Position numbers and translations under genes: made by a program. A DNA stretch of 64,000 bases. Source: Pleurocapsa sp. PCC 7319 (lineage in GTDB: Bacteria > Cyanobacteriota > Cyanobacteriia > Cyanobacteriales > Xenococcaceae). Shown piece by piece: positions 1-64,000 of the stretch (positions are counted from its first letter, which is position 1; the number at the start of each line of letters is the position of its first letter). Where the stretch lies: positions 4,685,322-4,749,321 of the forward strand of contig NZ_KB235922.1 of assembly GCF_000332195.1 (NCBI RefSeq), read 5' to 3'. The notes beneath the pieces were generated by a model. That model made no database searches and was not told where the DNA came from. It saw only the letters and a list, made by a program, of their open reading frames with translations.

Positions 1-90
1 GGAATTGACTCCAAAATGCTACTTCCCTGGCATCAGTTGGTTGCTGAATGTTGGAATGTAGCTCAAAAGTATCGAGAGTCTAAAAATTAG
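1..90 (+). CDS. 3' end of a DUF2605-like cyanobacterial protein (partial)
   Basis: An open frame runs from base 1 to a TAG at 88-90 and encodes 29 residues (starting GIDSKMLLPWHQLVAECWN). The segment around LMPWHQLV-ECW resembles, from memory, the C terminus of DUF2605 proteins, small cyanobacterial proteins of unknown function. The next gene looks like DUF2973, and these two families are often neighbours in cyanobacteria, which supports the reading. The 5' part lies outside the window, so the assignment rests on the tail and the context only. Confidence 0.55.
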   Translation, partial: GIDSKMLLPWHQLVAECWNVAQKYRESKN

Positions 91-188
91 GAGAATGAAA
101 CATCGCTAAAATCTTAAAACTGTAGAAAAAATTTCATTTCTTAGTCGGCAAATTATAGTAATGAGTTTATGAGGAAGAAATAAAATTT

Positions 189-494
189 ATGTTGCATTTA
201 GTCTACATTCTGCTATTTACCGTTATTGCCCTTCTAGCAGTCACTAACCTAATTCGTAGTTTAGTTATTTTGAGTGGAGAGACACAAAAGCTTCATGCTC
301 ACAATCACAATGGCTCAACGAGAAATAGATCTCGTCGAGAAAGAAAAGTACATCCAGAACTACTAGATGAACAAGGAAAAGTGATAGAAGAGCCATTACT
401 AGTCATGCGTTCGGTGTCAGTAGATGATGCTCGTTCAAGGTTAGATGCTCTCTACAAGTCTTCCCCTAGCAAAACTAATGAACCTGAGGATTAA
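189..494 (+). CDS. DUF2973-like small membrane protein
   Basis: This 101-residue protein has one N-terminal membrane segment (about residues 3-25, MLHLVYILLFTVIALLAV) followed by a basic stretch (RNRSRRERK) and an acidic, soluble C-terminal part. The N-terminal pattern and length match what I recall of DUF2973, a cyanobacteria-restricted family of unknown function. It follows the DUF2605-like tail by about 100 bp in the same direction. No catalytic motif is visible. The function is unknown; thylakoid or plasma-membrane location is inferred only from the hydrophobic segment. Confidence 0.7.
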   Translation: MLHLVYILLFTVIALLAVTNLIRSLVILSGETQKLHAHNHNGSTRNRSRRERKVHPELLDEQGKVIEEPLLVMRSVSVDDARSRLDALYKSSPSKTNEPED

Positions 495-663
495 TTGCCT
501 TATCTTTAAGTCTTAGGTGATATTGATTTAGTGAGCTTATAGGATTGACTTTGAGCGCTCAACGATTCTTGTTCGCTGCTTTCTGGTGCCCTTAATATAA
601 AGATCAACTAACGAGATTTAATATCGGATCAATGACATTTAAATCCGGCTTTATGGGAACTAT

Positions 664-942
664 ATGTATTGCAGTTCTCAAACATTTCCTATGCCTAGAA
701 AGCCTGATGAATACGCAGTTCACCTACTTATTTCTGGAGGTCACAGAGAAGAAGTTCGGTTCAACACCGTACAAGACTTTCAAAAGTGGTATAGTGGCGA
801 ATTAATTGCCAAATCTGATTCTGAAGATTTTATTAATATACCGATTAAAAACATTCAGGGAGAGTATATGGTAGTACGACCAACAAGCGTTTTAGCTATC
901 AGAGTAGAGCCAGTCTTCCTTGGTAGTGTTGAAAGATTTTGA
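664..942 (+). CDS. Conserved cyanobacterial hypothetical protein, 83-92 aa
   Basis: A small soluble protein with no membrane segment or known motif. Two starts are possible: ATG 664 (92 aa) or ATG 691 (83 aa, beginning MPRKPDEYAVHLL). The second seems more natural because the preceding nine residues look unlike the rest, but no strong ribosome binding site decides it. The body (HLLISGGHREEVRF, then FQKWYSG, then MVVRPTSVLAIRVEP) looks like a compact alpha/beta fold. It is co-directional with the DUF2973 gene and convergent with cytM. Function not recognised. Confidence 0.6.
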   Translation: MYCSSQTFPMPRKPDEYAVHLLISGGHREEVRFNTVQDFQKWYSGELIAKSDSEDFINIPIKNIQGEYMVVRPTSVLAIRVEPVFLGSVERF

Positions 943-1018
943 ATTTGAATAATCTTAATATTTGCAGTTTGAATAGGAAACAGTTAATTTTAGGTTCATG
1001 AATCAACTGTTTCTCTGG

Positions 1019-1393
1019 CTAAAGTTGACTTAAATATCCGAGTAAATCTGCCATTTCTTTTTGACTTGGCTGAAATTTAGGCATTGGAGGAGTTCGACCA
1101 CTAGTTACTTGTTTGATTATGTCGCGCTGAGATCTACGCTTAGAAATATGTTCTAAGCTGGGACCAACATTTCTATCTGCTCTTAAACTATGACAGCCAG
1201 CGCAATTTATCTGAAAAATAGCTAATCCCTTCTGAGGATCTCCTTCTAGAGATAATACTTCTTGAGTGTAAGGATCGGCAGTTTGTTGCCAGTAGACACC
1301 CAGAATGCTGAGACCAACAATAAGCATTACTGCCATTACAGTTAAAATTAGGCGGTTTAGCCATATTGGAGATTGGACTAACTGGTTATCCAC
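1019..1393 (-). CDS. cytM: Cytochrome cM, membrane-anchored monohaem cytochrome c
   Basis: The 124-residue protein has an uncleaved-looking hydrophobic anchor at about residues 12-34, then a class I cytochrome c domain. The haem motif is CAGCH at residues 64-68 and the likely axial methionine is M104 in TPPMPKF. The arrangement LEGDP-x-KG-x-AIFQ before the haem site and PPMPKFQP near the end match cytochrome cM, a low-abundance cyanobacterial cytochrome implicated in respiratory and photosynthetic electron flow, especially under stress or heterotrophic conditions. It is transcribed divergently from petG with about 250 bp between them; the gene pair is photosynthetic in theme. Confidence 0.88.
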   Translation of the reverse strand: MDNQLVQSPIWLNRLILTVMAVMLIVGLSILGVYWQQTADPYTQEVLSLEGDPQKGLAIFQINCAGCHSLRADRNVGPSLEHISKRRSQRDIIKQVTSGRTPPMPKFQPSQKEMADLLGYLSQL

Positions 1394-1644
1394 TGTTTAT
1401 CTTAGTGATTTATGAATGTTTACTTATATTTATTATGATTTATAAAATAGCTTAAAATTTATGGTCAAGCTATGCAAGCTTTATTAATTCTTTTTGGGTT
1501 AGTCTGATTATTGAAGATAATACTAAGATTGACTGAAATTTATCATCACTCATATCTGTGACCCAACTATGTCTCTATGACGCTGATGTCTAAATTGACG
1601 TAGGATATACCTTAGCTAAACAATTTGTTTTTAGGAGAGACATT

Positions 1645-1761
1645 ATGATAGAACCTTTGCTTTTAGGGATTGTACTCGGTTTAATTTTTATTACTTTATT
1701 AGGATTGTTTTTTGCTGCTTATATGCAGTACAAACGTGGCAATCAACTTGGGATTGACTAA
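1645..1761 (+). CDS. petG: Cytochrome b6f complex subunit V, PetG
   Basis: A 38-codon gene encodes [13 protein letters not shown]... ending GNQLGID. A single membrane helix spans roughly residues 4-26, followed by the conserved [10 protein letters not shown] tail typical of PetG, a small subunit needed for assembly and stability of the cytochrome b6f complex in the thylakoid membrane. The ribosome binding site AGGAGA lies 7 bases before the ATG. A strong hairpin terminator follows at 1805-1842. It is divergent from cytM. Confidence 0.95.
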
Positions 1762-1804
1762 TTAAATAAGACTATTAAATGTAATTAATACAAAAATTAT
1801 GCTC

Positions 1805-1842
1805 AGGATGGGGAAATAAATTCAAGTTTCCCCGTCCTTTTT
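1805..1842 (+). terminator. Rho-independent terminator downstream of petG
   Basis: A 12-bp stem (AGGATGGGGAAA pairing with TTTCCCCGTCCT, one T-G wobble) with a 10-base loop is followed directly by TTTT. It lies 44 bases after the petG stop, so petG is probably a monocistronic transcript. The opposite strand carries no comparable T run for tsaE, which ends at 1870. Confidence 0.85.
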
Positions 1843-1869
1843 CGATCTTAAATTAAGAGGTATGATGCG

Positions 1870-2349
1870 CTACTCTGGTGCCAGTTCGGCAAAATTTTCG
1901 ATAAATTTTAGATCGTGATGACTTGTGCCGTATCGTTGTATGCAAGCTTTTCTAGCTTGAGAGTGGGCAACTAGCTTAATTTCTAAATAACCTGGTGGCT
2001 TAGTTAGTAAACGTTGTGACCACTCAATCGCCGTAATGCCTGGAGGAACTTCTATGCCTTCCCAGTATATTTCAGGATAAATAGCATCAACCTGATTTGG
2101 CTCTAAGCGATACAGATCTAAATGGTATAAAGGCAACCGACCATCTAGATACTCATTGATTAAAGTAAATGTGGGGCTAACTATAGACTCCGAAATATTT
2201 AACCCCTTACCAATTCCTTGAACTAAAGTGGTTTTGCCCGAACCCAAATTGCCTAAGAGCAAGATTACACTACCTGGAGGTAAATATTTGCCGAGCAAAT
2301 AACCCAGGTTTTGAGTTGACTGAGCATTTCTAAGAAGTATTGTAAGCAC
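1870..2349 (-). CDS. tsaE: tRNA threonylcarbamoyladenosine biosynthesis ATPase TsaE
   Basis: This 159-residue protein carries a Walker A motif GNLGSGKTT at about residues 33-41, then SPTFTLINEY and YHLDLYRL, the standard TsaE (YjeE) pattern, and AIEWSQRL near residue 110. TsaE is the P-loop ATPase that works with TsaB and TsaD to form the t6A modification at position 37 of ANN-decoding tRNAs. The length is normal for the family. It stands alone on the minus strand; a repeat-rich gap of about 540 bp separates it from the yvcK-like gene upstream. Confidence 0.93.
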   Translation of the reverse strand: MLTILLRNAQSTQNLGYLLGKYLPPGSVILLLGNLGSGKTTLVQGIGKGLNISESIVSPTFTLINEYLDGRLPLYHLDLYRLEPNQVDAIYPEIYWEGIEVPPGITAIEWSQRLLTKPPGYLEIKLVAHSQARKACIQRYGTSHHDLKFIENFAELAPE

Positions 2350-2402
2350 GAATCAAAAGAAGACAGAAGTTGGGATGGAAAGAGTTAGAAGCCTCGTTCA
2401 CG

Positions 2403-2426
2403 AGTAATGAGTAATAAGTAATGAGT
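2403..2426 (+). repeat. Left arm of inverted heptad-type repeat
   Basis: AGTAATGAGTAATAAGTAAT followed by GAGT reads as degenerate heptads of AGTAATG type. Its reverse complement recurs at 2548-2571 with 22 of 24 bases identical, so the two could pair across a 120-base loop. Such heptanucleotide short tandem repeats are a known class in cyanobacterial genomes. Confidence 0.8.
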
Positions 2427-2497
2427 TATTCCTTTAGCTGAGGCTAGAGGATTCAAGTTAGAAATTGTGTTTTTTTCTTTGCGGCTGTTTTAGGCGA

Positions 2498-2523
2498 CAA
2501 AGGCTCATAGTTCGCCGCATGTG
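2498..2523 (+). repeat. Dispersed mini-repeat, copy A (intergenic)
   Basis: CAAAGGCTCATAGTTCGCCG followed by CATGTG. It matches copy B at 56873-56898 (22 of 26 bases) and, with a short internal deletion, copy C at 5211-5231 on the minus strand. This copy lies between the two arms of the inverted heptad repeat at 2403-2426 and 2548-2571. Copies B and C lie inside protein-coding sequence. Confidence 0.7.
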
Positions 2524-2547
2524 TTGAGACCAACTTTGGGCTTTTTT

Positions 2548-2571
2548 ACTCGTTACTCATTACTCATTACT
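2548..2571 (-). repeat. Right arm of inverted heptad-type repeat
   Basis: The reverse complement (AGTAATGAGTAATGAGTAAC then GAGT) matches the left arm at 2403-2426 at 22 of 24 positions. The enclosed segment of about 120 bp holds dispersed repeat copy A and no coding frame that I can recognise. Confidence 0.8.
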
Positions 2572-2887
2572 TTAGCCTGAAGGGCGTGGTCAAAAGTCTA
2601 GTAGCAGATAAAAATTGTGGCAGCCAGCGAGCCAAAGTCTAGCTACAGCAAAAGTTCATCAAAGTTTTACATTATTTACCGTAGCAAGACACACTTTCTT
2701 TATATTGAGTTGATAGATTGTTTAATAAGCCAAGTAACTTTAAGTCGGGATAGCAAAGTGGAGTAAGTTGATTTAATTTAATTTAATTTAACTAGCTCGT
2801 TTTGCTCCATCCCTTATCTCTTTACCTTACTACAAATATCGCTTTGATGAGGTGCTCCTTCTCTGCAACAGTTAACCTCTTCAATAT

Positions 2888-4231
2888 TCAAAGCTTAGGC
2901 TGCCATTTACCGCTATACCAACGCAGCAAAACTCTGGCAAGCTGATTAGAATTGTGGCGAACATGACCTTTTACCTGGTCTTCTTCCATCACATTTGCCA
3001 TAACTATACGACGATTTAGTTTAGCTATCTCTTGCCGATCTAAATAGACAGGATGAGAATTTTCCAAAGCATAGCGTTTGAGCGACACAGGGCTCGGAGG
3101 TTTACGATGTACTAAAACAGCATCAAATAATTTCTGTTTACTAACCCGATCAATTTCACGGATGTGATCGGCAACGCTATAACCTTCTGTTTCCCCTGGT
3201 TGGGTCATAATGTTGCAAATATAAATGCGAGGAACATCGGCATTGGCGATCGCATCTCTAATATCTGGAACTAAAAGATTAGGAATAATACTGGTGTAGA
3301 GACTACCTGGACCAATAATAATGTAATCTGCGTCCTCAATTGCTGCTACTGCTGAGGGAAGTGCAGGGGGGTTAGCTGGCATACAACCAATACTTTTAAT
3401 TTTGCCTCCTGCTTGAGGTATATTAGATTCTCCTTCGATCAGTCTTCCGTCTTCCATTTCTGCCCATAAACTTACATCACTAAGGGTAGAGGGCAAAACT
3501 TTACCGCTAATGGCTAAAACTTTAGAACTGGTGGCTACAGCTTGTTCTAAATCGCCAGTAATCTCACTCATAGCAGTTAGAAATAAATTGCCAAAACTAT
3601 GACCGACTAAACCGTCTCCCGCTTTAAAACGATACTGAAATAGTTCGGTGAGTAATTCTTCTTCATCTGCCAAAGCTGCAATACAGTTACGAATGTCTCC
3701 TGGAGGCAAGACCCCGATTTCTCTTCTTAATCTTCCTGAAGAGCCACCATCATCAGCTACAGTAACAATGGCGGTGATATTACTGCTATAGTCTTTTAAG
3801 CCTCGCAATAAGGTTGACAGACCTGTTCCGCCCCCGACAACCACAATTTTTGGTCCTCGATTGAGTCGACGGCGGTCTAATAACATATCCACCAACTGTT
3901 TATCTTTATCGACGCCTAAAACATCGGTAATTGAGCCTACCGTGCGAGATTGCCCCCAAAAGATGAGAAAAATACCGATCATCAAGACAATTGGACCAGA
4001 AATATAATTGGGAATCACTCGGGTCAGAAATTCCAAAAATTGGGAAATAAACGACAATAGGCGATATATTGGTGTAAGTTTGCTCCAAACAGCGGCACCA
4101 ATAGCTGCCAGAAAAAAACCGCTGGCACTGATCAGTAGCCAACGCTTAATAAATAAACCTGGGGATAGCCACTTAAACCAGCGATTTTTGCGACGAAGAT
4201 ACTTTTTCTTGGAAAAAGATAAATTTTTCAT
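2888..4231 (-). CDS. yvcK: YvcK/CofD-like family protein (gluconeogenesis factor type)
   Basis: The 447-residue protein has an N-terminal extension with two hydrophobic segments (about residues 29-50 and 78-95) before the conserved YvcK domain, which begins near residue 127 with [19 protein letters not shown]. Further family motifs are [34 protein letters not shown] and [14 protein letters not shown]. YvcK proteins bind UDP-sugars and influence central carbon metabolism and cell-wall homeostasis in Bacillus; they resemble the CofD transferase fold. The membrane-anchored N terminus is a cyanobacterial variant. It faces away from ruvC with 150 bp between starts. Confidence 0.88.
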
Positions 4232-4381
4232 CTCAGTTTAGTCACGTTCTCTATACACCAGTGCCAAAGTCGTTATCATAAACATAAACTATCTCAATGG
4301 AAACGACTCAAAAGATTGCAATAACTACAGATACTAAACGATTAAACAGAATTTTGTCAGGAAATTAATCATATCTTGCTA

Positions 4382-4912
4382 ATGGGAGAAATCAAAATTT
4401 TAGGGTTAGATCCAGGATTAGCTATCTTAGGGTTTGGCACAATTATTTGTCAGTCACCAAGCAAGGATGATTTTACATCCAAATGCAATTTAACTTCAGT
4501 AAAGTTAGCCGAGTTTGGTGTAATTGAAACTCAGTCAAAAACTCCCTTTAGCGATCGCCTGTGTACTATTTACAATGATCTACACACGCTAATTGACGAA
4601 ACTGCTCCTGATTTGGTAGCAGTCGAAAAATTATTTTTTTATCGCATGAGCCATACAATTAGTGTTGCCCAGGCAAGGGGAGTCTTGATGTTGGTTTTGG
4701 GTCAATCTAATTTGCCTTACGTAGAGTTTGCACCACCACAAATCAAGCAGGCTTTAACAGGATACGGGAATGCTCCCAAATTAGAAGTTCAAGAAGCCGT
4801 AGCGCGGGAATTGTCCTTAGACTTTATTCCCCGTCCTGACGATGCTGCCGATGCCTTGGCGATCGCTCTAACTGCTTGGTTTTATCAAAATTCTGCTGTA
4901 GTGTCGAGCTAG
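4382..4912 (+). CDS. ruvC: Holliday junction endonuclease RuvC
   Basis: Starting at ATG 4382 (a TTG at 4376 is the alternative) the protein has 176 residues. The RNase H-like catalytic acids are in place: D10 in LGLDPG, E82 in VEKLFF, and D154/D157 in [10 protein letters not shown]. RuvC is the dimeric endonuclease that resolves Holliday junctions with RuvAB during recombinational repair. The length is slightly above the usual 160-175. It is divergent from the yvcK-like gene, and the neighbouring four-helix-bundle cassette lies just downstream. Confidence 0.93.
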
Positions 4913-4950
4913 AATATCGATTCAGTAATCCGAACAATCATGGACTATAG

Positions 4951-4989
4951 AGACAAGGGGGACAAGGTAGACAAGGAGACAAGGGAGAA
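4951..4989 (+). repeat. Heptad repeat, left arm flanking the four-helix-bundle gene
   Basis: Tandem units of the GACAAGG type (AGACAAGGGGGACAAGGTAG then ACAAGGAGACAAGGGAGAA). The reverse complement occurs at 5401-5434, with the terminal 13 bases AGACAAGGGAGAA identical and a difference of about one heptad in length. The two arms enclose the four-helix-bundle gene almost exactly: this arm ends 5 bases before its stop codon. Confidence 0.88.
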
Positions 4990-4994
4990 TTTAT

Positions 4995-5399
4995 CTACTT
5001 CCCTATAACCCAGCGATGAGGATTGTTAATCATGTTTACTAGTCCGCTGAGAACTTGATTGTAGATTCCGTAGAGTTCTCGTCCTTGCTCTACAGATAAA
5101 TATTGACATTTGACCGCAAATTTAAGCCATACTTGTGTTTCTGCTGCCTCTGCTTCGCAATCACTAAGTTTAGCAATAAAAGCAGCTTCATATCTCCTTT
5201 TACGCCAAGCTACATGCGGCTTAAGCCTTTGTGCTAAATTGGCACACACAGAGCGCGAAGAACGGCGTATCTGGTCGGTTAGAGAGTAACGCTCTTCTAC
5301 TGGAAATGTCTTTGATAAGTTAAAGATTTTCATCGCTGCTGAGAAGGCCATTTGATAAACTACTAAATCTTCATGACTTTTGATAGATTCTTTGCCCAT
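4995..5399 (-). CDS. Four-helix-bundle protein (23S rRNA IVS-protein family)
   Basis: A 134-residue helical protein with the family hallmarks ARKxYQMAF-like N terminus (VVYQMAFSAAMKIF), SLTDQIRRSSRSVCANLA, WRKRRYEAAFIAKLSDCEAE and ETQVWLKFA. Members are related to bAvd of diversity-generating retroelements and to proteins encoded in 23S rRNA intervening sequences; their biochemical role is not settled. Where the family normally reads about ANLAEAWRKRRY, this protein reads ANLAQRLKPHVAWRKRRY: the extra residues correspond to a 21-bp repeat (5211-5231) that keeps the frame. The gene is bracketed by inverted heptad repeats, suggesting a discrete cassette. No reverse transcriptase is nearby. Confidence 0.88.
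   Translation of the reverse strand: MGKESIKSHEDLVVYQMAFSAAMKIFNLSKTFPVEERYSLTDQIRRSSRSVCANLAQRLKPHVAWRKRRYEAAFIAKLSDCEAEAAETQVWLKFAVKCQYLSVEQGRELYGIYNQVLSGLVNMINNPHRWVIGK
5211..5231 (-). repeat. Dispersed mini-repeat, copy C (inside the four-helix-bundle gene)
   Basis: On the minus strand this reads CAAAGGCTTAAGCCGCATGT + A, sharing its first eight bases (CAAAGGCT) and its GCCGCATGT end with copy A but lacking about five central bases. It contains the palindrome GGCTTAAGCC. It encodes the unexpected QRLKPHV stretch in the host protein and preserves the reading frame (21 bp). Confidence 0.6.
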
Positions 5400-5400
5400 T

Positions 5401-5434
5401 TTCTCCCTTGTCTGCCTTGTCCCCTTGTCTTCCC
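5401..5434 (-). repeat. Heptad repeat, right arm flanking the four-helix-bundle gene
   Basis: The reverse complement (GGGAAGACAAGGGGACAAGG then CAGACAAGGGAGAA) matches the left arm at 4951-4989 apart from one missing heptad and single-base changes. It begins one base upstream of the ATG of the four-helix-bundle gene, so the arm also supplies the purine-rich ribosome binding region (AAGGGAGAAA) of that gene. Confidence 0.88.
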
Positions 5435-5501
5435 GATCTCACTTTACCAGCAACCTCGTATTACTAAATCAGTGTTCTAGTTGTCGATTCTCTAAACAGA
5501 G

Positions 5502-6977
5502 CTAATGATGAATAGAAAAGCTTTCATCAGCGGGAATTCCCTGTTCCATTCGACTTAAGGCATTTTTAGCTTTATTAGTCCAACCGTCTTGACGTTGATA
5601 GATCCTTAAAAATTCCTGGAGGTGAGTTGTAGCTTGGGCGTAATCATCCAAAACATAAGCTGACATTCCCGCATGATATAAAGCCATATAGTTATCTGCC
5701 CAATAACGCAAAACTAATTCCATAATTGGTCCTGCGGAGCGATCGTCTCCAGAATCAGCTACAGGATGACCAATGTCAAACACTACTGCTGCGGCGTATA
5801 CCCGCTGGTTTTCTGGTAACTTCTGAATTACGCGATCGGCTAAGTCAAGTCTACCGGCAAGGGCATAACAACTGGCAGCATATCCTACTCCCTTTGGGGT
5901 TTGCGGATAGGTTGTATTACGCATTGCTGTTATCACTTCCACAGAATTACAACGAGATTTAATACTTTTAAACCACTGTTGTTCCTCGGTTAGAGATTTC
6001 TGGGTCTGGTTGGTGTCTGGTTGCTTGACTACAGAAGTCTCAGTTGCAGGTTTGAGGTTAGAGAAAATACTAAGCATAATTAAAACTGTGCCCATAAATG
6101 CTAAGCCTGCGGTCACTAAACTGTTTTTATTATGTTGATTCTTTGGCTCTGACAGTTTTAAAGTTGTCATGCCAGTAATATCAATTGGTTGTAGTTCAAC
6201 CAAGGCTTCTTGAGCGTTGGCAAAACGATCCTTGAGATTAGGTGCAACCATTTTAGTTAACCAATCAACAAAATCAGGATTAATTCCGGTCAACAAATGA
6301 CTAAATTGAAACTGATAGTTGTCATCAATTAGGTTGCTTAAATTAGAGGAAGAAGTATTAGTCAGTAAAGCGATCGCTGTTGCCCCAACACTATATAAAT
6401 CTGAAGCTGTGGATAATGGGCGATTAAACAATTCTTCAGGGGGCATAAAACCAGGTGTTCCTGCGACAACACTACTCATAGCCATATCTTGACTGTTCAC
6501 CCGAGCTAAACCAAAGTCAATTAAATAGGCTTGCCGATCTCGATCTACCAATATATTCTCTGGCTTAATATCACGATGAATAATTGGCGGAATTCGATCT
6601 TGTAAATCCGCTAATATTTCTAAAATCGAAACCGTAATTAGTTTTATCTCATGAGGTGTAAAACTTTTTTTAGTTGCTAAAGAAGGAGCATCTCGATATT
6701 CCTGTACCATACAAAAACCGTCATCTGTCTCAAAAGAATCAAGATAACGTGGGATACGGGGATGATTTATGGTTTGTAGAATTTGAATTTCTCTTTCATA
6801 GATTTTAAATCCCTGCCAACTAGCATTTTCTTGTACGAAGCGAAACTGCTTTATTACTACCTGTTGTTGATTATCAATACATTCTGCTAAATAACTAATT
6901 CTGCCTCCTTCTCGATTACGTCCTAGTTCGCGAACAATTTGATAATTGTGGTGGGAGAAGTCGGGATAGGTATTCAT
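5502..6977 (-). CDS. Membrane-anchored Ser/Thr protein kinase
   Basis: The 491-residue protein starts with a eukaryotic-like kinase domain (residues about 12-265). K43 in VVIK, the catalytic loop HRDIKPEN (H134-R135-D136), DFG at 154-156 and the APE-like PGFMPPEE are present. The glycine-rich loop is atypical (LGRNREGGRISYLA). A single membrane segment lies near residues 285-307, and the C-terminal 180 residues are helical and TPR-like (GHPVADSGDD..., ALYHAGMSAYVLDDYAQA). Kinases of this PknB/Spk type phosphorylate proteins in signalling; the substrate is not evident. It stands alone on the minus strand. Confidence 0.88.
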   Translation of the reverse strand: MNTYPDFSHHNYQIVRELGRNREGGRISYLAECIDNQQQVVIKQFRFVQENASWQGFKIYEREIQILQTINHPRIPRYLDSFETDDGFCMVQEYRDAPSLATKKSFTPHEIKLITVSILEILADLQDRIPPIIHRDIKPENILVDRDRQAYLIDFGLARVNSQDMAMSSVVAGTPGFMPPEELFNRPLSTASDLYSVGATAIALLTNTSSSNLSNLIDDNYQFQFSHLLTGINPDFVDWLTKMVAPNLKDRFANAQEALVELQPIDITGMTTLKLSEPKNQHNKNSLVTAGLAFMGTVLIMLSIFSNLKPATETSVVKQPDTNQTQKSLTEEQQWFKSIKSRCNSVEVITAMRNTTYPQTPKGVGYAASCYALAGRLDLADRVIQKLPENQRVYAAAVVFDIGHPVADSGDDRSAGPIMELVLRYWADNYMALYHAGMSAYVLDDYAQATTHLQEFLRIYQRQDGWTNKAKNALSRMEQGIPADESFSIHH

Positions 6978-7082
6978 AGCAGATTAAAGACTGGAGAACT
7001 TAATTGCAGTATTCCCCATCGGTCTAATTTTTGTGGCATTCGGTTGATTTAGTTAAGCTAAATTTAGTTATAAAAATCAATT

Positions 7083-7658
7083 ATGGAAATTATTACTGCC
7101 CTTTGTTTAGGAATAACCCTAAGTGCTGCCTGTGGCTTTCGTGTTTTTTTGCCGCCGTTAGCGATTAGCATCGGAGCTATTTACGGACATATTCCTCTGT
7201 CATCCGGGTTTGAATGGTTAGGCTCAACTGAAGCAGCGATCGCCTTAGCCATTGCAACTCTTTTAGAAATTTCAGCTTACTTTATCCCTATAGTTGATAA
7301 CTTATTAGATACGATTCAAGTACCTATTGCAGTCGGCATTGGTACGGTTATAACTGCTGCCACTCTAGGACATACCGATCCTGTATTGCAATGGACCTTA
7401 GCTGCGATCGCGGGAGGAGGAACAGCAGGAATCATGGGTACTTTAGCAAGTCTAACTAGATTAGCTTCGACAGGAATTACTGGAGGCTTCGGCAATTTTA
7501 TTGTGGCAACAATCGAACTAGTAGGTTCAATCTCGTTATCTATCTTGGGTATTACTTTTCCCCTTTGGACTGCGGCGATTATCCTCAGCTTACTGATATT
7601 AGCTGTTATGAGAATAATTTCTCGTCCTCCAGCCTGGTTGACCAGAAAAAGTAGTTAA
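7083..7658 (+). CDS. DUF4126 family membrane protein
   Basis: A 191-residue hydrophobic protein with about five to six membrane segments. The start (GITLSAACGFRVFLPPLAIS) and the glycine-rich GGGTAGIMGTLASLTRLAST pattern match DUF4126, widespread bacterial integral membrane proteins of unknown function. It lies about 105 bp from the divergent kinase gene and is co-directional with the following GTPase gene (67 bp gap), so the two may be cotranscribed. Confidence 0.82.
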   Translation: MEIITALCLGITLSAACGFRVFLPPLAISIGAIYGHIPLSSGFEWLGSTEAAIALAIATLLEISAYFIPIVDNLLDTIQVPIAVGIGTVITAATLGHTDPVLQWTLAAIAGGGTAGIMGTLASLTRLASTGITGGFGNFIVATIELVGSISLSILGITFPLWTAAIILSLLILAVMRIISRPPAWLTRKSS

Positions 7659-7725
7659 GCTTTTTTAATAAAACTAGAGCGTGTAATTAATTAGCCAAAA
7701 AATTAGAAAAAACAGAGAGCAGACA

Positions 7726-9627
7726 ATGTTACGCATCAAACCTTGGCAAGCAGCTATTTTAATTCTTCCCATCGCAACTATCGTAATCTTTTTATTGGTT
7801 GCAGCAGGTTCGCAGATTCATGACTGGGGAATTAATTGGATTTGGGGTGTAGTGATCTTAGTTTTTACTGGATGGCGATGGTTATTGGTGAAGTGGACCA
7901 AACCAGCCTTGGCAGAAATTCAGGAAGTTATGGAAGAGATTAATCAAGAGTTAGAAGATGAAACCCCAGAAATTGAAGCTAAAGGAGATAAAAAAACGCA
8001 AATTAACGCTGCCATCAACGAAATTATCACCCAAACCAAGTCGGATGAACCATTTTGGGAAGACTGGACGACTTTTTGGCAACGCTGTCAGGAATTAGTC
8101 AACGCGATCGCTCATATTTATAATCCCGAAGTTAAACGCCCTCTACTCAATATATATATTCCCCAGGCTTACGGATTAATTCGCGGTACCGTAGATGATA
8201 CAGATCGCTTGATGCAGAAGCTTGCCCCAGTATTAAATCGAGTTTCTATCGGTCAGGCTTATGAAGCTTATGAAATGTATCGTCAATTGGAACCCTCAGC
8301 ACGTAAATTAGCTCAAGCATTTAATTGGTCACAATGGTTAATTAATCCTGCTGCTGCTGCCGCCAAACAAGCCACCAGAAAATTTAATACTCAAGCAAAT
8401 CAGGAATTATTACTTAACTTGGGTCAATTAATTCGGGAAACAGCTTTAAGAAATCTCGCTCAACAGGCGATCGCCTTATACGGTGATGAGACCATTGTTA
8501 TCCCCGAAATTGACTCCAATCCCGCTTTACCCAAAGCAGAAACCCAAACCCTCAAAAAAATCTTAGAATCAGCCGAATCACCTCAAGAAATTGCTCAAAA
8601 GCCCGTCAATATTCTTCTTGTGGGGCGTACAGGTGCGGGGAAAAGTAGTCTAATTAATACTCTCTTTCAAGCTGAGAAAGCAGAAGTAGATGTATTGCCT
8701 AGTACAGATCGAATCAAAAACTATCATTGGCAAACTCCCTCTCAAGAAGTCCTAAATCTTTTAGACACTCCTGGTTATGAACAGGTAAATCGTCCTGAAT
8801 TACGAGAACAAGTGTTAGATTTTGCCACCAAAGCAGATCTATTACTATTAGTTACCCCTGCTCTCGATCCGGCTCTGCAAATGGATTTAGATTTTCTGCA
8901 AGTCTTAAAACAAGATGTTACTGATTTGAGTGCAGTGGGAATTGTAACCCAAGTTGATCGCCTCCGTCCCATTCGTGAGTGGAATCCTCCTTATGATTGG
9001 CGCGAGGGAAATGAGCCCAAAGAAAAATCCATTCGCGAGGCAACTAACTATCGTACAGAACTATTAGGAGACATCTGCGAGCTGATTTTACCTATTGTGA
9101 CGGAAGATCGAGCTAACAATCGCTCCGCTTGGGGAGTAGAAGCTCTATCTCAGGAATTAATTCAGGCGATCGCACCAGCTAAACAGCTTCGTCTTGCCCG
9201 TTTTTTGCGAGATTTAGAAGCCCGCAGCACAGCCGCCGCTCAAATCATAGATCGCTATACTCGTCAGTTATCTACTACTCAAGGTTTAACTGCTTTCTTA
9301 AAAAGTCCTGTGCTGCAATTTATTTCTACTATGACCACAGGCAATCCTACCTTAGCTTATGTTTTGGCAGAACAAATTCCTGTAGAACAAGCACCCGTAG
9401 TAATTGGCAAGCTTCAGATGGCTTATGACCTATTCATGTTGCTCAGTGAACAACCCAATATCAGTAACTTCGATTTACGTTCTCTGTGGTCTTTATTATT
9501 AGATTACAACGAAGCAGGTAATCATAATTCTTGGGCATTTGGTCATGCTTTAGTGGAATATTGGACCAAAAATCTTAATGCAAAACAATTACGCGATCAA
9601 TATGATTTTTATTTAAAACAGAAATAG
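7726..9627 (+). CDS. Membrane-associated Era/dynamin-like GTPase
   Basis: The 633-residue protein begins with two hydrophobic segments (about residues 10-28 and 35-52), then an acidic helical region (residues 60-290), then a GTPase domain. G1 is GRTGAGKSS at about 300-308, G3 is DTPGYEQ near 346, and G4 is TQVD near 408. The C-terminal 150 residues are helical. Cyanobacterial homologues are usually annotated as 50S ribosome-binding or dynamin-like GTPases; the physiological role is not known to me. Likely cotranscribed with the DUF4126 gene. Confidence 0.82.
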   Translation: MLRIKPWQAAILILPIATIVIFLLVAAGSQIHDWGINWIWGVVILVFTGWRWLLVKWTKPALAEIQEVMEEINQELEDETPEIEAKGDKKTQINAAINEIITQTKSDEPFWEDWTTFWQRCQELVNAIAHIYNPEVKRPLLNIYIPQAYGLIRGTVDDTDRLMQKLAPVLNRVSIGQAYEAYEMYRQLEPSARKLAQAFNWSQWLINPAAAAAKQATRKFNTQANQELLLNLGQLIRETALRNLAQQAIALYGDETIVIPEIDSNPALPKAETQTLKKILESAESPQEIAQKPVNILLVGRTGAGKSSLINTLFQAEKAEVDVLPSTDRIKNYHWQTPSQEVLNLLDTPGYEQVNRPELREQVLDFATKADLLLLVTPALDPALQMDLDFLQVLKQDVTDLSAVGIVTQVDRLRPIREWNPPYDWREGNEPKEKSIREATNYRTELLGDICELILPIVTEDRANNRSAWGVEALSQELIQAIAPAKQLRLARFLRDLEARSTAAAQIIDRYTRQLSTTQGLTAFLKSPVLQFISTMTTGNPTLAYVLAEQIPVEQAPVVIGKLQMAYDLFMLLSEQPNISNFDLRSLWSLLLDYNEAGNHNSWAFGHALVEYWTKNLNAKQLRDQYDFYLKQK

Positions 9628-9913
9628 GCAATACTTGACAAGAATCGCCTCCTGCTAGTCCCAACATTTGCAGTACATTAGGAAGGAGCGGTTGATGTAC
9701 TACTACTTCTGGCTAACTAAAACTATCTACTGACTGAAAATATTTCCGCACCACACATTAGTAAATCTACTGTGTAGGATTTAATTCAGATCATGTTAAA
9801 AAGAAGCAGTATAGGGTATTCAGAAAAATTCTTAATATCATCCTCTACAGGGTGAATGTATGGAAAGTTTTCTTCTAATAAACAGTTAGTAGTTAGTCAT
9901 TTGGCACATAATA
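9628..9913. other. Intergenic region without recognisable gene
   Basis: This 286-bp gap contains an 8-bp inverted pair (CAGTACAT near 9671 and ATGTACT near 9695) around a purine-rich centre. No coding frame, tRNA or terminator with a T run is apparent. Confidence 0.5.
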
Positions 9914-10828
9914 ATGATGCTCTATAAGTATCGCGCCCCTGTTAACTTCTCAAATCCTGATAGCGGGTACACAGCCAGAATATTCATAGATTCACAACTT
10001 TACTTTGCAAAGCTATCTACCTTCAACGATCCATTTGAAGGACTAATTGAACTGGAAGTGCATCAATCAAAAGAAGAAGCGATTGATCGTCATTTTAGAG
10101 TATTACGTTCTAGAGAACGTGCTAGGGACGTTCTCTCTAATCCGTTTCCATTTACTTGGAATAATGCTAAGTCTACCATAGACAAAATTTTTGAGAAAGT
10201 TATTGCAGGGGAGTATATAGACCATAATAAATATTATAAAGAGGTAATGGATGATTATGGCGTTCTTGCACTATGCGAAAATCCAGATAACCTTCTGCTT
10301 TGGGCGCACTACGCGACGGAACATCGCGGACTATGTCTTGGATTTGAATGGGCTGAAACTAAGCTTCCAAAAGCAGAAGAGGTGATTTACCAAACCAACT
10401 ACAGAAAAATAGATTTCTGGTTTCATACCGAAGATGAATTGGCACAGATTGCATTACTTCAAAAGTCTTCTGATTGGAGCTACGAACGGGAGCATCGATC
10501 AATTTGGAAACCATTGTACGAAGAATATGAAGAGTTCAGACCAGATGAAAATTACTTTAAGAAGTTAAAAGAAATAAAAGATAGTTCCTTCTTAAAAGAG
10601 CAACTGAAACGCGACTATACGTTTGCATATCAACGAGTCAAGAATGTTGGTCATGGTGCCAAAACCTTCCAGAAAAACTCTCTTAAAGAAGTTATATTTG
10701 GGCTTCGTATGACTAAGAATGAAAGAAAGCAGCATATTGACTTTATTACCTCGCTTGGTTATAGGCCAGAATTCAAAATAGCGAAACGAGCAACCGAACA
10801 ATACAAGCTTCAAATAACTAGTGCATAA
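9914..10828 (+). CDS. DUF2971 family protein
   Basis: This 304-residue soluble protein opens with MLYKYRAPVNF after a doubled ATG, then KLSTFNDPFEG and later LLLWAHYATEHRGLCLGFEW, the diagnostic DUF2971 pattern (N-terminal YKY, then FNDPFE, then W-HYA--H-G-C-GF). The function of the family is not established; members occur in variable genome islands and phage or defence neighbourhoods. Here the gene is isolated between housekeeping genes, with no partner gene visible. The ATG at 9914 could be replaced by the next ATG at 9917 without consequence. Confidence 0.85.
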   Translation: MMLYKYRAPVNFSNPDSGYTARIFIDSQLYFAKLSTFNDPFEGLIELEVHQSKEEAIDRHFRVLRSRERARDVLSNPFPFTWNNAKSTIDKIFEKVIAGEYIDHNKYYKEVMDDYGVLALCENPDNLLLWAHYATEHRGLCLGFEWAETKLPKAEEVIYQTNYRKIDFWFHTEDELAQIALLQKSSDWSYEREHRSIWKPLYEEYEEFRPDENYFKKLKEIKDSSFLKEQLKRDYTFAYQRVKNVGHGAKTFQKNSLKEVIFGLRMTKNERKQHIDFITSLGYRPEFKIAKRATEQYKLQITSA

Positions 10829-10867
10829 CATATCGTTGAATCGTAACGGATTATAGATGGTCTATTA

Positions 10868-10960
10868 ACCCTCTTTCATAACTATAGGGATTTTCAACGA
10901 AAATACGCTGATTTAGCCTACGAAAAATCAAGGTTTGACCTCAAAGTCATGAAAGAGGGA
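10868..10960. repeat. Inverted repeat downstream of the DUF2971 gene
   Basis: CCCTCTTTCAT (about 10869-10879) is repeated as ATGAAAGAGGG (about 10949-10959), perfect over 11 bp with a 69-base spacer. It could form a long-loop hairpin between the convergent DUF2971 and RNA methyltransferase genes. There is no T run. Confidence 0.6.
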
Positions 10961-11059
10961 TTACTACCGATAATCTCACAAACAGGTATTACGAAACCAT
11001 CGCTATCAAGCCTTTTTTTGACGATATGATCCATTAAGGTCGTAATCGTTGTTTTACCC

Positions 11060-12181
11060 CTAGTACATTTCATACTTCAACAGGGTACAAGGAATTGCGC
11101 CATTGTACAGCTTAATCCGTTTAGAAGTCCTCAATCCTACTTGTTTCGATAATTTCATGCTGCCTGTGAGGATATATGCTGTCCAGCCTTTGAATCTCTG
11201 TTTAAAAATATCTCCCAAAAGTTGATAGAGTTCGCCCAATTCAGCTTCCTTGCCTAATCTCACACCATAGGGAGGATTACAAATCAACACTCCCCGATCT
11301 GCGGGAGCTTCGATAGTAGATATATCTTGACGAGCAAATTTGACATAGTCTTCTAACCCAGAGCTTTCGGCATTAACAAAAGCTTGTCTAATCACCTTTA
11401 AATCGCGATCGCTGCCAATTATAGGAACGGCAATATCAGTTTTCTGGCGATCGCTAGCTTCTTTGAGGAGACTCTGCCATAAACCCGGATCGTAATCCAA
11501 CCAAGTTTGAAAACCAAAGTCCCGATATAATCCAGGAGCAATATTTAAAGCCTTTAATGCTGCTTCGATGGGCAATGTACCACTACCACACATCGGATCG
11601 AGAAAGGGCAAATCAGGAGTCCACTCTGCCAGATCTAATAAAGCCGCGGCTAAAGTTTCTTTCATGGGAGCTGCACCGATCGCCGGACGATATCCTCGAC
11701 GATGCAGACTTGAGCCTGAGCTATCTAAGCTCAATATGCAGTGTTTTTCAACAATATGAGCATTGATAATCAGATCGGGTTTTTCTGTATCGACACTGGA
11801 GCGTATTCCTAGCTTGCGCTTTTGCCAATCGGTGATCGCATTTTTAATCTGAAGTGCCGTGAAGTGGGTATGGTTGAGATGTTTATTTTTGCCAGTACAA
11901 GTAACGGCAATAGTCATATCAGGATCTAGATATTCATTCCAATCCAGCTTTTGCACACTACGATAAAGTTCATCTCCATTAAAACTTTTTACTCTGGCAA
12001 TAGGCATCAGAATACGAAAACTCGTTCTCATCCAAAGGTTAGCCCGATAAAGTAATGCCTTGTCCCCTGAAAAATGGACTCCTGTGAAGTCCGGGCGCAC
12101 ATCAGTTGCCCCGATGCTGATTAATTCCTGGGCAGCAACCTCTTCTAAACCGCGAGATACAGTGGCAAAATATTTATTCAT
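11060..12181 (-). CDS. THUMP-domain RNA methyltransferase (RlmL/YpsC type)
   Basis: The 373-residue protein has an N-terminal ferredoxin-like/THUMP region (ATVSRGLEEVAAQEL, VHFSG) and a C-terminal SAM-dependent methyltransferase. SAM motif I is FLDPMCGSGTLPIEAAL and the catalytic N6/N2-methyltransferase motif is NPPYG in ICNPPYGVRLG. Proteins with this architecture methylate guanosine N2 in 23S rRNA (RlmL N-terminal half) or tRNA; the precise target cannot be read here. The gene is separate from its neighbours on both sides. Confidence 0.9.
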   Translation of the reverse strand: MNKYFATVSRGLEEVAAQELISIGATDVRPDFTGVHFSGDKALLYRANLWMRTSFRILMPIARVKSFNGDELYRSVQKLDWNEYLDPDMTIAVTCTGKNKHLNHTHFTALQIKNAITDWQKRKLGIRSSVDTEKPDLIINAHIVEKHCILSLDSSGSSLHRRGYRPAIGAAPMKETLAAALLDLAEWTPDLPFLDPMCGSGTLPIEAALKALNIAPGLYRDFGFQTWLDYDPGLWQSLLKEASDRQKTDIAVPIIGSDRDLKVIRQAFVNAESSGLEDYVKFARQDISTIEAPADRGVLICNPPYGVRLGKEAELGELYQLLGDIFKQRFKGWTAYILTGSMKLSKQVGLRTSKRIKLYNGAIPCTLLKYEMY

Positions 12182-12269
12182 ATAACGGCGGTTTGTAAGT
12201 TGGTTACGTTAATCTAGGATATCAGCAACCAGCAACCAAGTAGCTCTATTTGGAAAAATTACAATTCCA

Positions 12270-12302
12270 AACTCCGAACTCCGAACTCCGAACTCCGAAC
12301 TC
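12270..12302 (+). repeat. Heptanucleotide tandem repeat (CCGAACT type)
   Basis: About four and a half units of ACTCCGA between the methyltransferase start and the amylase stop. The same heptad recurs at 46738-46770 and, in the other orientation, around 17711-17770. Confidence 0.9.
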
Positions 12303-12310
12303 AAATTTGA

Positions 12311-13786
12311 CTAAGCTTCTACCCAAACCGATACCGAGCCTCCATTACAACGGAATTCAGCCCAACCGGATGCATTAGAATAAGTTGGCTCTGAAATGTG
12401 TTCGGTTAGATCGTAGAATTTAGTATTGGGCTTTCCTACTTCCATCCACTTGCTTCCAGCACTACCATCACTCATAATTACTGCCATCGCTTGAGGATGC
12501 TCTTCATCTCCTAAGCGAGTCCAACCAATCGTATTAAAGTGGTCAAAGTAATCATATTGATCGCCGTAAGCATATTTATGACGAGCAGTTAAGAATTTAT
12601 CAATCAGCCAACGATGGGAGGGGAGAAAGATCGGATAACGGTTGCCATCTCTGCCATAATCTTCGTATTCTGCGCCATAGTAGTCCGCGTAAAAGATACA
12701 AGGATAACCTTCTCTACGCAACAAAATTAGGGCATAGGCTAAAGGTTTAAACCAAGGTTCTACTGGAGCTTCTAGTGCTTGTAATGGCTGAGAATCGTGG
12801 TTTTCCACAAAGGTAACTGCATGGGTAGGGCGTTGTTCCATAAAAGTACCCCTGAGGATATTTCGCATATCGTAGTTACCACCAGATTTACTGGCATAGT
12901 GGAAGTTGTAGTGTAGGGGAACATCAAATACTGACATTTTGCCTTGCACCGAGTCAACATACCAGTGGAGAGTATTAGTATCATTAAACCAATATTCTCC
13001 GACCACAAATAAATCTTTACCTGCATGACGCTCCATCTCGTCAATCCATTGAGGGAAAAACCAAGCAGAAATATGCTTTATCGCATCTAGACGGAAACCA
13101 TCAGCGTTAGTAGTATCCAAATACCATTTACCCCAACGGGTCACTTCTTCTCGTACTTCTGGATTTTGGTAGTCAAGGTCACAACCCATCAAATAAGCAA
13201 AGTTACCATTTTCTAGGGCGACATAATCATCAAACTGTTTACCTTCAAAGAGATAAATAGTGTTATGTTCTTGGCTTCTCGTATCCCAGTCAACTGCATC
13301 AAAGTGCCACCAATGCCATTTAAAATCAGAATACTTGCCTTGTCGTCCAGGAAAGGAAAAATGACTGTAGGTTTCGATCTCTCTCATTCCTCCTTTGGGA
13401 TGGATACGATCTTCCTGAGAAAAAGGAGTCGCTTTAACAACTTCAGTGGATTCTCCGCCCATACGATGGTTGAGAACTGTATCACCATAGACTTGAATAC
13501 CATTGCCGTGAAGAGTTTGAATGGCATCTAGATATTGCTGGCGATCGCCATACTTAGTGCGAACAGTTCCACCTTGCTCAAATTCACCCAGATCATACAT
13601 ATCGTATACGGAATAACCAACATCGTAAGTTCCTGCCATTCCTTTATAGGCTGGAGGCAGCCATAAAGCGGTAATTCCAGCCTCTGCTAATTCTTGAGCT
13701 TTCTGATTAACGTCTTTCCACAGGATTAAATCGGGGTCAATGTACCAATGGAAATACTGCATTATGACACCGTTAACTTGAGACAT
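12311..13786 (-). CDS. Alpha-amylase, GH13 (cytoplasmic liquefying type)
   Basis: From ATG 13786 the protein has 491 residues (a TTG 21 bases upstream is a less likely start). It shows GH13 conserved regions: DTVLNHR, GFRLDAIKH with the nucleophile D near 234, VVGEYW with the acid/base E near 264, and FVENHDSQP with the third acid near 331. The beginning VIMQYFHWY and the KGMAGTYDVGY stretch resemble the Bacillus liquefying-type subfamily (GH13_5). There is no signal peptide, so it probably acts on intracellular glycogen or maltodextrins. It diverges from the MerR-family gene. Confidence 0.92.
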   Translation of the reverse strand: MSQVNGVIMQYFHWYIDPDLILWKDVNQKAQELAEAGITALWLPPAYKGMAGTYDVGYSVYDMYDLGEFEQGGTVRTKYGDRQQYLDAIQTLHGNGIQVYGDTVLNHRMGGESTEVVKATPFSQEDRIHPKGGMREIETYSHFSFPGRQGKYSDFKWHWWHFDAVDWDTRSQEHNTIYLFEGKQFDDYVALENGNFAYLMGCDLDYQNPEVREEVTRWGKWYLDTTNADGFRLDAIKHISAWFFPQWIDEMERHAGKDLFVVGEYWFNDTNTLHWYVDSVQGKMSVFDVPLHYNFHYASKSGGNYDMRNILRGTFMEQRPTHAVTFVENHDSQPLQALEAPVEPWFKPLAYALILLRREGYPCIFYADYYGAEYEDYGRDGNRYPIFLPSHRWLIDKFLTARHKYAYGDQYDYFDHFNTIGWTRLGDEEHPQAMAVIMSDGSAGSKWMEVGKPNTKFYDLTEHISEPTYSNASGWAEFRCNGGSVSVWVEA

Positions 13787-13927
13787 TTTAGTTACTTTTC
13801 TCAACAAAAGGATTAATAAGGATTAATTTAGTTGGTGTTCAATCTAAAAACCAATTGTGAAGATCTAGAGATTTTTATCTAGCTAATGTTTTTATTTGTT
13901 GACATATAAATCTCAAGATAAAAACTC

Positions 13928-13958
13928 TTGACTCTTCCCTTGGAGGAGAGTGTTTACT
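13928..13958 (+). promoter_or_regulatory. MerR-type promoter/operator with 19-bp spacer
   Basis: TTGACT (13928-13933) and TTTACT (13953-13958) are separated by exactly 19 bases. The spacer holds an imperfect dyad, ACTCTTCC-CTT-GGAGGAGAGT. Over-long 19-20 bp spacers with a central dyad are characteristic of promoters activated by MerR-family proteins, and the dyad resembles BmrR/Mta-type operators (ACTCTCCC...GGGAGAGT style). It lies 30 bases upstream of the MerR-family gene and points toward it, so autoregulation is likely. Confidence 0.75.
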
Positions 13959-13987
13959 AAAAAAGTAGGAGACAACGAAACAAAATA

Positions 13988-14800
13988 ATGTTCAAGATTG
14001 GCGACTTTTCCAAGCTTAGTCAGATATCGATCAAAGCTCTGCGTCTCTATGATCGAATGGGTTTATTGAAACCATTTCATATCGATCCATATACCAATTA
14101 TCGCTACTACTCTGCTAAGCAATTACCTCGGCTAAATCGCATTCTGGCGTTCAAAGATTTGGGATTTTCTTTAGAACAAATCCGTAAACTACTAGAGGAT
14201 GATATTCCTCTAGAGCAAATTCGCGGAATGCTAAGGCTCAAACAAGCAGAATTGCAGAAGCAGATTGAGTCAGAGCAATTAAAGCTGAACAGAGTAAAAG
14301 CTCGCATCAAACAAATTGAAGAAGAGAATACTATGAGAAACTATGATGTTGTAGTCAAAAAAGTAGAGCCTATTAAGGTTGCATCCATCCGAGAAATTTT
14401 GCCTAACTATTCTGCTGTGGGAGAGTTATTTAATGAGCTAATTGGCTATTTACAGCAATATAAGATTACTAAGTTTGATTATTGTGCTGCTATCTGGCAC
14501 GATCAAGAATATAAAGAAAGTGATGTGGATGGCGAAGCCGTCTTGGTCATAGATACTGCTCTGGCAGAAACAGACCGGATCAAAGTCTATGAATTGCCCA
14601 GATATGACGAAATTGCTTGCATCATTCATCAAGGTAGTTATCTCACCCTCAACCAATCTTACGAAAACCTATTAGCCTGGATTGAAACTAATGGCTATCA
14701 AATTATTGCCCCTAACAGAGAGTTATACATCCAAGGAGGTCAAGAGCAAGATAACGAGTCTTACATCACCGAAATTCAATTTCCCGTGCAGAAGGTTTAG
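13988..14800 (+). CDS. MerR-family regulator with GyrI-like ligand-binding domain
   Basis: The 270-residue protein has an N-terminal MerR winged helix (FKIGDFSKLSQISIKALRLY, then the wing NYRYYSAKQLPRLNRI), a coiled-coil dimerisation helix at about residues 75-115, and a C-terminal effector domain of the GyrI/BmrR type (VKKVEPIKVASIRE ... YITEIQFPVQKV). Such regulators sense small hydrophobic or cationic ligands and activate promoters with long spacers; a matching promoter sits directly upstream. The target beyond its own gene is not evident; the divergent amylase is a neighbour only. RBS AGTAGGAGA. Confidence 0.9.
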   Translation: MFKIGDFSKLSQISIKALRLYDRMGLLKPFHIDPYTNYRYYSAKQLPRLNRILAFKDLGFSLEQIRKLLEDDIPLEQIRGMLRLKQAELQKQIESEQLKLNRVKARIKQIEEENTMRNYDVVVKKVEPIKVASIREILPNYSAVGELFNELIGYLQQYKITKFDYCAAIWHDQEYKESDVDGEAVLVIDTALAETDRIKVYELPRYDEIACIIHQGSYLTLNQSYENLLAWIETNGYQIIAPNRELYIQGGQEQDNESYITEIQFPVQKV

Positions 14801-14809
14801 TTAGCTTTA

Positions 14810-14863
14810 TCGGCGGGAAGCCCCACGTCTGTACCACGATAGCAGTCAGCGTAGGAGGAAGTC
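14810..14863 (+). repeat. Dispersed hairpin repeat, copy 1
   Basis: GCGGGAAGCCCCACGTCTGT followed by ACCACGATAGCAGTCAGCG matches the minus-strand segment 38202-38240 at about 34 of 39 positions. The following GTAGGAGGAAGTCAC resembles the right-end sequence of cyanobacterial IS200/IS605 tnpB elements as I remember them, so both copies may be element relics. Curiously, on the opposite strand both copies read ADCYR-x-TDVGL. Confidence 0.6.
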
Positions 14864-15009
14864 ACTTCAGAGATAATCGCGATCGCCGTTATCCCCATCG
14901 CCATGCCCATCAATAATCCTTTGATAAACAGAGCAATTAATATTGCTAGAACAGTAGCGGAACAATAGGGTTGCAACTTTGATCTTCGTGGTTTCGCTAA
15001 AGAATAGCT

Positions 15010-15552
15010 CTACAGAGAGCGATCTGAATTGATATTACATTCGACTTTCCATAAGGGGGTTTCAAATTTTCCAGTCTTATAACACTGCTTGACGATCTGT
15101 GTTTGGTATCTCTTTAAAATATCTAGCGTATCTACCTCTTCAAATTCAGGGATAAATGTTCCTATTGTTGCTGCTTCATATAAAAGCACGTTATCAAGCT
15201 CCAATATCCCTAAGCAAACCTCTAAAGGCTCAGATACTCTAACTCTATCTTTTACTGATTCAGGGGATTCAAAAGCATATCGATCAAAGTATAAATACCA
15301 AAGGTGATTGTTCCGAAATCGATTTTTTCTACTGCGGTATTGAGAGGCTAACCGTCCAATGACAGAAGCCCTGACTTTCTTGTCTAGTTCCTTTCCTTCG
15401 TAATCGTCTGTATCAGTATGATGCTCTGCATATTCGTCTGACTGTATCCAGGTAAAATAATCTTCTACATAGAGTTCATCGTCTTTTAAGCTTTGTAGAT
15501 CAATGTCCTTGACGGCATCAAATTGTATTACCTTTGCTAAAAATCCCTTCAT
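15010..15552 (-). CDS. Hypothetical protein, 180 aa
   Basis: I do not recognise the family. The protein is acidic and soluble, with no signal peptide or membrane segment. It begins MKGFLAKVIQFDAVKDIDLQ, contains DYFTWIQSDEYAEHHTDTDD and a basic region ASQYRSRKNRFRNN in the middle, and ends with a cysteine-containing tail (KVECNINSDRSL). The long frame without interruption and normal codon use support a real gene. Neighbours (MerR regulator, DUF1823 gene) give no functional hint. Confidence 0.6.
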   Translation of the reverse strand: MKGFLAKVIQFDAVKDIDLQSLKDDELYVEDYFTWIQSDEYAEHHTDTDDYEGKELDKKVRASVIGRLASQYRSRKNRFRNNHLWYLYFDRYAFESPESVKDRVRVSEPLEVCLGILELDNVLLYEAATIGTFIPEFEEVDTLDILKRYQTQIVKQCYKTGKFETPLWKVECNINSDRSL

Positions 15553-15682
15553 TTGTTGTAAAAATAATGATTATTTAAATCTTATATCCCCCTCTCTCAT
15601 CATTAGTGTGAAATTATGCTTGATCGCTTTTTTAGGTCAAGACAGGAGGAGTTATAGGTTATAGGTTAATCGTAAAACGATT

Positions 15683-16045
15683 TCAATGACTTTCTAGATA
15701 GTTTAATAACCAGTTAGCAGCAGTTGCCCGACGAGTTTGTCTAGGTCCAAATTCGCCTAGTTTATAACCTTTAAAACCCAAGTTTTCTTTGAGTAATTGT
15801 TTGTTTTCCTTAGGTATTGAACGGGTAAGCTTTACGGTCGGTGGACGATTAGCAATAAAATCAGGAGGTTCGGGATATTTTTCTGCCCAATCGTCTACAA
15901 CTTCGCTCAAATTCCAGGTTTGACTTGCTTCATCGTAGCGATAGCCTAGATAATGCCAAACTAATTGATTGACGATCGCGTCATCTAGTTCTTCGTTGAG
16001 GATTGCCCAAATAGTATCTGTGTTTAGAGGCGGTAAGTTAGACAT
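15683..16045 (-). CDS. DUF1823 family protein
   Basis: A 120-residue soluble protein with the pattern PPLNTDTIWAILNEELDD, then DFIANRPPTVKLTRSIP, then ENKQLLKENLGFKGYK and EFGPRQTRRATAANWLL near the C terminus. This matches DUF1823, a family found in cyanobacteria and plastid lineages, of unknown function. Its ATG lies only 25 bp from the ATG of the divergent EamA transporter gene, so the two share a very short promoter region. Confidence 0.85.
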   Translation of the reverse strand: MSNLPPLNTDTIWAILNEELDDAIVNQLVWHYLGYRYDEASQTWNLSEVVDDWAEKYPEPPDFIANRPPTVKLTRSIPKENKQLLKENLGFKGYKLGEFGPRQTRRATAANWLLNYLESH

Positions 16046-16070
16046 AAATTAGTAAATCATTGATGAAATA

Positions 16071-16976
16071 ATGAAGCCGTCTGGATGGCAAATTGGAATA
16101 GTTTTAGTAGTTGGGATAATTGGAGTTTCTCTGGCAGCGATTTGGATTCGCTTGGCAGTCTCTGTTGTCACTCCAGATAATAAGGTTGGTTTTAGTCTAT
16201 TCTTGGCAGCATCCCGTTTAATCATGGCTACTGTAATTTTACTGCCGACTTGGAAAAATCTAAAATTCTCTAAGATTAATCCTGTTGCCAATTATTATGC
16301 GATCGCTGCGGGTATTTGTCTGGCAATGCATTTTGCTACCTGGATTACATCCCTGAGCTATACTTCCATAGTTGCTTCTACAGTTTTGGTAACAACCAAT
16401 CCCATCTGGATCGGACTGTTTTCTTGGTGGTGGTATGGGGAAAAACTAAGTCGGCAAGGAATTATGGGTATTGTGATCGCTCTAATAGGGGGAATTTTGA
16501 TAGCGATCGCCGATACTGATGGGGGCAGTAGTAGCTATAGCAACGCGATTTTGGGAGATATCCTAGCTCTAGTGGGGGCAATAATGTCCAGTTTATACAT
16601 CATCTTTGGTTCTCAAGCACAAAGACGAGGTTTAAATACCAGTAATTATATTGCGATCGCCTATTCTACGGCGGCACTATTTTTGTTTCCTCTGCCACTT
16701 TTATCCCAAACTAGCTATTTCGGTTATGCACCTTCAGTTTATCTGTATATTTTTTTGATGGCAGTGATGTCTCAAGTGATTGGTCATACTAGCTTAAACT
16801 GGTCAGTACGCTGGATTTCTCCAACTTTGGTTAGCCTAAGTCTTTTACTTGAACCAGTTGTCGCTAGCTGTATCGGTGCGATCGCTTTGGGCGAAATTCC
16901 CTCCTTAAGTTTGTTCTTGGGGGGGTCAATTATCTTAATCGGAATCGCAATTTTCTTAAGGCAAGAAACAATTTAA
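16071..16976 (+). CDS. EamA/DMT-family transporter
   Basis: The 301-residue protein has about ten membrane helices and two EamA repeats (residues about 10-148 and 165-298). Typical family features are the first-half ending GIVIALIGGILIA and the second-half SLSLLLEPVVASCIGAIALGE segment. DMT permeases export or import small metabolites such as amino acids or nucleosides; the substrate cannot be read from the sequence. The gene overlaps nothing and starts 25 bp from the divergent DUF1823 gene. deoC follows 60 bp downstream. Confidence 0.88.
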   Translation: MKPSGWQIGIVLVVGIIGVSLAAIWIRLAVSVVTPDNKVGFSLFLAASRLIMATVILLPTWKNLKFSKINPVANYYAIAAGICLAMHFATWITSLSYTSIVASTVLVTTNPIWIGLFSWWWYGEKLSRQGIMGIVIALIGGILIAIADTDGGSSSYSNAILGDILALVGAIMSSLYIIFGSQAQRRGLNTSNYIAIAYSTAALFLFPLPLLSQTSYFGYAPSVYLYIFLMAVMSQVIGHTSLNWSVRWISPTLVSLSLLLEPVVASCIGAIALGEIPSLSLFLGGSIILIGIAIFLRQETI

Positions 16977-17035
16977 ATATGAGTATAATTTGCGAAAATG
17001 GTTAGTAAACCTAGCCTGTTTACGATTCAAATTTT

Positions 17036-17710
17036 ATGTCCGCAACCGAACTAGAAATCGATATTGCTACCTACATCGATCACACACTGCTCAAACCCAG
17101 TGCTATTCCCGAAGAGGTAAAGCAAGTCTGTCAGGAAGCTTGGCAATATAATTTTCCGTCTGTATGTATTTATCCTGTAGCAGTAAAACAAGCGCGGGAA
17201 TTATTACACGATAAACAGCCCCAAGTTTGTACAGTTATCGGTTTTCCTACAGGTGCTGTTACCTCGGCAGTTAAACTCTATGAAGCTCAGATAGCAGTTG
17301 AAAATGGGGCAACGGAGCTGGATGTAGTAATCAATCTTGGTTGGGTAAAATCAGGAGAATCGAACAAAATATATCGAGAAATAGCCGAAATATGTGCTGA
17401 AACTGGTCAAGCTGTGAAAGCAATTTTAGAAACTACCGTTCTCACCAATAAAGAGAAAAAACTAGCAGGAGAAATCTGTCTGGATGCAGGGGTAACATAT
17501 CTAAAAACCAGTACTGGGTGGTTTGGAGGAGCAACAGTAGAAGATGTCAAACTACTCAAAGAAATTGCCAAAGGACAAATTGGCATTAAAGCCTCTGGCG
17601 GAATTCGTACCTACGAACAGGCGATCGCCTTAATCGAAGCAGGAGCAACCCGTCTCGGTACATCTCGCGGAATCGATTTAATTCGTCAACAAAATGAGTC
17701 TATAAAATGA
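17036..17710 (+). CDS. deoC: Deoxyribose-phosphate aldolase
   Basis: The 224-residue protein begins with the [13 protein letters not shown] segment and has the Schiff-base lysine K157 in YLKTSTGW and the second lysine K185 in [10 protein letters not shown], both essential in DeoC. It cleaves 2-deoxyribose 5-phosphate to acetaldehyde and glyceraldehyde 3-phosphate in deoxynucleoside salvage. Length is normal (about 220). The short C terminus ends inside a heptad-repeat/hairpin block. recO follows about 100 bp downstream in the same direction. Confidence 0.95.
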
Positions 17711-17770
17711 GTTCGGAGTTCGGAATTCGTAGGGGCGAACAGCGGTTCGCCCTTACTAGAATTCGGAGTT
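17711..17770 (+). repeat. Hairpin repeat flanked by GTTCGGA-type heptads
   Basis: A perfect 8-bp stem GGGCGAAC (17733-17740), loop AGCG, GTTCGCCC (17745-17752) is embedded in GTAGGGGCGAAC...GTTCGCCCTTAC, a type of interspersed palindrome common in cyanobacteria. GGAATTC/GAATTC and partial GTTCGGA heptads flank it on both sides (17711-17728 and 17759-17770). It fills the deoC-recO gap and may attenuate or stabilise the transcript. Confidence 0.8.
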
Positions 17771-17810
17771 ATGGTTTTTTACTAAGATATCTAAAAATAC
17801 TAAGCGATAA

Positions 17811-18686
17811 ATGAGTCAAAAATATAAAGCCACGGGAATTATTCTTAAAGGCTCGTCGATTAAGGAAAGCGATCGCTTGGTGACAGTGTTAACCCCTGAA
17901 TATGGTTTGATTCGAGCAGTTGCTCCAGGAGCCAAAAAACACAAATCGCGCCTCAGAGGCAGAACTGAATTATTTGTAATTAATGAATTATTGATAATTA
18001 AAGGGCGATCGCTAGATAAGATTATTCAAGCGGATACTATCTATACTTATCCTGGTTTAAGTCGTGATATTGGTAAGCTGGCAGCGGCTCAATATTTAGC
18101 TGAGTTATGTTTGTGTTTGGCGATAGACGAACAACCGCAACCAGAATTGTATCAATTACTCAATGAACACCTGCGTCGGATTGAAGAATTTGATTCTCAG
18201 GAGTCGATATATCCCTATCTGGCTCAAGCAGTATTTCATTTAGTAGCGATCGCTGGTTTAACTCCTCAGGTATTTAATTGTTGCCTGACCCAAAAACTGC
18301 TTCCGCCCAACTTAACTTCATCTCAGTGGCGAGTAGGTTTTAGTTTTGAGGGTGGCGGGATTGTTGATCTGGAAACAGCACAACCAGTACAGCTAAAAAA
18401 TACTGGAAATCAATCTGATAATAGCCTTTTAACAGAGGATCATCAATATCATCCCATACCTACGATTAATCATCGAATTAATGGGATGGAATTAGCTATT
18501 TTACAACAGTTAAATTATCATTCTTTACCAGGAACAGAATGGTTCACCAAGAAAAAAACAGCTAATTTTGATCTGGATCTGGCTTGGATCAGAATCGAAA
18601 AAATTTTGCGAGAATATATTCAATATCATTTAGGAAAAACCATTCGTTCGGCTAATCTAGTAGATAGCTTATATATAGAATTTTAA
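17811..18686 (+). CDS. recO: DNA repair protein RecO
   Basis: The 291-residue protein starts with an OB-fold ([30 protein letters not shown], then [18 protein letters not shown]), followed by the helical domain and a C-terminal part with FSFEGGGIV. RecO works with RecR and RecF to load RecA onto SSB-coated DNA. The zinc-binding cysteines seen in some RecO proteins are not all present (only [13 protein letters not shown] remains). It is followed by an MFS transporter gene 29 bp downstream, probably in one transcript. Confidence 0.92.
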
Positions 18687-18715
18687 AGTTATTCAGATTA
18701 ATTTAACAGGGCACA

Positions 18716-20125
18716 ATGCGACTGTCGGAATCAGAAACCTCAGAAAATTCTTTAATTAATAACCAAACTACAGCACCAGTGTCTGATCAAAACGAAACCG
18801 ATTCTCAAGGCTTTACCCCAGTATTAACAAACAGCCGTTTTGTAATTTTATGGAGTGGGCAGATATTTTCTCAGTTGGCGGATAAAGTCTACTTGGTATT
18901 GATGATCGCTATCATTGCCAATCAATTTCAGTTACCCAACCAGCCAATTAGCAAGTGGGTATCTCCCATTATGATCGCTTTTACGATTCCAGCTGTATTG
19001 TTTGGTTCGTTGGCAGGTGTATATGTAGATCGCTGGCAAAAAAAGTCCATTCTAGTGATTTCTAATCTGTTGCGGGGAATTTTGGTGCTTTGCTTACCGC
19101 CTTTATTGGTGGCTGCTCAGGGGAAAACACTATTTCAGTCTCTTCCTTTAGGATTTGGGTTGATGTTAGTTATTACTTTTTTGGTTTCTACTTTTACCCA
19201 GTTTTTTGCCCCCGCAGAGCAAGCGGTTATTCCCTTAATTGTTAAGGACAAAAATTTATTAGCTGCCAACTCTCTCTACACTACTACCATGATGGCATTG
19301 CTGATTATCGGTTTTGCTATTGGTGATCCCCTATTAGATCTTGCTGATAGTTTAGCTTCTCAGATAGGTTTACCGGGGAGTATCGGTAAAGAAATTTTGG
19401 TTGGCGGAGCATATGCGATCGCCGGGATCATTTTACTAGGACTAAGAAGCGGTGAAAAATTGAACAAATCTGAGCAAGAACACCCTCATGTTTGGCAAGA
19501 TATCCGAGATGGAATTAAATATCTAGGACGAAATCATCGGGTACGCAATGCCTTAATTCAATTAGTTATTTTGTTTTCAATTTTTGCTGCTTTAGCTGTC
19601 CTGGCAGTAAGTATGGCAGATCAAATTCCGCAGATTAAAGCCGAAGAATTTGGAATCCTGCTGGCAGCAGCAGGAGTTGGCATGGGAGCAAGTGCCGCTA
19701 TTTTAGGTAGTAAAGGAGAAAAAATTAGTCGCGCTCGTTTAAGCTTAATTGGTTCAATCGGTGTGGCAGCATCTTTGGTAGGATTATCTTTTGCCACACA
19801 AAACCTCTGGTTAGCTCTAGGCATGACCACTTTATTGGGTGCATTTGCTGCCTTAGTTGGTGTACCGATGCAAACCACAATTCAATCCCAAACCCCTGTA
19901 GAGATTAGAGGGAAAGTTTTTGGCTTACAGAACAATGCTGTAAATATTGCTCTTTCCTTGCCGTTGGTCTTAGCTGCCGAAGCCGAAACTCGTTTTGGAC
20001 TATCTTCTGTAATGTTGGGATTAGCAATGATCGCAGCTGGAGGAGGAGTTTTAACCTGGTATATCTTACAGGCTCATGACCAACAGCTCAATAAATCTAC
20101 ACCCTCACCGGAAATAGAAGTGTGA
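18716..20125 (+). CDS. MFS transporter (DHA3/MFS_3 type)
   Basis: A 469-residue protein with an unstructured polar N terminus (residues 1-38), then about 12 membrane helices. FVILWSGQIFSQLADKVY at the first helix and the loop DRWQKKSILVISN after helix 2 match the drug/siderophore exporter branch of the major facilitator superfamily. The substrate is unknown. It follows recO closely (29 bp) and precedes the GT4 gene by 150 bp. Confidence 0.87.
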   Translation: MRLSESETSENSLINNQTTAPVSDQNETDSQGFTPVLTNSRFVILWSGQIFSQLADKVYLVLMIAIIANQFQLPNQPISKWVSPIMIAFTIPAVLFGSLAGVYVDRWQKKSILVISNLLRGILVLCLPPLLVAAQGKTLFQSLPLGFGLMLVITFLVSTFTQFFAPAEQAVIPLIVKDKNLLAANSLYTTTMMALLIIGFAIGDPLLDLADSLASQIGLPGSIGKEILVGGAYAIAGIILLGLRSGEKLNKSEQEHPHVWQDIRDGIKYLGRNHRVRNALIQLVILFSIFAALAVLAVSMADQIPQIKAEEFGILLAAAGVGMGASAAILGSKGEKISRARLSLIGSIGVAASLVGLSFATQNLWLALGMTTLLGAFAALVGVPMQTTIQSQTPVEIRGKVFGLQNNAVNIALSLPLVLAAEAETRFGLSSVMLGLAMIAAGGGVLTWYILQAHDQQLNKSTPSPEIEV

Positions 20126-20277
20126 ACTGTAATCATTGATTTTTGCAGGAAAAAGCAAGACAGAACCCCTAATCTGGTAAATTAACTAAAGTCGATCAAA
20201 GTAAAGATCAATTGTGATTACTAGTTAATTCTTGCTTGTTTGTTCTGTTGTAGTTGCCTAGAGGAAAGAGCATTTGC

Positions 20278-21444
20278 ATGCATATCGCTTGGTTGGGGAA
20301 AAAATCACCTTTTTGCGGTAATGTGACCTATGGTCGCGAAATAACTAACGCACTTTTAGACCGTAAATATCGGGTTAGTTTTTTACATTTTTCTCAACCA
20401 CAGGGTAGTTATGAGCATCATCTGGAGTATCAAGGGGAGCGACACAATTGGTCAAATTGTGACGAGATTTCGCTCCCTTTTATTTACAAGTCTCAGATTT
20501 ATACTATTCCTACCCTTAAATCTAGCAAAGTCTTATTGCGATCGCTTTGTAAGCTCAAACCTGATTTAGTCCATGCTTCTTTAACCCTTTCTCCTCTAGA
20601 TTTTTTACTCCCAGAGATTTGCGAAGAATTAAATATTCCTCTAGTAGCGACATTTCACCCTCCTTTTGATAGCAAAATTCGCAATCTTAAGTCGAGTACC
20701 CAGTATCTGACTTATCAACTATATGCACCATTTCTGGCTCGCTACGATCGGGTAATTGTTTTTAGTGAGATTCAACGAGACCTATTAATCAAGTTAGGGG
20801 TTCCAGGCGATCGAGTCGCAATTATTCCCAATGGCGTTGATGAACGTAAATATTCTCCTGGTTATTCCAATCTTAAGTTCCAGTTAAGAACGAATAAACT
20901 ATTTGTCTATCAGGGTCGTATTGCTACCGAAAAAAATATTGAAGCCCTGCTCAAAGCTTGGAAGCTAGCGGATATGGGAGATAATTGTCAATTATTAATG
21001 GTTGGGGATGGTCCAATCAGAAGCTCTCTCCAGCCTTCCTATGGTAAAGAACACAATATTATCTGGCTCGGGTTTGTGGCTGATGAACAACAGCGCATTG
21101 ACATCCTCAGGGCGGCCGATGTCTTTATTTTGCCCTCTTTAGTGGAAGGTTTATCCATATCCCTCTTGGAAGCCATGTCTTGTGGTGTGGCTTGTTTGGC
21201 AACCGATGCTGGTGCAGATGGGGAAGTTTTAGCAGATGGAGCGGGAGTTGTGTTGGACACTCAAGGAGTAACTGCGCAACTCAAAATTTTGTTGCCGTTG
21301 TTTCGCAATCACCCCGAAATGACTAACTTACTGGGTAATAAAGCTCGCCAAAGAGTCTTAGAAAAATATACTTTGCATCACAATATTACTAAGCTGGAGA
21401 GATTGTATTTAGAAATAGCGAATAAAGAATCTATTTCGGCTTAA
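20278..21444 (+). CDS. GT4-family glycosyltransferase
   Basis: I choose ATG 20278 because AGAGGAAAGAG (20260-20270) is a good ribosome binding site; an upstream TTG at 20254 is the alternative. The 388-residue protein has a Rossmann-like N half (MHIAWLGKKSPFCGNVTYGRE), an acceptor-domain YDRVIVFSEIQRDLL, IPNGVDERKYSP at the linker, and the GT-B donor-binding segment PSLVEGLSISLLEAMSCGVACLATDAGADGE (E-x7-E). GT4 enzymes are retaining transferases that build glycolipids and polysaccharides. A GT2 gene follows, which suggests envelope or exopolysaccharide synthesis. Confidence 0.9.
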   Translation: MHIAWLGKKSPFCGNVTYGREITNALLDRKYRVSFLHFSQPQGSYEHHLEYQGERHNWSNCDEISLPFIYKSQIYTIPTLKSSKVLLRSLCKLKPDLVHASLTLSPLDFLLPEICEELNIPLVATFHPPFDSKIRNLKSSTQYLTYQLYAPFLARYDRVIVFSEIQRDLLIKLGVPGDRVAIIPNGVDERKYSPGYSNLKFQLRTNKLFVYQGRIATEKNIEALLKAWKLADMGDNCQLLMVGDGPIRSSLQPSYGKEHNIIWLGFVADEQQRIDILRAADVFILPSLVEGLSISLLEAMSCGVACLATDAGADGEVLADGAGVVLDTQGVTAQLKILLPLFRNHPEMTNLLGNKARQRVLEKYTLHHNITKLERLYLEIANKESISA

Positions 21445-21490
21445 AGGTAGCAGTTTTTGGATGAATAAGCTAAACCTAGAGTGTTTATCA

Positions 21491-21576
21491 ATGGCTAATG
21501 GCTAATGGCTAGTGGCTAATGGTTAATGGCTAATGGCTAATGGCTAGTGGCTAGTGGCTAATGGTTAATGGCTAAT
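21491..21576 (+). repeat. Heptanucleotide tandem repeat (ATGGCTA type), about 12 units
   Basis: A run of degenerate heptads ATGGCTA/GTGGCTA/ATGGTTA fills most of the gap between the two glycosyltransferase genes. It is the longest such array in the window. The variation between units is mostly A/G at one position and C/T at another. Confidence 0.95.
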
Positions 21577-21632
21577 CGATAGTCATAGATAAAAATTTAC
21601 TTTTCTGCCCTCATCCTTATTTCCTAAATGTT

Positions 21633-22595
21633 ATGGTCAAAGTTAGTGTAATCATCCCTGCCTACAATGGCGATCGCTACATTGGAGAAGCTGTTGATAG
21701 CATTTTGAGTCAAACTTACAGTGACTATGAAATTATCGTGGTAGATGATGGTTCTACAGATAGTACTCGTCAAGTAATCGAACAATACGGTAGCAAAATT
21801 CAATATCTGAGCCAGACAAATCAAGGAGTAGCGGCTAGCCGTAATTTGGGTTTGAGCAAAGCGCAAGGGGAATATATTGCATTTTTAGATCAAGATGATG
21901 TTTTTCTCACCCATAAATTAGCCTCTCAAGTTGCTTTACTCGACCAAAATTCATCTCTAGGAATAGCTAATAGTGGTTGGCAAATTGTTAATCAACAAGG
22001 AGATGTCAACGCAGCGGTAAAGCCTTGGAAAGAAATTCCCGAGCTAAACCTGACTAATTTGATTGTCTGGAAACCTGTTTTTCTGGGAGCGATGTTGTTT
22101 CGGCGATCGTGGCTGGAGCATACTGAGGGATTTGATACTACTTTGGAGCAAACACCAGATGTCGATTTAGTATTACGTTTAGCGGCAATGGGGGCTACTG
22201 CTGCTTGGGTCAAACAGGTCACAGTGAAATATCGCCAACATGAAGCCAATGCTTCTAAAAACACTTTATTACAGGCTCAAGAATTAGACCAGATTTTGGA
22301 ACGATTTTTTAGTCAGTCTAATTTATCTCCAGAAATTAAAACTCTTGAATCCGAATCTCGTTATCAAAGTCTAATTTGGAGCGCTTGGCGGCTTCAGCAA
22401 ACAGGATATTTGACGAAAATGAGTGATTATTTGTATAAGTCCTGGTTTTATAGTCAGAAATATCCGACAGAAATAATTCTCAATTGGATTAAATCTTTTA
22501 AAACTTATTCTACAGAATATGGTATAGATTTCAATGTTTCTAGTCTTATTTCTTCTCTGGAGTGGCAAAAATTAATTAAAAAATGTCTTGTATAA
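21633..22595 (+). CDS. GT2-family glycosyltransferase
   Basis: The 320-residue protein starts with the GT-A signature VSVIIPAYNGDRYIGEAVDS, followed by IIVVDDGSTDSTR and GEYIAFLDQDDVFL, the nucleotide-sugar and metal-binding segments of family 2 inverting transferases. The C-terminal 100 residues form an alpha-helical tail. There is no membrane segment. Pairing with the upstream GT4 gene suggests a shared glycan pathway, interrupted only by the heptad repeat array. Confidence 0.9.
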   Translation: MVKVSVIIPAYNGDRYIGEAVDSILSQTYSDYEIIVVDDGSTDSTRQVIEQYGSKIQYLSQTNQGVAASRNLGLSKAQGEYIAFLDQDDVFLTHKLASQVALLDQNSSLGIANSGWQIVNQQGDVNAAVKPWKEIPELNLTNLIVWKPVFLGAMLFRRSWLEHTEGFDTTLEQTPDVDLVLRLAAMGATAAWVKQVTVKYRQHEANASKNTLLQAQELDQILERFFSQSNLSPEIKTLESESRYQSLIWSAWRLQQTGYLTKMSDYLYKSWFYSQKYPTEIILNWIKSFKTYSTEYGIDFNVSSLISSLEWQKLIKKCLV

Positions 22596-22767
22596 ATATT
22601 TAATTTAGTTCAACTTGAATTAGCTTCGTAAAAGATTAAGTGATCTAAATCTATAGTTGTATTTAAAAAACAAGATAGGCTATTAAATAAGATATCTTGC
22701 TAAACAAAAATAGCGTTTTTGTTGTCGCTTTAAAAGTATAACAACTAGTTTTATTTGTATATTTAAA

Positions 22768-23337
22768 ATGAAAAAATTAGTTAATTTAATCTTATGGTCA
22801 ATAGTGTTTAATTCTATTGTTACTATTGTTCCGGCACAAGCTGATTCGGGCTGTTTTATGCTGGATGCTCAAGGGAATCCTTTAGATTTAGGTTATCTGT
22901 GTCAAAACTCTGGTTCCAAGTCTAATCTCAATATAACCAATCCTCAAGAAACTCAAACTCCCAGTCAATCTGGAGTTCACATTATACCTATCAAAAGTAG
23001 ACGTTCAGGCATTCCCGTAATTGATGTCAAGTTTAATGACCGATATGTATTTGAGATGATGTTAGATACAGGAGCAAGCAGTGTAGTTATCACAAGAGAG
23101 ATGGCAAAAACCCTCAAGGTTAATCATCACGAAACTGTAAGAGTTTCTACTCCTAGTAGTAATAATGTCAAATTGTCTTCTGGCTACGTCTACTCTCTTC
23201 AAGTTGGAAAAATAACCCACAAAAATACCAGAGTTATTACTGCTCCCACTATGGATATGGGATTATTAGGACAAAGTTTTTTTGGAGGATATGACCTCAC
23301 AATCAAAAGCGATGTGATTGAATTTAGAGAAAGATAA
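22768..23337 (+). CDS. Secreted retropepsin-like aspartic protease
   Basis: The 189-residue protein has a signal peptide (about residues 1-25, cleavage near AQA-DS), a Cys-containing short linker, and a single retropepsin-like domain with the catalytic triad MMLDTGASS (D100-T101-G102) and the flap/second-half segment LLGQSFFGGYDL. This matches the clan AA aspartic protease family (TIGR02281-like) common in cyanobacteria and proteobacteria; such proteins act as dimers. The location is periplasmic or exported. Substrate unknown. Confidence 0.86.
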   Translation: MKKLVNLILWSIVFNSIVTIVPAQADSGCFMLDAQGNPLDLGYLCQNSGSKSNLNITNPQETQTPSQSGVHIIPIKSRRSGIPVIDVKFNDRYVFEMMLDTGASSVVITREMAKTLKVNHHETVRVSTPSSNNVKLSSGYVYSLQVGKITHKNTRVITAPTMDMGLLGQSFFGGYDLTIKSDVIEFRER

Positions 23338-23419
23338 GAACAACAAGTCTGTGCCAAATACCCTTTTCGATCGCCAAAAAAAAAGTTATCATGGTAAATC
23401 GTGAGTTTTTATACTAGCC

Positions 23420-23782
23420 ATGAATGCCGAAGCAATTATACGTTCAATAGAAGCTGAACATCTCAAGTCAGATGTACCTGAAATTTATGTAGGTGACACT
23501 GTTGAAGTTGGAGTCCGAATTACTGAAGGAAACAAAGAACGAGTACAGCCTTACAAGGGGACAGTAATTGCCAAACAAAACGGTGGGATTAACGAAACTA
23601 TTACTGTACGTAAAATATTTCAGGGAGTAGGGGTAGAAAGAGTATTTCTCTTACATTCTCCGATGATCTCCAAGATCAAGGTAGAGCGTCGTGGTAAAGT
23701 ACGCCGGGCAAAACTCTATTATTTACGCGATCGTGTTGGTAAAGCCACTAGGATTAAACAGCGTTTTGATCGCCCTATCTAA
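23420..23782 (+). CDS. rplS: 50S ribosomal protein L19
   Basis: A 120-residue protein with the L19 pattern: [60 protein letters not shown] and [13 protein letters not shown]. It is part of the large ribosomal subunit near the 30S interface. It heads the conserved block with tRNA-Trp, secE and nusG; the same order occurs in other cyanobacteria. Confidence 0.97.
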
Positions 23783-23880
23783 TAATATCTGACCGCTAAT
23801 AAAAAAGCTTATTTGGTAAAAAAATGCGTTAATGCGGTATAATTGGGAGGCTCTGGCAAAAAGTAGGTCAGTGCGAGAAT

Positions 23881-23953
23881 GCGTCTTTAGTTCAGTTGGT
23901 AGAACGTCGGTCTCCAAAACCGGATGTCGGGGGTTCAAGTCCTCCAAGGCGCG
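23881..23953 (+). tRNA. trpT: tRNA-Trp (anticodon CCA)
   Basis: A 73-base cloverleaf: acceptor GCGTCTT/AAGGCGC (one G-U), D arm GTTC...GAAC, anticodon stem TCGGT/ACCGG with loop CTCCAAA giving anticodon CCA at 23914-23916, T arm GGGGG-TTCAAGT-CCTCC, discriminator G. The 3' CCA is not encoded. Position between rplS and secE is usual for cyanobacteria. Confidence 0.97.
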
Positions 23954-24233
23954 TAATACTCTAAAAAGTATCTCAATCAGCGCATTTATCAGCTAGATAT
24001 CTGGTCGTAGGATTTGGTCTTGGAACTGGTGTCAGCCAGCTATTTACTTAGTAATTAGTTAAGCTTAATAATAGTTAGGTTGTTAACGTATTTTTCTCGA
24101 ATAAAGGTTAATTATACTTTTAAGTAATAAAGATAATCATAGCCTGATTGCTTTATGCTGTAGCTAATGTTTTGTTTTATAAGACAATAGCATATAGATT
24201 ATTTTCAGCGAACATTTCCGCGAGGCAACAGTT

Positions 24234-24470
24234 TTGGCTAAAAAAGATATAGTAAAAAAGGAAAAACCCGCAACCGCAGAATCGACAGGTGGCAGTAGTG
24301 CAGCTGATTTTGCAATTCAAACTAAAGAAGAATTAGGCAAAGTGGTTTGGCCTTCACGCCAACAGTTGATCAGTGAGTCAGCAGCCGTAATTCTGATGGT
24401 TATTTTAGTGTCGACAATTATCTACTTAATTGATAATTTCTTTGCTTGGGGAGCAGGAAAGGTATTTTGA
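24234..24470 (+). CDS. secE: Preprotein translocase subunit SecE
   Basis: The start is probably the TTG at 24234 (protein MAKKDIVKKEKP...). The 78-residue protein has an extended polar N terminus, the amphipathic helix TKEELGKVVWPSRQQLISES that is diagnostic for SecE, and one membrane helix (about residues 50-70). SecE is the clamp-like subunit of the SecYEG channel. Its stop is two bases before the nusG start, implying translational coupling. Confidence 0.95.
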   Translation: MAKKDIVKKEKPATAESTGGSSAADFAIQTKEELGKVVWPSRQQLISESAAVILMVILVSTIIYLIDNFFAWGAGKVF

Positions 24471-24472
24471 TT

Positions 24473-25105
24473 ATGATTAATACCGAAGACATACCAGAGG
24501 ACAACAATCAGCAACCAGAGGAGACCAAGGCAAAACCCAAAGGAACTCCTAGATGGTACGCTGTGCAGGTAGCTTCAGGATGTGAAAAGCGTGTCAAAAC
24601 CGATATTGAAATGCGGATTCACACCATGGAGATTGCCGATCGCATTATGCAAGTTCAGATTCCGCAAACACCGAGTGTCAAAATCCGTAAGGATGGCTCA
24701 CGCTATACCAGCGACGAGAAGGTTTTTCCAGGCTACGTTTTAGTGAAAATGCTAATGGACGATGATGCTTGGCAAGTAGTTAAAAATACTCCCAATGTAA
24801 TTAACTTTGTGGGGGCAGAGCAAAAACGTCGTTATGGTAGGGGACGGGGTCATGTCAAGCCACTTCCTCTCTCTCGAGCCGAAGTAGAGCGCATCTTCAA
24901 ACAATCTGAAGAGCAAGAGCCAATCATTAAGATTGATATGGAAATTGGTGATAAAATTGCTGTTCTCTCAGGTCCTTTTAAAGAATTTGAAGGGGAAGTA
25001 ATTGAAGTTAGCCCAGAAAGAAGTAAACTAAAAGCTTTGTTATCTATTTTTGGGCGAGATACTCCAGTAGAATTGGAGTTTAATCAAGTCGAAAAACAAA
25101 ATTAA
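24473..25105 (+). CDS. nusG: Transcription termination/antitermination protein NusG
   Basis: The 210-residue protein begins at ATG 24473, two bases after the secE stop. It has the NGN domain ([42 protein letters not shown]) and a C-terminal KOW domain ([18 protein letters not shown]). NusG binds RNA polymerase at the clamp and links transcription to Rho or the ribosome. The order secE-nusG-rplK is conserved. rplK follows after two bases. Confidence 0.97.
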
Positions 25106-25107
25106 GT

Positions 25108-25533
25108 ATGCCTAGAAAAGTTGTCGCGTTAATAAAATTAGCTTTGCCTGCGGGTAAAGCTAATCCAGCACCTCCTGTTGGTCCTGCTTTGGGTCAACAT
25201 GGTGTAAATATCATGGCGTTTTGCAAAGAATACAATGCCAAAACAGCCGATAAAGCAGGACTCGTAATTCCTGTAGAAATCTCTGTTTTTGAAGATCGAA
25301 GTTTTACTTTTATCCTCAAAACACCTCCGGCATCAGTCTTAATTAAGAAAGCAGCGGGAATTGACAAAGGAGCCAGTGAACCTAACAAGCAAAAGGTCGC
25401 TTCGATTACTCGCGATCAGCTTAAAGAGATCGCCCAAACCAAATTACCCGATCTCAATGCCAATGACATTGATGCAGCGATGAAAATCGTAGCGGGTACA
25501 GCGAAAAATATGGGAGTAGCGATCGCCGAATAA
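25108..25533 (+). CDS. rplK: 50S ribosomal protein L11
   Basis: A 141-residue protein with the proline-rich N-terminal motif [36 protein letters not shown], and the C-terminal rRNA-binding segment beginning near [15 protein letters not shown]11 with L10 and L7/L12 forms the GTPase-associated stalk base. It starts two bases after the nusG stop and is probably cotranscribed. Confidence 0.98.
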
Positions 25534-25638
25534 CGGGAATAACTATTATTTTTGTCCCAATCAACCATAAACTTATTTACTCATAACTTAATGGGGAGAG
25601 GCATACCGCTTCGCTAACTACCCAAGGAGAAAATTTAA

Positions 25639-26358
25639 ATGGCAAAAAAAATGTCTCGCCGAATGCGCGAGTTAGTTAAAAAAGTAGATGAAAACAAAGT
25701 CTACGAACCTCTTGAAGCATTAACATTACTCAAGGAAACAGCGACAGCGAAATTTGATGAAACGGCTGAAGCTCACATTAAACTAGGTATCGATCCGAAG
25801 TATACCGATCAGCAACTAAGAACCACTGTTAGTCTCCCTAAAGGTACAGGACAAACCGTAAGAGTAGCAGTAATTGCTCGCGGAGAGAAGGTCAAAGAAG
25901 CAGAAGAAGCCGGAGCAGAGATCTACGGTTCAGAAGAATTGATCGAAGATATCCAAAAAGGCATGATGGATTTTGATATCTTGATTGCTACCCCTGATAT
26001 GATGCCTAAAGTAGCCAAATTAGGTCGTGTTTTAGGACCTAAGGGTTTGATGCCATCTCCTAAGGGAGGAACTGTTACAGCCGACCTAAAACCAGCGGTC
26101 GAAGCATTCAAAGCTGGTAAATTAGAATTTAGGGCTGACAAAACTGGCATCGTTCATGTTATGTTTGGTAAGGCATCTTTTTCAGCGGAAGATTTATTAG
26201 AGAATTTAAAAGCTCTTCAGGAAACCGTTGACCGTAATCGTCCTTCGGGAGCGAAAGGTCGTTACTGGCGTACTGTATATGTTTCCGCTTCTATGGGTCC
26301 ATCAATCCAAGTTGATGTCAGTGCGTTACAAGATTTAAGTTTGACGGTCGCAGCCTAA
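25639..26358 (+). CDS. rplA: 50S ribosomal protein L1
   Basis: The 239-residue protein starts [15 protein letters not shown] and contains the L1 signature region around [20 protein letters not shown] and the [15 protein letters not shown] segment. L1 forms the mobile stalk at the ribosomal E site. RBS AAGGAGA 9 bases before ATG. An L10 leader structure follows before rplJ. Confidence 0.98.
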
Positions 26359-26415
26359 ACGAAATTTTTGACGAAACACTACAAGTAAATATTAAAGATT
26401 AAACGACTAGTACCA

Positions 26416-26545
26416 AAGACAGCAGGAGCGTCTTGACGCTTAATATCCTGCCGAGGTTAATGTCTATCAGTTTGGTTTTCTAAGTTTCTTTACGGAAATT
26501 AGAAAACCAGACTAGGCAACCTCTGGCAGATAGCTGGAGGTTTTG
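26416..26545 (+). promoter_or_regulatory. Ribosomal protein L10 leader
   Basis: The leader upstream of rplJ carries nested stems: GCAGGA-GCGTC-TTG-(A)CGC-TTAATA-TCCTGC (26420-26450), GGTTTTCTAA...TTAGAAAACC (about 26472-26509), and CCTC-TGGCAGATAGCTG-GAGG (26520-26540), with AGACAGCAGG and GCCGAGG elements seen in known L10 leaders. These are bound by L10 (or L10-L12) for feedback control of rplJL. The assignment is from motif and position. Confidence 0.82.
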
Positions 26546-26591
26546 CCGTTTAAGACCCAAAAGATCCCAACCAAAAAGGAGGTGATACAAA

Positions 26592-27116
26592 ATGGGGAGA
26601 ACCCTCGCCAACAAAAAAGAAATAGTAGCCGAACTCAAGGAAACTTTGAGCAAAGCGCAACTAGCTTTTGTAATCAATTATGAGGGGTTATCGGTAGCAG
26701 AAATTACCGACTTACGTAATCGTCTGCGTCCTAGTGGTGCAACTTGTAAGATTACGAAGAACACCCTGATGAACATCGCCATCCAAGGTGATGAAAATTG
26801 GCAACCAATGGCAGAGTTCCTAAGTGCTCCAACTGCCTTTCTTTTGACCGGAGAAGAAATAGGAGCAGCCGTTAAGGCTTACAAAGGATTCCAGAAGGAA
26901 ACCAAGAAGACTGAGTTGCGCGGCGGCGTAATGGAAGGTCAGGCTTTGACCAAACAACAGGTTGAAGCATTAGGTGACTTGCCCACCAAAGATGAATTAT
27001 ACGCTCAAATTGCTGGTGCAATTAATGCCTTAGCCACCAAAGTTGCTGTGGGCGTTAAAGAAGTTCCCAGCGGACTGGTAAGAGGGATCAAAGCTGTTTC
27101 AGAACAAGAAGCATAA
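26592..27116 (+). CDS. rplJ: 50S ribosomal protein L10
   Basis: The 174-residue protein starts [20 protein letters not shown] and has [18 protein letters not shown] and the [11 protein letters not shown] motif. L10 anchors L7/L12 dimers to the stalk base. A strong ribosome binding site AAAAAGGAGGTGATA precedes the ATG. The adjacent leader is likely its feedback control element. Confidence 0.97.
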
Positions 27117-27181
27117 GCTACTATTTGAAACTATTTACACAACTAACTAATCAATCATCTATCAATCAAGGAGTAAAATTT

Positions 27182-27568
27182 ATGTCTGCTGCAACTGATG
27201 AAATTCTCGAAAAGTTGAAAGCTCTAAGCCTTTTAGAGGCTTCTGAACTAGTTTCTCAAATTGAAGAAACTTTTGGTGTCAGTGCTGCTGCTTCTGCTGG
27301 AGTAGTTATGGCTGCTCCCGGCGCTGCTGCTGCTGGAGAACCTGAAGAAGAGAAAACAGAATTCGATGTAGTTCTTGAAGAAGTACCCAAAGAGAAGAAA
27401 ATTGCCATTCTTAAGGTGGTACGTACCATTACTGGTTTAGGTCTTAAAGAAGCCAAGGAAATGGTTGAATCTACTCCAAAGGCTCTTAAAGAAGGTGTTT
27501 CTAAAGACGATGCTGAAGAAACCAAGAAAAAACTGGAAGAAGCTGGTGCCAAAGTTGCTGTCAAGTAA
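27182..27568 (+). CDS. rplL: 50S ribosomal protein L7/L12
   Basis: From ATG 27182 (RBS CAAGGAG 7-12 bases upstream) the protein has 128 residues: N-terminal dimerisation domain, an alanine/glycine-rich hinge ([14 protein letters not shown]) and the C-terminal domain [12 protein letters not shown]...[13 protein letters not shown] longer frame opening at 27125 is not the real start. L7/L12 recruits translation factors. A terminator follows. Confidence 0.98.
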
Positions 27569-27603
27569 TCAGTTAATCTAAGTTTCAATTGAAGTTTAAA
27601 TAC

Positions 27604-27634
27604 AAGGGACATTCAATTAAATGTCCCTTTTTTT
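27604..27634 (+). terminator. Rho-independent terminator after rplL
   Basis: AAGGGACATT...AATGTCCCTT forms a 10-bp stem with a short AT loop, followed by eight T residues. It ends the secE-rplL transcript. Confidence 0.95.
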
Positions 27635-27730
27635 TTGGCTGTATTGTAGCCGCATTCGTCACAAGTTAAGGTGGTGTGTCGTTTGTCAATCGGTTTTTAG
27701 CTCTAAGCTTTTGGAACACAGTTTAGCATT
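27613..27730 (-). pseudogene. Possible zinc-ribbon protein relic
   Basis: On the minus strand the translation DKRHTTLTCDECGYNTAKKK runs to a stop at 27613-27615, and a +1 shifted frame just upstream reads VDNNAKLCSKSLELKTD. Joined, they look like the end of a small zinc-ribbon protein with a CDECGY knuckle, interrupted by a one-base frameshift and by stops. It has no start codon and overlaps the rplL terminator. Assignment is tentative. Confidence 0.3.
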
Positions 27731-27967
27731 GTTGTCAACCCGTGAGCCTTCTTATTTAAAGCGATTGGCTTTGCCACTGCGCGGAGCGCAATCGCTCAAA
27801 ATATCTGGCAAATTATTCGATATTTATTTGCTTACCTCTATGAAAATTTTTCTTATTGAGTTTTTATAAGCTTTTCTACTTATTGCAAAAGTGGGATACA
27901 CTGTTTGAAAATTAATTTTAAGTTTAGATTAATTATAGAAATTTATTTCAATGGGATGTAAAAGCTT
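27731..27967. other. Intergenic region upstream of the CheB-CheR kinase gene
   Basis: AT-rich sequence with one GC-rich palindromic patch (CACTGCGCGGAGCGCAATCG near 27775-27795) resembling cyanobacterial interspersed repeats. No supported gene. The promoter of the kinase gene is presumably in the AT-rich 27880-27960 part. Confidence 0.5.
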
Positions 27968-30900
27968 ATGTCCGACAAGCACTATAACAGTCCCAGAAAA
28001 GCTCAAGCGAATGATTTTGATGATAACCGCTTCTTTGTGGTGGGAATTGGAGCTTCGGCAGGAGGACTACAAGCTTTAGAAGAGTTTTTTGAAAACATTC
28101 CCCAGGATATCGGTGCAGCGTTTGTAGTAATTCAACATCTTTCACCCCGCTTCAAAAGTTTGATGCAAGAGTTATTACAAAGAAAAACTTCTCTTCATGT
28201 CTATCAGATTGAGGATGGCATGAAGATAGTACCTAATTCGGTTTATGTTATTCCCCCTCGAACCAATATTGTAGTAGAGCACGGAAGATTACATTTTCGC
28301 GAGCAAAAACCAGAGCGGCTCAATTTTCCGATCAATATGTTTTTTGGTTCTTTAGCCCAAGAGTATCGAGATCGGGCTATGGGAGTGCTACTTTCAGGTA
28401 CGGGAAGCGATGGAACTGAAGGGTTGCAGGCAATTGGAGAAGCAGGAGGGCTGGCACTGATTCAGTCTCCTGAAACGGCACAATTTAGCGGGATGCCCGC
28501 CAATGCTTTGCCTACGGGGTTAGTAGATGAAGTCCTTTCTCCCCACGACTTGGCAGAAACGATTTATGAAATTGTCAGAATTACCCGCAACATCCCTTTA
28601 ACCGAGCAATTAACTGAAAATGTCATTGATCCGATACAGCTTAATCAAGTGCTGGAGTTACTTAATGACCAAGAAGCCGTAGACTTTTCTCAATATAAAG
28701 TAGGCACACTCTCAAGAAGAATTTATCATCGCTGTTCCCTGAACGGCTATCGCTCGCTAAAAGCTTACATTACCTATCTCGAAAGCTCCGAGTCAGAACG
28801 TCAACTACTCGTTCAGGATTTTTTGATCGGTTCGACTCGTTTTTTCCGCGATCCTGAAGCTTGGCATTTTTTGGAAACCAAAGTTTTACCCCCTTTACTC
28901 GAAAGTTTGGAGGCGCAACAACAGCTAAGAATTTGGGTGGCAGGTTGTGCTACAGGAGAAGAAGCTTACACTATGGCAATATTGGCTGATGAAGCAGTGG
29001 CAAAAAGCAATAAATCCTTGAGTGTCAAAATTTTTGCTACCGACTTAGATAGTTCGGCTTTGGAAACTGCTTCTAAAGGTATTTATCCCCTAAATATCAC
29101 TAAAGATATATCTGCCGAACGATTGGAACGCTATTTCCTCGACAAATCAGACTGTTACCAAGTTCGGCGACAGTTGCGGGAAATGCTTATTTTTGCACCC
29201 CACAACTTAACCAAAAATGCGGGCTTTTCTAAAATGAATCTGATTAGCTGCCGTAACGTGCTGATTTATATGCAGCCAGAACTACAACAGCAAGTATTAC
29301 GGATGCTGCATTTTTCTCTGGCATCTCAAGGTATTTTGTTTTTAGGCAGTGCAGAAGTTCTCGGGATGCTGGAAGGAGAGTTTTTAATGGTTAACTCGAA
29401 GTGGAAAATTTACCAAAAACAACGAGATAATCAACTTTCTTTATTACCCGTTACCAGAGAACCCCTAACAGCCCCAACCCTTTCTCCAACACGTCTTAAA
29501 CGCATTCAGCCTCGATTAGATCGTGTACTAGGTCAAGTTTTTAATTTCTGTTTTGGCGATCGCCAAGCAACCTGCTTGCTGGTCAGTGAAGATAACAAGT
29601 TGCTGCGTATTTTTTACGATACGGTAGATCTGTTGAGATTGCCTCTAGGGGAAGCTAATTTAGATGTGATATCTATAGTTCCTCCTGCTTTACAGTTACC
29701 TTTATCTACCGCTTTACACCGCGCCAAACGAGAACGAGAAACCGTACTCTACGCGGGAATTAAGTTAACTCAAAGAGAACAGTCGCGAATAATCAATCTT
29801 AAGGTGGGCATAGAGTCTGGGGAATCTCACAAAGAACAGTTGTTGATTGTATTGCTAGAAGAGCAAAAACTAAATATTAATACGGTTTCTAACCAAACGT
29901 TTGAAGTGAATGCGGAAACAGTCAACCAACTTAACGAATTAGAATACGAACTCCAACAAACTCGCGAGAACCTACAAACCACCATTGAAGAATTAGAAGC
30001 CACTAACGAAGAACAACAGGCGACTAATGAAGAACTGATTGCCTCCAATGAGGAACTGCAAAGCACCAACGAAGAACTACATTCGGTAAACGAGGAACTT
30101 TATACCGTCAATGCCGAACATCAATCCAAGATTCAAGAATTACTCGAACTCAATAACGATTTAGACAATCTGCTCCAGAGTACGGAAATTGGAGTGATTT
30201 TCCTGGATTTGAACCTCAATATTCGTAAATTTACTCCTGCTGCCGCTAAAGCCGTCAATGTTAGAGAAGGAGATGTCAATCGTCCTTTAACCGATTTTTC
30301 CCACAATTTATCTTGTTCTCCACGGCAAGACGTATGTTATGACCTAGTTGAATTACTCAACCAAGTTCTAAGTAGCCGACAATCCGTAGAACAGGAAATG
30401 GTGTTGCGTCCAACAGACAGACATATTTTAACGCGGGTTAACCCCTATTGGAGCGAAAAAAGAGAATGCCAAGGTCTGGTATTAAGCTTTATCGATATTG
30501 ATGAAATCAAACAAGTAGAAGAAAACCTGCGACGAAGTTCCGAGCAGTTACGCTTGATTACTGATGCCATGCCTGCTTGGATTTCCTATGTTGACGAACA
30601 ACGCTGCTGTCGTTTTAGCAATCGAGCTTATCAAAACTGGTTTGAAGGATATTCCGAAGGGATTGAAGGATTGGATTTAAAGACAATCTTAGGAGATGAA
30701 ATTTACCAGCAAGTTCTTCCCCATGTAGATATGGCTCTTGCAGGGGAAAACGTCAGTTTCGATATGGAATTTCCCTCTCTTAATCGCGGTTCTCGTTGGG
30801 TGAATATCAGCTATATTCCCCATATTCTGGATTCAGGTCAAGTAAAAGGATTTTTCGCCTTAATTAGCGATATCAATGATCGCAAGGCAGTGGAACGGAT

Positions 30901-31618
30901 AAAAGACGAATTTATTTCTGTTGTCAGTCATGAATTGCGTACCCCCTTGACAGGAATTTTAGGCATGTTGCAATTACTATCAGAAAAAAGTATTAAACCT
31001 GAATCGGAAAAAGGTGCAGAAGCTCTAAAAATTGCCTATGACAGTGCCTTACATTTGATGAATTTAGTCAAGGATATTTTGGAGCTAGAGCGTTTAGAAT
31101 CGGGCAAAATCAAGCTATTTAAGGATTGGGTCAATGCTGCCGATTTAGTTGGTCAAGCTAAAGATGTGATGAAAACCATGGCCAAGCGAGAAAAAATTAC
31201 CATTGATGTCTCCTCTGAGGAAATTGAAATTTATGTCAATGGCGATCGCATAATTCAAGTTTTAAATAATCTTCTCAGCAATGCCATTAAATTTTCTGAA
31301 CCCGGTTCGATAGTTTTTCTTACTGTAAAAAGGCAAAATGATACAGTTATTTTTACAGTTCAAGATCGGGGGAGGGGTATTCCCGAAGACAAACTTGACG
31401 ATATTTTCGAGCGTTTTCAGCAAGTGGATGCCTCAGATTCTCGTAAAAAAGGCGGAACGGGTTTAGGTTTAGCCATTTGTCGCCAAATTATCCAACAACA
31501 TCAGGGAAAAATCTGGGCGGAAAGCAGTTTCGGTGAAGGTAGCAGTTTTTACTTTGCTTTACCACTTGAAAGTTTGGAGGATACGGCAATTGAGTCAGAA
31601 GCAAATCTTGATCGTTGA
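27968..31618 (+). CDS. CheB-CheR-PAS hybrid histidine kinase
   Basis: The 1216-residue protein joins a CheB methylesterase domain (residues about 20-205; serine in [12 protein letters not shown], histidine in IQHLSPRF, aspartate in [10 protein letters not shown]), a CheR methyltransferase (about 225-490; [16 protein letters not shown] motif, [16 protein letters not shown]), a long coiled coil (about 640-740; repeated [17 protein letters not shown]), two PAS domains, and a HisKA/HATPase kinase with H988 in [11 protein letters not shown] and the G boxes [11 protein letters not shown] and GGTGLGLAI. Such fusions respond to unknown cues. No membrane segments or receiver. A response regulator overlaps its end. 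Confidence 0.93.
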
Positions 31619-31964
31619 TGATGACGATAATGTACGAGCAACCGTAAAACTTTCTCTTCAGGTAACAACTGATTGGGAAATTTTGACTGTTGGTTCGGGA
31701 CAAGAATGTCTATCCTTAGCTCAAACCAAGCCTCCCGATCTAATTCTTCTCGATGTGATGATGCCCGGTCTAGATGGGATTGAAGTTTTACGCCAATTGC
31801 GAATTGATGCCGTAACTCAAGCAATCCCCGTTATTTTTCTGACGGCAAAAACTCTATTAAAAGACCAGAAACAGCTCAAAGATTTAGAAGTTCAAGGAAT
31901 AATATCAAAACCATTTGATGCTATGGATTTAGCAAAACAAATTTGTCTTTTACTAAAATGGTAA
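31590..31964 (+). CDS. Single-domain response regulator (CheY-like)
   Basis: The probable start is TTG 31590, preceded by GGAGG at 31577-31581, so the gene overlaps the kinase gene by 29 bases. The 124-residue protein is a receiver only: IVDDDDNVR acidic pocket, phosphoacceptor in LILLDVMMPG, VIFLTAK switch region and GIISKPFD lysine. It lacks an output domain and is the likely phosphorylation partner of the overlapping kinase; translational coupling would give matched amounts. Confidence 0.9.
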   Translation: MSQKQILIVDDDDNVRATVKLSLQVTTDWEILTVGSGQECLSLAQTKPPDLILLDVMMPGLDGIEVLRQLRIDAVTQAIPVIFLTAKTLLKDQKQLKDLEVQGIISKPFDAMDLAKQICLLLKW

Positions 31965-32010
31965 ATTTTTGTTCATGTATTTTTAGGACAAAGTAGTGCA
32001 ATTGATTTAT

Positions 32011-32029
32011 CCAGGCTAAAATAGCCTGG
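32011..32029 (+). terminator. Hairpin after the response regulator gene
   Basis: CCAGGCTA-AAA-TAGCCTGG is a perfect 8-bp stem with a 3-base loop 46 bases after the response regulator stop. No T run follows, so it is a transcript-end stabiliser or weak terminator rather than a classic intrinsic terminator. Confidence 0.55.
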
Positions 32030-32085
32030 AACTTAAACCTTAATACAATACTTCTCTTTTAAGAATTTAATTTTGCCAACTTCTC

Positions 32086-33153
32086 ATGTCCGTTCCCTTT
32101 GATGCTGTCTCTGCTCAGAAAAGAATCGATCAATTTTGGTGTCTTCCTGCTAGCTTTGGTATGGAGAGAAATGCCTATCATAATTATCTCAATGAGATTG
32201 TAAGCGATCGCTATGCTCTGATCAATGGCTTGCAATTATTGAGAGACGAACTACAATTTGCTGCTGCTAGTCCTACTGATATGCACATCTGTGGGGCAGA
32301 TTTAAGCTTGCCCAGTGTAATTACAACTTTAGCCTATACAAATTGTGGCGATCGCATTCATCAAGGCGAAGCCACTAAGCGCTATCGAGATGTAGTAGCA
32401 TCTCGTTTTGCCACCCTTTCCGAAATTGGCGAACTAAAACTAGAAGCATTTTTCCCTGCCGGTGGCGGTACAGACAATGGAGCAACACTAGCTCATGTAA
32501 CGGTAGCGCATCAGATGGATGAAGCATTACGCAGAAAACTATATGAAGGTAATCCTCAGTCGATGGTGTTAGTGGCAATAGACCTCAAAACTCATGTAGG
32601 TCGATTGGAAGAAGGGGAAAAGCGTATTTATGGAAAAACTTGTGAATCTCCCTGGAGAGAACCCCGTAATGCCTGTGGAGCAATTGTCGGAGCCTTATCC
32701 GAATATCATCCTCACAATATGATTCATCGCCGTATCAGAGATGATTTAGGCGAAAAAAATTTTCAATATCTCTCGAATCAGAAAATTTTTACCGATGATG
32801 GTGTAGATATCACCATGGCAGTAGCATCGGCAATTGTGGCCATAAGAGGTATTCGCAATACGGCAATGGCAATGACGCAAGAAATAGATGAACGAGGGAT
32901 AGCTCATCTAACTGCTAGTACTACAGTAAATCGACCTTCACGAGATGATCTGGTGATTTATTTAGCTAGGGCGACAGTATTCAACGGCAAAATACGAATA
33001 CAAAGTCTGGGGACAAAAGCGGAACTCTACAGTGGCAAACTAATTAAGTATGCAGGAGAACGGCGACTTCAGTTAATCTATAACAATTTAGATAGTGAAC
33101 ATCTGCCTGTGGAAGAAATTCCCTATAAAGTTAAGCCTTCAGGGTTGTATTAA
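32086..33153 (+). CDS. Hypothetical protein, 355 aa
   Basis: I do not recognise the family. The protein is soluble, without signal or membrane segments, and well conserved in composition with its neighbours. Notable stretches are FWCLPASFGMERNAYHNYLNEI, HICGADLSLPSVITTLAYT, AFFPAGGGTDNGATLAHVTVAHQMDEAL, ESPWREPRNACGAIVGALSEYHPHN and TASTTVNRPSRDDLVIYLARA. The GGGTDNGAT loop could be a nucleotide or phosphate contact, but this is speculation. The gene stands 120 bp after the response regulator and 37 bp before the MscS channel gene. Confidence 0.7.
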   Translation: MSVPFDAVSAQKRIDQFWCLPASFGMERNAYHNYLNEIVSDRYALINGLQLLRDELQFAAASPTDMHICGADLSLPSVITTLAYTNCGDRIHQGEATKRYRDVVASRFATLSEIGELKLEAFFPAGGGTDNGATLAHVTVAHQMDEALRRKLYEGNPQSMVLVAIDLKTHVGRLEEGEKRIYGKTCESPWREPRNACGAIVGALSEYHPHNMIHRRIRDDLGEKNFQYLSNQKIFTDDGVDITMAVASAIVAIRGIRNTAMAMTQEIDERGIAHLTASTTVNRPSRDDLVIYLARATVFNGKIRIQSLGTKAELYSGKLIKYAGERRLQLIYNNLDSEHLPVEEIPYKVKPSGLY

Positions 33154-33190
33154 CTTAGTTAATTTATCAGAAATCTCTGATTTTCTAGCT

Positions 33191-34873
33191 ATGTTGTCTC
33201 TTAATCGATCTAATTGGAATTCCTGTAATCGACAAAAATTAAATTTTTCTTGGGTAAAAATAATTTTAGCGTTACTATTATGGTTTTTACTTGTAGTGAC
33301 TCCTGTTTCTGCCCAAAATAATTCTTTTTCTATCGATCAACTACTAACTTTTCCAATTGATAATTCCACTACTGAAACTAAAGCTGCAATTGTTATTGAT
33401 GAACAAGAAATTTTTCAGGTGAGTGGTTCAACAAACTTAACGGCTGAAGACCGCGCCGATAATATTAACGATATACTCTTGGAAGTAATTAATTCTTCCC
33501 AACCTCCCCAGATTGAGATTAAACAACGAAATAAATTACCAGTTATTTATCTAAATAATCACCATTTACTGACTGTTACGTCTCAAGATATAACTAAAGA
33601 TAATACGGTTGAAACCCAAGCTATTACCTGGAAAACTGAATTAGAAACCAAGATCAAACAGGCACAATTCAGCAGAACCCCTAAATATATTCGGGAAAAG
33701 TCGCTCTTAGCCGTAATTATCTTGGTGGTAGTTTTTGCCACTGATAAAGTAATTAGTCTACTCAAACAATATTCTTTACCCAAAGCGATCGCCAAACTTT
33801 TACCAGGGATTAATCCGACTCATTTGGAGTCTCCCAATATAGGAACATTATTTAAAACCAAATTAATCTTAGTCAGGGTGATTTTATGGTCTGTCACTAT
33901 TTATTATTTGAGTGGTTTATTTCCCCAGTCTCGACACTGGCGGAGTATGATCATCGAGATTTTAAGAGATATCTTTGAAATTTCTTTTGAAACTTCATTA
34001 TTTAACCTTGGCGATCGCTCTTACTCTTTAATCGATCTACTGATTCTGGCGGGATTATTTTGGGGATTGCTCGTAGCAACCCAAACTATGACTACCCTTT
34101 TGCGAACCAGGGTGCTTCGCCAGACACGAATGAGTCGGGGGTCGCAGGAGGTTATTTTTGTTGTTGTTAAATATGGTTTAATTTCTCTGGGGACAATTAT
34201 TCTGCTGCAAGTATGGGGATTAAACCTCAGTTCCATAGCTATCTTAGGTAGTGCTTTGGGGGTGGGTATTGGTTTTGGGTTCCAAGATATTGCCAAAAAC
34301 TTTGCTAGTGGAGTGGTGTTATTATTCGAGCGTTCGGTGCAAATCGGTGATTTTATTCAAGTCAACGGACATAAAGGTCTAGTTGAGCGTATACAGGCTC
34401 GTAGTATTGTTCTCAAAACCTTAGACCACATTTCCATTGTCGTTCCCAACTCTCGCCTACTAGCCGACGAGGTAATTAACTGGAGTCATGATAGTCCGAT
34501 TTCCCGCTTTGTATTACCTGTGGGAGTAATATATGACTGCGATCCTGAGGTTGTTAAAGAGATTTTACTTCAGGTAGCAAAAGAACACCCGGAGGTATTA
34601 GCTCGTCCTCAGCCTCAAGTTTTTTTTACTGGCTTTGGGGATAGCTCTTTAGACTTTGAATTGCTGGTATGGGTTGCTGAACCCAGTCGTCAACCAATTA
34701 TAAAAAGTGAGTTGTATTTTCGAATCTATAGAATTTTACGCGATCGCGCGATAGAAATTCCCTTTCCCCAAAGGGATTTACACCTGCGGAGTAAGTTACA
34801 GCTCATTTCTCCAGATTTAGAAGCTGCTTTCCTACGCTGGCTCAATAATTCTTCCAATCGTCCATCCAACTAA
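33191..34873 (+). CDS. MscS-family mechanosensitive ion channel
   Basis: Starting at ATG 33191 the 560-residue protein has a signal peptide (about residues 15-42, ending VSAQ), a periplasmic region of about 130 residues, four to five membrane helices, and the MscS domain: the pore-lining helix IAILGSALGVGIGFGFQDIAKNFASGVVLLFE and the beta domain GDFIQVNGHKGLVERIQARS, then the C-terminal alpha/beta part. These channels release solutes on hypo-osmotic shock. A longer frame from 33095 overlaps the upstream gene and is not needed. Confidence 0.92.
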   Translation: MLSLNRSNWNSCNRQKLNFSWVKIILALLLWFLLVVTPVSAQNNSFSIDQLLTFPIDNSTTETKAAIVIDEQEIFQVSGSTNLTAEDRADNINDILLEVINSSQPPQIEIKQRNKLPVIYLNNHHLLTVTSQDITKDNTVETQAITWKTELETKIKQAQFSRTPKYIREKSLLAVIILVVVFATDKVISLLKQYSLPKAIAKLLPGINPTHLESPNIGTLFKTKLILVRVILWSVTIYYLSGLFPQSRHWRSMIIEILRDIFEISFETSLFNLGDRSYSLIDLLILAGLFWGLLVATQTMTTLLRTRVLRQTRMSRGSQEVIFVVVKYGLISLGTIILLQVWGLNLSSIAILGSALGVGIGFGFQDIAKNFASGVVLLFERSVQIGDFIQVNGHKGLVERIQARSIVLKTLDHISIVVPNSRLLADEVINWSHDSPISRFVLPVGVIYDCDPEVVKEILLQVAKEHPEVLARPQPQVFFTGFGDSSLDFELLVWVAEPSRQPIIKSELYFRIYRILRDRAIEIPFPQRDLHLRSKLQLISPDLEAAFLRWLNNSSNRPSN

Positions 34874-34885
34874 TTCAAAAGACAA

Positions 34886-35254
34886 CTAACGAATTTGGAC
34901 TTGCTCAATATTGACTTCACTAACACCTCGGACATTTTGAGCAACAGTTACCAATCTATCTAAAAAACTTTTATCTGGTATTGTACCTTTTAAAATAATT
35001 TTGCTATCGTTTTGTGCCACATAAACAGTAGATATTCCGCCCAAAATAGAGTCTTCATCCAATGCTTTGGCAACTCTTTTGGCTAAACCACTAGCATCAT
35101 ATTCTCCATCCAAACCAATTCGTTCTTCAGCAATAGAAGGGCTTGAATCTTTAACTAGGAGTGCAGTTTTATCTTCACAGGCACTGAATATTACTAAAGA
35201 AGTAACAATAAAAACTATCAGTAAAGAGTTTAAAGGATTAAATTTTGTTTTCAT
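34886..35254 (-). CDS. BON-domain lipoprotein
   Basis: A 122-residue protein with a hydrophobic signal ending in a lipobox-like FSAC near residue 26, then a single BON domain (YDASGLAKRVAKALDED... IILKGTIPDKSFLDRLVTVAQNVRGVSEVNIEQV). BON domains bind phospholipid or protein in the periplasm and often help maintain envelope integrity. It converges with the MscS gene (12 bp between stops) and follows the beta-barrel-like gene. Confidence 0.85.
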   Translation of the reverse strand: MKTKFNPLNSLLIVFIVTSLVIFSACEDKTALLVKDSSPSIAEERIGLDGEYDASGLAKRVAKALDEDSILGGISTVYVAQNDSKIILKGTIPDKSFLDRLVTVAQNVRGVSEVNIEQVQIR

Positions 35255-35338
35255 GATCGCTGTTTCTCCAACTGAGATTAAAAAAAATTCGTCAGTGGTT
35301 AGTCAGGATCGCTCTTGGCAACTAACCACTGACAAAAT

Positions 35339-35797
35339 TTAGAAGTTGTAACCTAAACCAACAATGAAATCTACTCTATCGTCATCAAATGTTAGCCAGA
35401 CAACAGAACCATTGGCAGTTAGTTTATTACTGGCACGATAATCTGCACCACTTGTAACTGTTAAGCCGACGCTACCACCATCATGAGTAGTTCCACCAAT
35501 ACCGGCACCAGCAAAAGGTAATAATCTTCGGTTTTTGAAGGGTGATTCGAAGTCATAGGTAATTGGTGCAATAACTGTCAATTCTGTATCGTCGTCAAAT
35601 TCTACATCTGTGAGAACTGCAGGTCGTATAGAAAGCTGTTCGGCTAATTCGAGCTTGGCATTGGCTGCAAAGCTTTCATCGGTAGCACCTAAACCAATAT
35701 CGTTAGATCTATCTTGAGCAGATGCGATCACAGGGGTAGCTAAGACAATCGCACCGATTAAACTCAAACTAAGTAAATAACGTGAATCGAGTTTCAT
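35339..35797 (-). CDS. Small outer-membrane beta-barrel-like protein
   Basis: The start is ATG 35797, preceded by GAGGAGGT on the minus strand; an upstream ATG at 35812 is unlikely. The 152-residue protein has a signal peptide (residues about 1-28, ending ASA-QD), then alternating polar/hydrophobic strands (ELTVIAPITYDFESP, LLPFAGAGIGGTTHDG, SGADYRASNKLTANGSVVWL) and a C-terminal aromatic residue (VGLGYNF), typical of small beta barrels. It resembles orphan outer-membrane barrels of the OmpW/YfaZ type only in general form; no closer family is recognised. Confidence 0.75.
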   Translation of the reverse strand: MKLDSRYLLSLSLIGAIVLATPVIASAQDRSNDIGLGATDESFAANAKLELAEQLSIRPAVLTDVEFDDDTELTVIAPITYDFESPFKNRRLLPFAGAGIGGTTHDGGSVGLTVTSGADYRASNKLTANGSVVWLTFDDDRVDFIVGLGYNF

Positions 35798-36065
35798 AAT
35801 GTACCTCCTCATAGAAGATACGATTTAGAACCGAGAAAATAATTTCAGTTGGAAGCAAATCTCAAACCGATAGATATACGAAGTGCGTTAACGTTTCTAA
35901 AAGATGAATCGGTTGATGAATTTGGCTGCTACCAAATACATTGAATACTCTCTAGTTACTATTGTATCTTGGTTATTTAACTTTGACGGTATAATCACAT
36001 AATTGTCCAAGGTATCAACGATTTTTTGACTAGATTTGTTTAATGATCTGATAGGATTTCCCAGT

Positions 36066-36281
36066 TTACTTAGCGGATGCTAACCTTCGTCCACAATGTT
36101 CATTAGCTGGGACAGCTTCCATTATTCTTTTCGGCTTGGGTAAGTCGAGATTGTTCATCAACTCGATAAAGCGATCGCGATCTCTACCAGCAAAGCGAGG
36201 ATTCCACTGTTTTTCTTCCCCGATAGTGGAAACAGTATGTCCTCGATAGTCATGGGCAGGATAAAAATTTTTATTCTGACA
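36066..36281 (-). pseudogene. C-terminal fragment of an MBL-fold (ETHE1/rhodanese-MBL type) hydrolase
   Basis: On the minus strand a frame without a start codon encodes FYPAHDYRGHTVSTIGEEKQ, then WNPRFAGRDRDRFIELMNN, then LPKPKRIMEAVPANEHCGRR and a stop at 36066-36068. The PAHDYxG motif (metal-ligand histidine and aspartate) followed by EKxxNPR and LPxPK--xxAVPAN is the C-terminal part of sulphur dioxygenase-like MBL-fold proteins. A stop lies immediately upstream at 36282-36284, so this is a truncated relic of about 72 codons. Confidence 0.8.
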
Positions 36282-36336
36282 TCATGATTTAGATTAAACA
36301 GAAAAGTTGAAGAACTTGTGGGGACATTTGTTAATT

Positions 36337-36378
36337 ATATTTGTTTAATCTTCCAATATATTTGTTTAATCTTTCAAT
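36337..36378 (+). repeat. Two tandem 21-bp AT-rich repeats
   Basis: ATATTTGTTTAATCTTCCAA + T at 36337-36357 is repeated at 36358-36378 with a single C-to-T change. It lies between the MBL-fold relic and the end of the dynamin-like gene. Confidence 0.9.
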
Positions 36379-36472
36379 CCTCTATTTTGATGTTAACTTC
36401 CAGAGACGACGAGAAATTATTGATCATTAAAACCATTAATTACTCGCTACTGAACGAAGCGAGTTTTATGTT

Positions 36473-38098
36473 CTATCCAGGTTTTGAATTGTCATTACTC
36501 ATTGATAGTTCCTCAGATAGCTGGTCAACTTCTGTGGTGATTTTTATAATTTCTGTTTTGATATTTTCTGCTTCTTTGCTAATTAATTCGCTGGCAGCTA
36601 TCTTATTAGATAATTCCTCTTGTTTGGGTCGGATAACATCGGCAAACTGTTGTAAACACTTATTTAATTCGGCTGCCAAGGCATCTTTTAAGGCATTAGT
36701 ATAGCTTTCCTGTAAATTAAGGTAGGTTTGCTCTAATTCCTCTTTGACTTTTTTGCGTTGTCTGGGTAAAGCGTTAAAACCCATTAGTCCAAAAAGTCCC
36801 GCAATCAAAAATGCAGTAGCATCAGCCGAACCAGTATTAAATAGAATATGCCCACCAAATCCAGTGGCGGCAGCAGTAATACCTAGTCGCCAAAAGCTAT
36901 CTAACCCTTGTTCAGCAGCATTCTTGATTTTTGCCGCAAACTCATCAATTTCTAATTTATCTGTGTCAATTTTCGGAATAGCTAATGTTCCTTCAGAGAT
37001 AGTCACTGCTGTTGATAGATCTTCTTTGGCTTCTCTGACAATACGCTCTCGGTATTTGAGAAAGGTGGCAATTGCCTCCTTAAATATTTCTTGCAGATTT
37101 TTATCGAGCTGAATTTCTTTGATGGTTTTGGCGAGTCTTGCTTCGAGCAAATCATCTTCTTTAGTAATTCTTCTTTTGAGAACAGTTAGAAAAGAAGTAT
37201 TGCCATCGATTAGATTATTTGTGCCTTGGATCAAATTTTTAAATAGATCGTCGATATTATCGCGGAAAATTCCAAACAGTAAATTATATTCTTCCAGTCT
37301 CTCTTCGATTCTACGGGAAGTGCGGTCAAAAATAACCTTTTCAGTCTCTAGTTTAGACTTTACTGTCTGGTTTTGCTTCTCTAGCTGTTCTAAATAGACT
37401 AATAAAGAATTTTGAGGACCCTTAAGCTTTAGCTTGACTTTTTCTCCTTCGGCTAAAAATGCTAATAAAAAACTTTTTAATTCGTCAATTCCAGCACCAG
37501 TTTGAGCGGAAATAGAAAATACAGGGGGCATTTCTGCCAGTATTTTTTCTAGTCCTTGACTGATGTATTCACGAATTTCTCTAGCCTCATTTTCTTGAAC
37601 TAAGTCAATTTTATTGATGGTAACAATAATTTTACGCGCCCAAGTCTGATCGACTAGAGTTAAAAAATCTTGTTCTGATTTACTCAAAGGGCGTTCAACA
37701 GAAGTAACAAATAAAATGATATCTGCCTGTTGCAGATAGTTTTCGGTTAATTCTTGGTGTTGTTCAATAATTGAATTAGTTCCAGGGCTGTCAATAAAAA
37801 CTAATCCCCCAAATCCTTCTGGATTATATGATTCAATCTCTTTTGTTGTGGGAAGAAACCCGACAGTAGCAATTTCTTGGTTATTTAGTTGATTTAGTAA
37901 ACTAGATTTACCAGCATTAAACTCACCACAGATAAAAATTGAGAAGGGATTAGCTAGCTGTTGTTTAAGGACTTCTGTATCGGGATTAAATTCGGGAAAA
38001 AGTACTTTTGCCTCGACAAAAAGACCTTCAACTTTCTGAATGGTTTCCAAGCTGCGATCGAAAAGCTGTTGTTGTTCTCTTGAAAGAGTTAGAGGCAT
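36473..38098 (-). CDS. Dynamin-like GTPase
   Basis: From ATG 38098 (RBS AAGGAAGAG) the protein has 541 residues; an upstream ATG at 38140 is less likely. G1 is CGEFNAGKSS at about residues 57-66, G3 DSPGT near 99-103, G4 NKID near 162. A long coiled-coil region (about 245-390) is followed by two hydrophobic helices (about 395-450, GITAAATGFGGHILF and AFLIAGLFGLMGFNAL) and a helical tail. This is the layout of bacterial dynamin-like proteins, which remodel or protect membranes. It shares no obvious operon. Confidence 0.88.
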   Translation of the reverse strand: MPLTLSREQQQLFDRSLETIQKVEGLFVEAKVLFPEFNPDTEVLKQQLANPFSIFICGEFNAGKSSLLNQLNNQEIATVGFLPTTKEIESYNPEGFGGLVFIDSPGTNSIIEQHQELTENYLQQADIILFVTSVERPLSKSEQDFLTLVDQTWARKIIVTINKIDLVQENEAREIREYISQGLEKILAEMPPVFSISAQTGAGIDELKSFLLAFLAEGEKVKLKLKGPQNSLLVYLEQLEKQNQTVKSKLETEKVIFDRTSRRIEERLEEYNLLFGIFRDNIDDLFKNLIQGTNNLIDGNTSFLTVLKRRITKEDDLLEARLAKTIKEIQLDKNLQEIFKEAIATFLKYRERIVREAKEDLSTAVTISEGTLAIPKIDTDKLEIDEFAAKIKNAAEQGLDSFWRLGITAAATGFGGHILFNTGSADATAFLIAGLFGLMGFNALPRQRKKVKEELEQTYLNLQESYTNALKDALAAELNKCLQQFADVIRPKQEELSNKIAASELISKEAENIKTEIIKITTEVDQLSEELSMSNDNSKPG

Positions 38099-38190
38099 AT
38101 TTTCTCTTCCTTGATCTGTAATTGTAGATATATCCTTCAATTAATAGCAGTTTTTCAACCGATCGCGCCCAGACTTTAAGATTAATACCA

Positions 38191-38240
38191 ATTCTTACCA
38201 CGCTGATTGCTATCGCAATACAGACGTGGGGCTTCTCGCA
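38191..38240 (-). repeat. Dispersed hairpin repeat, copy 2
   Basis: On the minus strand GCGAGAAGCCCCACGTCTGT then ATTGCGATAGCAATCAGCG matches copy 1 at 14810-14863. It can fold as CCACG-t-CTG-t-ATTGC-GATA-GCAAT-CAG-CGTGG, 13 base pairs with two single-base bulges. It fills the gap between the dynamin-like and 1236-residue genes. Confidence 0.6.
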
Positions 38241-38325
38241 ATTTAGCTAATCTTCAACTTTGAGGTTCACTTTGTTCACCTAATCAGTATGCAAGATCGC
38301 CAGTTAAATCAGGTAGCTAATTATT

Positions 38326-41300
38326 TTAGTAATCCTCCTGTCCCAAATAATGTTCATCATTTTGCTGAGGAACCCTACCATTAGATACTACTGATTGAGG
38401 TTGTGATTCTGGCAAATCTGAATTTTCTAACTCCACAGCAGGTTGGCTTATACCTGATACTGGTGCAGCAGTAGTCATAATCTTGGTGCGACTTTGAGAC
38501 TTCCAATGCTGATAGCTGAGGATAGGCAATGAAGCTACTTTCTTGGCTAATGCCCAGAAAAATACGTAACTGGCTAACAGACGTTCAAAAGAACTAAAGC
38601 GCGATTCTCTTAATTCTTCAATTAAGGCTTTTTGATCTTCGGCGTTTTTGTTTTGGAAGTAAAAAGAATCGTCACGAAAATAAAAACAATCCTCGTTACT
38701 TTCTAAAACGATCGCACTAGTCAAACCTTTATGGGCGATCGCTGGATTAGAACCCATAACCACAACTTCTGGTCCCACATCAATATTTCTAACACCATCC
38801 GCTTGCTTACCAGCCATGATTACGGCATGTTCTTGTTGTCTTAGCTTCTCACTCCTTCTGCCATCCGGTACGCCCAGAAATAGTAAAGTTCCTCGAACTA
38901 CTCGATGTCCATAATCATGCAGGAGATCGTCTTCAGGATCGGCTCCGTGTACTTCAATAGAGGCAATTCCATAACTGAGGGAAAACAATTTGCTGACATA
39001 ATTTTTTAGTAACTGGTGTACCCATGGCACATCACCAATTACCAAAGTTCTTTTGCCAATTCTGGCTAGTAGTTGTCTCCCCTGAAAGTATCGTAACCCT
39101 AGGGTCCACAGCCAAGAGCCAAAGATGTATATACCAATATCAACTAAGGTGATTACAGGATTAATCACCTTAAAGATGAATAATTCTGGAGGTATCTGAA
39201 AGAGCCAAACAAATATTCCTAATATGGTCTTGGCCAAGGGAATTGTATAACCAAAGGGAATTGCCCAGCCGACAGTGATTAAAACATATAGAGCATGAAT
39301 TGCCCAAGCGACAGGACTTTCATTAATATGCCAAGCCCATTTACGACCATTTTTGATCAATTCTTGTTGAGTAGTAGATTCAATGGTCTTTCCTGTGGGC
39401 GTAGTCCCCATAATTTGCACTACACTGATATCGAGAAAGTCATTTTTCATTTTTTCCAGCACTGTCAGACTTTCCTGGGTGAGGGTCATACCAAAAGGCA
39501 TTGAATTAGCGAAGGTATGTCTAATATTTTTGGCTACATACAATAACAGTTCTGTAAATGTTTGTTGGGCAGCAGCAACTGAAAGAGTTGCTGGTTCAGC
39601 GGTTCTACGTCCACTGCCATTGACAAAAATTTTGTGACGATCATTAAACTCAGATTCTCTTGATTTGATCGCAGGGGACCCCAAAAAGCTCCCCAATTCT
39701 CCCGTCATGATAAATAATTCCCGGATTTCTCGCTGACGATAGAGCTGATCGAAGGCGTTAATTGCCTGTACAGTGGGGAAAGTTTGTCCGGATTGGGTGA
39801 TCGCCAGCACGATCGAATCTTTACCCAATTGCAAACTGCTCAAGTTGAGTTTCAGATTTTGTAAAATTTGATTAGAAGAGATACTTTGCACATTCAGCAA
39901 AGGAAAAATAGTGTTTAAATCTTGAGCAAACCGCTCTCCTAGCCAAAGACTATTCTCTACACCAACAATAAGCAAATCAATCGTTGGTTGTTTACTTAAC
40001 TCCGATAACCCTGCTCGCAGCATTTTTTGTCTTTGCTTCTCGAAATTCCGCGCCTTTTCACACAATAAATAAACTAGATAACTAGCGCTTTGACAATTGA
40101 GAGAGTCTGGATTTTGCCAAGCTAATTTGATCTCTTCAAGAATGGCAGGTATTTCCTGATTGTCGCTGGCTATGGGATCATCAGTATTGTTAGCCGGATA
40201 TTTAACATGAGGTAGATAGGGATGATTTACCATAGAAATCCATCGGTCTCTCAGTTCCGTTGGACTTAAATCTTCCCCTTTAAGCATGGAATAAATCGAG
40301 ATATCGTTGGCACTGACTAGAGCAATTTCACCTCCTTTTTGGTCTAAATCAATCCGGTAAGATTCGGGAAGATTCAATAATACTGCATCAACAGCGGCTG
40401 GCTCTGAAGCATAAATCATATATCCTTCTTGCCAGTTGAAACCAATTGATATCGGTTGCCCCTGCGCGCTCAGTACCAATTGCTCTTTATCCAAAGTAGA
40501 AACAGTGACTAATCCAAAACTACCCTGAGCACCAGACATAAAAGTTTTGGTTGCTAAATGAGCATCATTGTGGAAGAAGGCATGAATCGCAGTTCTGACA
40601 AAATTCACTCTTTTTTGCCATGCCCATTGGCTGATTGAATCTTCTTTGGCGATCTCTTCTAATATGTCATGTTCCAAACGGCAGAGATACTGGTTGCAAG
40701 AGGGGGAATTGGGAGCTGCTAATAGTCGACGATAGAGCATGAATGTATGCTCAAAGATCTTAGCCCAGTCACTCAGCTCTTGTTCACTTGGTACCGTCAA
40801 AGGAGCGTCCCGATCAGGTTGTTGTCCTCCAAATGCGGATTCAATTGAATCGGCGATCGCTAAATAATAAGCTAATCTTACTGAAACGTACCAAATCCCT
40901 TGAGTGATTAAAAAATCCATCATCCCAGCAATTTTGGGGGAATCTCCCTTGGCATGATTGGGAGTATGCAATACTCGCTCTAGCCATAATCCTAATTCAG
41001 CATTTTCTACTGATTTGCCATAGAGTGTCCAGGCATCAAAATCTCCGTTGTGGGTAATACGGTGATTGACATTCATATCTTGACAAACCCATTGTCCTTC
41101 AGTGAACTGCCAAACTTTTTCATGTCTGGCACTCATCCATTCATGCCAGTGGGTTTCTAGTACTGCAGGTGGACCACTGGTGCCAAATCGATAATGCCAT
41201 ACTCCTGTAGTTGATAGCTTTAGAGGGGAAATACCTTTCCGTTGCGATTTGCGTCTCACGCTAGCAAACTCTGCTTCTAAAGAATTGGTCAAATTAGCTC

Positions 41301-42036
41301 TTTTACGATTGACAACCTTATCGCCGACAAACACAATTTGCTCATGATCATCCTGGGCTATTACTAATCCGCCACCTGCTTGTTCGCCCCGTATTTCAGT
41401 CTCTCGACCCATCTGAGAATACATATTGACCATTCTCTCTGGCAAAAGCAAATCTCCATCATCATCGAGACGTTGACAAATAAAGCCAAAATTACCGCAG
41501 TAAAATACATCTGCTATTCCTGTAATTAGAGCATTTATGTCTGTCCAAGAACTAATAGCAATTAGAATATTGGCAATGGTAAAAGCTTGAAAACATATCG
41601 TGGTGATATCGTTGACCAAGTAACCGCTATTATAGGCCTGAAATGCTATGGTTACTGCCAACAAATTACAGCCAATACCTGCTAAAGCTTTAACCCTGAT
41701 CATCCAGGGGAGCTGATTTCCTGCTGCCACCCAAGGATAACTGTGCTGTTCTAATCCTGGAATAAAAATTGGTGCGCCGGGAACTAAAGATTGCAAAACG
41801 CTATTAACACTTCGATGTTCCAGAATATCAGCAATTTTTATTACATCATGCCGATCCACAAATGCGATCGCAACTGCATGACCTAATCCATGAATCAAAA
41901 TGGCACTATTCCAAATCAACCTCACTAGTACAGTAATCGCCAGACAGATCAAACAACCCATCCATAAGTTTTGCTCGGTATAACCCAGGAATATAGAGAC
42001 ACCAAGGCTAATAATTTCAGGAATAAAATTTTTCAT
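38326..42036 (-). CDS. Giant membrane protein: M50-like, GATase II-like and SIS-like fusion
   Basis: The 1236-residue protein has several hydrophobic N-terminal segments (residues about 6-175) with HGLGH at 49-53, resembling the M50 HExGH site but with glycine in place of the catalytic glutamate, and ALAGIGCNLLAV echoing the M50 second motif. Next comes a class II glutamine amidotransferase-like region: CGNFGFI with cysteine at 180, YRFGTSGPP at about 282-290, and ITHNGDFDAW at about 327-336. A GlmS-type SIS-like region follows (about 640-840, AITQSGQTF at 745-753), then membrane helices (about 905-985) and a C-terminal soluble domain. No neighbour suggests a pathway. Function unknown; see findings. 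Confidence 0.8.
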   Translation of the reverse strand: MKNFIPEIISLGVSIFLGYTEQNLWMGCLICLAITVLVRLIWNSAILIHGLGHAVAIAFVDRHDVIKIADILEHRSVNSVLQSLVPGAPIFIPGLEQHSYPWVAAGNQLPWMIRVKALAGIGCNLLAVTIAFQAYNSGYLVNDITTICFQAFTIANILIAISSWTDINALITGIADVFYCGNFGFICQRLDDDGDLLLPERMVNMYSQMGRETEIRGEQAGGGLVIAQDDHEQIVFVGDKVVNRKRANLTNSLEAEFASVRRKSQRKGISPLKLSTTGVWHYRFGTSGPPAVLETHWHEWMSARHEKVWQFTEGQWVCQDMNVNHRITHNGDFDAWTLYGKSVENAELGLWLERVLHTPNHAKGDSPKIAGMMDFLITQGIWYVSVRLAYYLAIADSIESAFGGQQPDRDAPLTVPSEQELSDWAKIFEHTFMLYRRLLAAPNSPSCNQYLCRLEHDILEEIAKEDSISQWAWQKRVNFVRTAIHAFFHNDAHLATKTFMSGAQGSFGLVTVSTLDKEQLVLSAQGQPISIGFNWQEGYMIYASEPAAVDAVLLNLPESYRIDLDQKGGEIALVSANDISIYSMLKGEDLSPTELRDRWISMVNHPYLPHVKYPANNTDDPIASDNQEIPAILEEIKLAWQNPDSLNCQSASYLVYLLCEKARNFEKQRQKMLRAGLSELSKQPTIDLLIVGVENSLWLGERFAQDLNTIFPLLNVQSISSNQILQNLKLNLSSLQLGKDSIVLAITQSGQTFPTVQAINAFDQLYRQREIRELFIMTGELGSFLGSPAIKSRESEFNDRHKIFVNGSGRRTAEPATLSVAAAQQTFTELLLYVAKNIRHTFANSMPFGMTLTQESLTVLEKMKNDFLDISVVQIMGTTPTGKTIESTTQQELIKNGRKWAWHINESPVAWAIHALYVLITVGWAIPFGYTIPLAKTILGIFVWLFQIPPELFIFKVINPVITLVDIGIYIFGSWLWTLGLRYFQGRQLLARIGKRTLVIGDVPWVHQLLKNYVSKLFSLSYGIASIEVHGADPEDDLLHDYGHRVVRGTLLFLGVPDGRRSEKLRQQEHAVIMAGKQADGVRNIDVGPEVVVMGSNPAIAHKGLTSAIVLESNEDCFYFRDDSFYFQNKNAEDQKALIEELRESRFSSFERLLASYVFFWALAKKVASLPILSYQHWKSQSRTKIMTTAAPVSGISQPAVELENSDLPESQPQSVVSNGRVPQQNDEHYLGQEDY

Positions 42037-42223
42037 TGGTAAACCAAGTAACTATTGCATAAATGAATAAATAAATATCTTTAATTCAATTTGACAATTG
42101 GCAATTGCATTAGCAAGTTGAATAAGTTTATTTTTTGGCAATGCTTAAGATTAATTAGCCATAAATAATTAACAAATTTTGTTAATTATTACATTAAGTA
42201 TATTATTTTACCAAATATAACTA

Positions 42224-42237
42224 AAAAGTATACTTTT
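42224..42237. promoter_or_regulatory. Perfect 14-bp palindrome, possible operator
   Basis: AAAAGTATACTTTT is perfectly symmetric. It lies 188 bp before the 1236-residue gene start and 410 bp before the PAS/GGDEF-like gene. No regulator can be named; the AT-rich setting makes chance occurrence possible. Confidence 0.4.
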
Positions 42238-42591
42238 CTACCAAAATTGTAGGCAATCTCTGACTTTAAAATATGAAAAATATTTTTTTTCTTCATTAGA
42301 ATAATGCAGGAATTGCATATTCTTTAAATGTCCAAATGGTTGATATACTAAGAAAATGAACATTTACTAAACATATTTTCACTATAGCAGGTTACAGAAA
42401 AAAAAATCAGGGATTTTACTGATGAATCTTGACGTTGACTACCCTCGTAGTTATTATGTATTGTAGTTTACACCAGTCACAGAATTATATTGTGATTTAT
42501 TTTACCAAAAAATCAAAAACAGTTCCCTAAAGCGAAAGTTTCAAGTGATTTTACGTAAATTGACTGTATAAAAATATATTTTGGTTTCATG

Positions 42592-42635
42592 ATGCTGATT
42601 AAATAATTAATCCATGCTGATTAAATAATTAATCC
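42592..42635 (+). repeat. Perfect tandem 22-bp repeat upstream of the PAS protein gene
   Basis: ATGCTGATTAAATAATTAAT + CC occurs at 42592-42613 and again at 42614-42635 without a mismatch. It ends 12 bases before the ATG at 42648 and therefore lies in the probable 5' untranslated region. The core GATTAAATAATTAATC is itself nearly palindromic. Confidence 0.92.
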
Positions 42636-42647
42636 ATCCCAATAATT

Positions 42648-44348
42648 ATGAACAAAGCATTTCGCAAACTGCATCTCCAGCTTGCTCCTATATTTCTCGT
42701 TCTTTTAATAGCTACTGCGGTCACAGGAATCATTGTTGGATTGGGTAGTCGCTTTGGCGGGTTGCCAACTGGTCTGAATAACTTTCTCATAGGAATTCAT
42801 CAAGGGGGCTTTCTAGGTAGTAAGTTAGTTCCAATTTATGTTTTGCTGATGGGTTTAGGGGTATTCGCTATGGGATTAACTACTTTGATCAGCAGTAGTG
42901 GAGATCGTCTCATATCAGGACAAACTAAATCTGAGGTTTTAAGTGCATACAAAGTTCTCACCCCACTTATTGTCTTTCCTCTTGCTGTATGTGTTGAGAC
43001 AGGGGTAGCTTACCGACTAGGTACAGATTGGTTGAATATGCCTAGCCAGCAAACAGAAATTTTCCTGTCGATTCACAATGGAGCTACATTGGGGACCATC
43101 TTGGGAACTTTCTATACCCTCCTCACAGGTATTGGATTGATCATGTTATCGATTATGGGTCTTCCCGTAGGACCATTTAGTACAGGCAAAACTAAAATTT
43201 CTCGGAATCGGTCTCAGGGAGTTTCAGCTCGGAAAACACAATCTACTCCTCTTGCGCTTGATAATCTTCTGCCGCTGAGGAAAAAAATTCGATTTGCAAT
43301 TATTGTTTTCTCAGTAGTATTTACTGCCATACTTGCCTTTGCAACTAACAAAATATGGCAACCGATATTAATCATTGGGGCTGTTTTTACTTTACCAGCC
43401 TCAATCCTAGCCGAGAAGTTAATTCAAGATTGGCAGCAACAGAAAAAGTTCCAGGATAACTTTATGGATAAAGAAGCGGAAAGCGCGACTATTCTCAGAG
43501 CCATTCCTGATTCGATGTTGCGTATGACACAAGACGGCATCTGTCTGAGTTATATCCCAGCTAAAGGGGCTACTTCTTTTGTCATTCGAGGGGAGATCGT
43601 TAACAAACACGTAACTGAATTTTTGGCTCCCGAGATAGCGTTACAGTTTATCAAATCTGCCCAATTATCTTTAAAATCGGGATCAACCCATTTTTATCGC
43701 TTTCCTATACCCCTTGATAATGGAGGACAAAAGTATCATGAGGCTCGAATCAGTGCTATTGGAGCCACAGAAGTGCTGATTATGGTTCGAGAGATAGCTA
43801 ATTTTGAGGATCTTCCAGTTGAGCCAGAGCAACCTCCAAAACCCCAGGATAACGACTCAATTCGTTTATTAACTGAGCCAGAACTAGTTGAGATTTTAGA
43901 ATCAACTCTCCAAGATCCCCTAAAACAAGAGCAAAATCATATACTTTGCTGTTTAGTTGTCGATAATGTAGATATTGATCAAAACATAAAAGCTAATTCT
44001 AAGGAACATTTTGATTCTGCCAACGCTAGCGACTTTTTGATACATCAGGTTGCAGTCAAAATGAAGTCTTATCTGTCATCAAATTATATAGCGCGTCTAG
44101 AGAAAAACGAGCTAGTTTCTCTAGTACTGAATTGTTCCCTAGAACAAGCATCAGCATTAGTCGATGAATTGCGAAACACCCTAGATAATTTCTCATTCCA
44201 ATGGCAAGAAAGTAGCTATCCAATCAAAGCCAGCATCTGTTTGCTCGAAATTAATGCTGATAGTCAAGACGCTGCTAATTTACTAGATGTTGCTAAGGCA
44301 ACTTGTAATATGGCTAAACAAAAAGTCGATGTTAAGACTTTTTGGTAA
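42648..44348 (+). CDS. Membrane sensor with duplicated TM module, PAS-like and degenerate GGDEF domains
   Basis: The 566-residue protein has an N-terminal region with two similar membrane modules (residues about 8-82 and 103-180), each holding a short IHQG/IHNG motif, followed by a pair of helices (about 220-260), a PAS-like domain (residues about 275-390, AIPDSMLRMTQDGICLSYIP) and a C-terminal domain with GGDEF topology (about 400-566). The signature GG(D/E)EF is replaced by RLEKNELVSLVL, so cyclase activity is unlikely. The paired histidines may bind a metal or haem, as in PepSY-type modules. It diverges from the 1236-residue gene. Confidence 0.75.
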   Translation: MNKAFRKLHLQLAPIFLVLLIATAVTGIIVGLGSRFGGLPTGLNNFLIGIHQGGFLGSKLVPIYVLLMGLGVFAMGLTTLISSSGDRLISGQTKSEVLSAYKVLTPLIVFPLAVCVETGVAYRLGTDWLNMPSQQTEIFLSIHNGATLGTILGTFYTLLTGIGLIMLSIMGLPVGPFSTGKTKISRNRSQGVSARKTQSTPLALDNLLPLRKKIRFAIIVFSVVFTAILAFATNKIWQPILIIGAVFTLPASILAEKLIQDWQQQKKFQDNFMDKEAESATILRAIPDSMLRMTQDGICLSYIPAKGATSFVIRGEIVNKHVTEFLAPEIALQFIKSAQLSLKSGSTHFYRFPIPLDNGGQKYHEARISAIGATEVLIMVREIANFEDLPVEPEQPPKPQDNDSIRLLTEPELVEILESTLQDPLKQEQNHILCCLVVDNVDIDQNIKANSKEHFDSANASDFLIHQVAVKMKSYLSSNYIARLEKNELVSLVLNCSLEQASALVDELRNTLDNFSFQWQESSYPIKASICLLEINADSQDAANLLDVAKATCNMAKQKVDVKTFW

Positions 44349-44463
44349 GAGAGCTTCGCTCGTAGCCATAAGCTTAATTAGAAGAGATCGCCCAGTCTCC
44401 TGAATTCAATTCAAGGGTTTGCTAATATCTAACTTATTTGCTTTGTAATTAAGTTAGATATTA

Positions 44464-46503
44464 ATGAATTCCTCTCGCTGGCAATTTTGGATTGATCGCG
44501 GTGGTACTTTTACCGACATAATTGCCCAAACTCCTACAGGCAGAATTGTCGTGCATAAGTTACTGTCAGAAAACCCTGAACGATACGAGGATGCGGCAAT
44601 TCAGGGTATTAGAGAGCTGATGGAGATTAGCCAAGATCAGCCTATTCCTGCTGCTGAAATTGAATTAATCAAAATGGGGACAACAGTAGCTACAAATGCC
44701 CTGTTAGAGAGAAAAGGCGATCGCACTGTCTTAGCTATCACCCAAGGATTTAAAGATGCTCTACGTATTGGTTATCAAAATCGTCCAGATATTTTTGCCT
44801 TAGAGATTATTCTGCCGGAAATGCTCTATGAGCAAGTAGTAGAGATTGTGGAACGTTACGATGCCCAAGGAAATGAATTAATTCCTTTAGATAAAATTCG
44901 CGCAGAACAAGATTTACAAGCTGCCTATGACTCAGGAATACGTAGTTGCGCTATCGTATTGATGCATAGTTATCGCTATCCTCAACATGAACTAGAGGTC
45001 GGGTCAATTGCTCGCCAAATTGGTTTTACTCAGATCTCTATTTCCCATCAAGTTAGTCCATTGATCAAATTAATCGGTCGGGGAGATACCACCGTTGTTG
45101 ATGCCTACCTTTCTCCTATATTACGTCGCTATGTAGAGCAAATTGCCCAACAGTTAGATGCAACTCACAAATCGATCAAACTAATGTTTATGCAGTCCAA
45201 TGGAGGACTTATAGACGCAGACTTATTTCAAGGAAAAGATAGCATTCTATCGGGACCAGCAGGAGGTGTTGTCGGAGCGGTAAAAACCTGTTCTTTAGCA
45301 GGTTACAATCAGATTATCGGCTTTGATATGGGAGGAACATCTACTGATGTCAGTCACTATGCCGGGGAATATGAACGGAGCTTTGAAAGCGAGGTAGCAG
45401 GAGTTAGATTGCGCTCGCCGATGATGTCGATTCATACCATTGCTGCGGGAGGAGGATCAATCTTATATTTCGATGGTAGTAGATATCGGGTGGGACCAGA
45501 ATCCGCTGGGGCTAACCCAGGTCCTGCTGCTTATGGCAAAGGGGGAGATTTAACCGTTACTGACTGCAACGTAATGGTCGGTAAACTTCAGCCCGAATTT
45601 TTCCCTCAGGTATTTGGGAAAAATGCTGATAAACCATTAGATCGAGCAATTGTAAAACAAAAATTTCAAGTCTTGGCGCAGGGAATTAAAGACGGCAAAA
45701 CTTCAGAACAAATCGCCTCAGGTTATCTGGCGATCGCTGTTGAAATGATGGCCAATGCAATTAAAAAGATTTCGCTGCAAAAAGGTTATGACGTAACAGA
45801 ATATACCCTCTGTTGTTTTGGTGGGGCGGGAGGACAACACGCTTGTCTAATTGCCGATGTTCTGGGTATTAAGCGTATTTTTATTCATCCTTATGCGGGA
45901 GTACTATCAGCTTATGGTATTGGCTTAGCTGATATTAGGATTCTGAAAGAAAAATCTCTAGAAGCCGAATTAAAACCAGAATTACTCGGCAATTTACAAC
46001 AGGTTTTTCAAAAGTTAATTAGTGTCGCTCAAGAAGAACTATCTGGGCAACAAGTAACAATCAAAAATACGACAATCCTGCAAAAAGTCCATCTAAAATA
46101 CAGTGGTACAGACTCCAGTTTAATCGTTGATTTTGCCAATTTAGAGCAAATGCGATCGCAATTTGAGCAGGAATATCAACAACGCTATGGCTTTAAGTTT
46201 ACCGATAAAGATTTAATAGTTGAAACTGTTGCTGTAGAGTCAATTTGTCCTACCTACACTCCTGAATCAAGAATAACTGAGCGTCAAAATAATCATTTAC
46301 CTCAAGCAATTACTACTGTAAAAATCTATACTGCTGATGCCTGGTATGAAACTCCTGTATACCAACGAGAAACTCTACAACCAGGAGATATAGTTGATTC
46401 CCCAGCAATTATTATCGAAGCTACAGGTACAAATATTGTGGAACCTGGTTGGCAAGGACAAATCAGCGATCGGTTAGATTTGATATTGGAAAAGAAGAAC
46501 TAA
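44464..46503 (+). CDS. hyuA: Hydantoinase/oxoprolinase subunit A (HyuA)
   Basis: The 679-residue protein begins FWIDRGGTFTDIIAQTP, the HyuA N-terminal ATPase-like motif, and continues with MGTTVATNALLERKGD, SNGGLIDADLFQGKDSILSGPAGGVVG, GFDMGGTSTDVSHY and CFGGAGGQHACLIAD. It corresponds to the N-terminal half of eukaryotic-type 5-oxoprolinase or the A subunit of N-methylhydantoinase, which hydrolyses ATP-dependently cyclic amides. The end is natural for HyuA, but no HyuB gene or domain is within reach: the next gene is a symporter. Start chosen at ATG 44464. Confidence 0.9.
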   Translation: MNSSRWQFWIDRGGTFTDIIAQTPTGRIVVHKLLSENPERYEDAAIQGIRELMEISQDQPIPAAEIELIKMGTTVATNALLERKGDRTVLAITQGFKDALRIGYQNRPDIFALEIILPEMLYEQVVEIVERYDAQGNELIPLDKIRAEQDLQAAYDSGIRSCAIVLMHSYRYPQHELEVGSIARQIGFTQISISHQVSPLIKLIGRGDTTVVDAYLSPILRRYVEQIAQQLDATHKSIKLMFMQSNGGLIDADLFQGKDSILSGPAGGVVGAVKTCSLAGYNQIIGFDMGGTSTDVSHYAGEYERSFESEVAGVRLRSPMMSIHTIAAGGGSILYFDGSRYRVGPESAGANPGPAAYGKGGDLTVTDCNVMVGKLQPEFFPQVFGKNADKPLDRAIVKQKFQVLAQGIKDGKTSEQIASGYLAIAVEMMANAIKKISLQKGYDVTEYTLCCFGGAGGQHACLIADVLGIKRIFIHPYAGVLSAYGIGLADIRILKEKSLEAELKPELLGNLQQVFQKLISVAQEELSGQQVTIKNTTILQKVHLKYSGTDSSLIVDFANLEQMRSQFEQEYQQRYGFKFTDKDLIVETVAVESICPTYTPESRITERQNNHLPQAITTVKIYTADAWYETPVYQRETLQPGDIVDSPAIIIEATGTNIVEPGWQGQISDRLDLILEKKN

Positions 46504-46511
46504 TAGATTAT

Positions 46512-46607
46512 TTATAGCCGTACAAAATGAAGTTCGTAGCATCTATCATTGGGTTTCCAGTGTAAAAATTCGGTGAATTCTAATAGTTTTGGTACAGCTT
46601 GAGTCAT
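46512..46607 (-). pseudogene. N-terminal fragment of a Uma2-family nuclease gene
   Basis: On the minus strand an intact small frame encodes MTQAVPKLLEFTEFLHWKPN then DRCYELHFVRL and stops. The beginning is typical of cyanobacterial Uma2 (DUF820) restriction-endonuclease-like proteins, which go on with YELHDG and a catalytic domain of about 160 residues. Here only 31 codons remain. It has a plausible RBS (AGGTGGG), so it could still be translated, but the catalytic region is missing. Confidence 0.7.
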
Positions 46608-46737
46608 GATATACCCACCTTATTCAGAAGTTGAATTTGTTTCCTAGGAGTTCGACAAAGCGAAAAAAGCTTAAATATTTTGCAAGTTTCTAATTTCTAG
46701 ATCTCTAGAGTCCTGATTATTTGGTTAAGAAAAACAT

Positions 46738-46770
46738 AACTCCGAACTCCGAACTCCGAATTCCGAACTC
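46738..46770 (+). repeat. Heptanucleotide tandem repeat (CCGAACT type)
   Basis: AACTCCGAACTCCGAACTCC, then GAATTCCGAACTC: four to five units of the same heptad found at 12270-12302. It lies 48 bases before the GltS-like start. Confidence 0.9.
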
Positions 46771-46817
46771 ACGTTTAACTGGTAGGGTGAATAAGGTTAA
46801 CTTAGTCAGCGTAATGA

Positions 46818-48266
46818 ATGTTCGATTTATTAAACGTCTTTTTCGCCTTTATCATTTTGGCGATTTTATTATTGGTCGCGGTATATATCAAGCAGAAAGT
46901 TCTCTTACTTCAGCAGTTATACTTACCAGAATCAATCATTGCTGGAGCAATCGCCCTTGTATTTGGCACAGAGGTATTAGGCAAGTTTGCATTACATATT
47001 AATCCTCAATCTGATTTAGTTTCTGGTTTATTCCCCGAAACTATGCAACAGATTTGGTTGCAATGTCCCTCGGTATTTATCAATATTGTTTTTGCCGCCT
47101 TATTCCTAGGAGAAAAGATTCCCAATCCTCAAGATATCTGGCGCAAAACTGCCCCTCAAGTAGCTTTTGGTCAGAGTTTAGCTTGGGGACAATATGTATT
47201 TGGTATTCTCACGGTTACATTTATTTTGATTCCTTTATTTAATATCGATCCCCTGGCTGCAACTCTGATTGAAATCGGCTTTGAGGGAGGACATGGGACA
47301 GCAGCAGGAATGGCAAATACCTTGGATAAATTAGGTTTTCCTGAAGGGGGCAACCTAGCCTTGGGTTTAGCCACGGTCGGTATAATTACAGGAATTGTCT
47401 GCGGTACGTGGTTGATCCAGTGGGGACAAAAAAAAGGCTATGTTCAACAGAAAAATTTCAATATAGGTCGGCAGGAGTTAGTTACCAATCAAGAGATAGA
47501 GGAAGTAGCAACGCAAAAAGCCTCTGTAATGGAACATGTCGGAATTGATGTTCTTTCCCTTAATTGTGGTTTTACAGCGATCGCGATCGCTATGGGGTGG
47601 TTAATTCTTAGAGGCTTGTTCTGGTTAGAATCGGTATCCTGGGGTAAAAATGGTTTAGAACTAATTGAAGCTGTTCCCCTGTTTCCCATGGCGTTGATTG
47701 GCGGGATTATCCTTCAGGTCATGATGAATAGATTAGGCATAAGTTATCTAATTGATCGTCAGATGCAGGAAAGAATCGGCGGCATTGCGATCGATGTCGT
47801 GATCGTTACGGCGATCGCTGGACTTGATTTGACTATTCTTGGGGATAACCTAGGGGTCTTTATTAGTCTTTCCCTAATCGGTATTATCTGGAATATCTTT
47901 GCCTTTATTGTCATTGCACCCCGCATTATTCCTATTCATTGGTTTGAAAGAGGACTGGGAGATATGGGACAGTCTATGGGAGTTACCGCCACAGGAATTT
48001 TATTAATTCGTATGGTTGACCCAGAAAACAAGACCGCTGCCTTTGAAAGTTTCGCCTACAAACAACTTTTCTTTGAACCAATTGTCGGTGGCGGTTTGTT
48101 TACCGCTGCTGCACCTGTGTTAATTGTTCAGTTTGGTTCTACACCAGTATTATTATTGACTTCGGGATTACTAATTTTTTGGTTGGTTTTTGGCATCATT
48201 AACTATCAAAAAATCAAGGAATCAACTGCTCAAGAAAATAATTTGATTAGTTTAAGGAACAAATAA
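46818..48266 (+). CDS. gltS: GltS-like sodium/glutamate symporter
   Basis: The 482-residue protein has about ten to twelve hydrophobic helices. Features seen are LPESIIAGAIALVFG, the glycine-rich EIGFEGGHGTAAGMANTLDKLGFPEG, and a second inverted half with GDMGQSMGVTATGILLIRMVDP. This duplicated GGHGTA / GxxxGxxATG arrangement is typical of the GltS family, sodium-coupled glutamate importers. It is longer than E. coli GltS (about 400) because of a cytoplasmic loop at 205-240. Orphan hyuA upstream might supply or use glutamate-type metabolites, but that is inference. Confidence 0.82.
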   Translation: MFDLLNVFFAFIILAILLLVAVYIKQKVLLLQQLYLPESIIAGAIALVFGTEVLGKFALHINPQSDLVSGLFPETMQQIWLQCPSVFINIVFAALFLGEKIPNPQDIWRKTAPQVAFGQSLAWGQYVFGILTVTFILIPLFNIDPLAATLIEIGFEGGHGTAAGMANTLDKLGFPEGGNLALGLATVGIITGIVCGTWLIQWGQKKGYVQQKNFNIGRQELVTNQEIEEVATQKASVMEHVGIDVLSLNCGFTAIAIAMGWLILRGLFWLESVSWGKNGLELIEAVPLFPMALIGGIILQVMMNRLGISYLIDRQMQERIGGIAIDVVIVTAIAGLDLTILGDNLGVFISLSLIGIIWNIFAFIVIAPRIIPIHWFERGLGDMGQSMGVTATGILLIRMVDPENKTAAFESFAYKQLFFEPIVGGGLFTAAAPVLIVQFGSTPVLLLTSGLLIFWLVFGIINYQKIKESTAQENNLISLRNK

Positions 48267-48318
48267 AATACTGCGATTTGAGATAATTAGTTAAATGTAT
48301 ATCGGTTAAACATCATCA

Positions 48319-49284
48319 ATGAAATATCTTGAAGGTAAAGTTGCCCTGGTCACAGGAGCATCCAGAGGACTAGGAAAAGGTATTGCCATTGGTTTAGGAG
48401 AAGCAGGAGCGACTGTTTATATTACTGGTCGTAGTTGGGAAAAATCTACTGCCGAGTCAAATATTGCGGGAACTCTTCAAGAAACTCAATTAGCCGTGGA
48501 GGCAGCAGGAGGAATTTGCATTCCAGTTCAAGTAGACCATAGTGAAGATCGACAAATCCGTCTCTTATTTGAACGTATTCAAGCTGAACAGGGAAAATTA
48601 GATCTATTAGTCAATAATGTTTTTGCGGGAGTACGGGCTTTGAGAGATGCTTATGGCAAACCCTTTTGGCATCATGAGCCTAGTCTTTGGGATGCGGTAA
48701 ATAATGTTGGTCTGCGTAGTCATTACGTTAGCAGTATCTATGCTGCAAAAATTATGAGTAAGAGTTCTCAAGGACTGATCTGTACTATATCCTCTTGGGG
48801 TGGATTGTCTTATATTTTTGGTGCTGCCTATGGCGCAGGAAAATCGGCGTGCGATCGCCTGGCAGCGGATATGGCAGTAGAACTAAAATCAGCGAATATT
48901 GCTTCGGTAGCTATTTGGCCAGGAATTGTCGGCACAGAAAATATCTCGGCCTTTGCTGAAGAAATGGATGATGAACAGTCTAGAGCAACTTTTGGCGATG
49001 GTTATAACTGGGAAACTCCTTTACTAACAGGAAGAGCGATCGCTGCTTTAGCTGCCGAGTCAGATATTATGCAACACACAGGAAAAGTTAAAATCGTCGC
49101 TGAAATGGCAGAAAAATATAATCTAGTTGACCGTGATGGAAATCGTCCTGTTTCTTTGCGTTCTTTACGCTTTGTATTACCCTTTGCTGTTCCTAGATTT
49201 AGGAAATATGCGAGGCTGATACCCAATCTTAAAATGCCTTGGTGGATATTACTTATGGCTACTCTCCAATCTCCTAAGATCTAA
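48319..49284 (+). CDS. SDR-family oxidoreductase (DHRS1-like)
   Basis: The 321-residue protein shows the Rossmann motif LVTGASRGLGKGIAIG at residues about 9-24, the NNVFAG structural motif in place of NNAG, the catalytic SSWGG and Y-GAGK (YxxxK) elements near residues 155-175. It resembles the DHRS1 subgroup of short-chain dehydrogenases; a C-terminal extension of about 50 residues ends with a hydrophobic segment. Substrate unknown. Another SDR gene follows 42 bp downstream, in the same orientation. Confidence 0.87.
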   Translation: MKYLEGKVALVTGASRGLGKGIAIGLGEAGATVYITGRSWEKSTAESNIAGTLQETQLAVEAAGGICIPVQVDHSEDRQIRLLFERIQAEQGKLDLLVNNVFAGVRALRDAYGKPFWHHEPSLWDAVNNVGLRSHYVSSIYAAKIMSKSSQGLICTISSWGGLSYIFGAAYGAGKSACDRLAADMAVELKSANIASVAIWPGIVGTENISAFAEEMDDEQSRATFGDGYNWETPLLTGRAIAALAAESDIMQHTGKVKIVAEMAEKYNLVDRDGNRPVSLRSLRFVLPFAVPRFRKYARLIPNLKMPWWILLMATLQSPKI

Positions 49285-49326
49285 TAAGCTCTGAAAAGTT
49301 AACCAGTAAAAAAATATGAAAAAATC

Positions 49327-50124
49327 ATGACTGAATTAAATAATGCTGTTATCTTGCTCACCGGAGCAGCAGGGGGCTTTGGTAGAGAACTTACTAAGCA
49401 GTTGTTAGCCAAGGGCAGCCGCTTAATTCTGACAGATCTGGATCTGGGGATTCTTAAAGCTGAGGTTGAAGCTATACAAACTAAGGTAACTACGGGAGAG
49501 GTAATCCAATGCTTCGAGACTGATTTAGCAACTCGGACAGGTTGTCACTATCTTTATCAACAGGTTACAGCATTAAATATTCCCCTAAATATCTTGATTA
49601 ACAATGCGGGAATTGGCATATTTGGTCGGATGGATGAAGTACCTGCGGAACAATGGGAACAGTTGATGGAAGTGAACTTAATGACCCCGATGCGTCTAAG
49701 TTCTTTGTTTGTCGCTGATATGATTGCCCGTCAACAAGGACATATTGTAAATATTTCTTCCTTGGCAGGTTGGATTGCTCCTGCGGGTATGGCTCACTAC
49801 TCTGCTAGTAAGTTTGGCTTGCGGGGATTTAGTGAGGGTCTATTCAATGAGGTAAAACCTTATAATATAAAAGTTACGGCAGTTTATCCTTTTTTTAGCC
49901 GTACTCCAATTTTGCAATCTGCAAGATACGGTACTTTCGCTGAAAATTCTCAGTCTCTACCTGATTATCTTATTACTGAACCTGCTGAAGTTATGAGCAA
50001 AACGATTCAAGCAATTGTTCGCGATCGACTTCATGTATATCCCGATCGGATGGCAAACACGATCCATTTGCTCAAACAATATGTTCCGCCACTGTTTGAC
50101 TGGATAGGCGATCGCTTTTCCTAA
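49327..50124 (+). CDS. Short-chain dehydrogenase/reductase
   Basis: A 265-residue classical SDR: LLTGAAGGFGRELTKQ for cofactor binding, INNAGIGIFG, and the active site NISSLAGWIAPAGMAHYSASK. A glycine-rich cofactor site followed by DLDLG suggests NAD preference (acidic residue after beta-2). The substrate is not evident. It probably forms a two-gene unit with the upstream SDR. Confidence 0.9.
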   Translation: MTELNNAVILLTGAAGGFGRELTKQLLAKGSRLILTDLDLGILKAEVEAIQTKVTTGEVIQCFETDLATRTGCHYLYQQVTALNIPLNILINNAGIGIFGRMDEVPAEQWEQLMEVNLMTPMRLSSLFVADMIARQQGHIVNISSLAGWIAPAGMAHYSASKFGLRGFSEGLFNEVKPYNIKVTAVYPFFSRTPILQSARYGTFAENSQSLPDYLITEPAEVMSKTIQAIVRDRLHVYPDRMANTIHLLKQYVPPLFDWIGDRFS

Positions 50125-50173
50125 TTTGTAGGCTAGCCTGATCTATAAGAATCAATTACAAGAAACGCGATAC

Positions 50174-51127
50174 TTAATCGTTTGTTAGTTCCGTTGGTGG
50201 TTTAACTTGTAAGCTGTCTTGTCCCAGTGTTTCTAAATTCAGTTCCCATTTTGGTGGATTGCTCAAAGTATTGTACTGATATGTAGCTAAACATTGTTCT
50301 TTTTGATTGAAAACATTAAGGCTATAGCCATACCTTCTCGCAACAGTGCCAAACTGATTTACAAATCGATAGCGTCCTAAATAGTCTAGCAAAGTCCATA
50401 ATTGCCAATTAACAACTAAATTAACCTGTTGTTTTTTGGGATAAGTAAGCCAGTTTTGAATTAATTTTCCACCAAAGGGATCGAATTGCTCAGCTGCCCA
50501 CCAGAATCTCTCTTGGGTTCCACTGAGGAAAGAACCACTATTTTCAGATATATCGTTGTGAGCTTTTTCGATGTTTTTGGCTTTAGTTATTGACGATGAA
50601 ACTTTAGCCTGTGGTTTTTCACAGGCATTGGCAACCTTTAAAGCCATTTCTGGCGCAGTTGCATTATTTGAATGAAGCTTGTTGAGCGTGCCTTGGTAAG
50701 TAGTCTTATAAGCGATCAGCTTCGCTGGTACGCGGTGAAGCACTTCCGTTGGGCGGGTTCCCAAGGCAGCGTGTTGCGGGGGTTCCCCCCGTTGTAGCGA
50801 CTGCCGCCGACTTGAGGAAAGCGCGAAAGTGCGGTCTTGCGAGACAGTCCGTTGGCGGGGTTCCCCCGCTTGAAGGAACTGTCGCCCTAAAGGATACCGC
50901 TTCGCATAAGGGCGGGGGTTTCCAAGGGGCTGTTGCCGTGGGTTCCCCGCGGCATTTATAAGCCCCGCCCCATGAGCAACTTTCGTAACAAAGGACTTGT
51001 CCACATGTAGTGCTTCACCCGAAGGGAGCATAATCGCCTTTGGCGGTGGGCTTTGTCCAATCGCACTTTTGCCAATTAACAAGTATAATAATCCAACTAG
51101 ATAAACTACTTTGCTATATCCCTTCAT
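50174..51127 (-). CDS. Exported hypothetical protein containing a GC-rich repeat insertion
   Basis: I do not recognise the family. The 317-residue frame has a signal peptide (residues about 1-25), then a low-complexity, Arg/Pro/Gly-rich stretch from about residue 51 to 139 (LGNPRPYAKRYPLGRQFLQA, RQSLQRGEPPQHAALGT) that is encoded by a GC-rich palindromic repeat block, and then a normal-looking domain (about 145-310, SLSGTQERFWWAAEQF... NWQLWTLLDYLGRYRFVNQFG). The last part looks like a real periplasmic protein of about 170 residues. The repeat region has very different base composition and may be an in-frame insertion. A perfect 16-bp palindrome lies 29 bp upstream of the ATG. Confidence 0.65.
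   Translation of the reverse strand: MKGYSKVVYLVGLLYLLIGKSAIGQSPPPKAIMLPSGEALHVDKSFVTKVAHGAGLINAAGNPRQQPLGNPRPYAKRYPLGRQFLQAGEPRQRTVSQDRTFALSSSRRQSLQRGEPPQHAALGTRPTEVLHRVPAKLIAYKTTYQGTLNKLHSNNATAPEMALKVANACEKPQAKVSSSITKAKNIEKAHNDISENSGSFLSGTQERFWWAAEQFDPFGGKLIQNWLTYPKKQQVNLVVNWQLWTLLDYLGRYRFVNQFGTVARRYGYSLNVFNQKEQCLATYQYNTLSNPPKWELNLETLGQDSLQVKPPTELTND
50711..50975 (-). repeat. GC-rich block of palindromic repeats inside the 317-codon ORF
   Basis: Units such as TTGCGGGGGTTCCCCCCGTT, TTGGCGGGGTTCCCCCGCTT and GTGGGTTCCCCGCGGC recur with spacers like TGTAGCGACTGCCGCC and GAAGGAACTGTCGCCC. The composition is far richer in G+C than the surrounding sequence. Each unit is a short palindrome centred on GGTTCC or GGGTTCCC. 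Confidence 0.85.
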
Positions 51128-51150
51128 AGGTCATTAGTACTAGATGTATG

Positions 51151-51175
51151 ATTAGGCAAAATGCATTTTGCTAAT
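51151..51175. promoter_or_regulatory. Near-perfect palindrome upstream of the 317-codon ORF
   Basis: The centre GCAAAATGCATTTTGC (51156-51171) is a perfect 16-bp palindrome, extended by ATTAG/CTAAT arms with a single-base bulge. It is 29 bp upstream of the minus-strand ATG at 51127 and could be a dimeric regulator site. No matching regulator is apparent. Confidence 0.5.
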
Positions 51176-51403
51176 TAAACAGTGAGGCAACTTGACGATA
51201 ACTACTTACTTTTAGGGATTTTGCAAAAAAATATTCAACTAGTTATTAGCTGTTAGCTACTGGCTTTTAGCTTGGCATCAAAAAAGAGCTTGGACTCCTC
51301 TTTGATGATAGTCTCACTAAAGAGAGAGGGAATTCGACTCTTCCTTGGTTAGAAGCTTTTTAAATTTTTTAATTTACCTAATATCTAATTATAGACTATA
51401 CCT

Positions 51404-52066
51404 CTAATCAATTGACTGCAGTTCACTTTTTTCAGCAGGCTGAAGTTCGCTTTTTTCAGGCAGTATAAAATCAACATTTGATTCCTCAGTATCAGTTTGT
51501 TCTGATTTAAAATCAAAGTCTGTTTCTCTCATTTTGAGACATAATTCAAACAGTACTTCTGCCAAAGCACTGCGCGAAACTTTATTGGCAGATAAATCGG
51601 CAACATTGCTTTCTAACCTCTCAAATATTTGTTGCTTAAGCAACTGCAAGTCTCGATCTAGTGAAGCTTTGGATTGGGTGATTTCTGATTTTAAGCTATT
51701 AGTATGAGCATTAAGGCTTTTTTGTAAGTAATCAATATTATCGTAGCTATTTTGAGCTACTGTATCAATTTCCTGCTGCATCTTAGTCTGTTCTTCATGG
51801 GTATTAATATCCAAAAACTTGATTCTTTTTTCTAAAGAACTGGCAACAGAGTTGATTTTGCGTACTAAAGAACTTTCTAGCTGTTCTAAGCGTTCTTCAA
51901 CGACTAAGCGAAACTTTTTCGTCTCTGACTCAAGTTGATTTAATCGTTGATCGTATTGTTCTAACTTGCTATCGTACTTTTCTATATGTTCACCAAATAA
52001 AAGGTCTTGCAATTGAGTGATATTACCCAAACGCTTACGCATTTCGGCTTTAGTGATTTTATTCAT
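51404..52066 (-). CDS. Coiled-coil protein
   Basis: From ATG 52066 (GAGAAG as weak ribosome binding site; an ATG at 52099 is the alternative) the protein has 220 residues. It is almost entirely alpha-helical with heptad patterns from about residue 25 to 165 (YDSKLEQYDQRLNQLESETKK, QLESSLVRKINSVASSLEKR), then a conserved NKVSRSALAEVLFELCLKMRE segment, and a short acidic tail with an internal repeat (KSELQPAEKSELQ). The N-terminal TKAEMRKRLGNITQLQDLLFG segment looks conserved. I believe similar proteins occur in other cyanobacteria, but the function is unknown. Confidence 0.75.
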   Translation of the reverse strand: MNKITKAEMRKRLGNITQLQDLLFGEHIEKYDSKLEQYDQRLNQLESETKKFRLVVEERLEQLESSLVRKINSVASSLEKRIKFLDINTHEEQTKMQQEIDTVAQNSYDNIDYLQKSLNAHTNSLKSEITQSKASLDRDLQLLKQQIFERLESNVADLSANKVSRSALAEVLFELCLKMRETDFDFKSEQTDTEESNVDFILPEKSELQPAEKSELQSID

Positions 52067-52341
52067 TTTTAATCTTCTCAAACCAGATAAATTTTCCAAC
52101 TTAAATACTCAAGTAAACGTATAATCTATTGTGCATTTATTTTTTAGATTGATACCTTTTCTGTATAAGGTCTAGGCTCCAAAAAACCAATTTAAATGCA
52201 TCTTAGCTTAAAATGAGTTGCACTCCAGTATATTAGCTTAAGGCTATTTTTTGAGGTAATAATGGTTGATAAAAAATAGCTAAAACTTATACATTAAAAA
52301 CTAATAGTATTTTACCCTTAAAATTGATTTTTGAAAATTTG

Positions 52342-53817
52342 CTAATTATTGTTTACTGGTAGCTTAACTAAAATATGAGTACCCTGATTTACTTGACTTT
52401 CAATAGTTATTGAGCCTTGATAAAGTTCCACTGCCTTTTTGACAATAGATAATCCTAAACCAGTACCAGCAGTATTATCAACATTGCTCGCACGATAAAA
52501 AGATTCAAATATATGCTTTTGAGATTCTTCGGGAATACCAATACCGCGATCGCGAACTTCAATTACGATTTCTGCTGGTTCCTGGGAGTTCGACATCTTC
52601 AAATCTACAGTGTCTCCGGGACGAGAATATTTAAGAGCATTAGATAATAAATTACTGAGAATATGCCTTAACGTTGTTTTGTCTAGAAAAGCGGGATTTA
52701 TCTCAACTAAGTAACTAAAGTTAACTTTTTTATCTGCATAAATAGACTCTAACTCTTGAATTATTTGGGAACAAAAAACTTCTAAATCCAGTGGAGCTAA
52801 TTGCAGCTTTTGCTTACCAGATTCAGCTTTGCTCAAAATTAGAACATCTTCTAGCAAAGAATTCATATTTAATGCCGCATCTTGAATCGATTGCAAATAA
52901 AATTTACGATCTGAATCATTTAGATTTTCTTCACTACTAAGATTTTGTACACAAAGTAAAATACTACTTAAGGGATTCCGAAATTCATGGGAAGCCATGG
53001 AAATAAACCCCGATTTCAATTGTCTTAGTTCTTGTTCTCTAGCCAAAGAATTACGGATCTCAGCTTCTGCTTTTTTTCTGGCTGTAATATCTCTGCCGAT
53101 GTAAACACAATTAAAAAAATTCTTAATTTCTGTTGGAGCAATGAAGCAATCAAACTCGATTTGGATCTCTTTCTTCTGTTTGCTAATAAAGTTAACTTCA
53201 ATCTTGCTAACAGACTCTTGCGAAGATAATAAGTAATTATATATTTGTTGATGATTAAAAGTTTTGTCTTGAATAATATTATCTATTGATTGATTAAGTA
53301 GTTCAGATTTCTTTTGACCAAATAAATCTGTGGTTGATTTATTGACACGTTCTATTGTTCCCTGAGGAGTTGTAATCAACAACACATCCCTCATAGAAGC
53401 TATAATTTTATTAGTACAATACTCAAATCTTTGTAGCTTATTAAGGGCTATTTCAACCTCATTAAGCCTTTGTACAGATTTTTGTTTATTTAAGGTCAGA
53501 TTTGTAACATCTTCAAATAATACAACTAGATAATTTTCAATTGACTTTATATATAAATCAAAGTATATATCCTTGTCTTCTTCTTGGCTACGAGTAATAC
53601 TTTCTAAAACAAAGCTTTCTTGTTGTCCCAATAATATTTCTTCGCAGATAGATTCTAAACCAACTATTTCAGGTAATATAGTTCTAATATCTTTACCTAG
53701 GGCAATATTTTGATCACAGTTAACATATTTCTGACTGTTAGATGAAAATTGCACAATGCTAAGATTTTCATCGGTGATCAAATAATCTTTGTTGTCTATA
53801 ATCGGTATTAAATCCAC
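52342..53817 (-). CDS. PAS-domain histidine kinase
   Basis: The 491-residue soluble protein has an N-terminal PAS-like segment (residues about 5-110), a second PAS with PAC (about 135-250, IIASMRDVLLITTPQGTIERVN), a HisKA domain with the H-box FISMASHEFRNPLSS near residue 275, and a HATPase_c domain (N box ILSNLLSNALKYS, G boxes DRGIGIPEE and GTGLGLSI). No membrane helix, so the sensed signal is intracellular. No response regulator is adjacent. Transcribed on the minus strand after a 240-bp gap. Confidence 0.92.
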   Translation of the reverse strand: MDLIPIIDNKDYLITDENLSIVQFSSNSQKYVNCDQNIALGKDIRTILPEIVGLESICEEILLGQQESFVLESITRSQEEDKDIYFDLYIKSIENYLVVLFEDVTNLTLNKQKSVQRLNEVEIALNKLQRFEYCTNKIIASMRDVLLITTPQGTIERVNKSTTDLFGQKKSELLNQSIDNIIQDKTFNHQQIYNYLLSSQESVSKIEVNFISKQKKEIQIEFDCFIAPTEIKNFFNCVYIGRDITARKKAEAEIRNSLAREQELRQLKSGFISMASHEFRNPLSSILLCVQNLSSEENLNDSDRKFYLQSIQDAALNMNSLLEDVLILSKAESGKQKLQLAPLDLEVFCSQIIQELESIYADKKVNFSYLVEINPAFLDKTTLRHILSNLLSNALKYSRPGDTVDLKMSNSQEPAEIVIEVRDRGIGIPEESQKHIFESFYRASNVDNTAGTGLGLSIVKKAVELYQGSITIESQVNQGTHILVKLPVNNN

Positions 53818-54243
53818 GATTTAGTTTAATTGTTACTTACTTGATTGATACATTGTTTTAGATACTCCGAACAAATTAAACCAGGACATAAATACAATCA
53901 ATCGCTAAAAATTTTGCGGTAGATTGAATGTAAACTAAAGTACCGTTTCGAAAACCTCAAAAAATAAGGTGCTCATTAACTTTTTAACTTCGTCGAGAAG
54001 TTTCCTGCAACTTATCGGCGATTTTAATTGAATTTTGGCACTCAGTTTTAATTTAAGATAATTACTTAAATAATGAAAAACGATCGCAAACTGTTATATT
54101 TTCAGACAGCGATCGCTTATTCTAAAATGCGGATTCACCGCTTTGGTGCTTGTGTTACAAATTACATATTTTTCTTCCATCTGCCTGTTGTGAGATGAAT
54201 TACAATTATCAATTAATGTAACTAACCGAGCGAAATAGAGAGT
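53818..54243. other. Intergenic region between rpsU and the histidine kinase gene
   Basis: No gene is supported. One HIP1-type site sits in a TCAGACAGCGATCGCTT context near 54103-54119, and a small stem GCGG-TGAAT-CCGC near 54127-54145 on the minus strand followed by ATTTTAG is a weak candidate terminator for rpsU. The rest is AT-rich. Confidence 0.45.
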
Positions 54244-54420
54244 TTAACGGTAACGTTTCTTACGACGGGCAATTGCTTTGCGTTTACGCTTTTCAATCGG
54301 TGTTTCGTAGTGACGACGACGTTTTATATCGGCGAAGATACCTGCTTTAGACACTTGACGTTTAAATCGACGTAATGCAGATTCTATATTTTCGTTTTGT
54401 CCAACAACCACTTGGGTCAT
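54244..54420 (-). CDS. rpsU: 30S ribosomal protein S21
   Basis: A 58-residue basic protein reading [20 protein letters not shown] at the start and ending in a run of lysine and arginine ([12 protein letters not shown]). S21 binds the 30S platform and helps initiation. The ribosome binding site GGAGGATG on the minus strand is strong. The open frame is too short for typical ORF thresholds, but the sequence is unmistakable. Confidence 0.96.
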
Positions 54421-54969
54421 TAAAAATCATCCTCCAAATTAAATTACGATAATTGTTAGTTTTTTTGTTAATTTTTAATCGGCTTATTACCGATAGGCTT
54501 TTTATTATAGCCTTGTAGTAGGCACTATAGTCTTTCTGTTGTCAATATTATTGCTGAGTAATCTCACTCATTGCTTTAAACAGTATAGATTAATATTCAA
54601 ATAAGTTAAAAGCGATTTTGACGATTAATTAGAATTGTCTAGAAATAGGAACCTAGATAGCCCAAATAGAAATTCTCCATTACTTTTAGCAGTAAAAGCC
54701 GTTACAAAAATCGTACGTATTACACTCAAATAGTTTCAGCAAATTATTAACAGTTATATCCCCATAAACCTATTATCTGATAGCTAAAATTAGCTTTTGA
54801 TTAGAATATTACAAAGTCATGAGAATTATATCATCTTGCAAATTGTAATAAAACCTATAGACTTTTAACTATAGATTTTCAATGTTGACTATTAAGAATT
54901 AAATCCACAAACGATCTCATATGGGGTAGAAGTTTTCTCCCGATCTAAATTAAATGAGATTCGGATTTT
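54421..54969. other. Intergenic region between purH and rpsU
   Basis: This 549-bp AT-rich gap shows no gene. A small hairpin ATCGG-CTTATTA-CCGAT (54478-54494) lies in the probable rpsU 5' leader. No tRNA or repeat is recognised. Confidence 0.5.
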
Positions 54970-56514
54970 TTAGTGTAAGAAATGACGCGTACCACTAAGC
55001 ACCATCACAATACCTAATTCGTTCGCTGCATTAATAGAGTCTTGATCGCGAATTGAGCCTCCTGGTTGTATGATGGCGCTGATACCTGCTGTTGCTGCCG
55101 TACGCACAGAATCATCAAAAGGAAAGAAACCATCACTAGCCAAAACTCCGCCTTGTGCTTTCTCCCCTGCTTGCTCAAGAGCGATTTTGACTGAACCGAC
55201 CCGATTCATCTGTCCGGCGCCAATCCCTAAAGTAGTGCGATCGCGACTAACTAAAATAGCATTAGATTTAACGTGTTTAACTAGCTTTTGAGCAAACAGC
55301 ATTTCCGCAATTTGTTCTGGGCTGGGTTGCTTTTCTGTAACGATTTGCCAATTCTCAGGGTTTTCAACCTTGTCATCGCTAGCCTGAACTAAAAATCCTC
55401 CTGCGATCGCTTTGATAGTTTCTTTTTGACCTGTAGCTAAGTCAGGTAATAACAATATTCTTAATTTAGATTTGGCTTTCAATATCTCCTGTGCTTTTTC
55501 ATCACAACCAGGAGCAACGACGCATTCTAAAAATGTTTTAGTTAAAGCCTGTGCCGTGGCAGCATCAATAGGTTGATTCAGCGCTACAATGCCACCAAAA
55601 GCCGAGACATTATCAGCATTAAAGGCTTTTTCGTAGGCTTCTACCAAAGTACTTCCAATTGCTGCACCACAGGGGTTAGTGTGCTTCAATACTGCTGCTG
55701 CTGGTTCAGAGGGATCAAATTCCGTGATGATGCGTCGTGCTGCTTCCAAATCAACTAAATTGTTATAGCTGAGTTCTTTTCCCTGTAATTTCGTCGCTGC
55801 TGCCCAGCCTGATGCTACTGAACCAGTCTGATACCATGCTGCGGGTTGATGGGGGTTTTCACCGTAACGCAAAGACTGAACTTTATTCCCTGCAATACTG
55901 TAGGTATCTCCTAAATCCTCTGATTGATTAAGATTAGCAAAATAAGCAGAGATCGCGCGATCATAACTATTAGTATGGGCAAAAGCATTTCCAGCCATCT
56001 GTTGACGAAAAGCTAGAGACATTTCCCCATTAGACTGTTCATATTCTGCTAGATATTTGTCATACTGATCAGGACTACATAAAACAGTCAGGTACTTATA
56101 ATTTTTCGCTGCTGCACGAATTAAAGTCGGTCCTCCAATATCAATTTTTTCAATCGCTTCGGCTAAGGTGACATTAGGTTGGACAATAGTTTGCTCAAAG
56201 GGATAAAGATTAACCACCACTAAATTCAGAGGGCGAATATTATTAGCCTCTAAATCTGCTTGATCTTCTGGCAAATCTTGACGAGCTAAAATTCCTCCAT
56301 GAATGCGGGGATGCAAAGTTTTTACCCTACCGCCTAAAATTTCTGGTGAACCTGTATAGTCACTCACTTTAGTTACGGTGATGCCAGCATCTTGTAAAGT
56401 CTTGGCTGTACCACCGCTACTGATAATCTCAAACTGAAACTTTTCTACTAACGATTGGGCTAATTCCACAATGCCAGTTTTATCGGAAACGCTTAAAAGT
56501 GCTAGACGGCTCAT
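54970..56514 (-). CDS. purH: Bifunctional AICAR formyltransferase / IMP cyclohydrolase
   Basis: The 514-residue protein starts with the IMP cyclohydrolase half (SVSDKTGIVELAQSLVEKF, SSGGTAKTLQDAG, GRVKTLHPRIHGGILA, IDIGGPTLIRAAAKN) and ends with the AICAR transformylase half (KHTNPCGAAIG active-site motif with Lys-His, SDGFFPFDDSV, QPGGSIRDQDSINAANE). It carries out the last two steps of de novo IMP synthesis. Length is normal. It stands alone on the minus strand. Confidence 0.97.
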   Translation of the reverse strand: MSRLALLSVSDKTGIVELAQSLVEKFQFEIISSGGTAKTLQDAGITVTKVSDYTGSPEILGGRVKTLHPRIHGGILARQDLPEDQADLEANNIRPLNLVVVNLYPFEQTIVQPNVTLAEAIEKIDIGGPTLIRAAAKNYKYLTVLCSPDQYDKYLAEYEQSNGEMSLAFRQQMAGNAFAHTNSYDRAISAYFANLNQSEDLGDTYSIAGNKVQSLRYGENPHQPAAWYQTGSVASGWAAATKLQGKELSYNNLVDLEAARRIITEFDPSEPAAAVLKHTNPCGAAIGSTLVEAYEKAFNADNVSAFGGIVALNQPIDAATAQALTKTFLECVVAPGCDEKAQEILKAKSKLRILLLPDLATGQKETIKAIAGGFLVQASDDKVENPENWQIVTEKQPSPEQIAEMLFAQKLVKHVKSNAILVSRDRTTLGIGAGQMNRVGSVKIALEQAGEKAQGGVLASDGFFPFDDSVRTAATAGISAIIQPGGSIRDQDSINAANELGIVMVLSGTRHFLH

Positions 56515-56681
56515 ATAATTGCTTTTACTTTAAAAATTAGGCAATATTTACCATATGATATTTTCGATATTTTAAAAAATTCTTTTTACAGAGACTATTA
56601 AATTGACATTGATGTACAAGATTTTTTCCATTTTCTACAAGTAAAACAGATATCTTGACTAAACTTTAGTTACGAAGGGGC

Positions 56682-56733
56682 TTGGGGAAGCCGTCACTTC
56701 CCCAACAGGGGGTCAGGGGGAAAGTTCCCCCTG
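56682..56733. repeat. Twin GC-rich hairpins
   Basis: TTGGGGAAG-CCGTCA-CTTCCCCAA (56682-56705) and CAGGGGGAA-AG-TTCCCCCTG (56714-56733) are perfect 9-bp stems separated by 8 bases. They stand out in AT-rich flanks and lie about 90 bp upstream of the broken HicB-like gene. Confidence 0.85.
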
Positions 56734-56821
56734 AGAATAGATATGGTTTTTAAGGATATATTCCCAACAAAATAGTTCAGAATTAAGCATTATTAATCCA
56801 CATCAAGCGTATTAATTGAAT

Positions 56822-57033
56822 ATGAAACTTAAAATTATTATCCATAGGGCAGAGGAAGGGGGATTTTGGGCAAAAAGGCGCATAGTTCGCCGCATCTAGT
56901 ACCTGCAATTTCTGATTGTGCTACCCAAGAAGATACCTTTGAAGAGTTGCTATAGAATATATACCAAACATTTGAGGGATGTTTGTCTGTTGACGAAGCT
57001 CATACAATTTTAAATTCAATGAATAAATTATGA
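56822..57033 (+). pseudogene. HicB-like antitoxin gene disrupted by a mini-repeat
   Basis: The first codons read MKLKIIIHRAEEGGFWA, then a 26-bp foreign segment (56873-56898) brings in a stop. After it the original frame resumes as VPAISDCATQEDTFEELL, a second stop (TAG at 56952-56954, probably from CAG), then NIYQTFEGCLSVDEAHTILN. Together the halves resemble a HicB-family antitoxin (EEGGFWAEVPA...T-EE---N). The stop TGA overlaps the ATG of the DUF2281 gene. Two lesions make it non-functional. Confidence 0.75.
56873..56898 (+). repeat. Dispersed mini-repeat, copy B (inside the HicB-like gene)
   Basis: AAAAGGCGCATAGTTCGCCG then CATCTA. It differs from copy A (2498-2523) at four of 26 positions. 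It interrupts the HicB-like gene where one expects about GCA-GAA-GTA-CCT; here GCA and GTACCT flank the repeat. Confidence 0.75.
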
Positions 57034-57233
57034 CTCCCAAAGATCGATTGATACAAGAATTAGATAATATATCCGAACCCCTAATAGTCGAAGTACTAGA
57101 TTTTTTGCATTTTCTACAAGCAAAACAGAAACAAGACGAACAAGATATCCGCGATGCTCGTGCTGCTTTATCCACAGTAGATCTAGAAGGAACGATAACT
57201 TGGGACGAACTCAAAGCAGAAGTTGAACTGTGA
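57030..57233 (+). CDS. DUF2281-like antitoxin
   Basis: A 67-residue protein, MTPKDRLIQELDNISEPLIV... then EVLDFLHFLQAK, an acidic middle and WDELKAEVEL at the end. This is the typical DUF2281-type small protein found upstream of RelE/ParE toxins in cyanobacteria; it is expected to bind and neutralise the toxin and repress the operon. It overlaps the toxin gene (GTGA at 57230-57233) and its ATG overlaps the stop of the broken HicB-like gene (ATGA at 57030-57033). Confidence 0.85.
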   Translation: MTPKDRLIQELDNISEPLIVEVLDFLHFLQAKQKQDEQDIRDARAALSTVDLEGTITWDELKAEVEL

Positions 57234-57487
57234 ACTATCGTATTGAATTTGTCAAACAAGCTGCTAAACAGTTTAAGAAATTATCTAGTTCAGATCGACA
57301 AAGACTTAAACTCAAAATTGACGCTTTAACTCAAGATCCTCGTCCTAATGGAGTGGTTAAGCTTTCTGGACCAGAAGATTTATATCGTATCAGAGTAGGC
57401 GATTATCGCGTTATTTATAATATTCAGGATAATCGCTTACTTGTCTTAATATTGAAAATAGGTCATCGAAGGGATATTTATCGCTAA
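57230..57487 (+). CDS. RelE/ParE-family toxin
   Basis: The start is the GTG at 57230, overlapping the antitoxin stop by four bases. The 85-residue protein starts MNYRIEFVKQAAKQFKKL and has YRIRVGDYRVIYNIQD and VLILKIGHRRDIYR, the RelE/ParE pattern including the C-terminal basic and aromatic residues of ribosome-dependent mRNA interferases. The whole fold seems intact. With the upstream small protein it forms a type II toxin-antitoxin module. Confidence 0.9.
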   Translation: MNYRIEFVKQAAKQFKKLSSSDRQRLKLKIDALTQDPRPNGVVKLSGPEDLYRIRVGDYRVIYNIQDNRLLVLILKIGHRRDIYR

Positions 57488-57559
57488 CCAACATATAAGT
57501 AGGATTATACTCTTATTTCCTTAAAAGAAAGGTTTCATCCCCTCTTTCAAAAAGTAAAT

Positions 57560-59995
57560 TTAGCTACGTAAAGTTACATCAAACTTTTTAACTAAAGTAT
57601 CGCGAACTTTTTGATGAACAGGATCGACATCTTTATCCGTTAAAGTGCGATCGCTTGCTTGATAGAGTAGGTTGAAGGCTAAACTACGTTGTCCTTCGGG
57701 GACATTTTTTCCTTTATATTCGTCAAATAGTTCTACCCTTTGCAGTAATTTGCCCCCAGCTTTGCTCATTACCTTTTCAATTGCATTGACAGATAAATCC
57801 AGTGGTGCAAAGAAAGCTAAATCCCTAGCTGAACCAGGATAGGTAGAATAGGTTTTAAATTTGGGCGTGGTAATGGTATCCCGATCTAAAGCTGTCAGAA
57901 GAAGACTAAAATCTAATTCAAAGAGATAAACTTCGTTAGCCAAATCTAGCTTTTGTGCCAGTTGAGGGTGAATTTGTCCGAAAACACCTAAGGGTCTGCC
58001 ATGTAGCCACAGAGAGGCAGTCCGTCCTGGATGGAGTCTTGTTTCTTCACTATCCTGGCGATATTCAACGCTGATACCCAGATTATTAAAGGCATTTTCT
58101 AATACCCCTTTAGCATGATACCAAGTCATCGGTGTACCTTTACCACCATTAACCCACATCCCTTCAGATGTAATATTGCCGCCCATAATTCCCGCGACGG
58201 AGTCTCGTTCTTTAAATGCATCTTCCTCTTGCCAAAATACCCGTTCAATTTCAAACGCATTCAGTGCGCCGTTACCCTGAGATTGGTTATGGGCAAAAGC
58301 ATCGAGTAAACCAGAGAATAAATCGGTACGTAAAGCAGAATATTCGGCAAACAGGGGATTATCTAGACTTACCTCTTTCCCTGTGGGTTTAACTAAGGAA
58401 TACTGCACTACTTCAGTTAAGCCCACGCCCCGTAAAGCTGTGCGGAGTTTGTTTTTAATCGTATATTCCGCAGAAAGATAACCAGGTTCGGTTTTGTCGG
58501 GGAGGGTATCGCAAAAGCGATCGTAACCATAAAGACGGGCAACTTCTTCAATCAAATCGATTTCCCGTTCTAAATCACGATAGCGGTAGGGAGGTACTTT
58601 AACTAACCAAGTATTCTCTTTAGCGGCTACTGACTCTAAATTACAGCCTAAGGCTCCTAAAATTGACTCTACTTCTTCAGCTTCAATGTAACCAATACCG
58701 TCTTTTTTATTGACTGCACCCAAGATCTGATGAATTCTACTTAGGCGCAATTCAATAGCATCAAGACTAGCAGTATCAACCCGATGATCTGATACAGCCT
58801 GAGCAACTGGAGTACCACCAGCCAAATCTTGCAATAAAGCGATCGCCCTTGTACAAGCGGATTCTAATTCTACTTGATTGACACCTCGCTCGTAACGGGT
58901 AGATGCTTCACTACGCATACTTTGAGCGCGAGAGGAACGACGAATTGCTACCGGGTCGAATAGTGCTGCTTCTAAAACAATATTTGTCGTCTCATCAGAA
59001 ACTTCCGTCTCTTCTCCACCCATGACTCCCCCTAATGCCACAGGTTGATCATTGGCAGTAATTAATAAATTCTGCGTAGTTAAATTTCGTTCCTGTTCAT
59101 CGAGAGTCTTTAACTTTTCCTTTTCTTGGGCAAAGCGCACTCCGATAGTTAAATCATTACTGCCCGCAACTTGCTGTAGTTTCTCGCGATCAAAAGCATG
59201 AAGCGGTTGACCCCATTCCAGCAAAATATAGTTGGTGATATCTACCACATTATTAATTGGGCGTGTTCCTGCTGCTTCTAACCGCCATTTCAACCAGTCT
59301 GGAGAAGGTGCGACTTTTACGCCCTTAATTACCGTACCAATATAAGCCAAACAAGCTGCTGGATCTTGAATATCAATGGTCAAAGAACTATCTGTAGCAA
59401 TATCTTGTTCTTTAACTTCAGGTAGTTTAATCTCTGCCCCAGTCAAGGCGGCAACTTCTCTCGCAACTCCCACCATACTAAGAGCATCAGCGCGGTTAGC
59501 GGTAGTAGCCAAATCTAAAATCACATCATTTAAACCCAACAAAGGTCGCACGTCCTCCCCTGGTTGGAGATTATCTATCTCAAATATATAAATACCGTCA
59601 GACTCTTTCTCTAAACCCAACTCAGTTAAAGAGCAAATCATTCCTGCTGAAGGTTCACCCCGTAGCTTAGTTGGTTTAAGTTTTAAATTAATTGCTGGTA
59701 AAAAAGTTCCAACTGTAGCTACAGGAACAAAAATATCTGCTCTCACATTAGGTGCACCACAGACAATACTTAATGGTTCATCTGCACCCACATCCACTTT
59801 ACAGACACTTAGCTTATCAGCATTGGGATGTTTGTCACGCTGAATGACTTTACCCACCACTACTCCATCAGCATTGTTGCGGAGGTCGATCATTTCTTCT
59901 AATTCAAACCCTGCTATAGTCAGAATTCTTCCCAAATCTTCAGGAGATAACTTGATATCGACTAATTCTTTTAACCAGTTTAGAGAGACGCGCAT
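57560..59995 (-). CDS. pheT: Phenylalanyl-tRNA synthetase beta subunit
   Basis: The 811-residue protein contains the EMAPII-like tRNA-binding domain ([20 protein letters not shown]), B3/B4 region, the B5 domain and the catalytic-like core, and ends with the ferredoxin-like anticodon-binding domain ([18 protein letters not shown]...). The beta subunit forms an alpha2-beta2 synthetase with PheS. pheS is not in the window, which is usual for cyanobacteria. Start chosen at ATG 59995. Confidence 0.97.
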
Positions 59996-60238
59996 CGAGT
60001 CTTAATTTATTATTTATTAATAATTTTCCGCCCAAATATTTTATCGTTAAATCATCAACCATTACCGATCATCTTAAAACTCAACCCTACATTGCTCATC
60101 AGTTTTCAGTAACCTTGATTTCTTATAAGATGCTAAAACCAACCCTACCTCGTGTACTTTTCTTTGCTGTAAAATGGCTAGATAATGTTATTCTTTGACA
60201 CGTTTAACATTTTTATCAGCACAGGCGATCTTGCAAAT

Positions 60239-60889
60239 ATGACTTTACAATTGCGTGTTTATGTTCCAGAGCATCCCCTAATCAAACATTGGCTTGCAGT
60301 TGCTCGTGATACTAATACACCTTCTGTGCTATTTAAAAGTGCGATGACTGAGTTGGGACGGTGGCTAACTTACGAGGCTACCAGGAACTGGCTACCAACT
60401 ATGGATACAGTAGTACAAACTCCTTTATCCGAATGTTCTGCGACTTTTGTCAACCCTGAAATGCCTGTTGGTGTTGTACCTATCTTGCGAGCAGGGTTGG
60501 TTCTATTGGATGGGGTACAGAACATTTTGCCCGTAGCATCAATTTATCATTTGGGTTTGTCTCGTAATGAGACAACTCTCGAAGCAAGCTGTTATCTAAA
60601 TAAATTACCCGATCGCTTTAATCCTCAAACTAGAATTGTAATTCTGGAACCGATGCTGGCTACTGGTGGTTCAATTATGATGGCAATGAAAGAAATAATT
60701 AGTCGGGGAGTCCAGCCAAATCTCATCCGAATTGTATCTGTGGTAGCGGCCCCTCCCGCTTTAAGACAATTGAGCGAAAATTATGCCGAACTGGAAATTT
60801 ATACAGCTATCATTGATGAAGGACTTAACAGTAAAGGATATATTGTTCCAGGCTTAGGTGATGCAGGCGATCGCGCTTTTGGGACTTAA
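60239..60889 (+). CDS. upp: Uracil phosphoribosyltransferase
   Basis: Starting at ATG 60239 (MTLQLRVYVPEHPLIKHWLA) the protein has 216 residues, normal for Upp; an upstream frame from 60185 adds 18 residues unlike the family. Motifs: VVPILRAGLVLLDGV, the PRPP loop VVILEPMLATGGSIM and the C-terminal uracil-binding stretch GYIVPGLGDAGDRAFGT. The enzyme makes UMP from uracil and PRPP. Confidence 0.92.
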   Translation: MTLQLRVYVPEHPLIKHWLAVARDTNTPSVLFKSAMTELGRWLTYEATRNWLPTMDTVVQTPLSECSATFVNPEMPVGVVPILRAGLVLLDGVQNILPVASIYHLGLSRNETTLEASCYLNKLPDRFNPQTRIVILEPMLATGGSIMMAMKEIISRGVQPNLIRIVSVVAAPPALRQLSENYAELEIYTAIIDEGLNSKGYIVPGLGDAGDRAFGT

Positions 60890-60922
60890 GTCATGTAAAT
60901 CAGTTCAGCAGTAAAAGGGAAT

Positions 60923-61222
60923 GTGAGCAGTATGAGTCAACAAAATGGTTTTGGTAGTGGATTTATATTGGGTTCGATTATTGGAGGAGTTGTCGGCGGT
61001 TTATTGGGTACTGTATTAGCAACTCGAAATGACAAGAAAATTTCAGATAAAGACAAATCTGTATTACAAAGCGGTACGGAAATCCCCTTTAGCAGCGAGG
61101 AAAGTATTGAACTAGCTCGCCATGGTTTGGAAGACAAAATTGCTCAGTTAAATTTAGCAATTGATGACGTTCGACAACAGCTAGGCTCAGTGAATGCCAA
61201 GTCTGTAGAGCAAGAACAGTAA
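60923..61222 (+). CDS. YtxH-like / glycine-zipper membrane protein
   Basis: The start is GTG 60923 or ATG 60932, with AAAAGGGAATG as the upstream purine-rich stretch. The protein of 96-99 residues has a glycine-zipper membrane segment (GSGFILGSIIGGVVGGLLGTVLA, residues about 11-33) and a charged helical C terminus. Such YtxH-type small proteins are common; the function is unknown. Confidence 0.8.
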   Translation: MSSMSQQNGFGSGFILGSIIGGVVGGLLGTVLATRNDKKISDKDKSVLQSGTEIPFSSEESIELARHGLEDKIAQLNLAIDDVRQQLGSVNAKSVEQEQ

Positions 61223-61286
61223 GAATTCAAAATATTTTTCTAATGTCATCAACATAGAATTAACTCATGAGTACAACAAGATAAAT

Positions 61287-61523
61287 ATGACTCTTGAACC
61301 TAATGCTGAATCTACAAATATATGGGATTATAAACCCTGGTGGTGCCAACCGTGGTCAATTGTCCTTGCCGGAACTACCATCATTGCTAGTAGTTGGCTA
61401 ATTTTACATATTGTGTGGATTACACTGGGAATTTCGGTGCTTATAACCGTTTGGTGGATATATTTTCTTGTTATTTATCCCCAATTGTTCGCCAAATACG
61501 TGGCATCCAAGCCAAATAAGTGA
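61287..61523 (+). CDS. Small cyanobacterial membrane protein (DUF6737-like)
   Basis: A 78-residue protein with an N-terminal WDYKPWWCQPWSI aromatic patch and two membrane helices (about residues 24-45 and 46-66), the pattern I associate with DUF6737. Function unknown. It is the third of three small same-strand genes after upp and may share their transcript. Confidence 0.7.
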   Translation: MTLEPNAESTNIWDYKPWWCQPWSIVLAGTTIIASSWLILHIVWITLGISVLITVWWIYFLVIYPQLFAKYVASKPNK

Positions 61524-61584
61524 CCTGGTAAAAATGGCTAACAAATAAATTTTAAATTTTGGTCAATATAAAAATCTAGACAAC

Positions 61585-62340
61585 TTAAATTTGATCGCGA
61601 AACAGATTATCCAAAAGTGGTCTCTGAGAAAGTTCTAACTTAATTGGTATTTTAACTGGTGGACGTTTGGCTCTAAATAACTTTTCTCCCTCTAGAATGT
61701 CTAGGCTTTCAAACAAAGCATTTTTTACCATTGGTGCTTGAGGCTGGGATAACATCAAGTGATAGTATTCAATTGATTGCTGGTAATACTCTGAAGATAG
61801 ACGATGGGTTACTAGTAGACGAGTCAGCTGTCTAATGGCAATCAGACGTTTAAGAGCATCGCTGTGACTAAGATCTGCTAACAGTTGGTCTAACTTCGAC
61901 TCAAGTGAGTTATCGTTTCTCTGGGATAAAGACCACCACAGAAGGGCAAGAGTAGTCATGCTGGTGAAAACCTGTAAAATTGCTCCTGTAGCTAACCATT
62001 GGTTATCTGTATCTGTCCAGACAGAAGCGGCTAAATAAGTACAAAAAGCTCCTGTTGCTCCAGTACTAACAGCTAGAATCATTTGGCTATTGGAGCCAGA
62101 GAGAAAACTTTGCCACTGCTGATAGTAACGTTGCCAATGAGAATTCTGTAGTAAGTAATTTAAAGACATTAATCCAATACCAACAGATGTGGCTAGGAGT
62201 AATTTCCAGTTAAACCACCACATTAGAGCAAAAACAAAGCAGTAAACTGCCCATCTTCTATATTTGCGTAGCTTCTTGTCTTTAATCAAAAGGTTAAGCG
62301 TACTAAATATTTGCTGCCAGCTAGGTCGTGCTTTAGACAC
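61585..62340 (-). CDS. Conserved cyanobacterial membrane protein with helical-repeat tail
   Basis: The 251-residue protein has four hydrophobic segments (about residues 28-45, 47-64, 85-106, 118-138) and then a soluble helical region (LDQLLADLSHSDALKRLIAIRQLTRL ... KNALFESLDILE) that looks like a short armadillo/HEAT-type repeat. I recall similar cyanobacterial proteins annotated as armadillo-type fold proteins. No enzymatic motif. It converges with the DUF6737-like gene. Confidence 0.75.
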   Translation of the reverse strand: MSKARPSWQQIFSTLNLLIKDKKLRKYRRWAVYCFVFALMWWFNWKLLLATSVGIGLMSLNYLLQNSHWQRYYQQWQSFLSGSNSQMILAVSTGATGAFCTYLAASVWTDTDNQWLATGAILQVFTSMTTLALLWWSLSQRNDNSLESKLDQLLADLSHSDALKRLIAIRQLTRLLVTHRLSSEYYQQSIEYYHLMLSQPQAPMVKNALFESLDILEGEKLFRAKRPPVKIPIKLELSQRPLLDNLFRDQI

Positions 62341-62578
62341 CGAGATTTACCAATCCTATATTCGATACAATATACTATCAATCTTCGACAATTGGTTTTT
62401 TAGGGATAATTGTGAAGGATAACAGACAAATAATCTGATTTTAAATTCTTTCAGCAATTTTTTCCCAGTCTTAAAAACTTTGTGAGTCTTAATTTATTCT
62501 AGATCTTATCTCGCTTTTATTTGCTAGACTTAGAAATCACAATTCAGTTCTTTAGTACTATCTAGTATCAAAAAACTC

Positions 62579-62935
62579 ATGAGTCTTAATGTTGTTAATT
62601 TAGTAGGTCGTGCTGGTGCTGCACCAGAAATAATTCATTTTCAATCGGGTTCGGTATTGTGTAAATTACCCTTGGCAGTAAATCGTCTTAGTCGCAATAG
62701 CGATCAGCCAGACTGGTTTAATTTAGAGATGTGGGGCAAAACTGCCGAAGTTGCCGGAAATTATGTTCAGAAAGGTAAATTAATCGGCATTCAAGGCTCT
62801 CTCAAGATTGAAACTTGGACAGATAAAAATACGGGAGGACAACGTTCTCGTCCCACGATTAAAGTCGATCGCCTGGAGTTATTGGGGTCAAAAAGAGATA
62901 ACGATCCTGGAGCCGTTAGTGGTTATCCAGAATAA
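62579..62935 (+). CDS. ssb: Single-stranded DNA-binding protein (SSB-like, short)
   Basis: The 118-residue protein is a single OB fold: MSLNVVNLVGRAGAAPEIIHF at the start, then WFNLEMWGKTAEVAGNYVQKGKLIGIQGSL and RPTIKVDRLELLG. The C-terminal acidic tip (DDDIPF-like) of canonical SSB is absent; the protein ends GAVSGYPE. Short SSB proteins of this kind, including the plastid Ycf41 type, are normal in cyanobacteria. The heptad repeat and the GT39 gene follow directly. Confidence 0.85.
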   Translation: MSLNVVNLVGRAGAAPEIIHFQSGSVLCKLPLAVNRLSRNSDQPDWFNLEMWGKTAEVAGNYVQKGKLIGIQGSLKIETWTDKNTGGQRSRPTIKVDRLELLGSKRDNDPGAVSGYPE

Positions 62936-62937
62936 AA

Positions 62938-62966
62938 GGATGAGGGATGAGGGATGAAGGATGAGG
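62938..62966 (+). repeat. Heptad tandem repeat (GGATGAG type) at the GT39 start
   Basis: Four heptad units GGATGAG/GGATGAA span the end of the ssb gap and include the start codon of the next gene at 62954. Each unit carries an ATG, at 62940, 62947, 62954 and 62961, in different frames; only 62954 opens the long frame. Confidence 0.9.
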
Positions 62967-64000
62967 AGCGTAATCATTCTCAGCTATTTCACCAAGATAG
63001 TTTTTATTTTGTAGGATTATTGGTTGCGGCGATCGTTCTTTATACCTTTAATTTAGGTGAACTGCCCCTCAGGGATTGGGATGAAGGGATAGTTGCTGGG
63101 GTTGCTCGTAATATTTGGCGTAGTTCACCTGAAGCTAGTACTTGGCTATATCCCACCATCAACAATGGTCAGCCGTACTGGAATAAACCGCCTTTAGTGC
63201 ATTGGCTGATTGCGATTTCTTACAATTTATTTGGTGTATCCGAATGGAGTACTAGGCTAGCACCGGCTCTGCTTTCGGCATTTTCTATACCACTGCTATA
63301 TCAAATTGGCAGAGAAATTTTTACTACCCGACTGGCAGCAATTTTGTCTGCCTTAGTGTACTTAACCTTATTACCCATGGCTCGTCACGGCAGGGTGGCT
63401 ATGTTAGATGGTGCGATCGCCTGTTGGTTTTGTTTAGCTATTTTGTGTTTTTTACGGGGACGCAATCACAGACATTGGCTATTAGGAACTGGCATAGGTT
63501 TAGGTTTAATTTGTTTGACTAAAGGCATCATGATGGGGGTGTTGCTCGGAGGCATCATTCTGATCTTTGGGATCTTGGATTGTCCTCAACTGCTAGTTAA
63601 TCCCTATCTTTGGGCGGGTTTTATTCTCGGAGGGACTCCAGCGATCGCCTGGTATTGGTTACAGTATTCACGCTACGGAGAAGAATTTCTTGGTATTAGC
63701 TTAGGCAAACAAACCTTTAGCCGCATCTGGGAGCCTGTTAGCCACGTCTCAGGACCTCCTTGGTATTATTTATTGGAAATTGCTAAATATAGCCTTCCCT
63801 GGCTCATATTTTTGCCCAGGGGAGTCAGACTAGCTTTCAAAAATAGTCGCTATAGCTGGGGGAAACTGACGTTAGTCTGGAGCGGGGTTTATCTATTAGC
63901 TATCTCGCTAATGGTAACTAAATTGCCTTGGTACGTAATCCCAATTTATCCTGGCTTATCATTGCTGATTGGAGCTAGCCTAGCTGCGGCGTGGAAAAAG
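62954..64000 (+). CDS. GT39/ArnT-like membrane glycosyltransferase (5' part, runs off window)
   Basis: The frame from ATG 62954 is open for 349 codons to the last base of the window. It has the motif LRDWDEGIVAGVARNIW near residue 42 (D-E pair as in GT39/PMT first-loop acids), QPYWNKPPLVHWLIA, a transmembrane-rich middle and EFLGISLGKQTFSR. ArnT/PMT-type enzymes transfer sugars from a polyprenyl phosphate donor on the outer face of the membrane. The N terminus may instead begin at a later ATG. The C-terminal part is missing here. Confidence 0.88.
   Translation, partial: MKDEERNHSQLFHQDSFYFVGLLVAAIVLYTFNLGELPLRDWDEGIVAGVARNIWRSSPEASTWLYPTINNGQPYWNKPPLVHWLIAISYNLFGVSEWSTRLAPALLSAFSIPLLYQIGREIFTTRLAAILSALVYLTLLPMARHGRVAMLDGAIACWFCLAILCFLRGRNHRHWLLGTGIGLGLICLTKGIMMGVLLGGIILIFGILDCPQLLVNPYLWAGFILGGTPAIAWYWLQYSRYGEEFLGISLGKQTFSRIWEPVSHVSGPPWYYLLEIAKYSLPWLIFLPRGVRLAFKNSRYSWGKLTLVWSGVYLLAISLMVTKLPWYVIPIYPGLSLLIGASLAAAWKK

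Follow-up and report, generated by a model that had tools for sequence, protein, structure and literature searches.

GlmS-type enzymes are regarded as soluble and housekeeping, and the pro-peptides of class II amidotransferases, which include B. subtilis PurF and GltB, are regarded as short. In class II amidotransferases (MEROPS C44) the residues before the N-terminal Cys are removed autocatalytically, according to the available text of PMC9140057. The isomerase residues of GlmS are given as Glu488, His504 and Lys603 (E. coli numbering) in the available part of PMC9272926. Plant EGY3 is a membrane protein of S2P descent that has been termed a pseudoprotease, and the excerpted text of that report (PMC9355673) describes no amidotransferase fusion, unlike the protein described here; a literature search for an architecture combining S2P-like and GlmS-like parts found no description.

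The window (the whole stretch of 64,000 nucleotides of Pleurocapsa sp. PCC 7319 DNA that was analysed) contains a minus-strand open reading frame with an ATG start (38326..42036) which is predicted to encode a membrane-anchored GlmS-like protein of 1,236 amino acids; two more full-length paralogues with 59-60% identity are present in the same genome. This reading frame and its motifs were borne out in the order given in a preliminary description of the sequence, namely HGLGH (49-53), CGNFGF (180-185), YRFGTSG (from 282), THNGDFDAW (from 328) and AITQSGQTF (from 745). Membrane segments were indicated by hydropathy at residues 22-51 and 143-162, with a further cluster at 908-979; the structure models show additional helices at residues 5-17 and 110-136. 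A Pfam scan of the protein returned zero domains, and across 16 family members including the window protein Pfam matches at E up to 1 were confined to three unrelated families, each seen in a single member (best E 0.089). The NCBIfam GlmS models match the protein in the correct order and far below the curated cut-offs, with PRK00331 on residues 491-551 (E 9e-5; 21 bits, cut-off 381) and TIGR01135 on residues 735-764 (E 0.003, 16.1 bits against 418). A search of solved structures by sequence, using the protein and two profiles, retrieved neither GlmS nor S2P and gave chance matches only.

Foldseek returned E. coli GlmS as the top match to the model of the window protein (E 7.7e-11), and in VIA the model of residues 180-1195 was aligned with residues 1-600 of E. 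coli GlmS (Z 18.1, 522 aligned, rmsd 4.1) with C180 placed on Cys1; identity in the structural alignments to GlmS was about 11-15%. Taken on sequence and models, the protein is a divergent GlmS/GFAT-like chain comprising a class II glutaminase, a first SIS domain, a membrane hairpin and a probable second SIS domain, behind an S2P-like membrane domain. The three parts proposed in the preliminary description are real at the level of fold or motif, strongly so for the class II glutaminase and the first SIS domain and moderately for the M50/S2P-like part, and the GATase II/SIS similarity on which that proposal depended was found by Foldseek, VIA and profile-profile alignment. The order glutaminase-SIS-SIS-tail (the second SIS at low confidence), the Cys nucleophile, the glutamine-site residues and the TQSG(E/Q)T phosphosugar loop are shared with GlmS/GFAT, whereas the window protein differs in its internal Cys behind a membrane domain, the hairpin between the SIS domains, a helical insertion in the glutaminase, scores below the curated cut-offs and the apparent replacement (by eye) of the isomerase Glu and the tail Lys.

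Homologues were counted as 41 distinct proteins of at least 850 amino acids which carry a CG(N/H)FG motif, other residues being free to vary; since this motif was the entry condition, the occurrence of C180 and G181 in 41/41 holds by construction. Excluded from the counts were L041, in which the 5' part (about the first 250 profile positions) is missing, the partial L053 and L022, a decayed copy in genome G289 (L005/L006/L058/L060) and the fragments L044-L047. The frameshifted L010 was kept in the tree and residue tables and omitted from the identity correlation. A full-length copy outside the counts (G515:C3, L149) is fused and carries HGLGH and FCCGNFG.

The class II glutaminase (Ntn) domain with its helical insertion occupies residues 180-615 (40192..41499, minus strand) and was matched in VIA to the GlmS glutaminase 1xff (Z 17.5, 228 aligned). 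Profile-profile alignment with GlmS (probability 92.8%) placed C180 (41497..41499, minus strand), the predicted nucleophile, on Cys1 and the arginine of RFGTSG on that of RWATHG. The residues R283, T286, N330, G331, D332 and D365 are intact in 32/32 members outside the Cyanobium-like clade (f25), and the invariance that the preliminary description had asked for was seen for C180, R283, T286, N330, G331 and D365 in both the unfused (9/9) and the fused (23/23) members outside that clade. Within it, the glutaminase catalytic residues are kept in 5/9.

The first SIS domain (residues 616-880; 39397..40191, minus strand) carries the TQSGQT phosphosugar loop and was matched by the GlmS profile at 66.7%; S696, Q748, S749 and G750 are present in 32/32 members outside f25. 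VIA matches to isomerase domains reached Z of about 20 over residues 616-1192. It is followed by a membrane hairpin (residues 900-984; 39085..39339, minus strand), indicated by hydropathy windows at 908-979 and by model helices at 908-922, 934-945 and 953-984. Residues 985-1168 (38533..39084, minus strand) are assigned, at low confidence, to a second SIS-like domain from VIA alignments with isomerase domains, which extend over 277-296 residues and end at 1192-1195; model pLDDT is under 50 across 984-1117, and profile comparison with cyanobacterial GlmS, in which the glutaminase and first SIS domain were found, gave nothing credible for this region and no usable global alignment. A conserved C-terminal tail, WKSQSRTKIMTTAAPV (residues 1178-1193; 38458..38505, minus strand), resembles by eye the GlmS tail DQPRNLAKSVTVE.

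Residues 1-179 (41500..42036, minus strand) form an S2P-like membrane domain which is probably a cleavable N-terminal pro-domain. Its AlphaFold model (mean pLDDT 75.6) was best matched in VIA by M. jannaschii S2P (3b4r, Z 8.1 over 132 residues), with SpoIVFB at 7.1 and flagellar stator chains reaching 7.7; in Foldseek every E was above 1 and bacterioferritin ranked first. Pfam M50 gave no match above cut-off on 12 N-domains (best E 0.5, in one), and profile comparison with M50 proteins found similarity confined to the HxxGH motif. The domain appears to resemble S2P/M50 (M. jannaschii S2P, SpoIVFB) in its modelled fold, in HxxGH, in a motif spanning G120...N124, which reads GGPxxN in a few members, and in a conserved Asp in motif order. 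In HGLGH (41878..41892, minus strand), an M50-like motif without the catalytic Glu, H49 is conserved in 31/32 fused members and H53 in 32/32, whereas position 50 is Gly in 30/32, the exceptions being Glu in L021 (HELGH) and Asp in the frameshifted L010, so that the HExxH of M50 is not found in these 30. D166 (41539..41541, minus strand), present in 32/32 fused members, is a putative third metal ligand and, judged from motif order, the likely counterpart of the M50 Asp. The S2P-like domain thus appears to keep its putative metal ligands while lacking the catalytic glutamate in 30/32 fused members, in agreement with the earlier view that this M50-like part is probably not a protease itself. As the fused form is the majority, the membrane domain presumably does something useful.

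C180 is internal in 32/41 homologues. The remaining 9/41 have no membrane domain and begin Met-Cys, the ATG right before the Cys being the only ATG/GTG/TTG in the open frame up to the Cys (9/9). On the tree, five changes between the fused and Met-Cys forms were counted, at least four of them forced by well-supported branches (four changes and three forced after removal of the long-branch L042). That the domain boundary lies repeatedly exactly at the Cys suggests that the mature enzyme needs this Cys at its N-terminus, from which a cut between Y179 and C180 is predicted for the fused forms. The preliminary description had offered either such a cleavage or conversion of the domain into a binding or regulatory module; the nine Met-Cys homologues favour the former, and the latter probably fits four members of the Cyanobium-like clade that lack catalytic residues, although it may extend to the remaining members. 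Identities of the N-domain and core were correlated (Spearman 0.83; 31 fused members, 465 pairs; 0/999 Mantel permutations as high), which indicates that the fused form is old. Two other candidates were rejected: an internal translation start at C180, as the codon before the Cys is never a start codon (32/32 fused members), and a membrane domain encoded apart, as a separate N-domain gene was found in 0/5 genomes with Met-Cys forms only (E up to 1).

Signalling genes adjoin many of the copies examined, while several have none immediately adjacent, and the kind of signalling neighbour, judged from raw adjacency, varies between clades. In L017 and L018, the latter a Met-Cys homologue from Stenomitos, the gene immediately upstream codes for a protein with receiver and HisKA domains. 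The preliminary description had not seen this, nor the complete GlmS-like chain or the hairpin between the SIS domains. A search for plasmid, defence and viral relatives found none, and scanning the gene together with its flanking sequence for promoters gave 22 promoter-like sites against a shuffle mean of 21.2, which is no excess.

We favour, with some reserve, the reading that the protein belongs to the GlmS/GFAT superfamily, is anchored in the membrane and is predicted to be cut before C180; it would be a tethered SIS enzyme that depends on glutamine, or a sensor descended from such an enzyme. The chain would insert with the glutaminase and SIS domains on the cytoplasmic side. The 179/180 bond would be cleaved either autocatalytically, by the Ntn fold, or by a different protease, so that C180 gains a free alpha-amino group. 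Once activated and still held by the hairpin, the enzyme would hydrolyse glutamine, and the ammonia would pass to the SIS part and there to a phosphosugar-like ligand. A tie of its activity or processing to nutrient (nitrogen/sugar) signalling, and not to housekeeping GlcN6P synthesis, is suggested by the recurring place beside signalling genes; a canonical GlmS encoded elsewhere in the same genome can supply housekeeping GlcN6P. The predicted maturation is like that of the MEROPS C44 pro-peptide amidotransferases, in which the Cys becomes N-terminal by removal of the preceding residues. Counting against the cut, a membrane pro-domain of 179 residues would be unusual beside the few residues removed in the C44 cases covered by the available text of PMC9140057. 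The favoured reading is weakened as well by the degenerate glutaminase of four f25 members and the apparently replaced isomerase residues (both described below), by the low confidence of the second SIS domain, by the majority status of the fused form and by the differences in signalling neighbours from clade to clade.

It is possible, if rather unlikely, that the fused proteins are never cut, and that the glutaminase binds glutamine without hydrolysis and forms with the SIS part a membrane receptor for glutamine and phosphosugar, informing neighbouring kinases, cyclases or GGDEF proteins. Signalling neighbours occur in several clades, a sensor would also conserve glutamine-binding residues, by eye the isomerase residues of GlmS seem to have been replaced, and SIS-fold regulators exist (GKRP was matched at Z 15 in VIA). 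Further, four of the nine f25 members (L004, L065, L066 and L067) have lost the equivalents of R283, T286, N330 and D365 together with S696 and Q748 (the last lost in 7/9) and are full length, so that some members of the family probably have no glutaminase activity. Such a receptor, however, leaves unexplained both the exact Met-Cys starts in 9/9 unfused forms and the retention of the nucleophile in these four degenerate members.

An ordinary extra GlmS making GlcN6P at the membrane is improbable. The overall architecture is that of GlmS, but the low structural-alignment identity and the 21 bits scored by PRK00331 argue against it, as does the canonical GlmS already present. When aligned by eye to Glu488, His504 and Lys603, the window protein has S1019, H1040 and M1187; across the 41 homologues position 1019 is Ser in 32, Ala in 8 and Gly in 1, and position 1187 is Met in 33, Ala in 5, Leu in 2 and a gap in 1. 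As Glu488 and Lys603 thus look replaced, the sugar chemistry of the family probably differs from that of GlmS. About as improbable is that the S2P-like domain is an active intramembrane peptidase which cleaves the chain it belongs to ahead of C180, for although the putative metal ligands H49, H53 and D166 are almost invariant, L021 carries HELGH and the model fold matches S2P, the catalytic Glu is Gly in nearly all fused members, including the window protein, and the M50 profile similarity is limited to HxxGH.

Returning to the favoured reading of a protein cut before C180, we offer as a tentative and rather doubtful extension that the S2P-like domain may be a metal-binding, protease-dead, inhibitory pro-domain of the Ntn enzyme. 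A signal via neighbouring kinases or cyclases would control the cut and thereby start the transfer of ammonia, at the membrane, to a phosphosugar, and loss of the domain exactly at the Cys would have given constitutive versions.

In this family a GlmS-like chain is tied twice to the membrane, with the nucleophile hidden behind a degenerate intramembrane-protease fold, in a domain architecture missed by Pfam. Its fused and unfused homologues constitute a natural experiment on the activation of Ntn enzymes, and it points to a glutamine-linked membrane component, encoded near signalling genes in cyanobacteria, that seems not to have been described. Some cyanobacteria, then, make a membrane-bound relative of GlmS whose reactive Cys lies behind a membrane segment that probably needs prior removal.

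The gene lies on the minus strand at positions 38326-42036 as an ATG-initiated open reading frame of 1,236 amino acids, and the observation of the preliminary description holds, its interpretation being largely supported, with all of the motifs it named (HGLGH, CGNFGFI, YRFGTSG, THNGDFDAW and AITQSGQTF) found at the residues it gave. Nothing was recognised in the protein by a Pfam scan, and 16 family members scanned in the same way yielded only three chance-level matches, each in one member; NCBIfam GlmS models matched the protein weakly, in the correct order. Two further full-length paralogues (59-60% identity) are encoded in the same genome, as is, elsewhere, a canonical GlmS scoring above the TIGR01135 cut-off.

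Foldseek was run with a model covering residues 1-1200 (mean pLDDT 62.7, pTM 0.49), and the best matches were GlmS (2j6h, E 7.7e-11) and human GFAT-1. Residues 180-1195 could be structurally aligned with residues 1-600 of E. coli GlmS (522 residues, Z 18.1). The glutaminase (GATase II-like) and SIS-like parts proposed previously, the latter near residue 745, were both recovered, with Z 17.5 for the glutaminase domain alone (228 residues) and Z 19.4-20.0 for the six best isomerase-domain alignments (277-288 residues). In profile-profile comparison with cyanobacterial GlmS, C180 fell on Cys1 and R283 on the arginine of RWATHG (92.8%), which is support independent of the structural model, and the TQSGQT loop fell on TQSGET (66.7%). 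The weak part is the identity of the second SIS domain (SIS2), where residues 984-1117 have a pLDDT under 50 and profile comparison with GlmS gave no match; its tentative assignment is based on alignment of this poor model and a GlmS-like C-terminal tail seen by eye. Hydropathy indicated that the first SIS domain and SIS2 are separated by a membrane hairpin (about 908-979), and the basic residues on both its flanks are consistent with a cytoplasmic location for both SIS domains.

The N-terminal membrane domain (residues 1-179) was modelled separately (pLDDT 75.6), and the first match in a structural search was the M. jannaschii site-2 protease (S2P; Z 8.1, 132 residues), with SpoIVFB at Z 7.1; the match is only moderate, since flagellar stator chains reached up to 7.7. 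It is strengthened by motifs conserved among the 32 members that carry the domain (fused forms): H53, D166, G120 and N124 are each present in 32/32 and H49 in 31/32, the sole exception being L010, a copy with a broken reading frame. The position of the catalytic glutamate is occupied by glycine in 30 of the 32, which upholds the earlier view that the HGLGH-bearing, M50-like part is probably no protease, by aspartate in L010 and by glutamate in L021, the tree sister of L010 and the only fused member with a complete HELGH. The domain is interpreted as an S2P-like pseudoprotease in which metal binding is still possible.

In total, 41 distinct members were compared (32 with the membrane domain and 9 without), all selected for CG(N/H)FG and hence for the cysteine. 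In all nine forms lacking the domain (Met-Cys forms), the only possible start in the open frame is an ATG directly before the cysteine codon. An internal translation start at C180 in the fused forms was excluded, as the preceding codon (TAC, TAT, AAC, AAT, CAC, CAT or TGT) is no start in any of the 32. On a maximum-likelihood tree of the part shared by both forms, the distribution of the two states requires five changes, of which well-supported branches force at least four, and a single change sufficed on none of 200 bootstrap trees; removal of the long-branch row L042 left four changes, three of them forced, and again no one-change bootstrap tree. The tree alone gives no direction of gain or loss; repeated loss of the membrane domain is the simplest reading, because divergence of the domain tracks that of the remaining chain (Spearman 0.83) and the outermost clades are fused under midpoint rooting. 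No copy of the domain was found (E up to 1) in five genomes that had yielded Met-Cys forms alone. At every switch, whether gain or loss, the boundary falls on the cysteine. Class II amidotransferases require a free N-terminal cysteine, and a methionine preceding cysteine is normally removed, so that Met-Cys forms would carry one. Conservation among homologues, raised as a check in the preliminary description, holds in that the same catalytic residues are kept in all 23 fused forms outside the Cyanobium-like f25 clade, which argues that C180 is also freed there, by a predicted cut at 179/180. Autocatalytic loss of the stretch ahead of the cysteine has been described for class II amidotransferases (PMC9140057).

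Four of the nine f25 members (L004, L065, L066 and L067) keep the cysteine, in the motif CGHFG, but no longer have residues equivalent to R283, T286, N330, D365, S696 and Q748. These are probably a natural branch without glutaminase activity and may represent a regulatory end of the family. Of the remainder, L068-L070 differ singly, by a histidine at 748, and L062 and L063 are intact at the six positions. Glu488, His504 and Lys603 are isomerase residues of E. coli GlmS (PMC9272926). By-eye alignment places S1019 and M1187 of the window protein at Glu488 and Lys603, whereas His504 may correspond to H1040; owing to the two apparent replacements the protein is not called a glucosamine-6-phosphate synthase, and its sugar chemistry is probably different from that of GlmS.

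A peptide scan of genome contigs returned 17 loci, every title being cyanobacterial; as the patterns came from this one protein, distant relatives elsewhere may have escaped. Profile searches (E up to 0.001) gave matches in 25/388 genomes of the window's order, long in 20, fragments only in four (G454, G498, G578 and G530) and probably canonical GlmS in G598 (a 635-codon frame). Matches were also obtained in 5/42 genomes of a second order, one copy being decayed, in 9/150 of a third (probably Cyanobium-like, judging from its small genomes) and in 3/386 of a phylum-wide draw, so that the distribution is wide but patchy. One genome (G686; L137, L138) has one fused and two Met-Cys copies, one of the latter ~9 kb from the fused gene. 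In the decayed copy L005/L006 (G289:C85:150625-152282), a frame whose beginning resembles that of the Tll0287-type histidine kinase at L018 (judged by sequence start) continues with gene positions 558-795, as if by internal deletion within an operon. L041 (G515:C1) lacks about the first 250 profile positions, of which other frames show no trace; a mobile element is a possible cause.

Neighbouring genes were analysed with Pfam (30 selected outside the window and three beside the gene within it). A bacterial dynamin-like GTPase gene lies directly downstream (36473-38140, minus strand) and a GGDEF-like gene divergently upstream; the same pair flanks L007, where the GTPase is 88% identical, and L008 has the divergent upstream GGDEF gene. 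Directly before the family gene is a receiver and HisKA protein gene at L012 and L014 (fused) and at L017 and L018 (Met-Cys), with a SulP-STAS-cyclic-nucleotide protein in the run at L012 and L017 and a HisKA-receiver-ParA-like protein at L012, L017 and L018. L135, one of the two paralogues in the genome that contains the window, and L020 are preceded by a Ser/Thr kinase with a periplasmic-binding-protein domain. At two Pleurocapsales loci a DUF3050 gene (L009:7102-7917; L011:1586-2428) stands between a kinase gene, at L011 recognised from its sequence start only, and the family gene directly downstream. Divergently upstream, L141 has genes for a class III cyclase and a CRP-type regulator, and L148 has one for a CRP-type regulator. 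No signalling domain was found by Pfam in the one or two neighbours each of L013, L142, L144, L145 and L146; those of L016 were read by eye only. The association with signalling genes is suggestive. Elsewhere in the window, a CheB-CheR-PAS-histidine kinase fusion is followed by an overlapping response-regulator frame (27968-31964).

Literature searches for a membrane-anchored GlmS-like family or architecture found no paper. The analysis established the domain order (with SIS2 tentative), the conserved catalytic residues and a boundary exactly at C180. In the proposed mechanism, the glutaminase and SIS domains would lie in the cytoplasm, the chain would be cut at 179/180, and glutamine would be hydrolysed, with the ammonia passed on to a phosphosugar-like ligand. 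The protein belongs to a new branch of the GlmS/GFAT superfamily, one that is divergent, anchored in the membrane and probably equipped with a pro-domain of an unusual kind.
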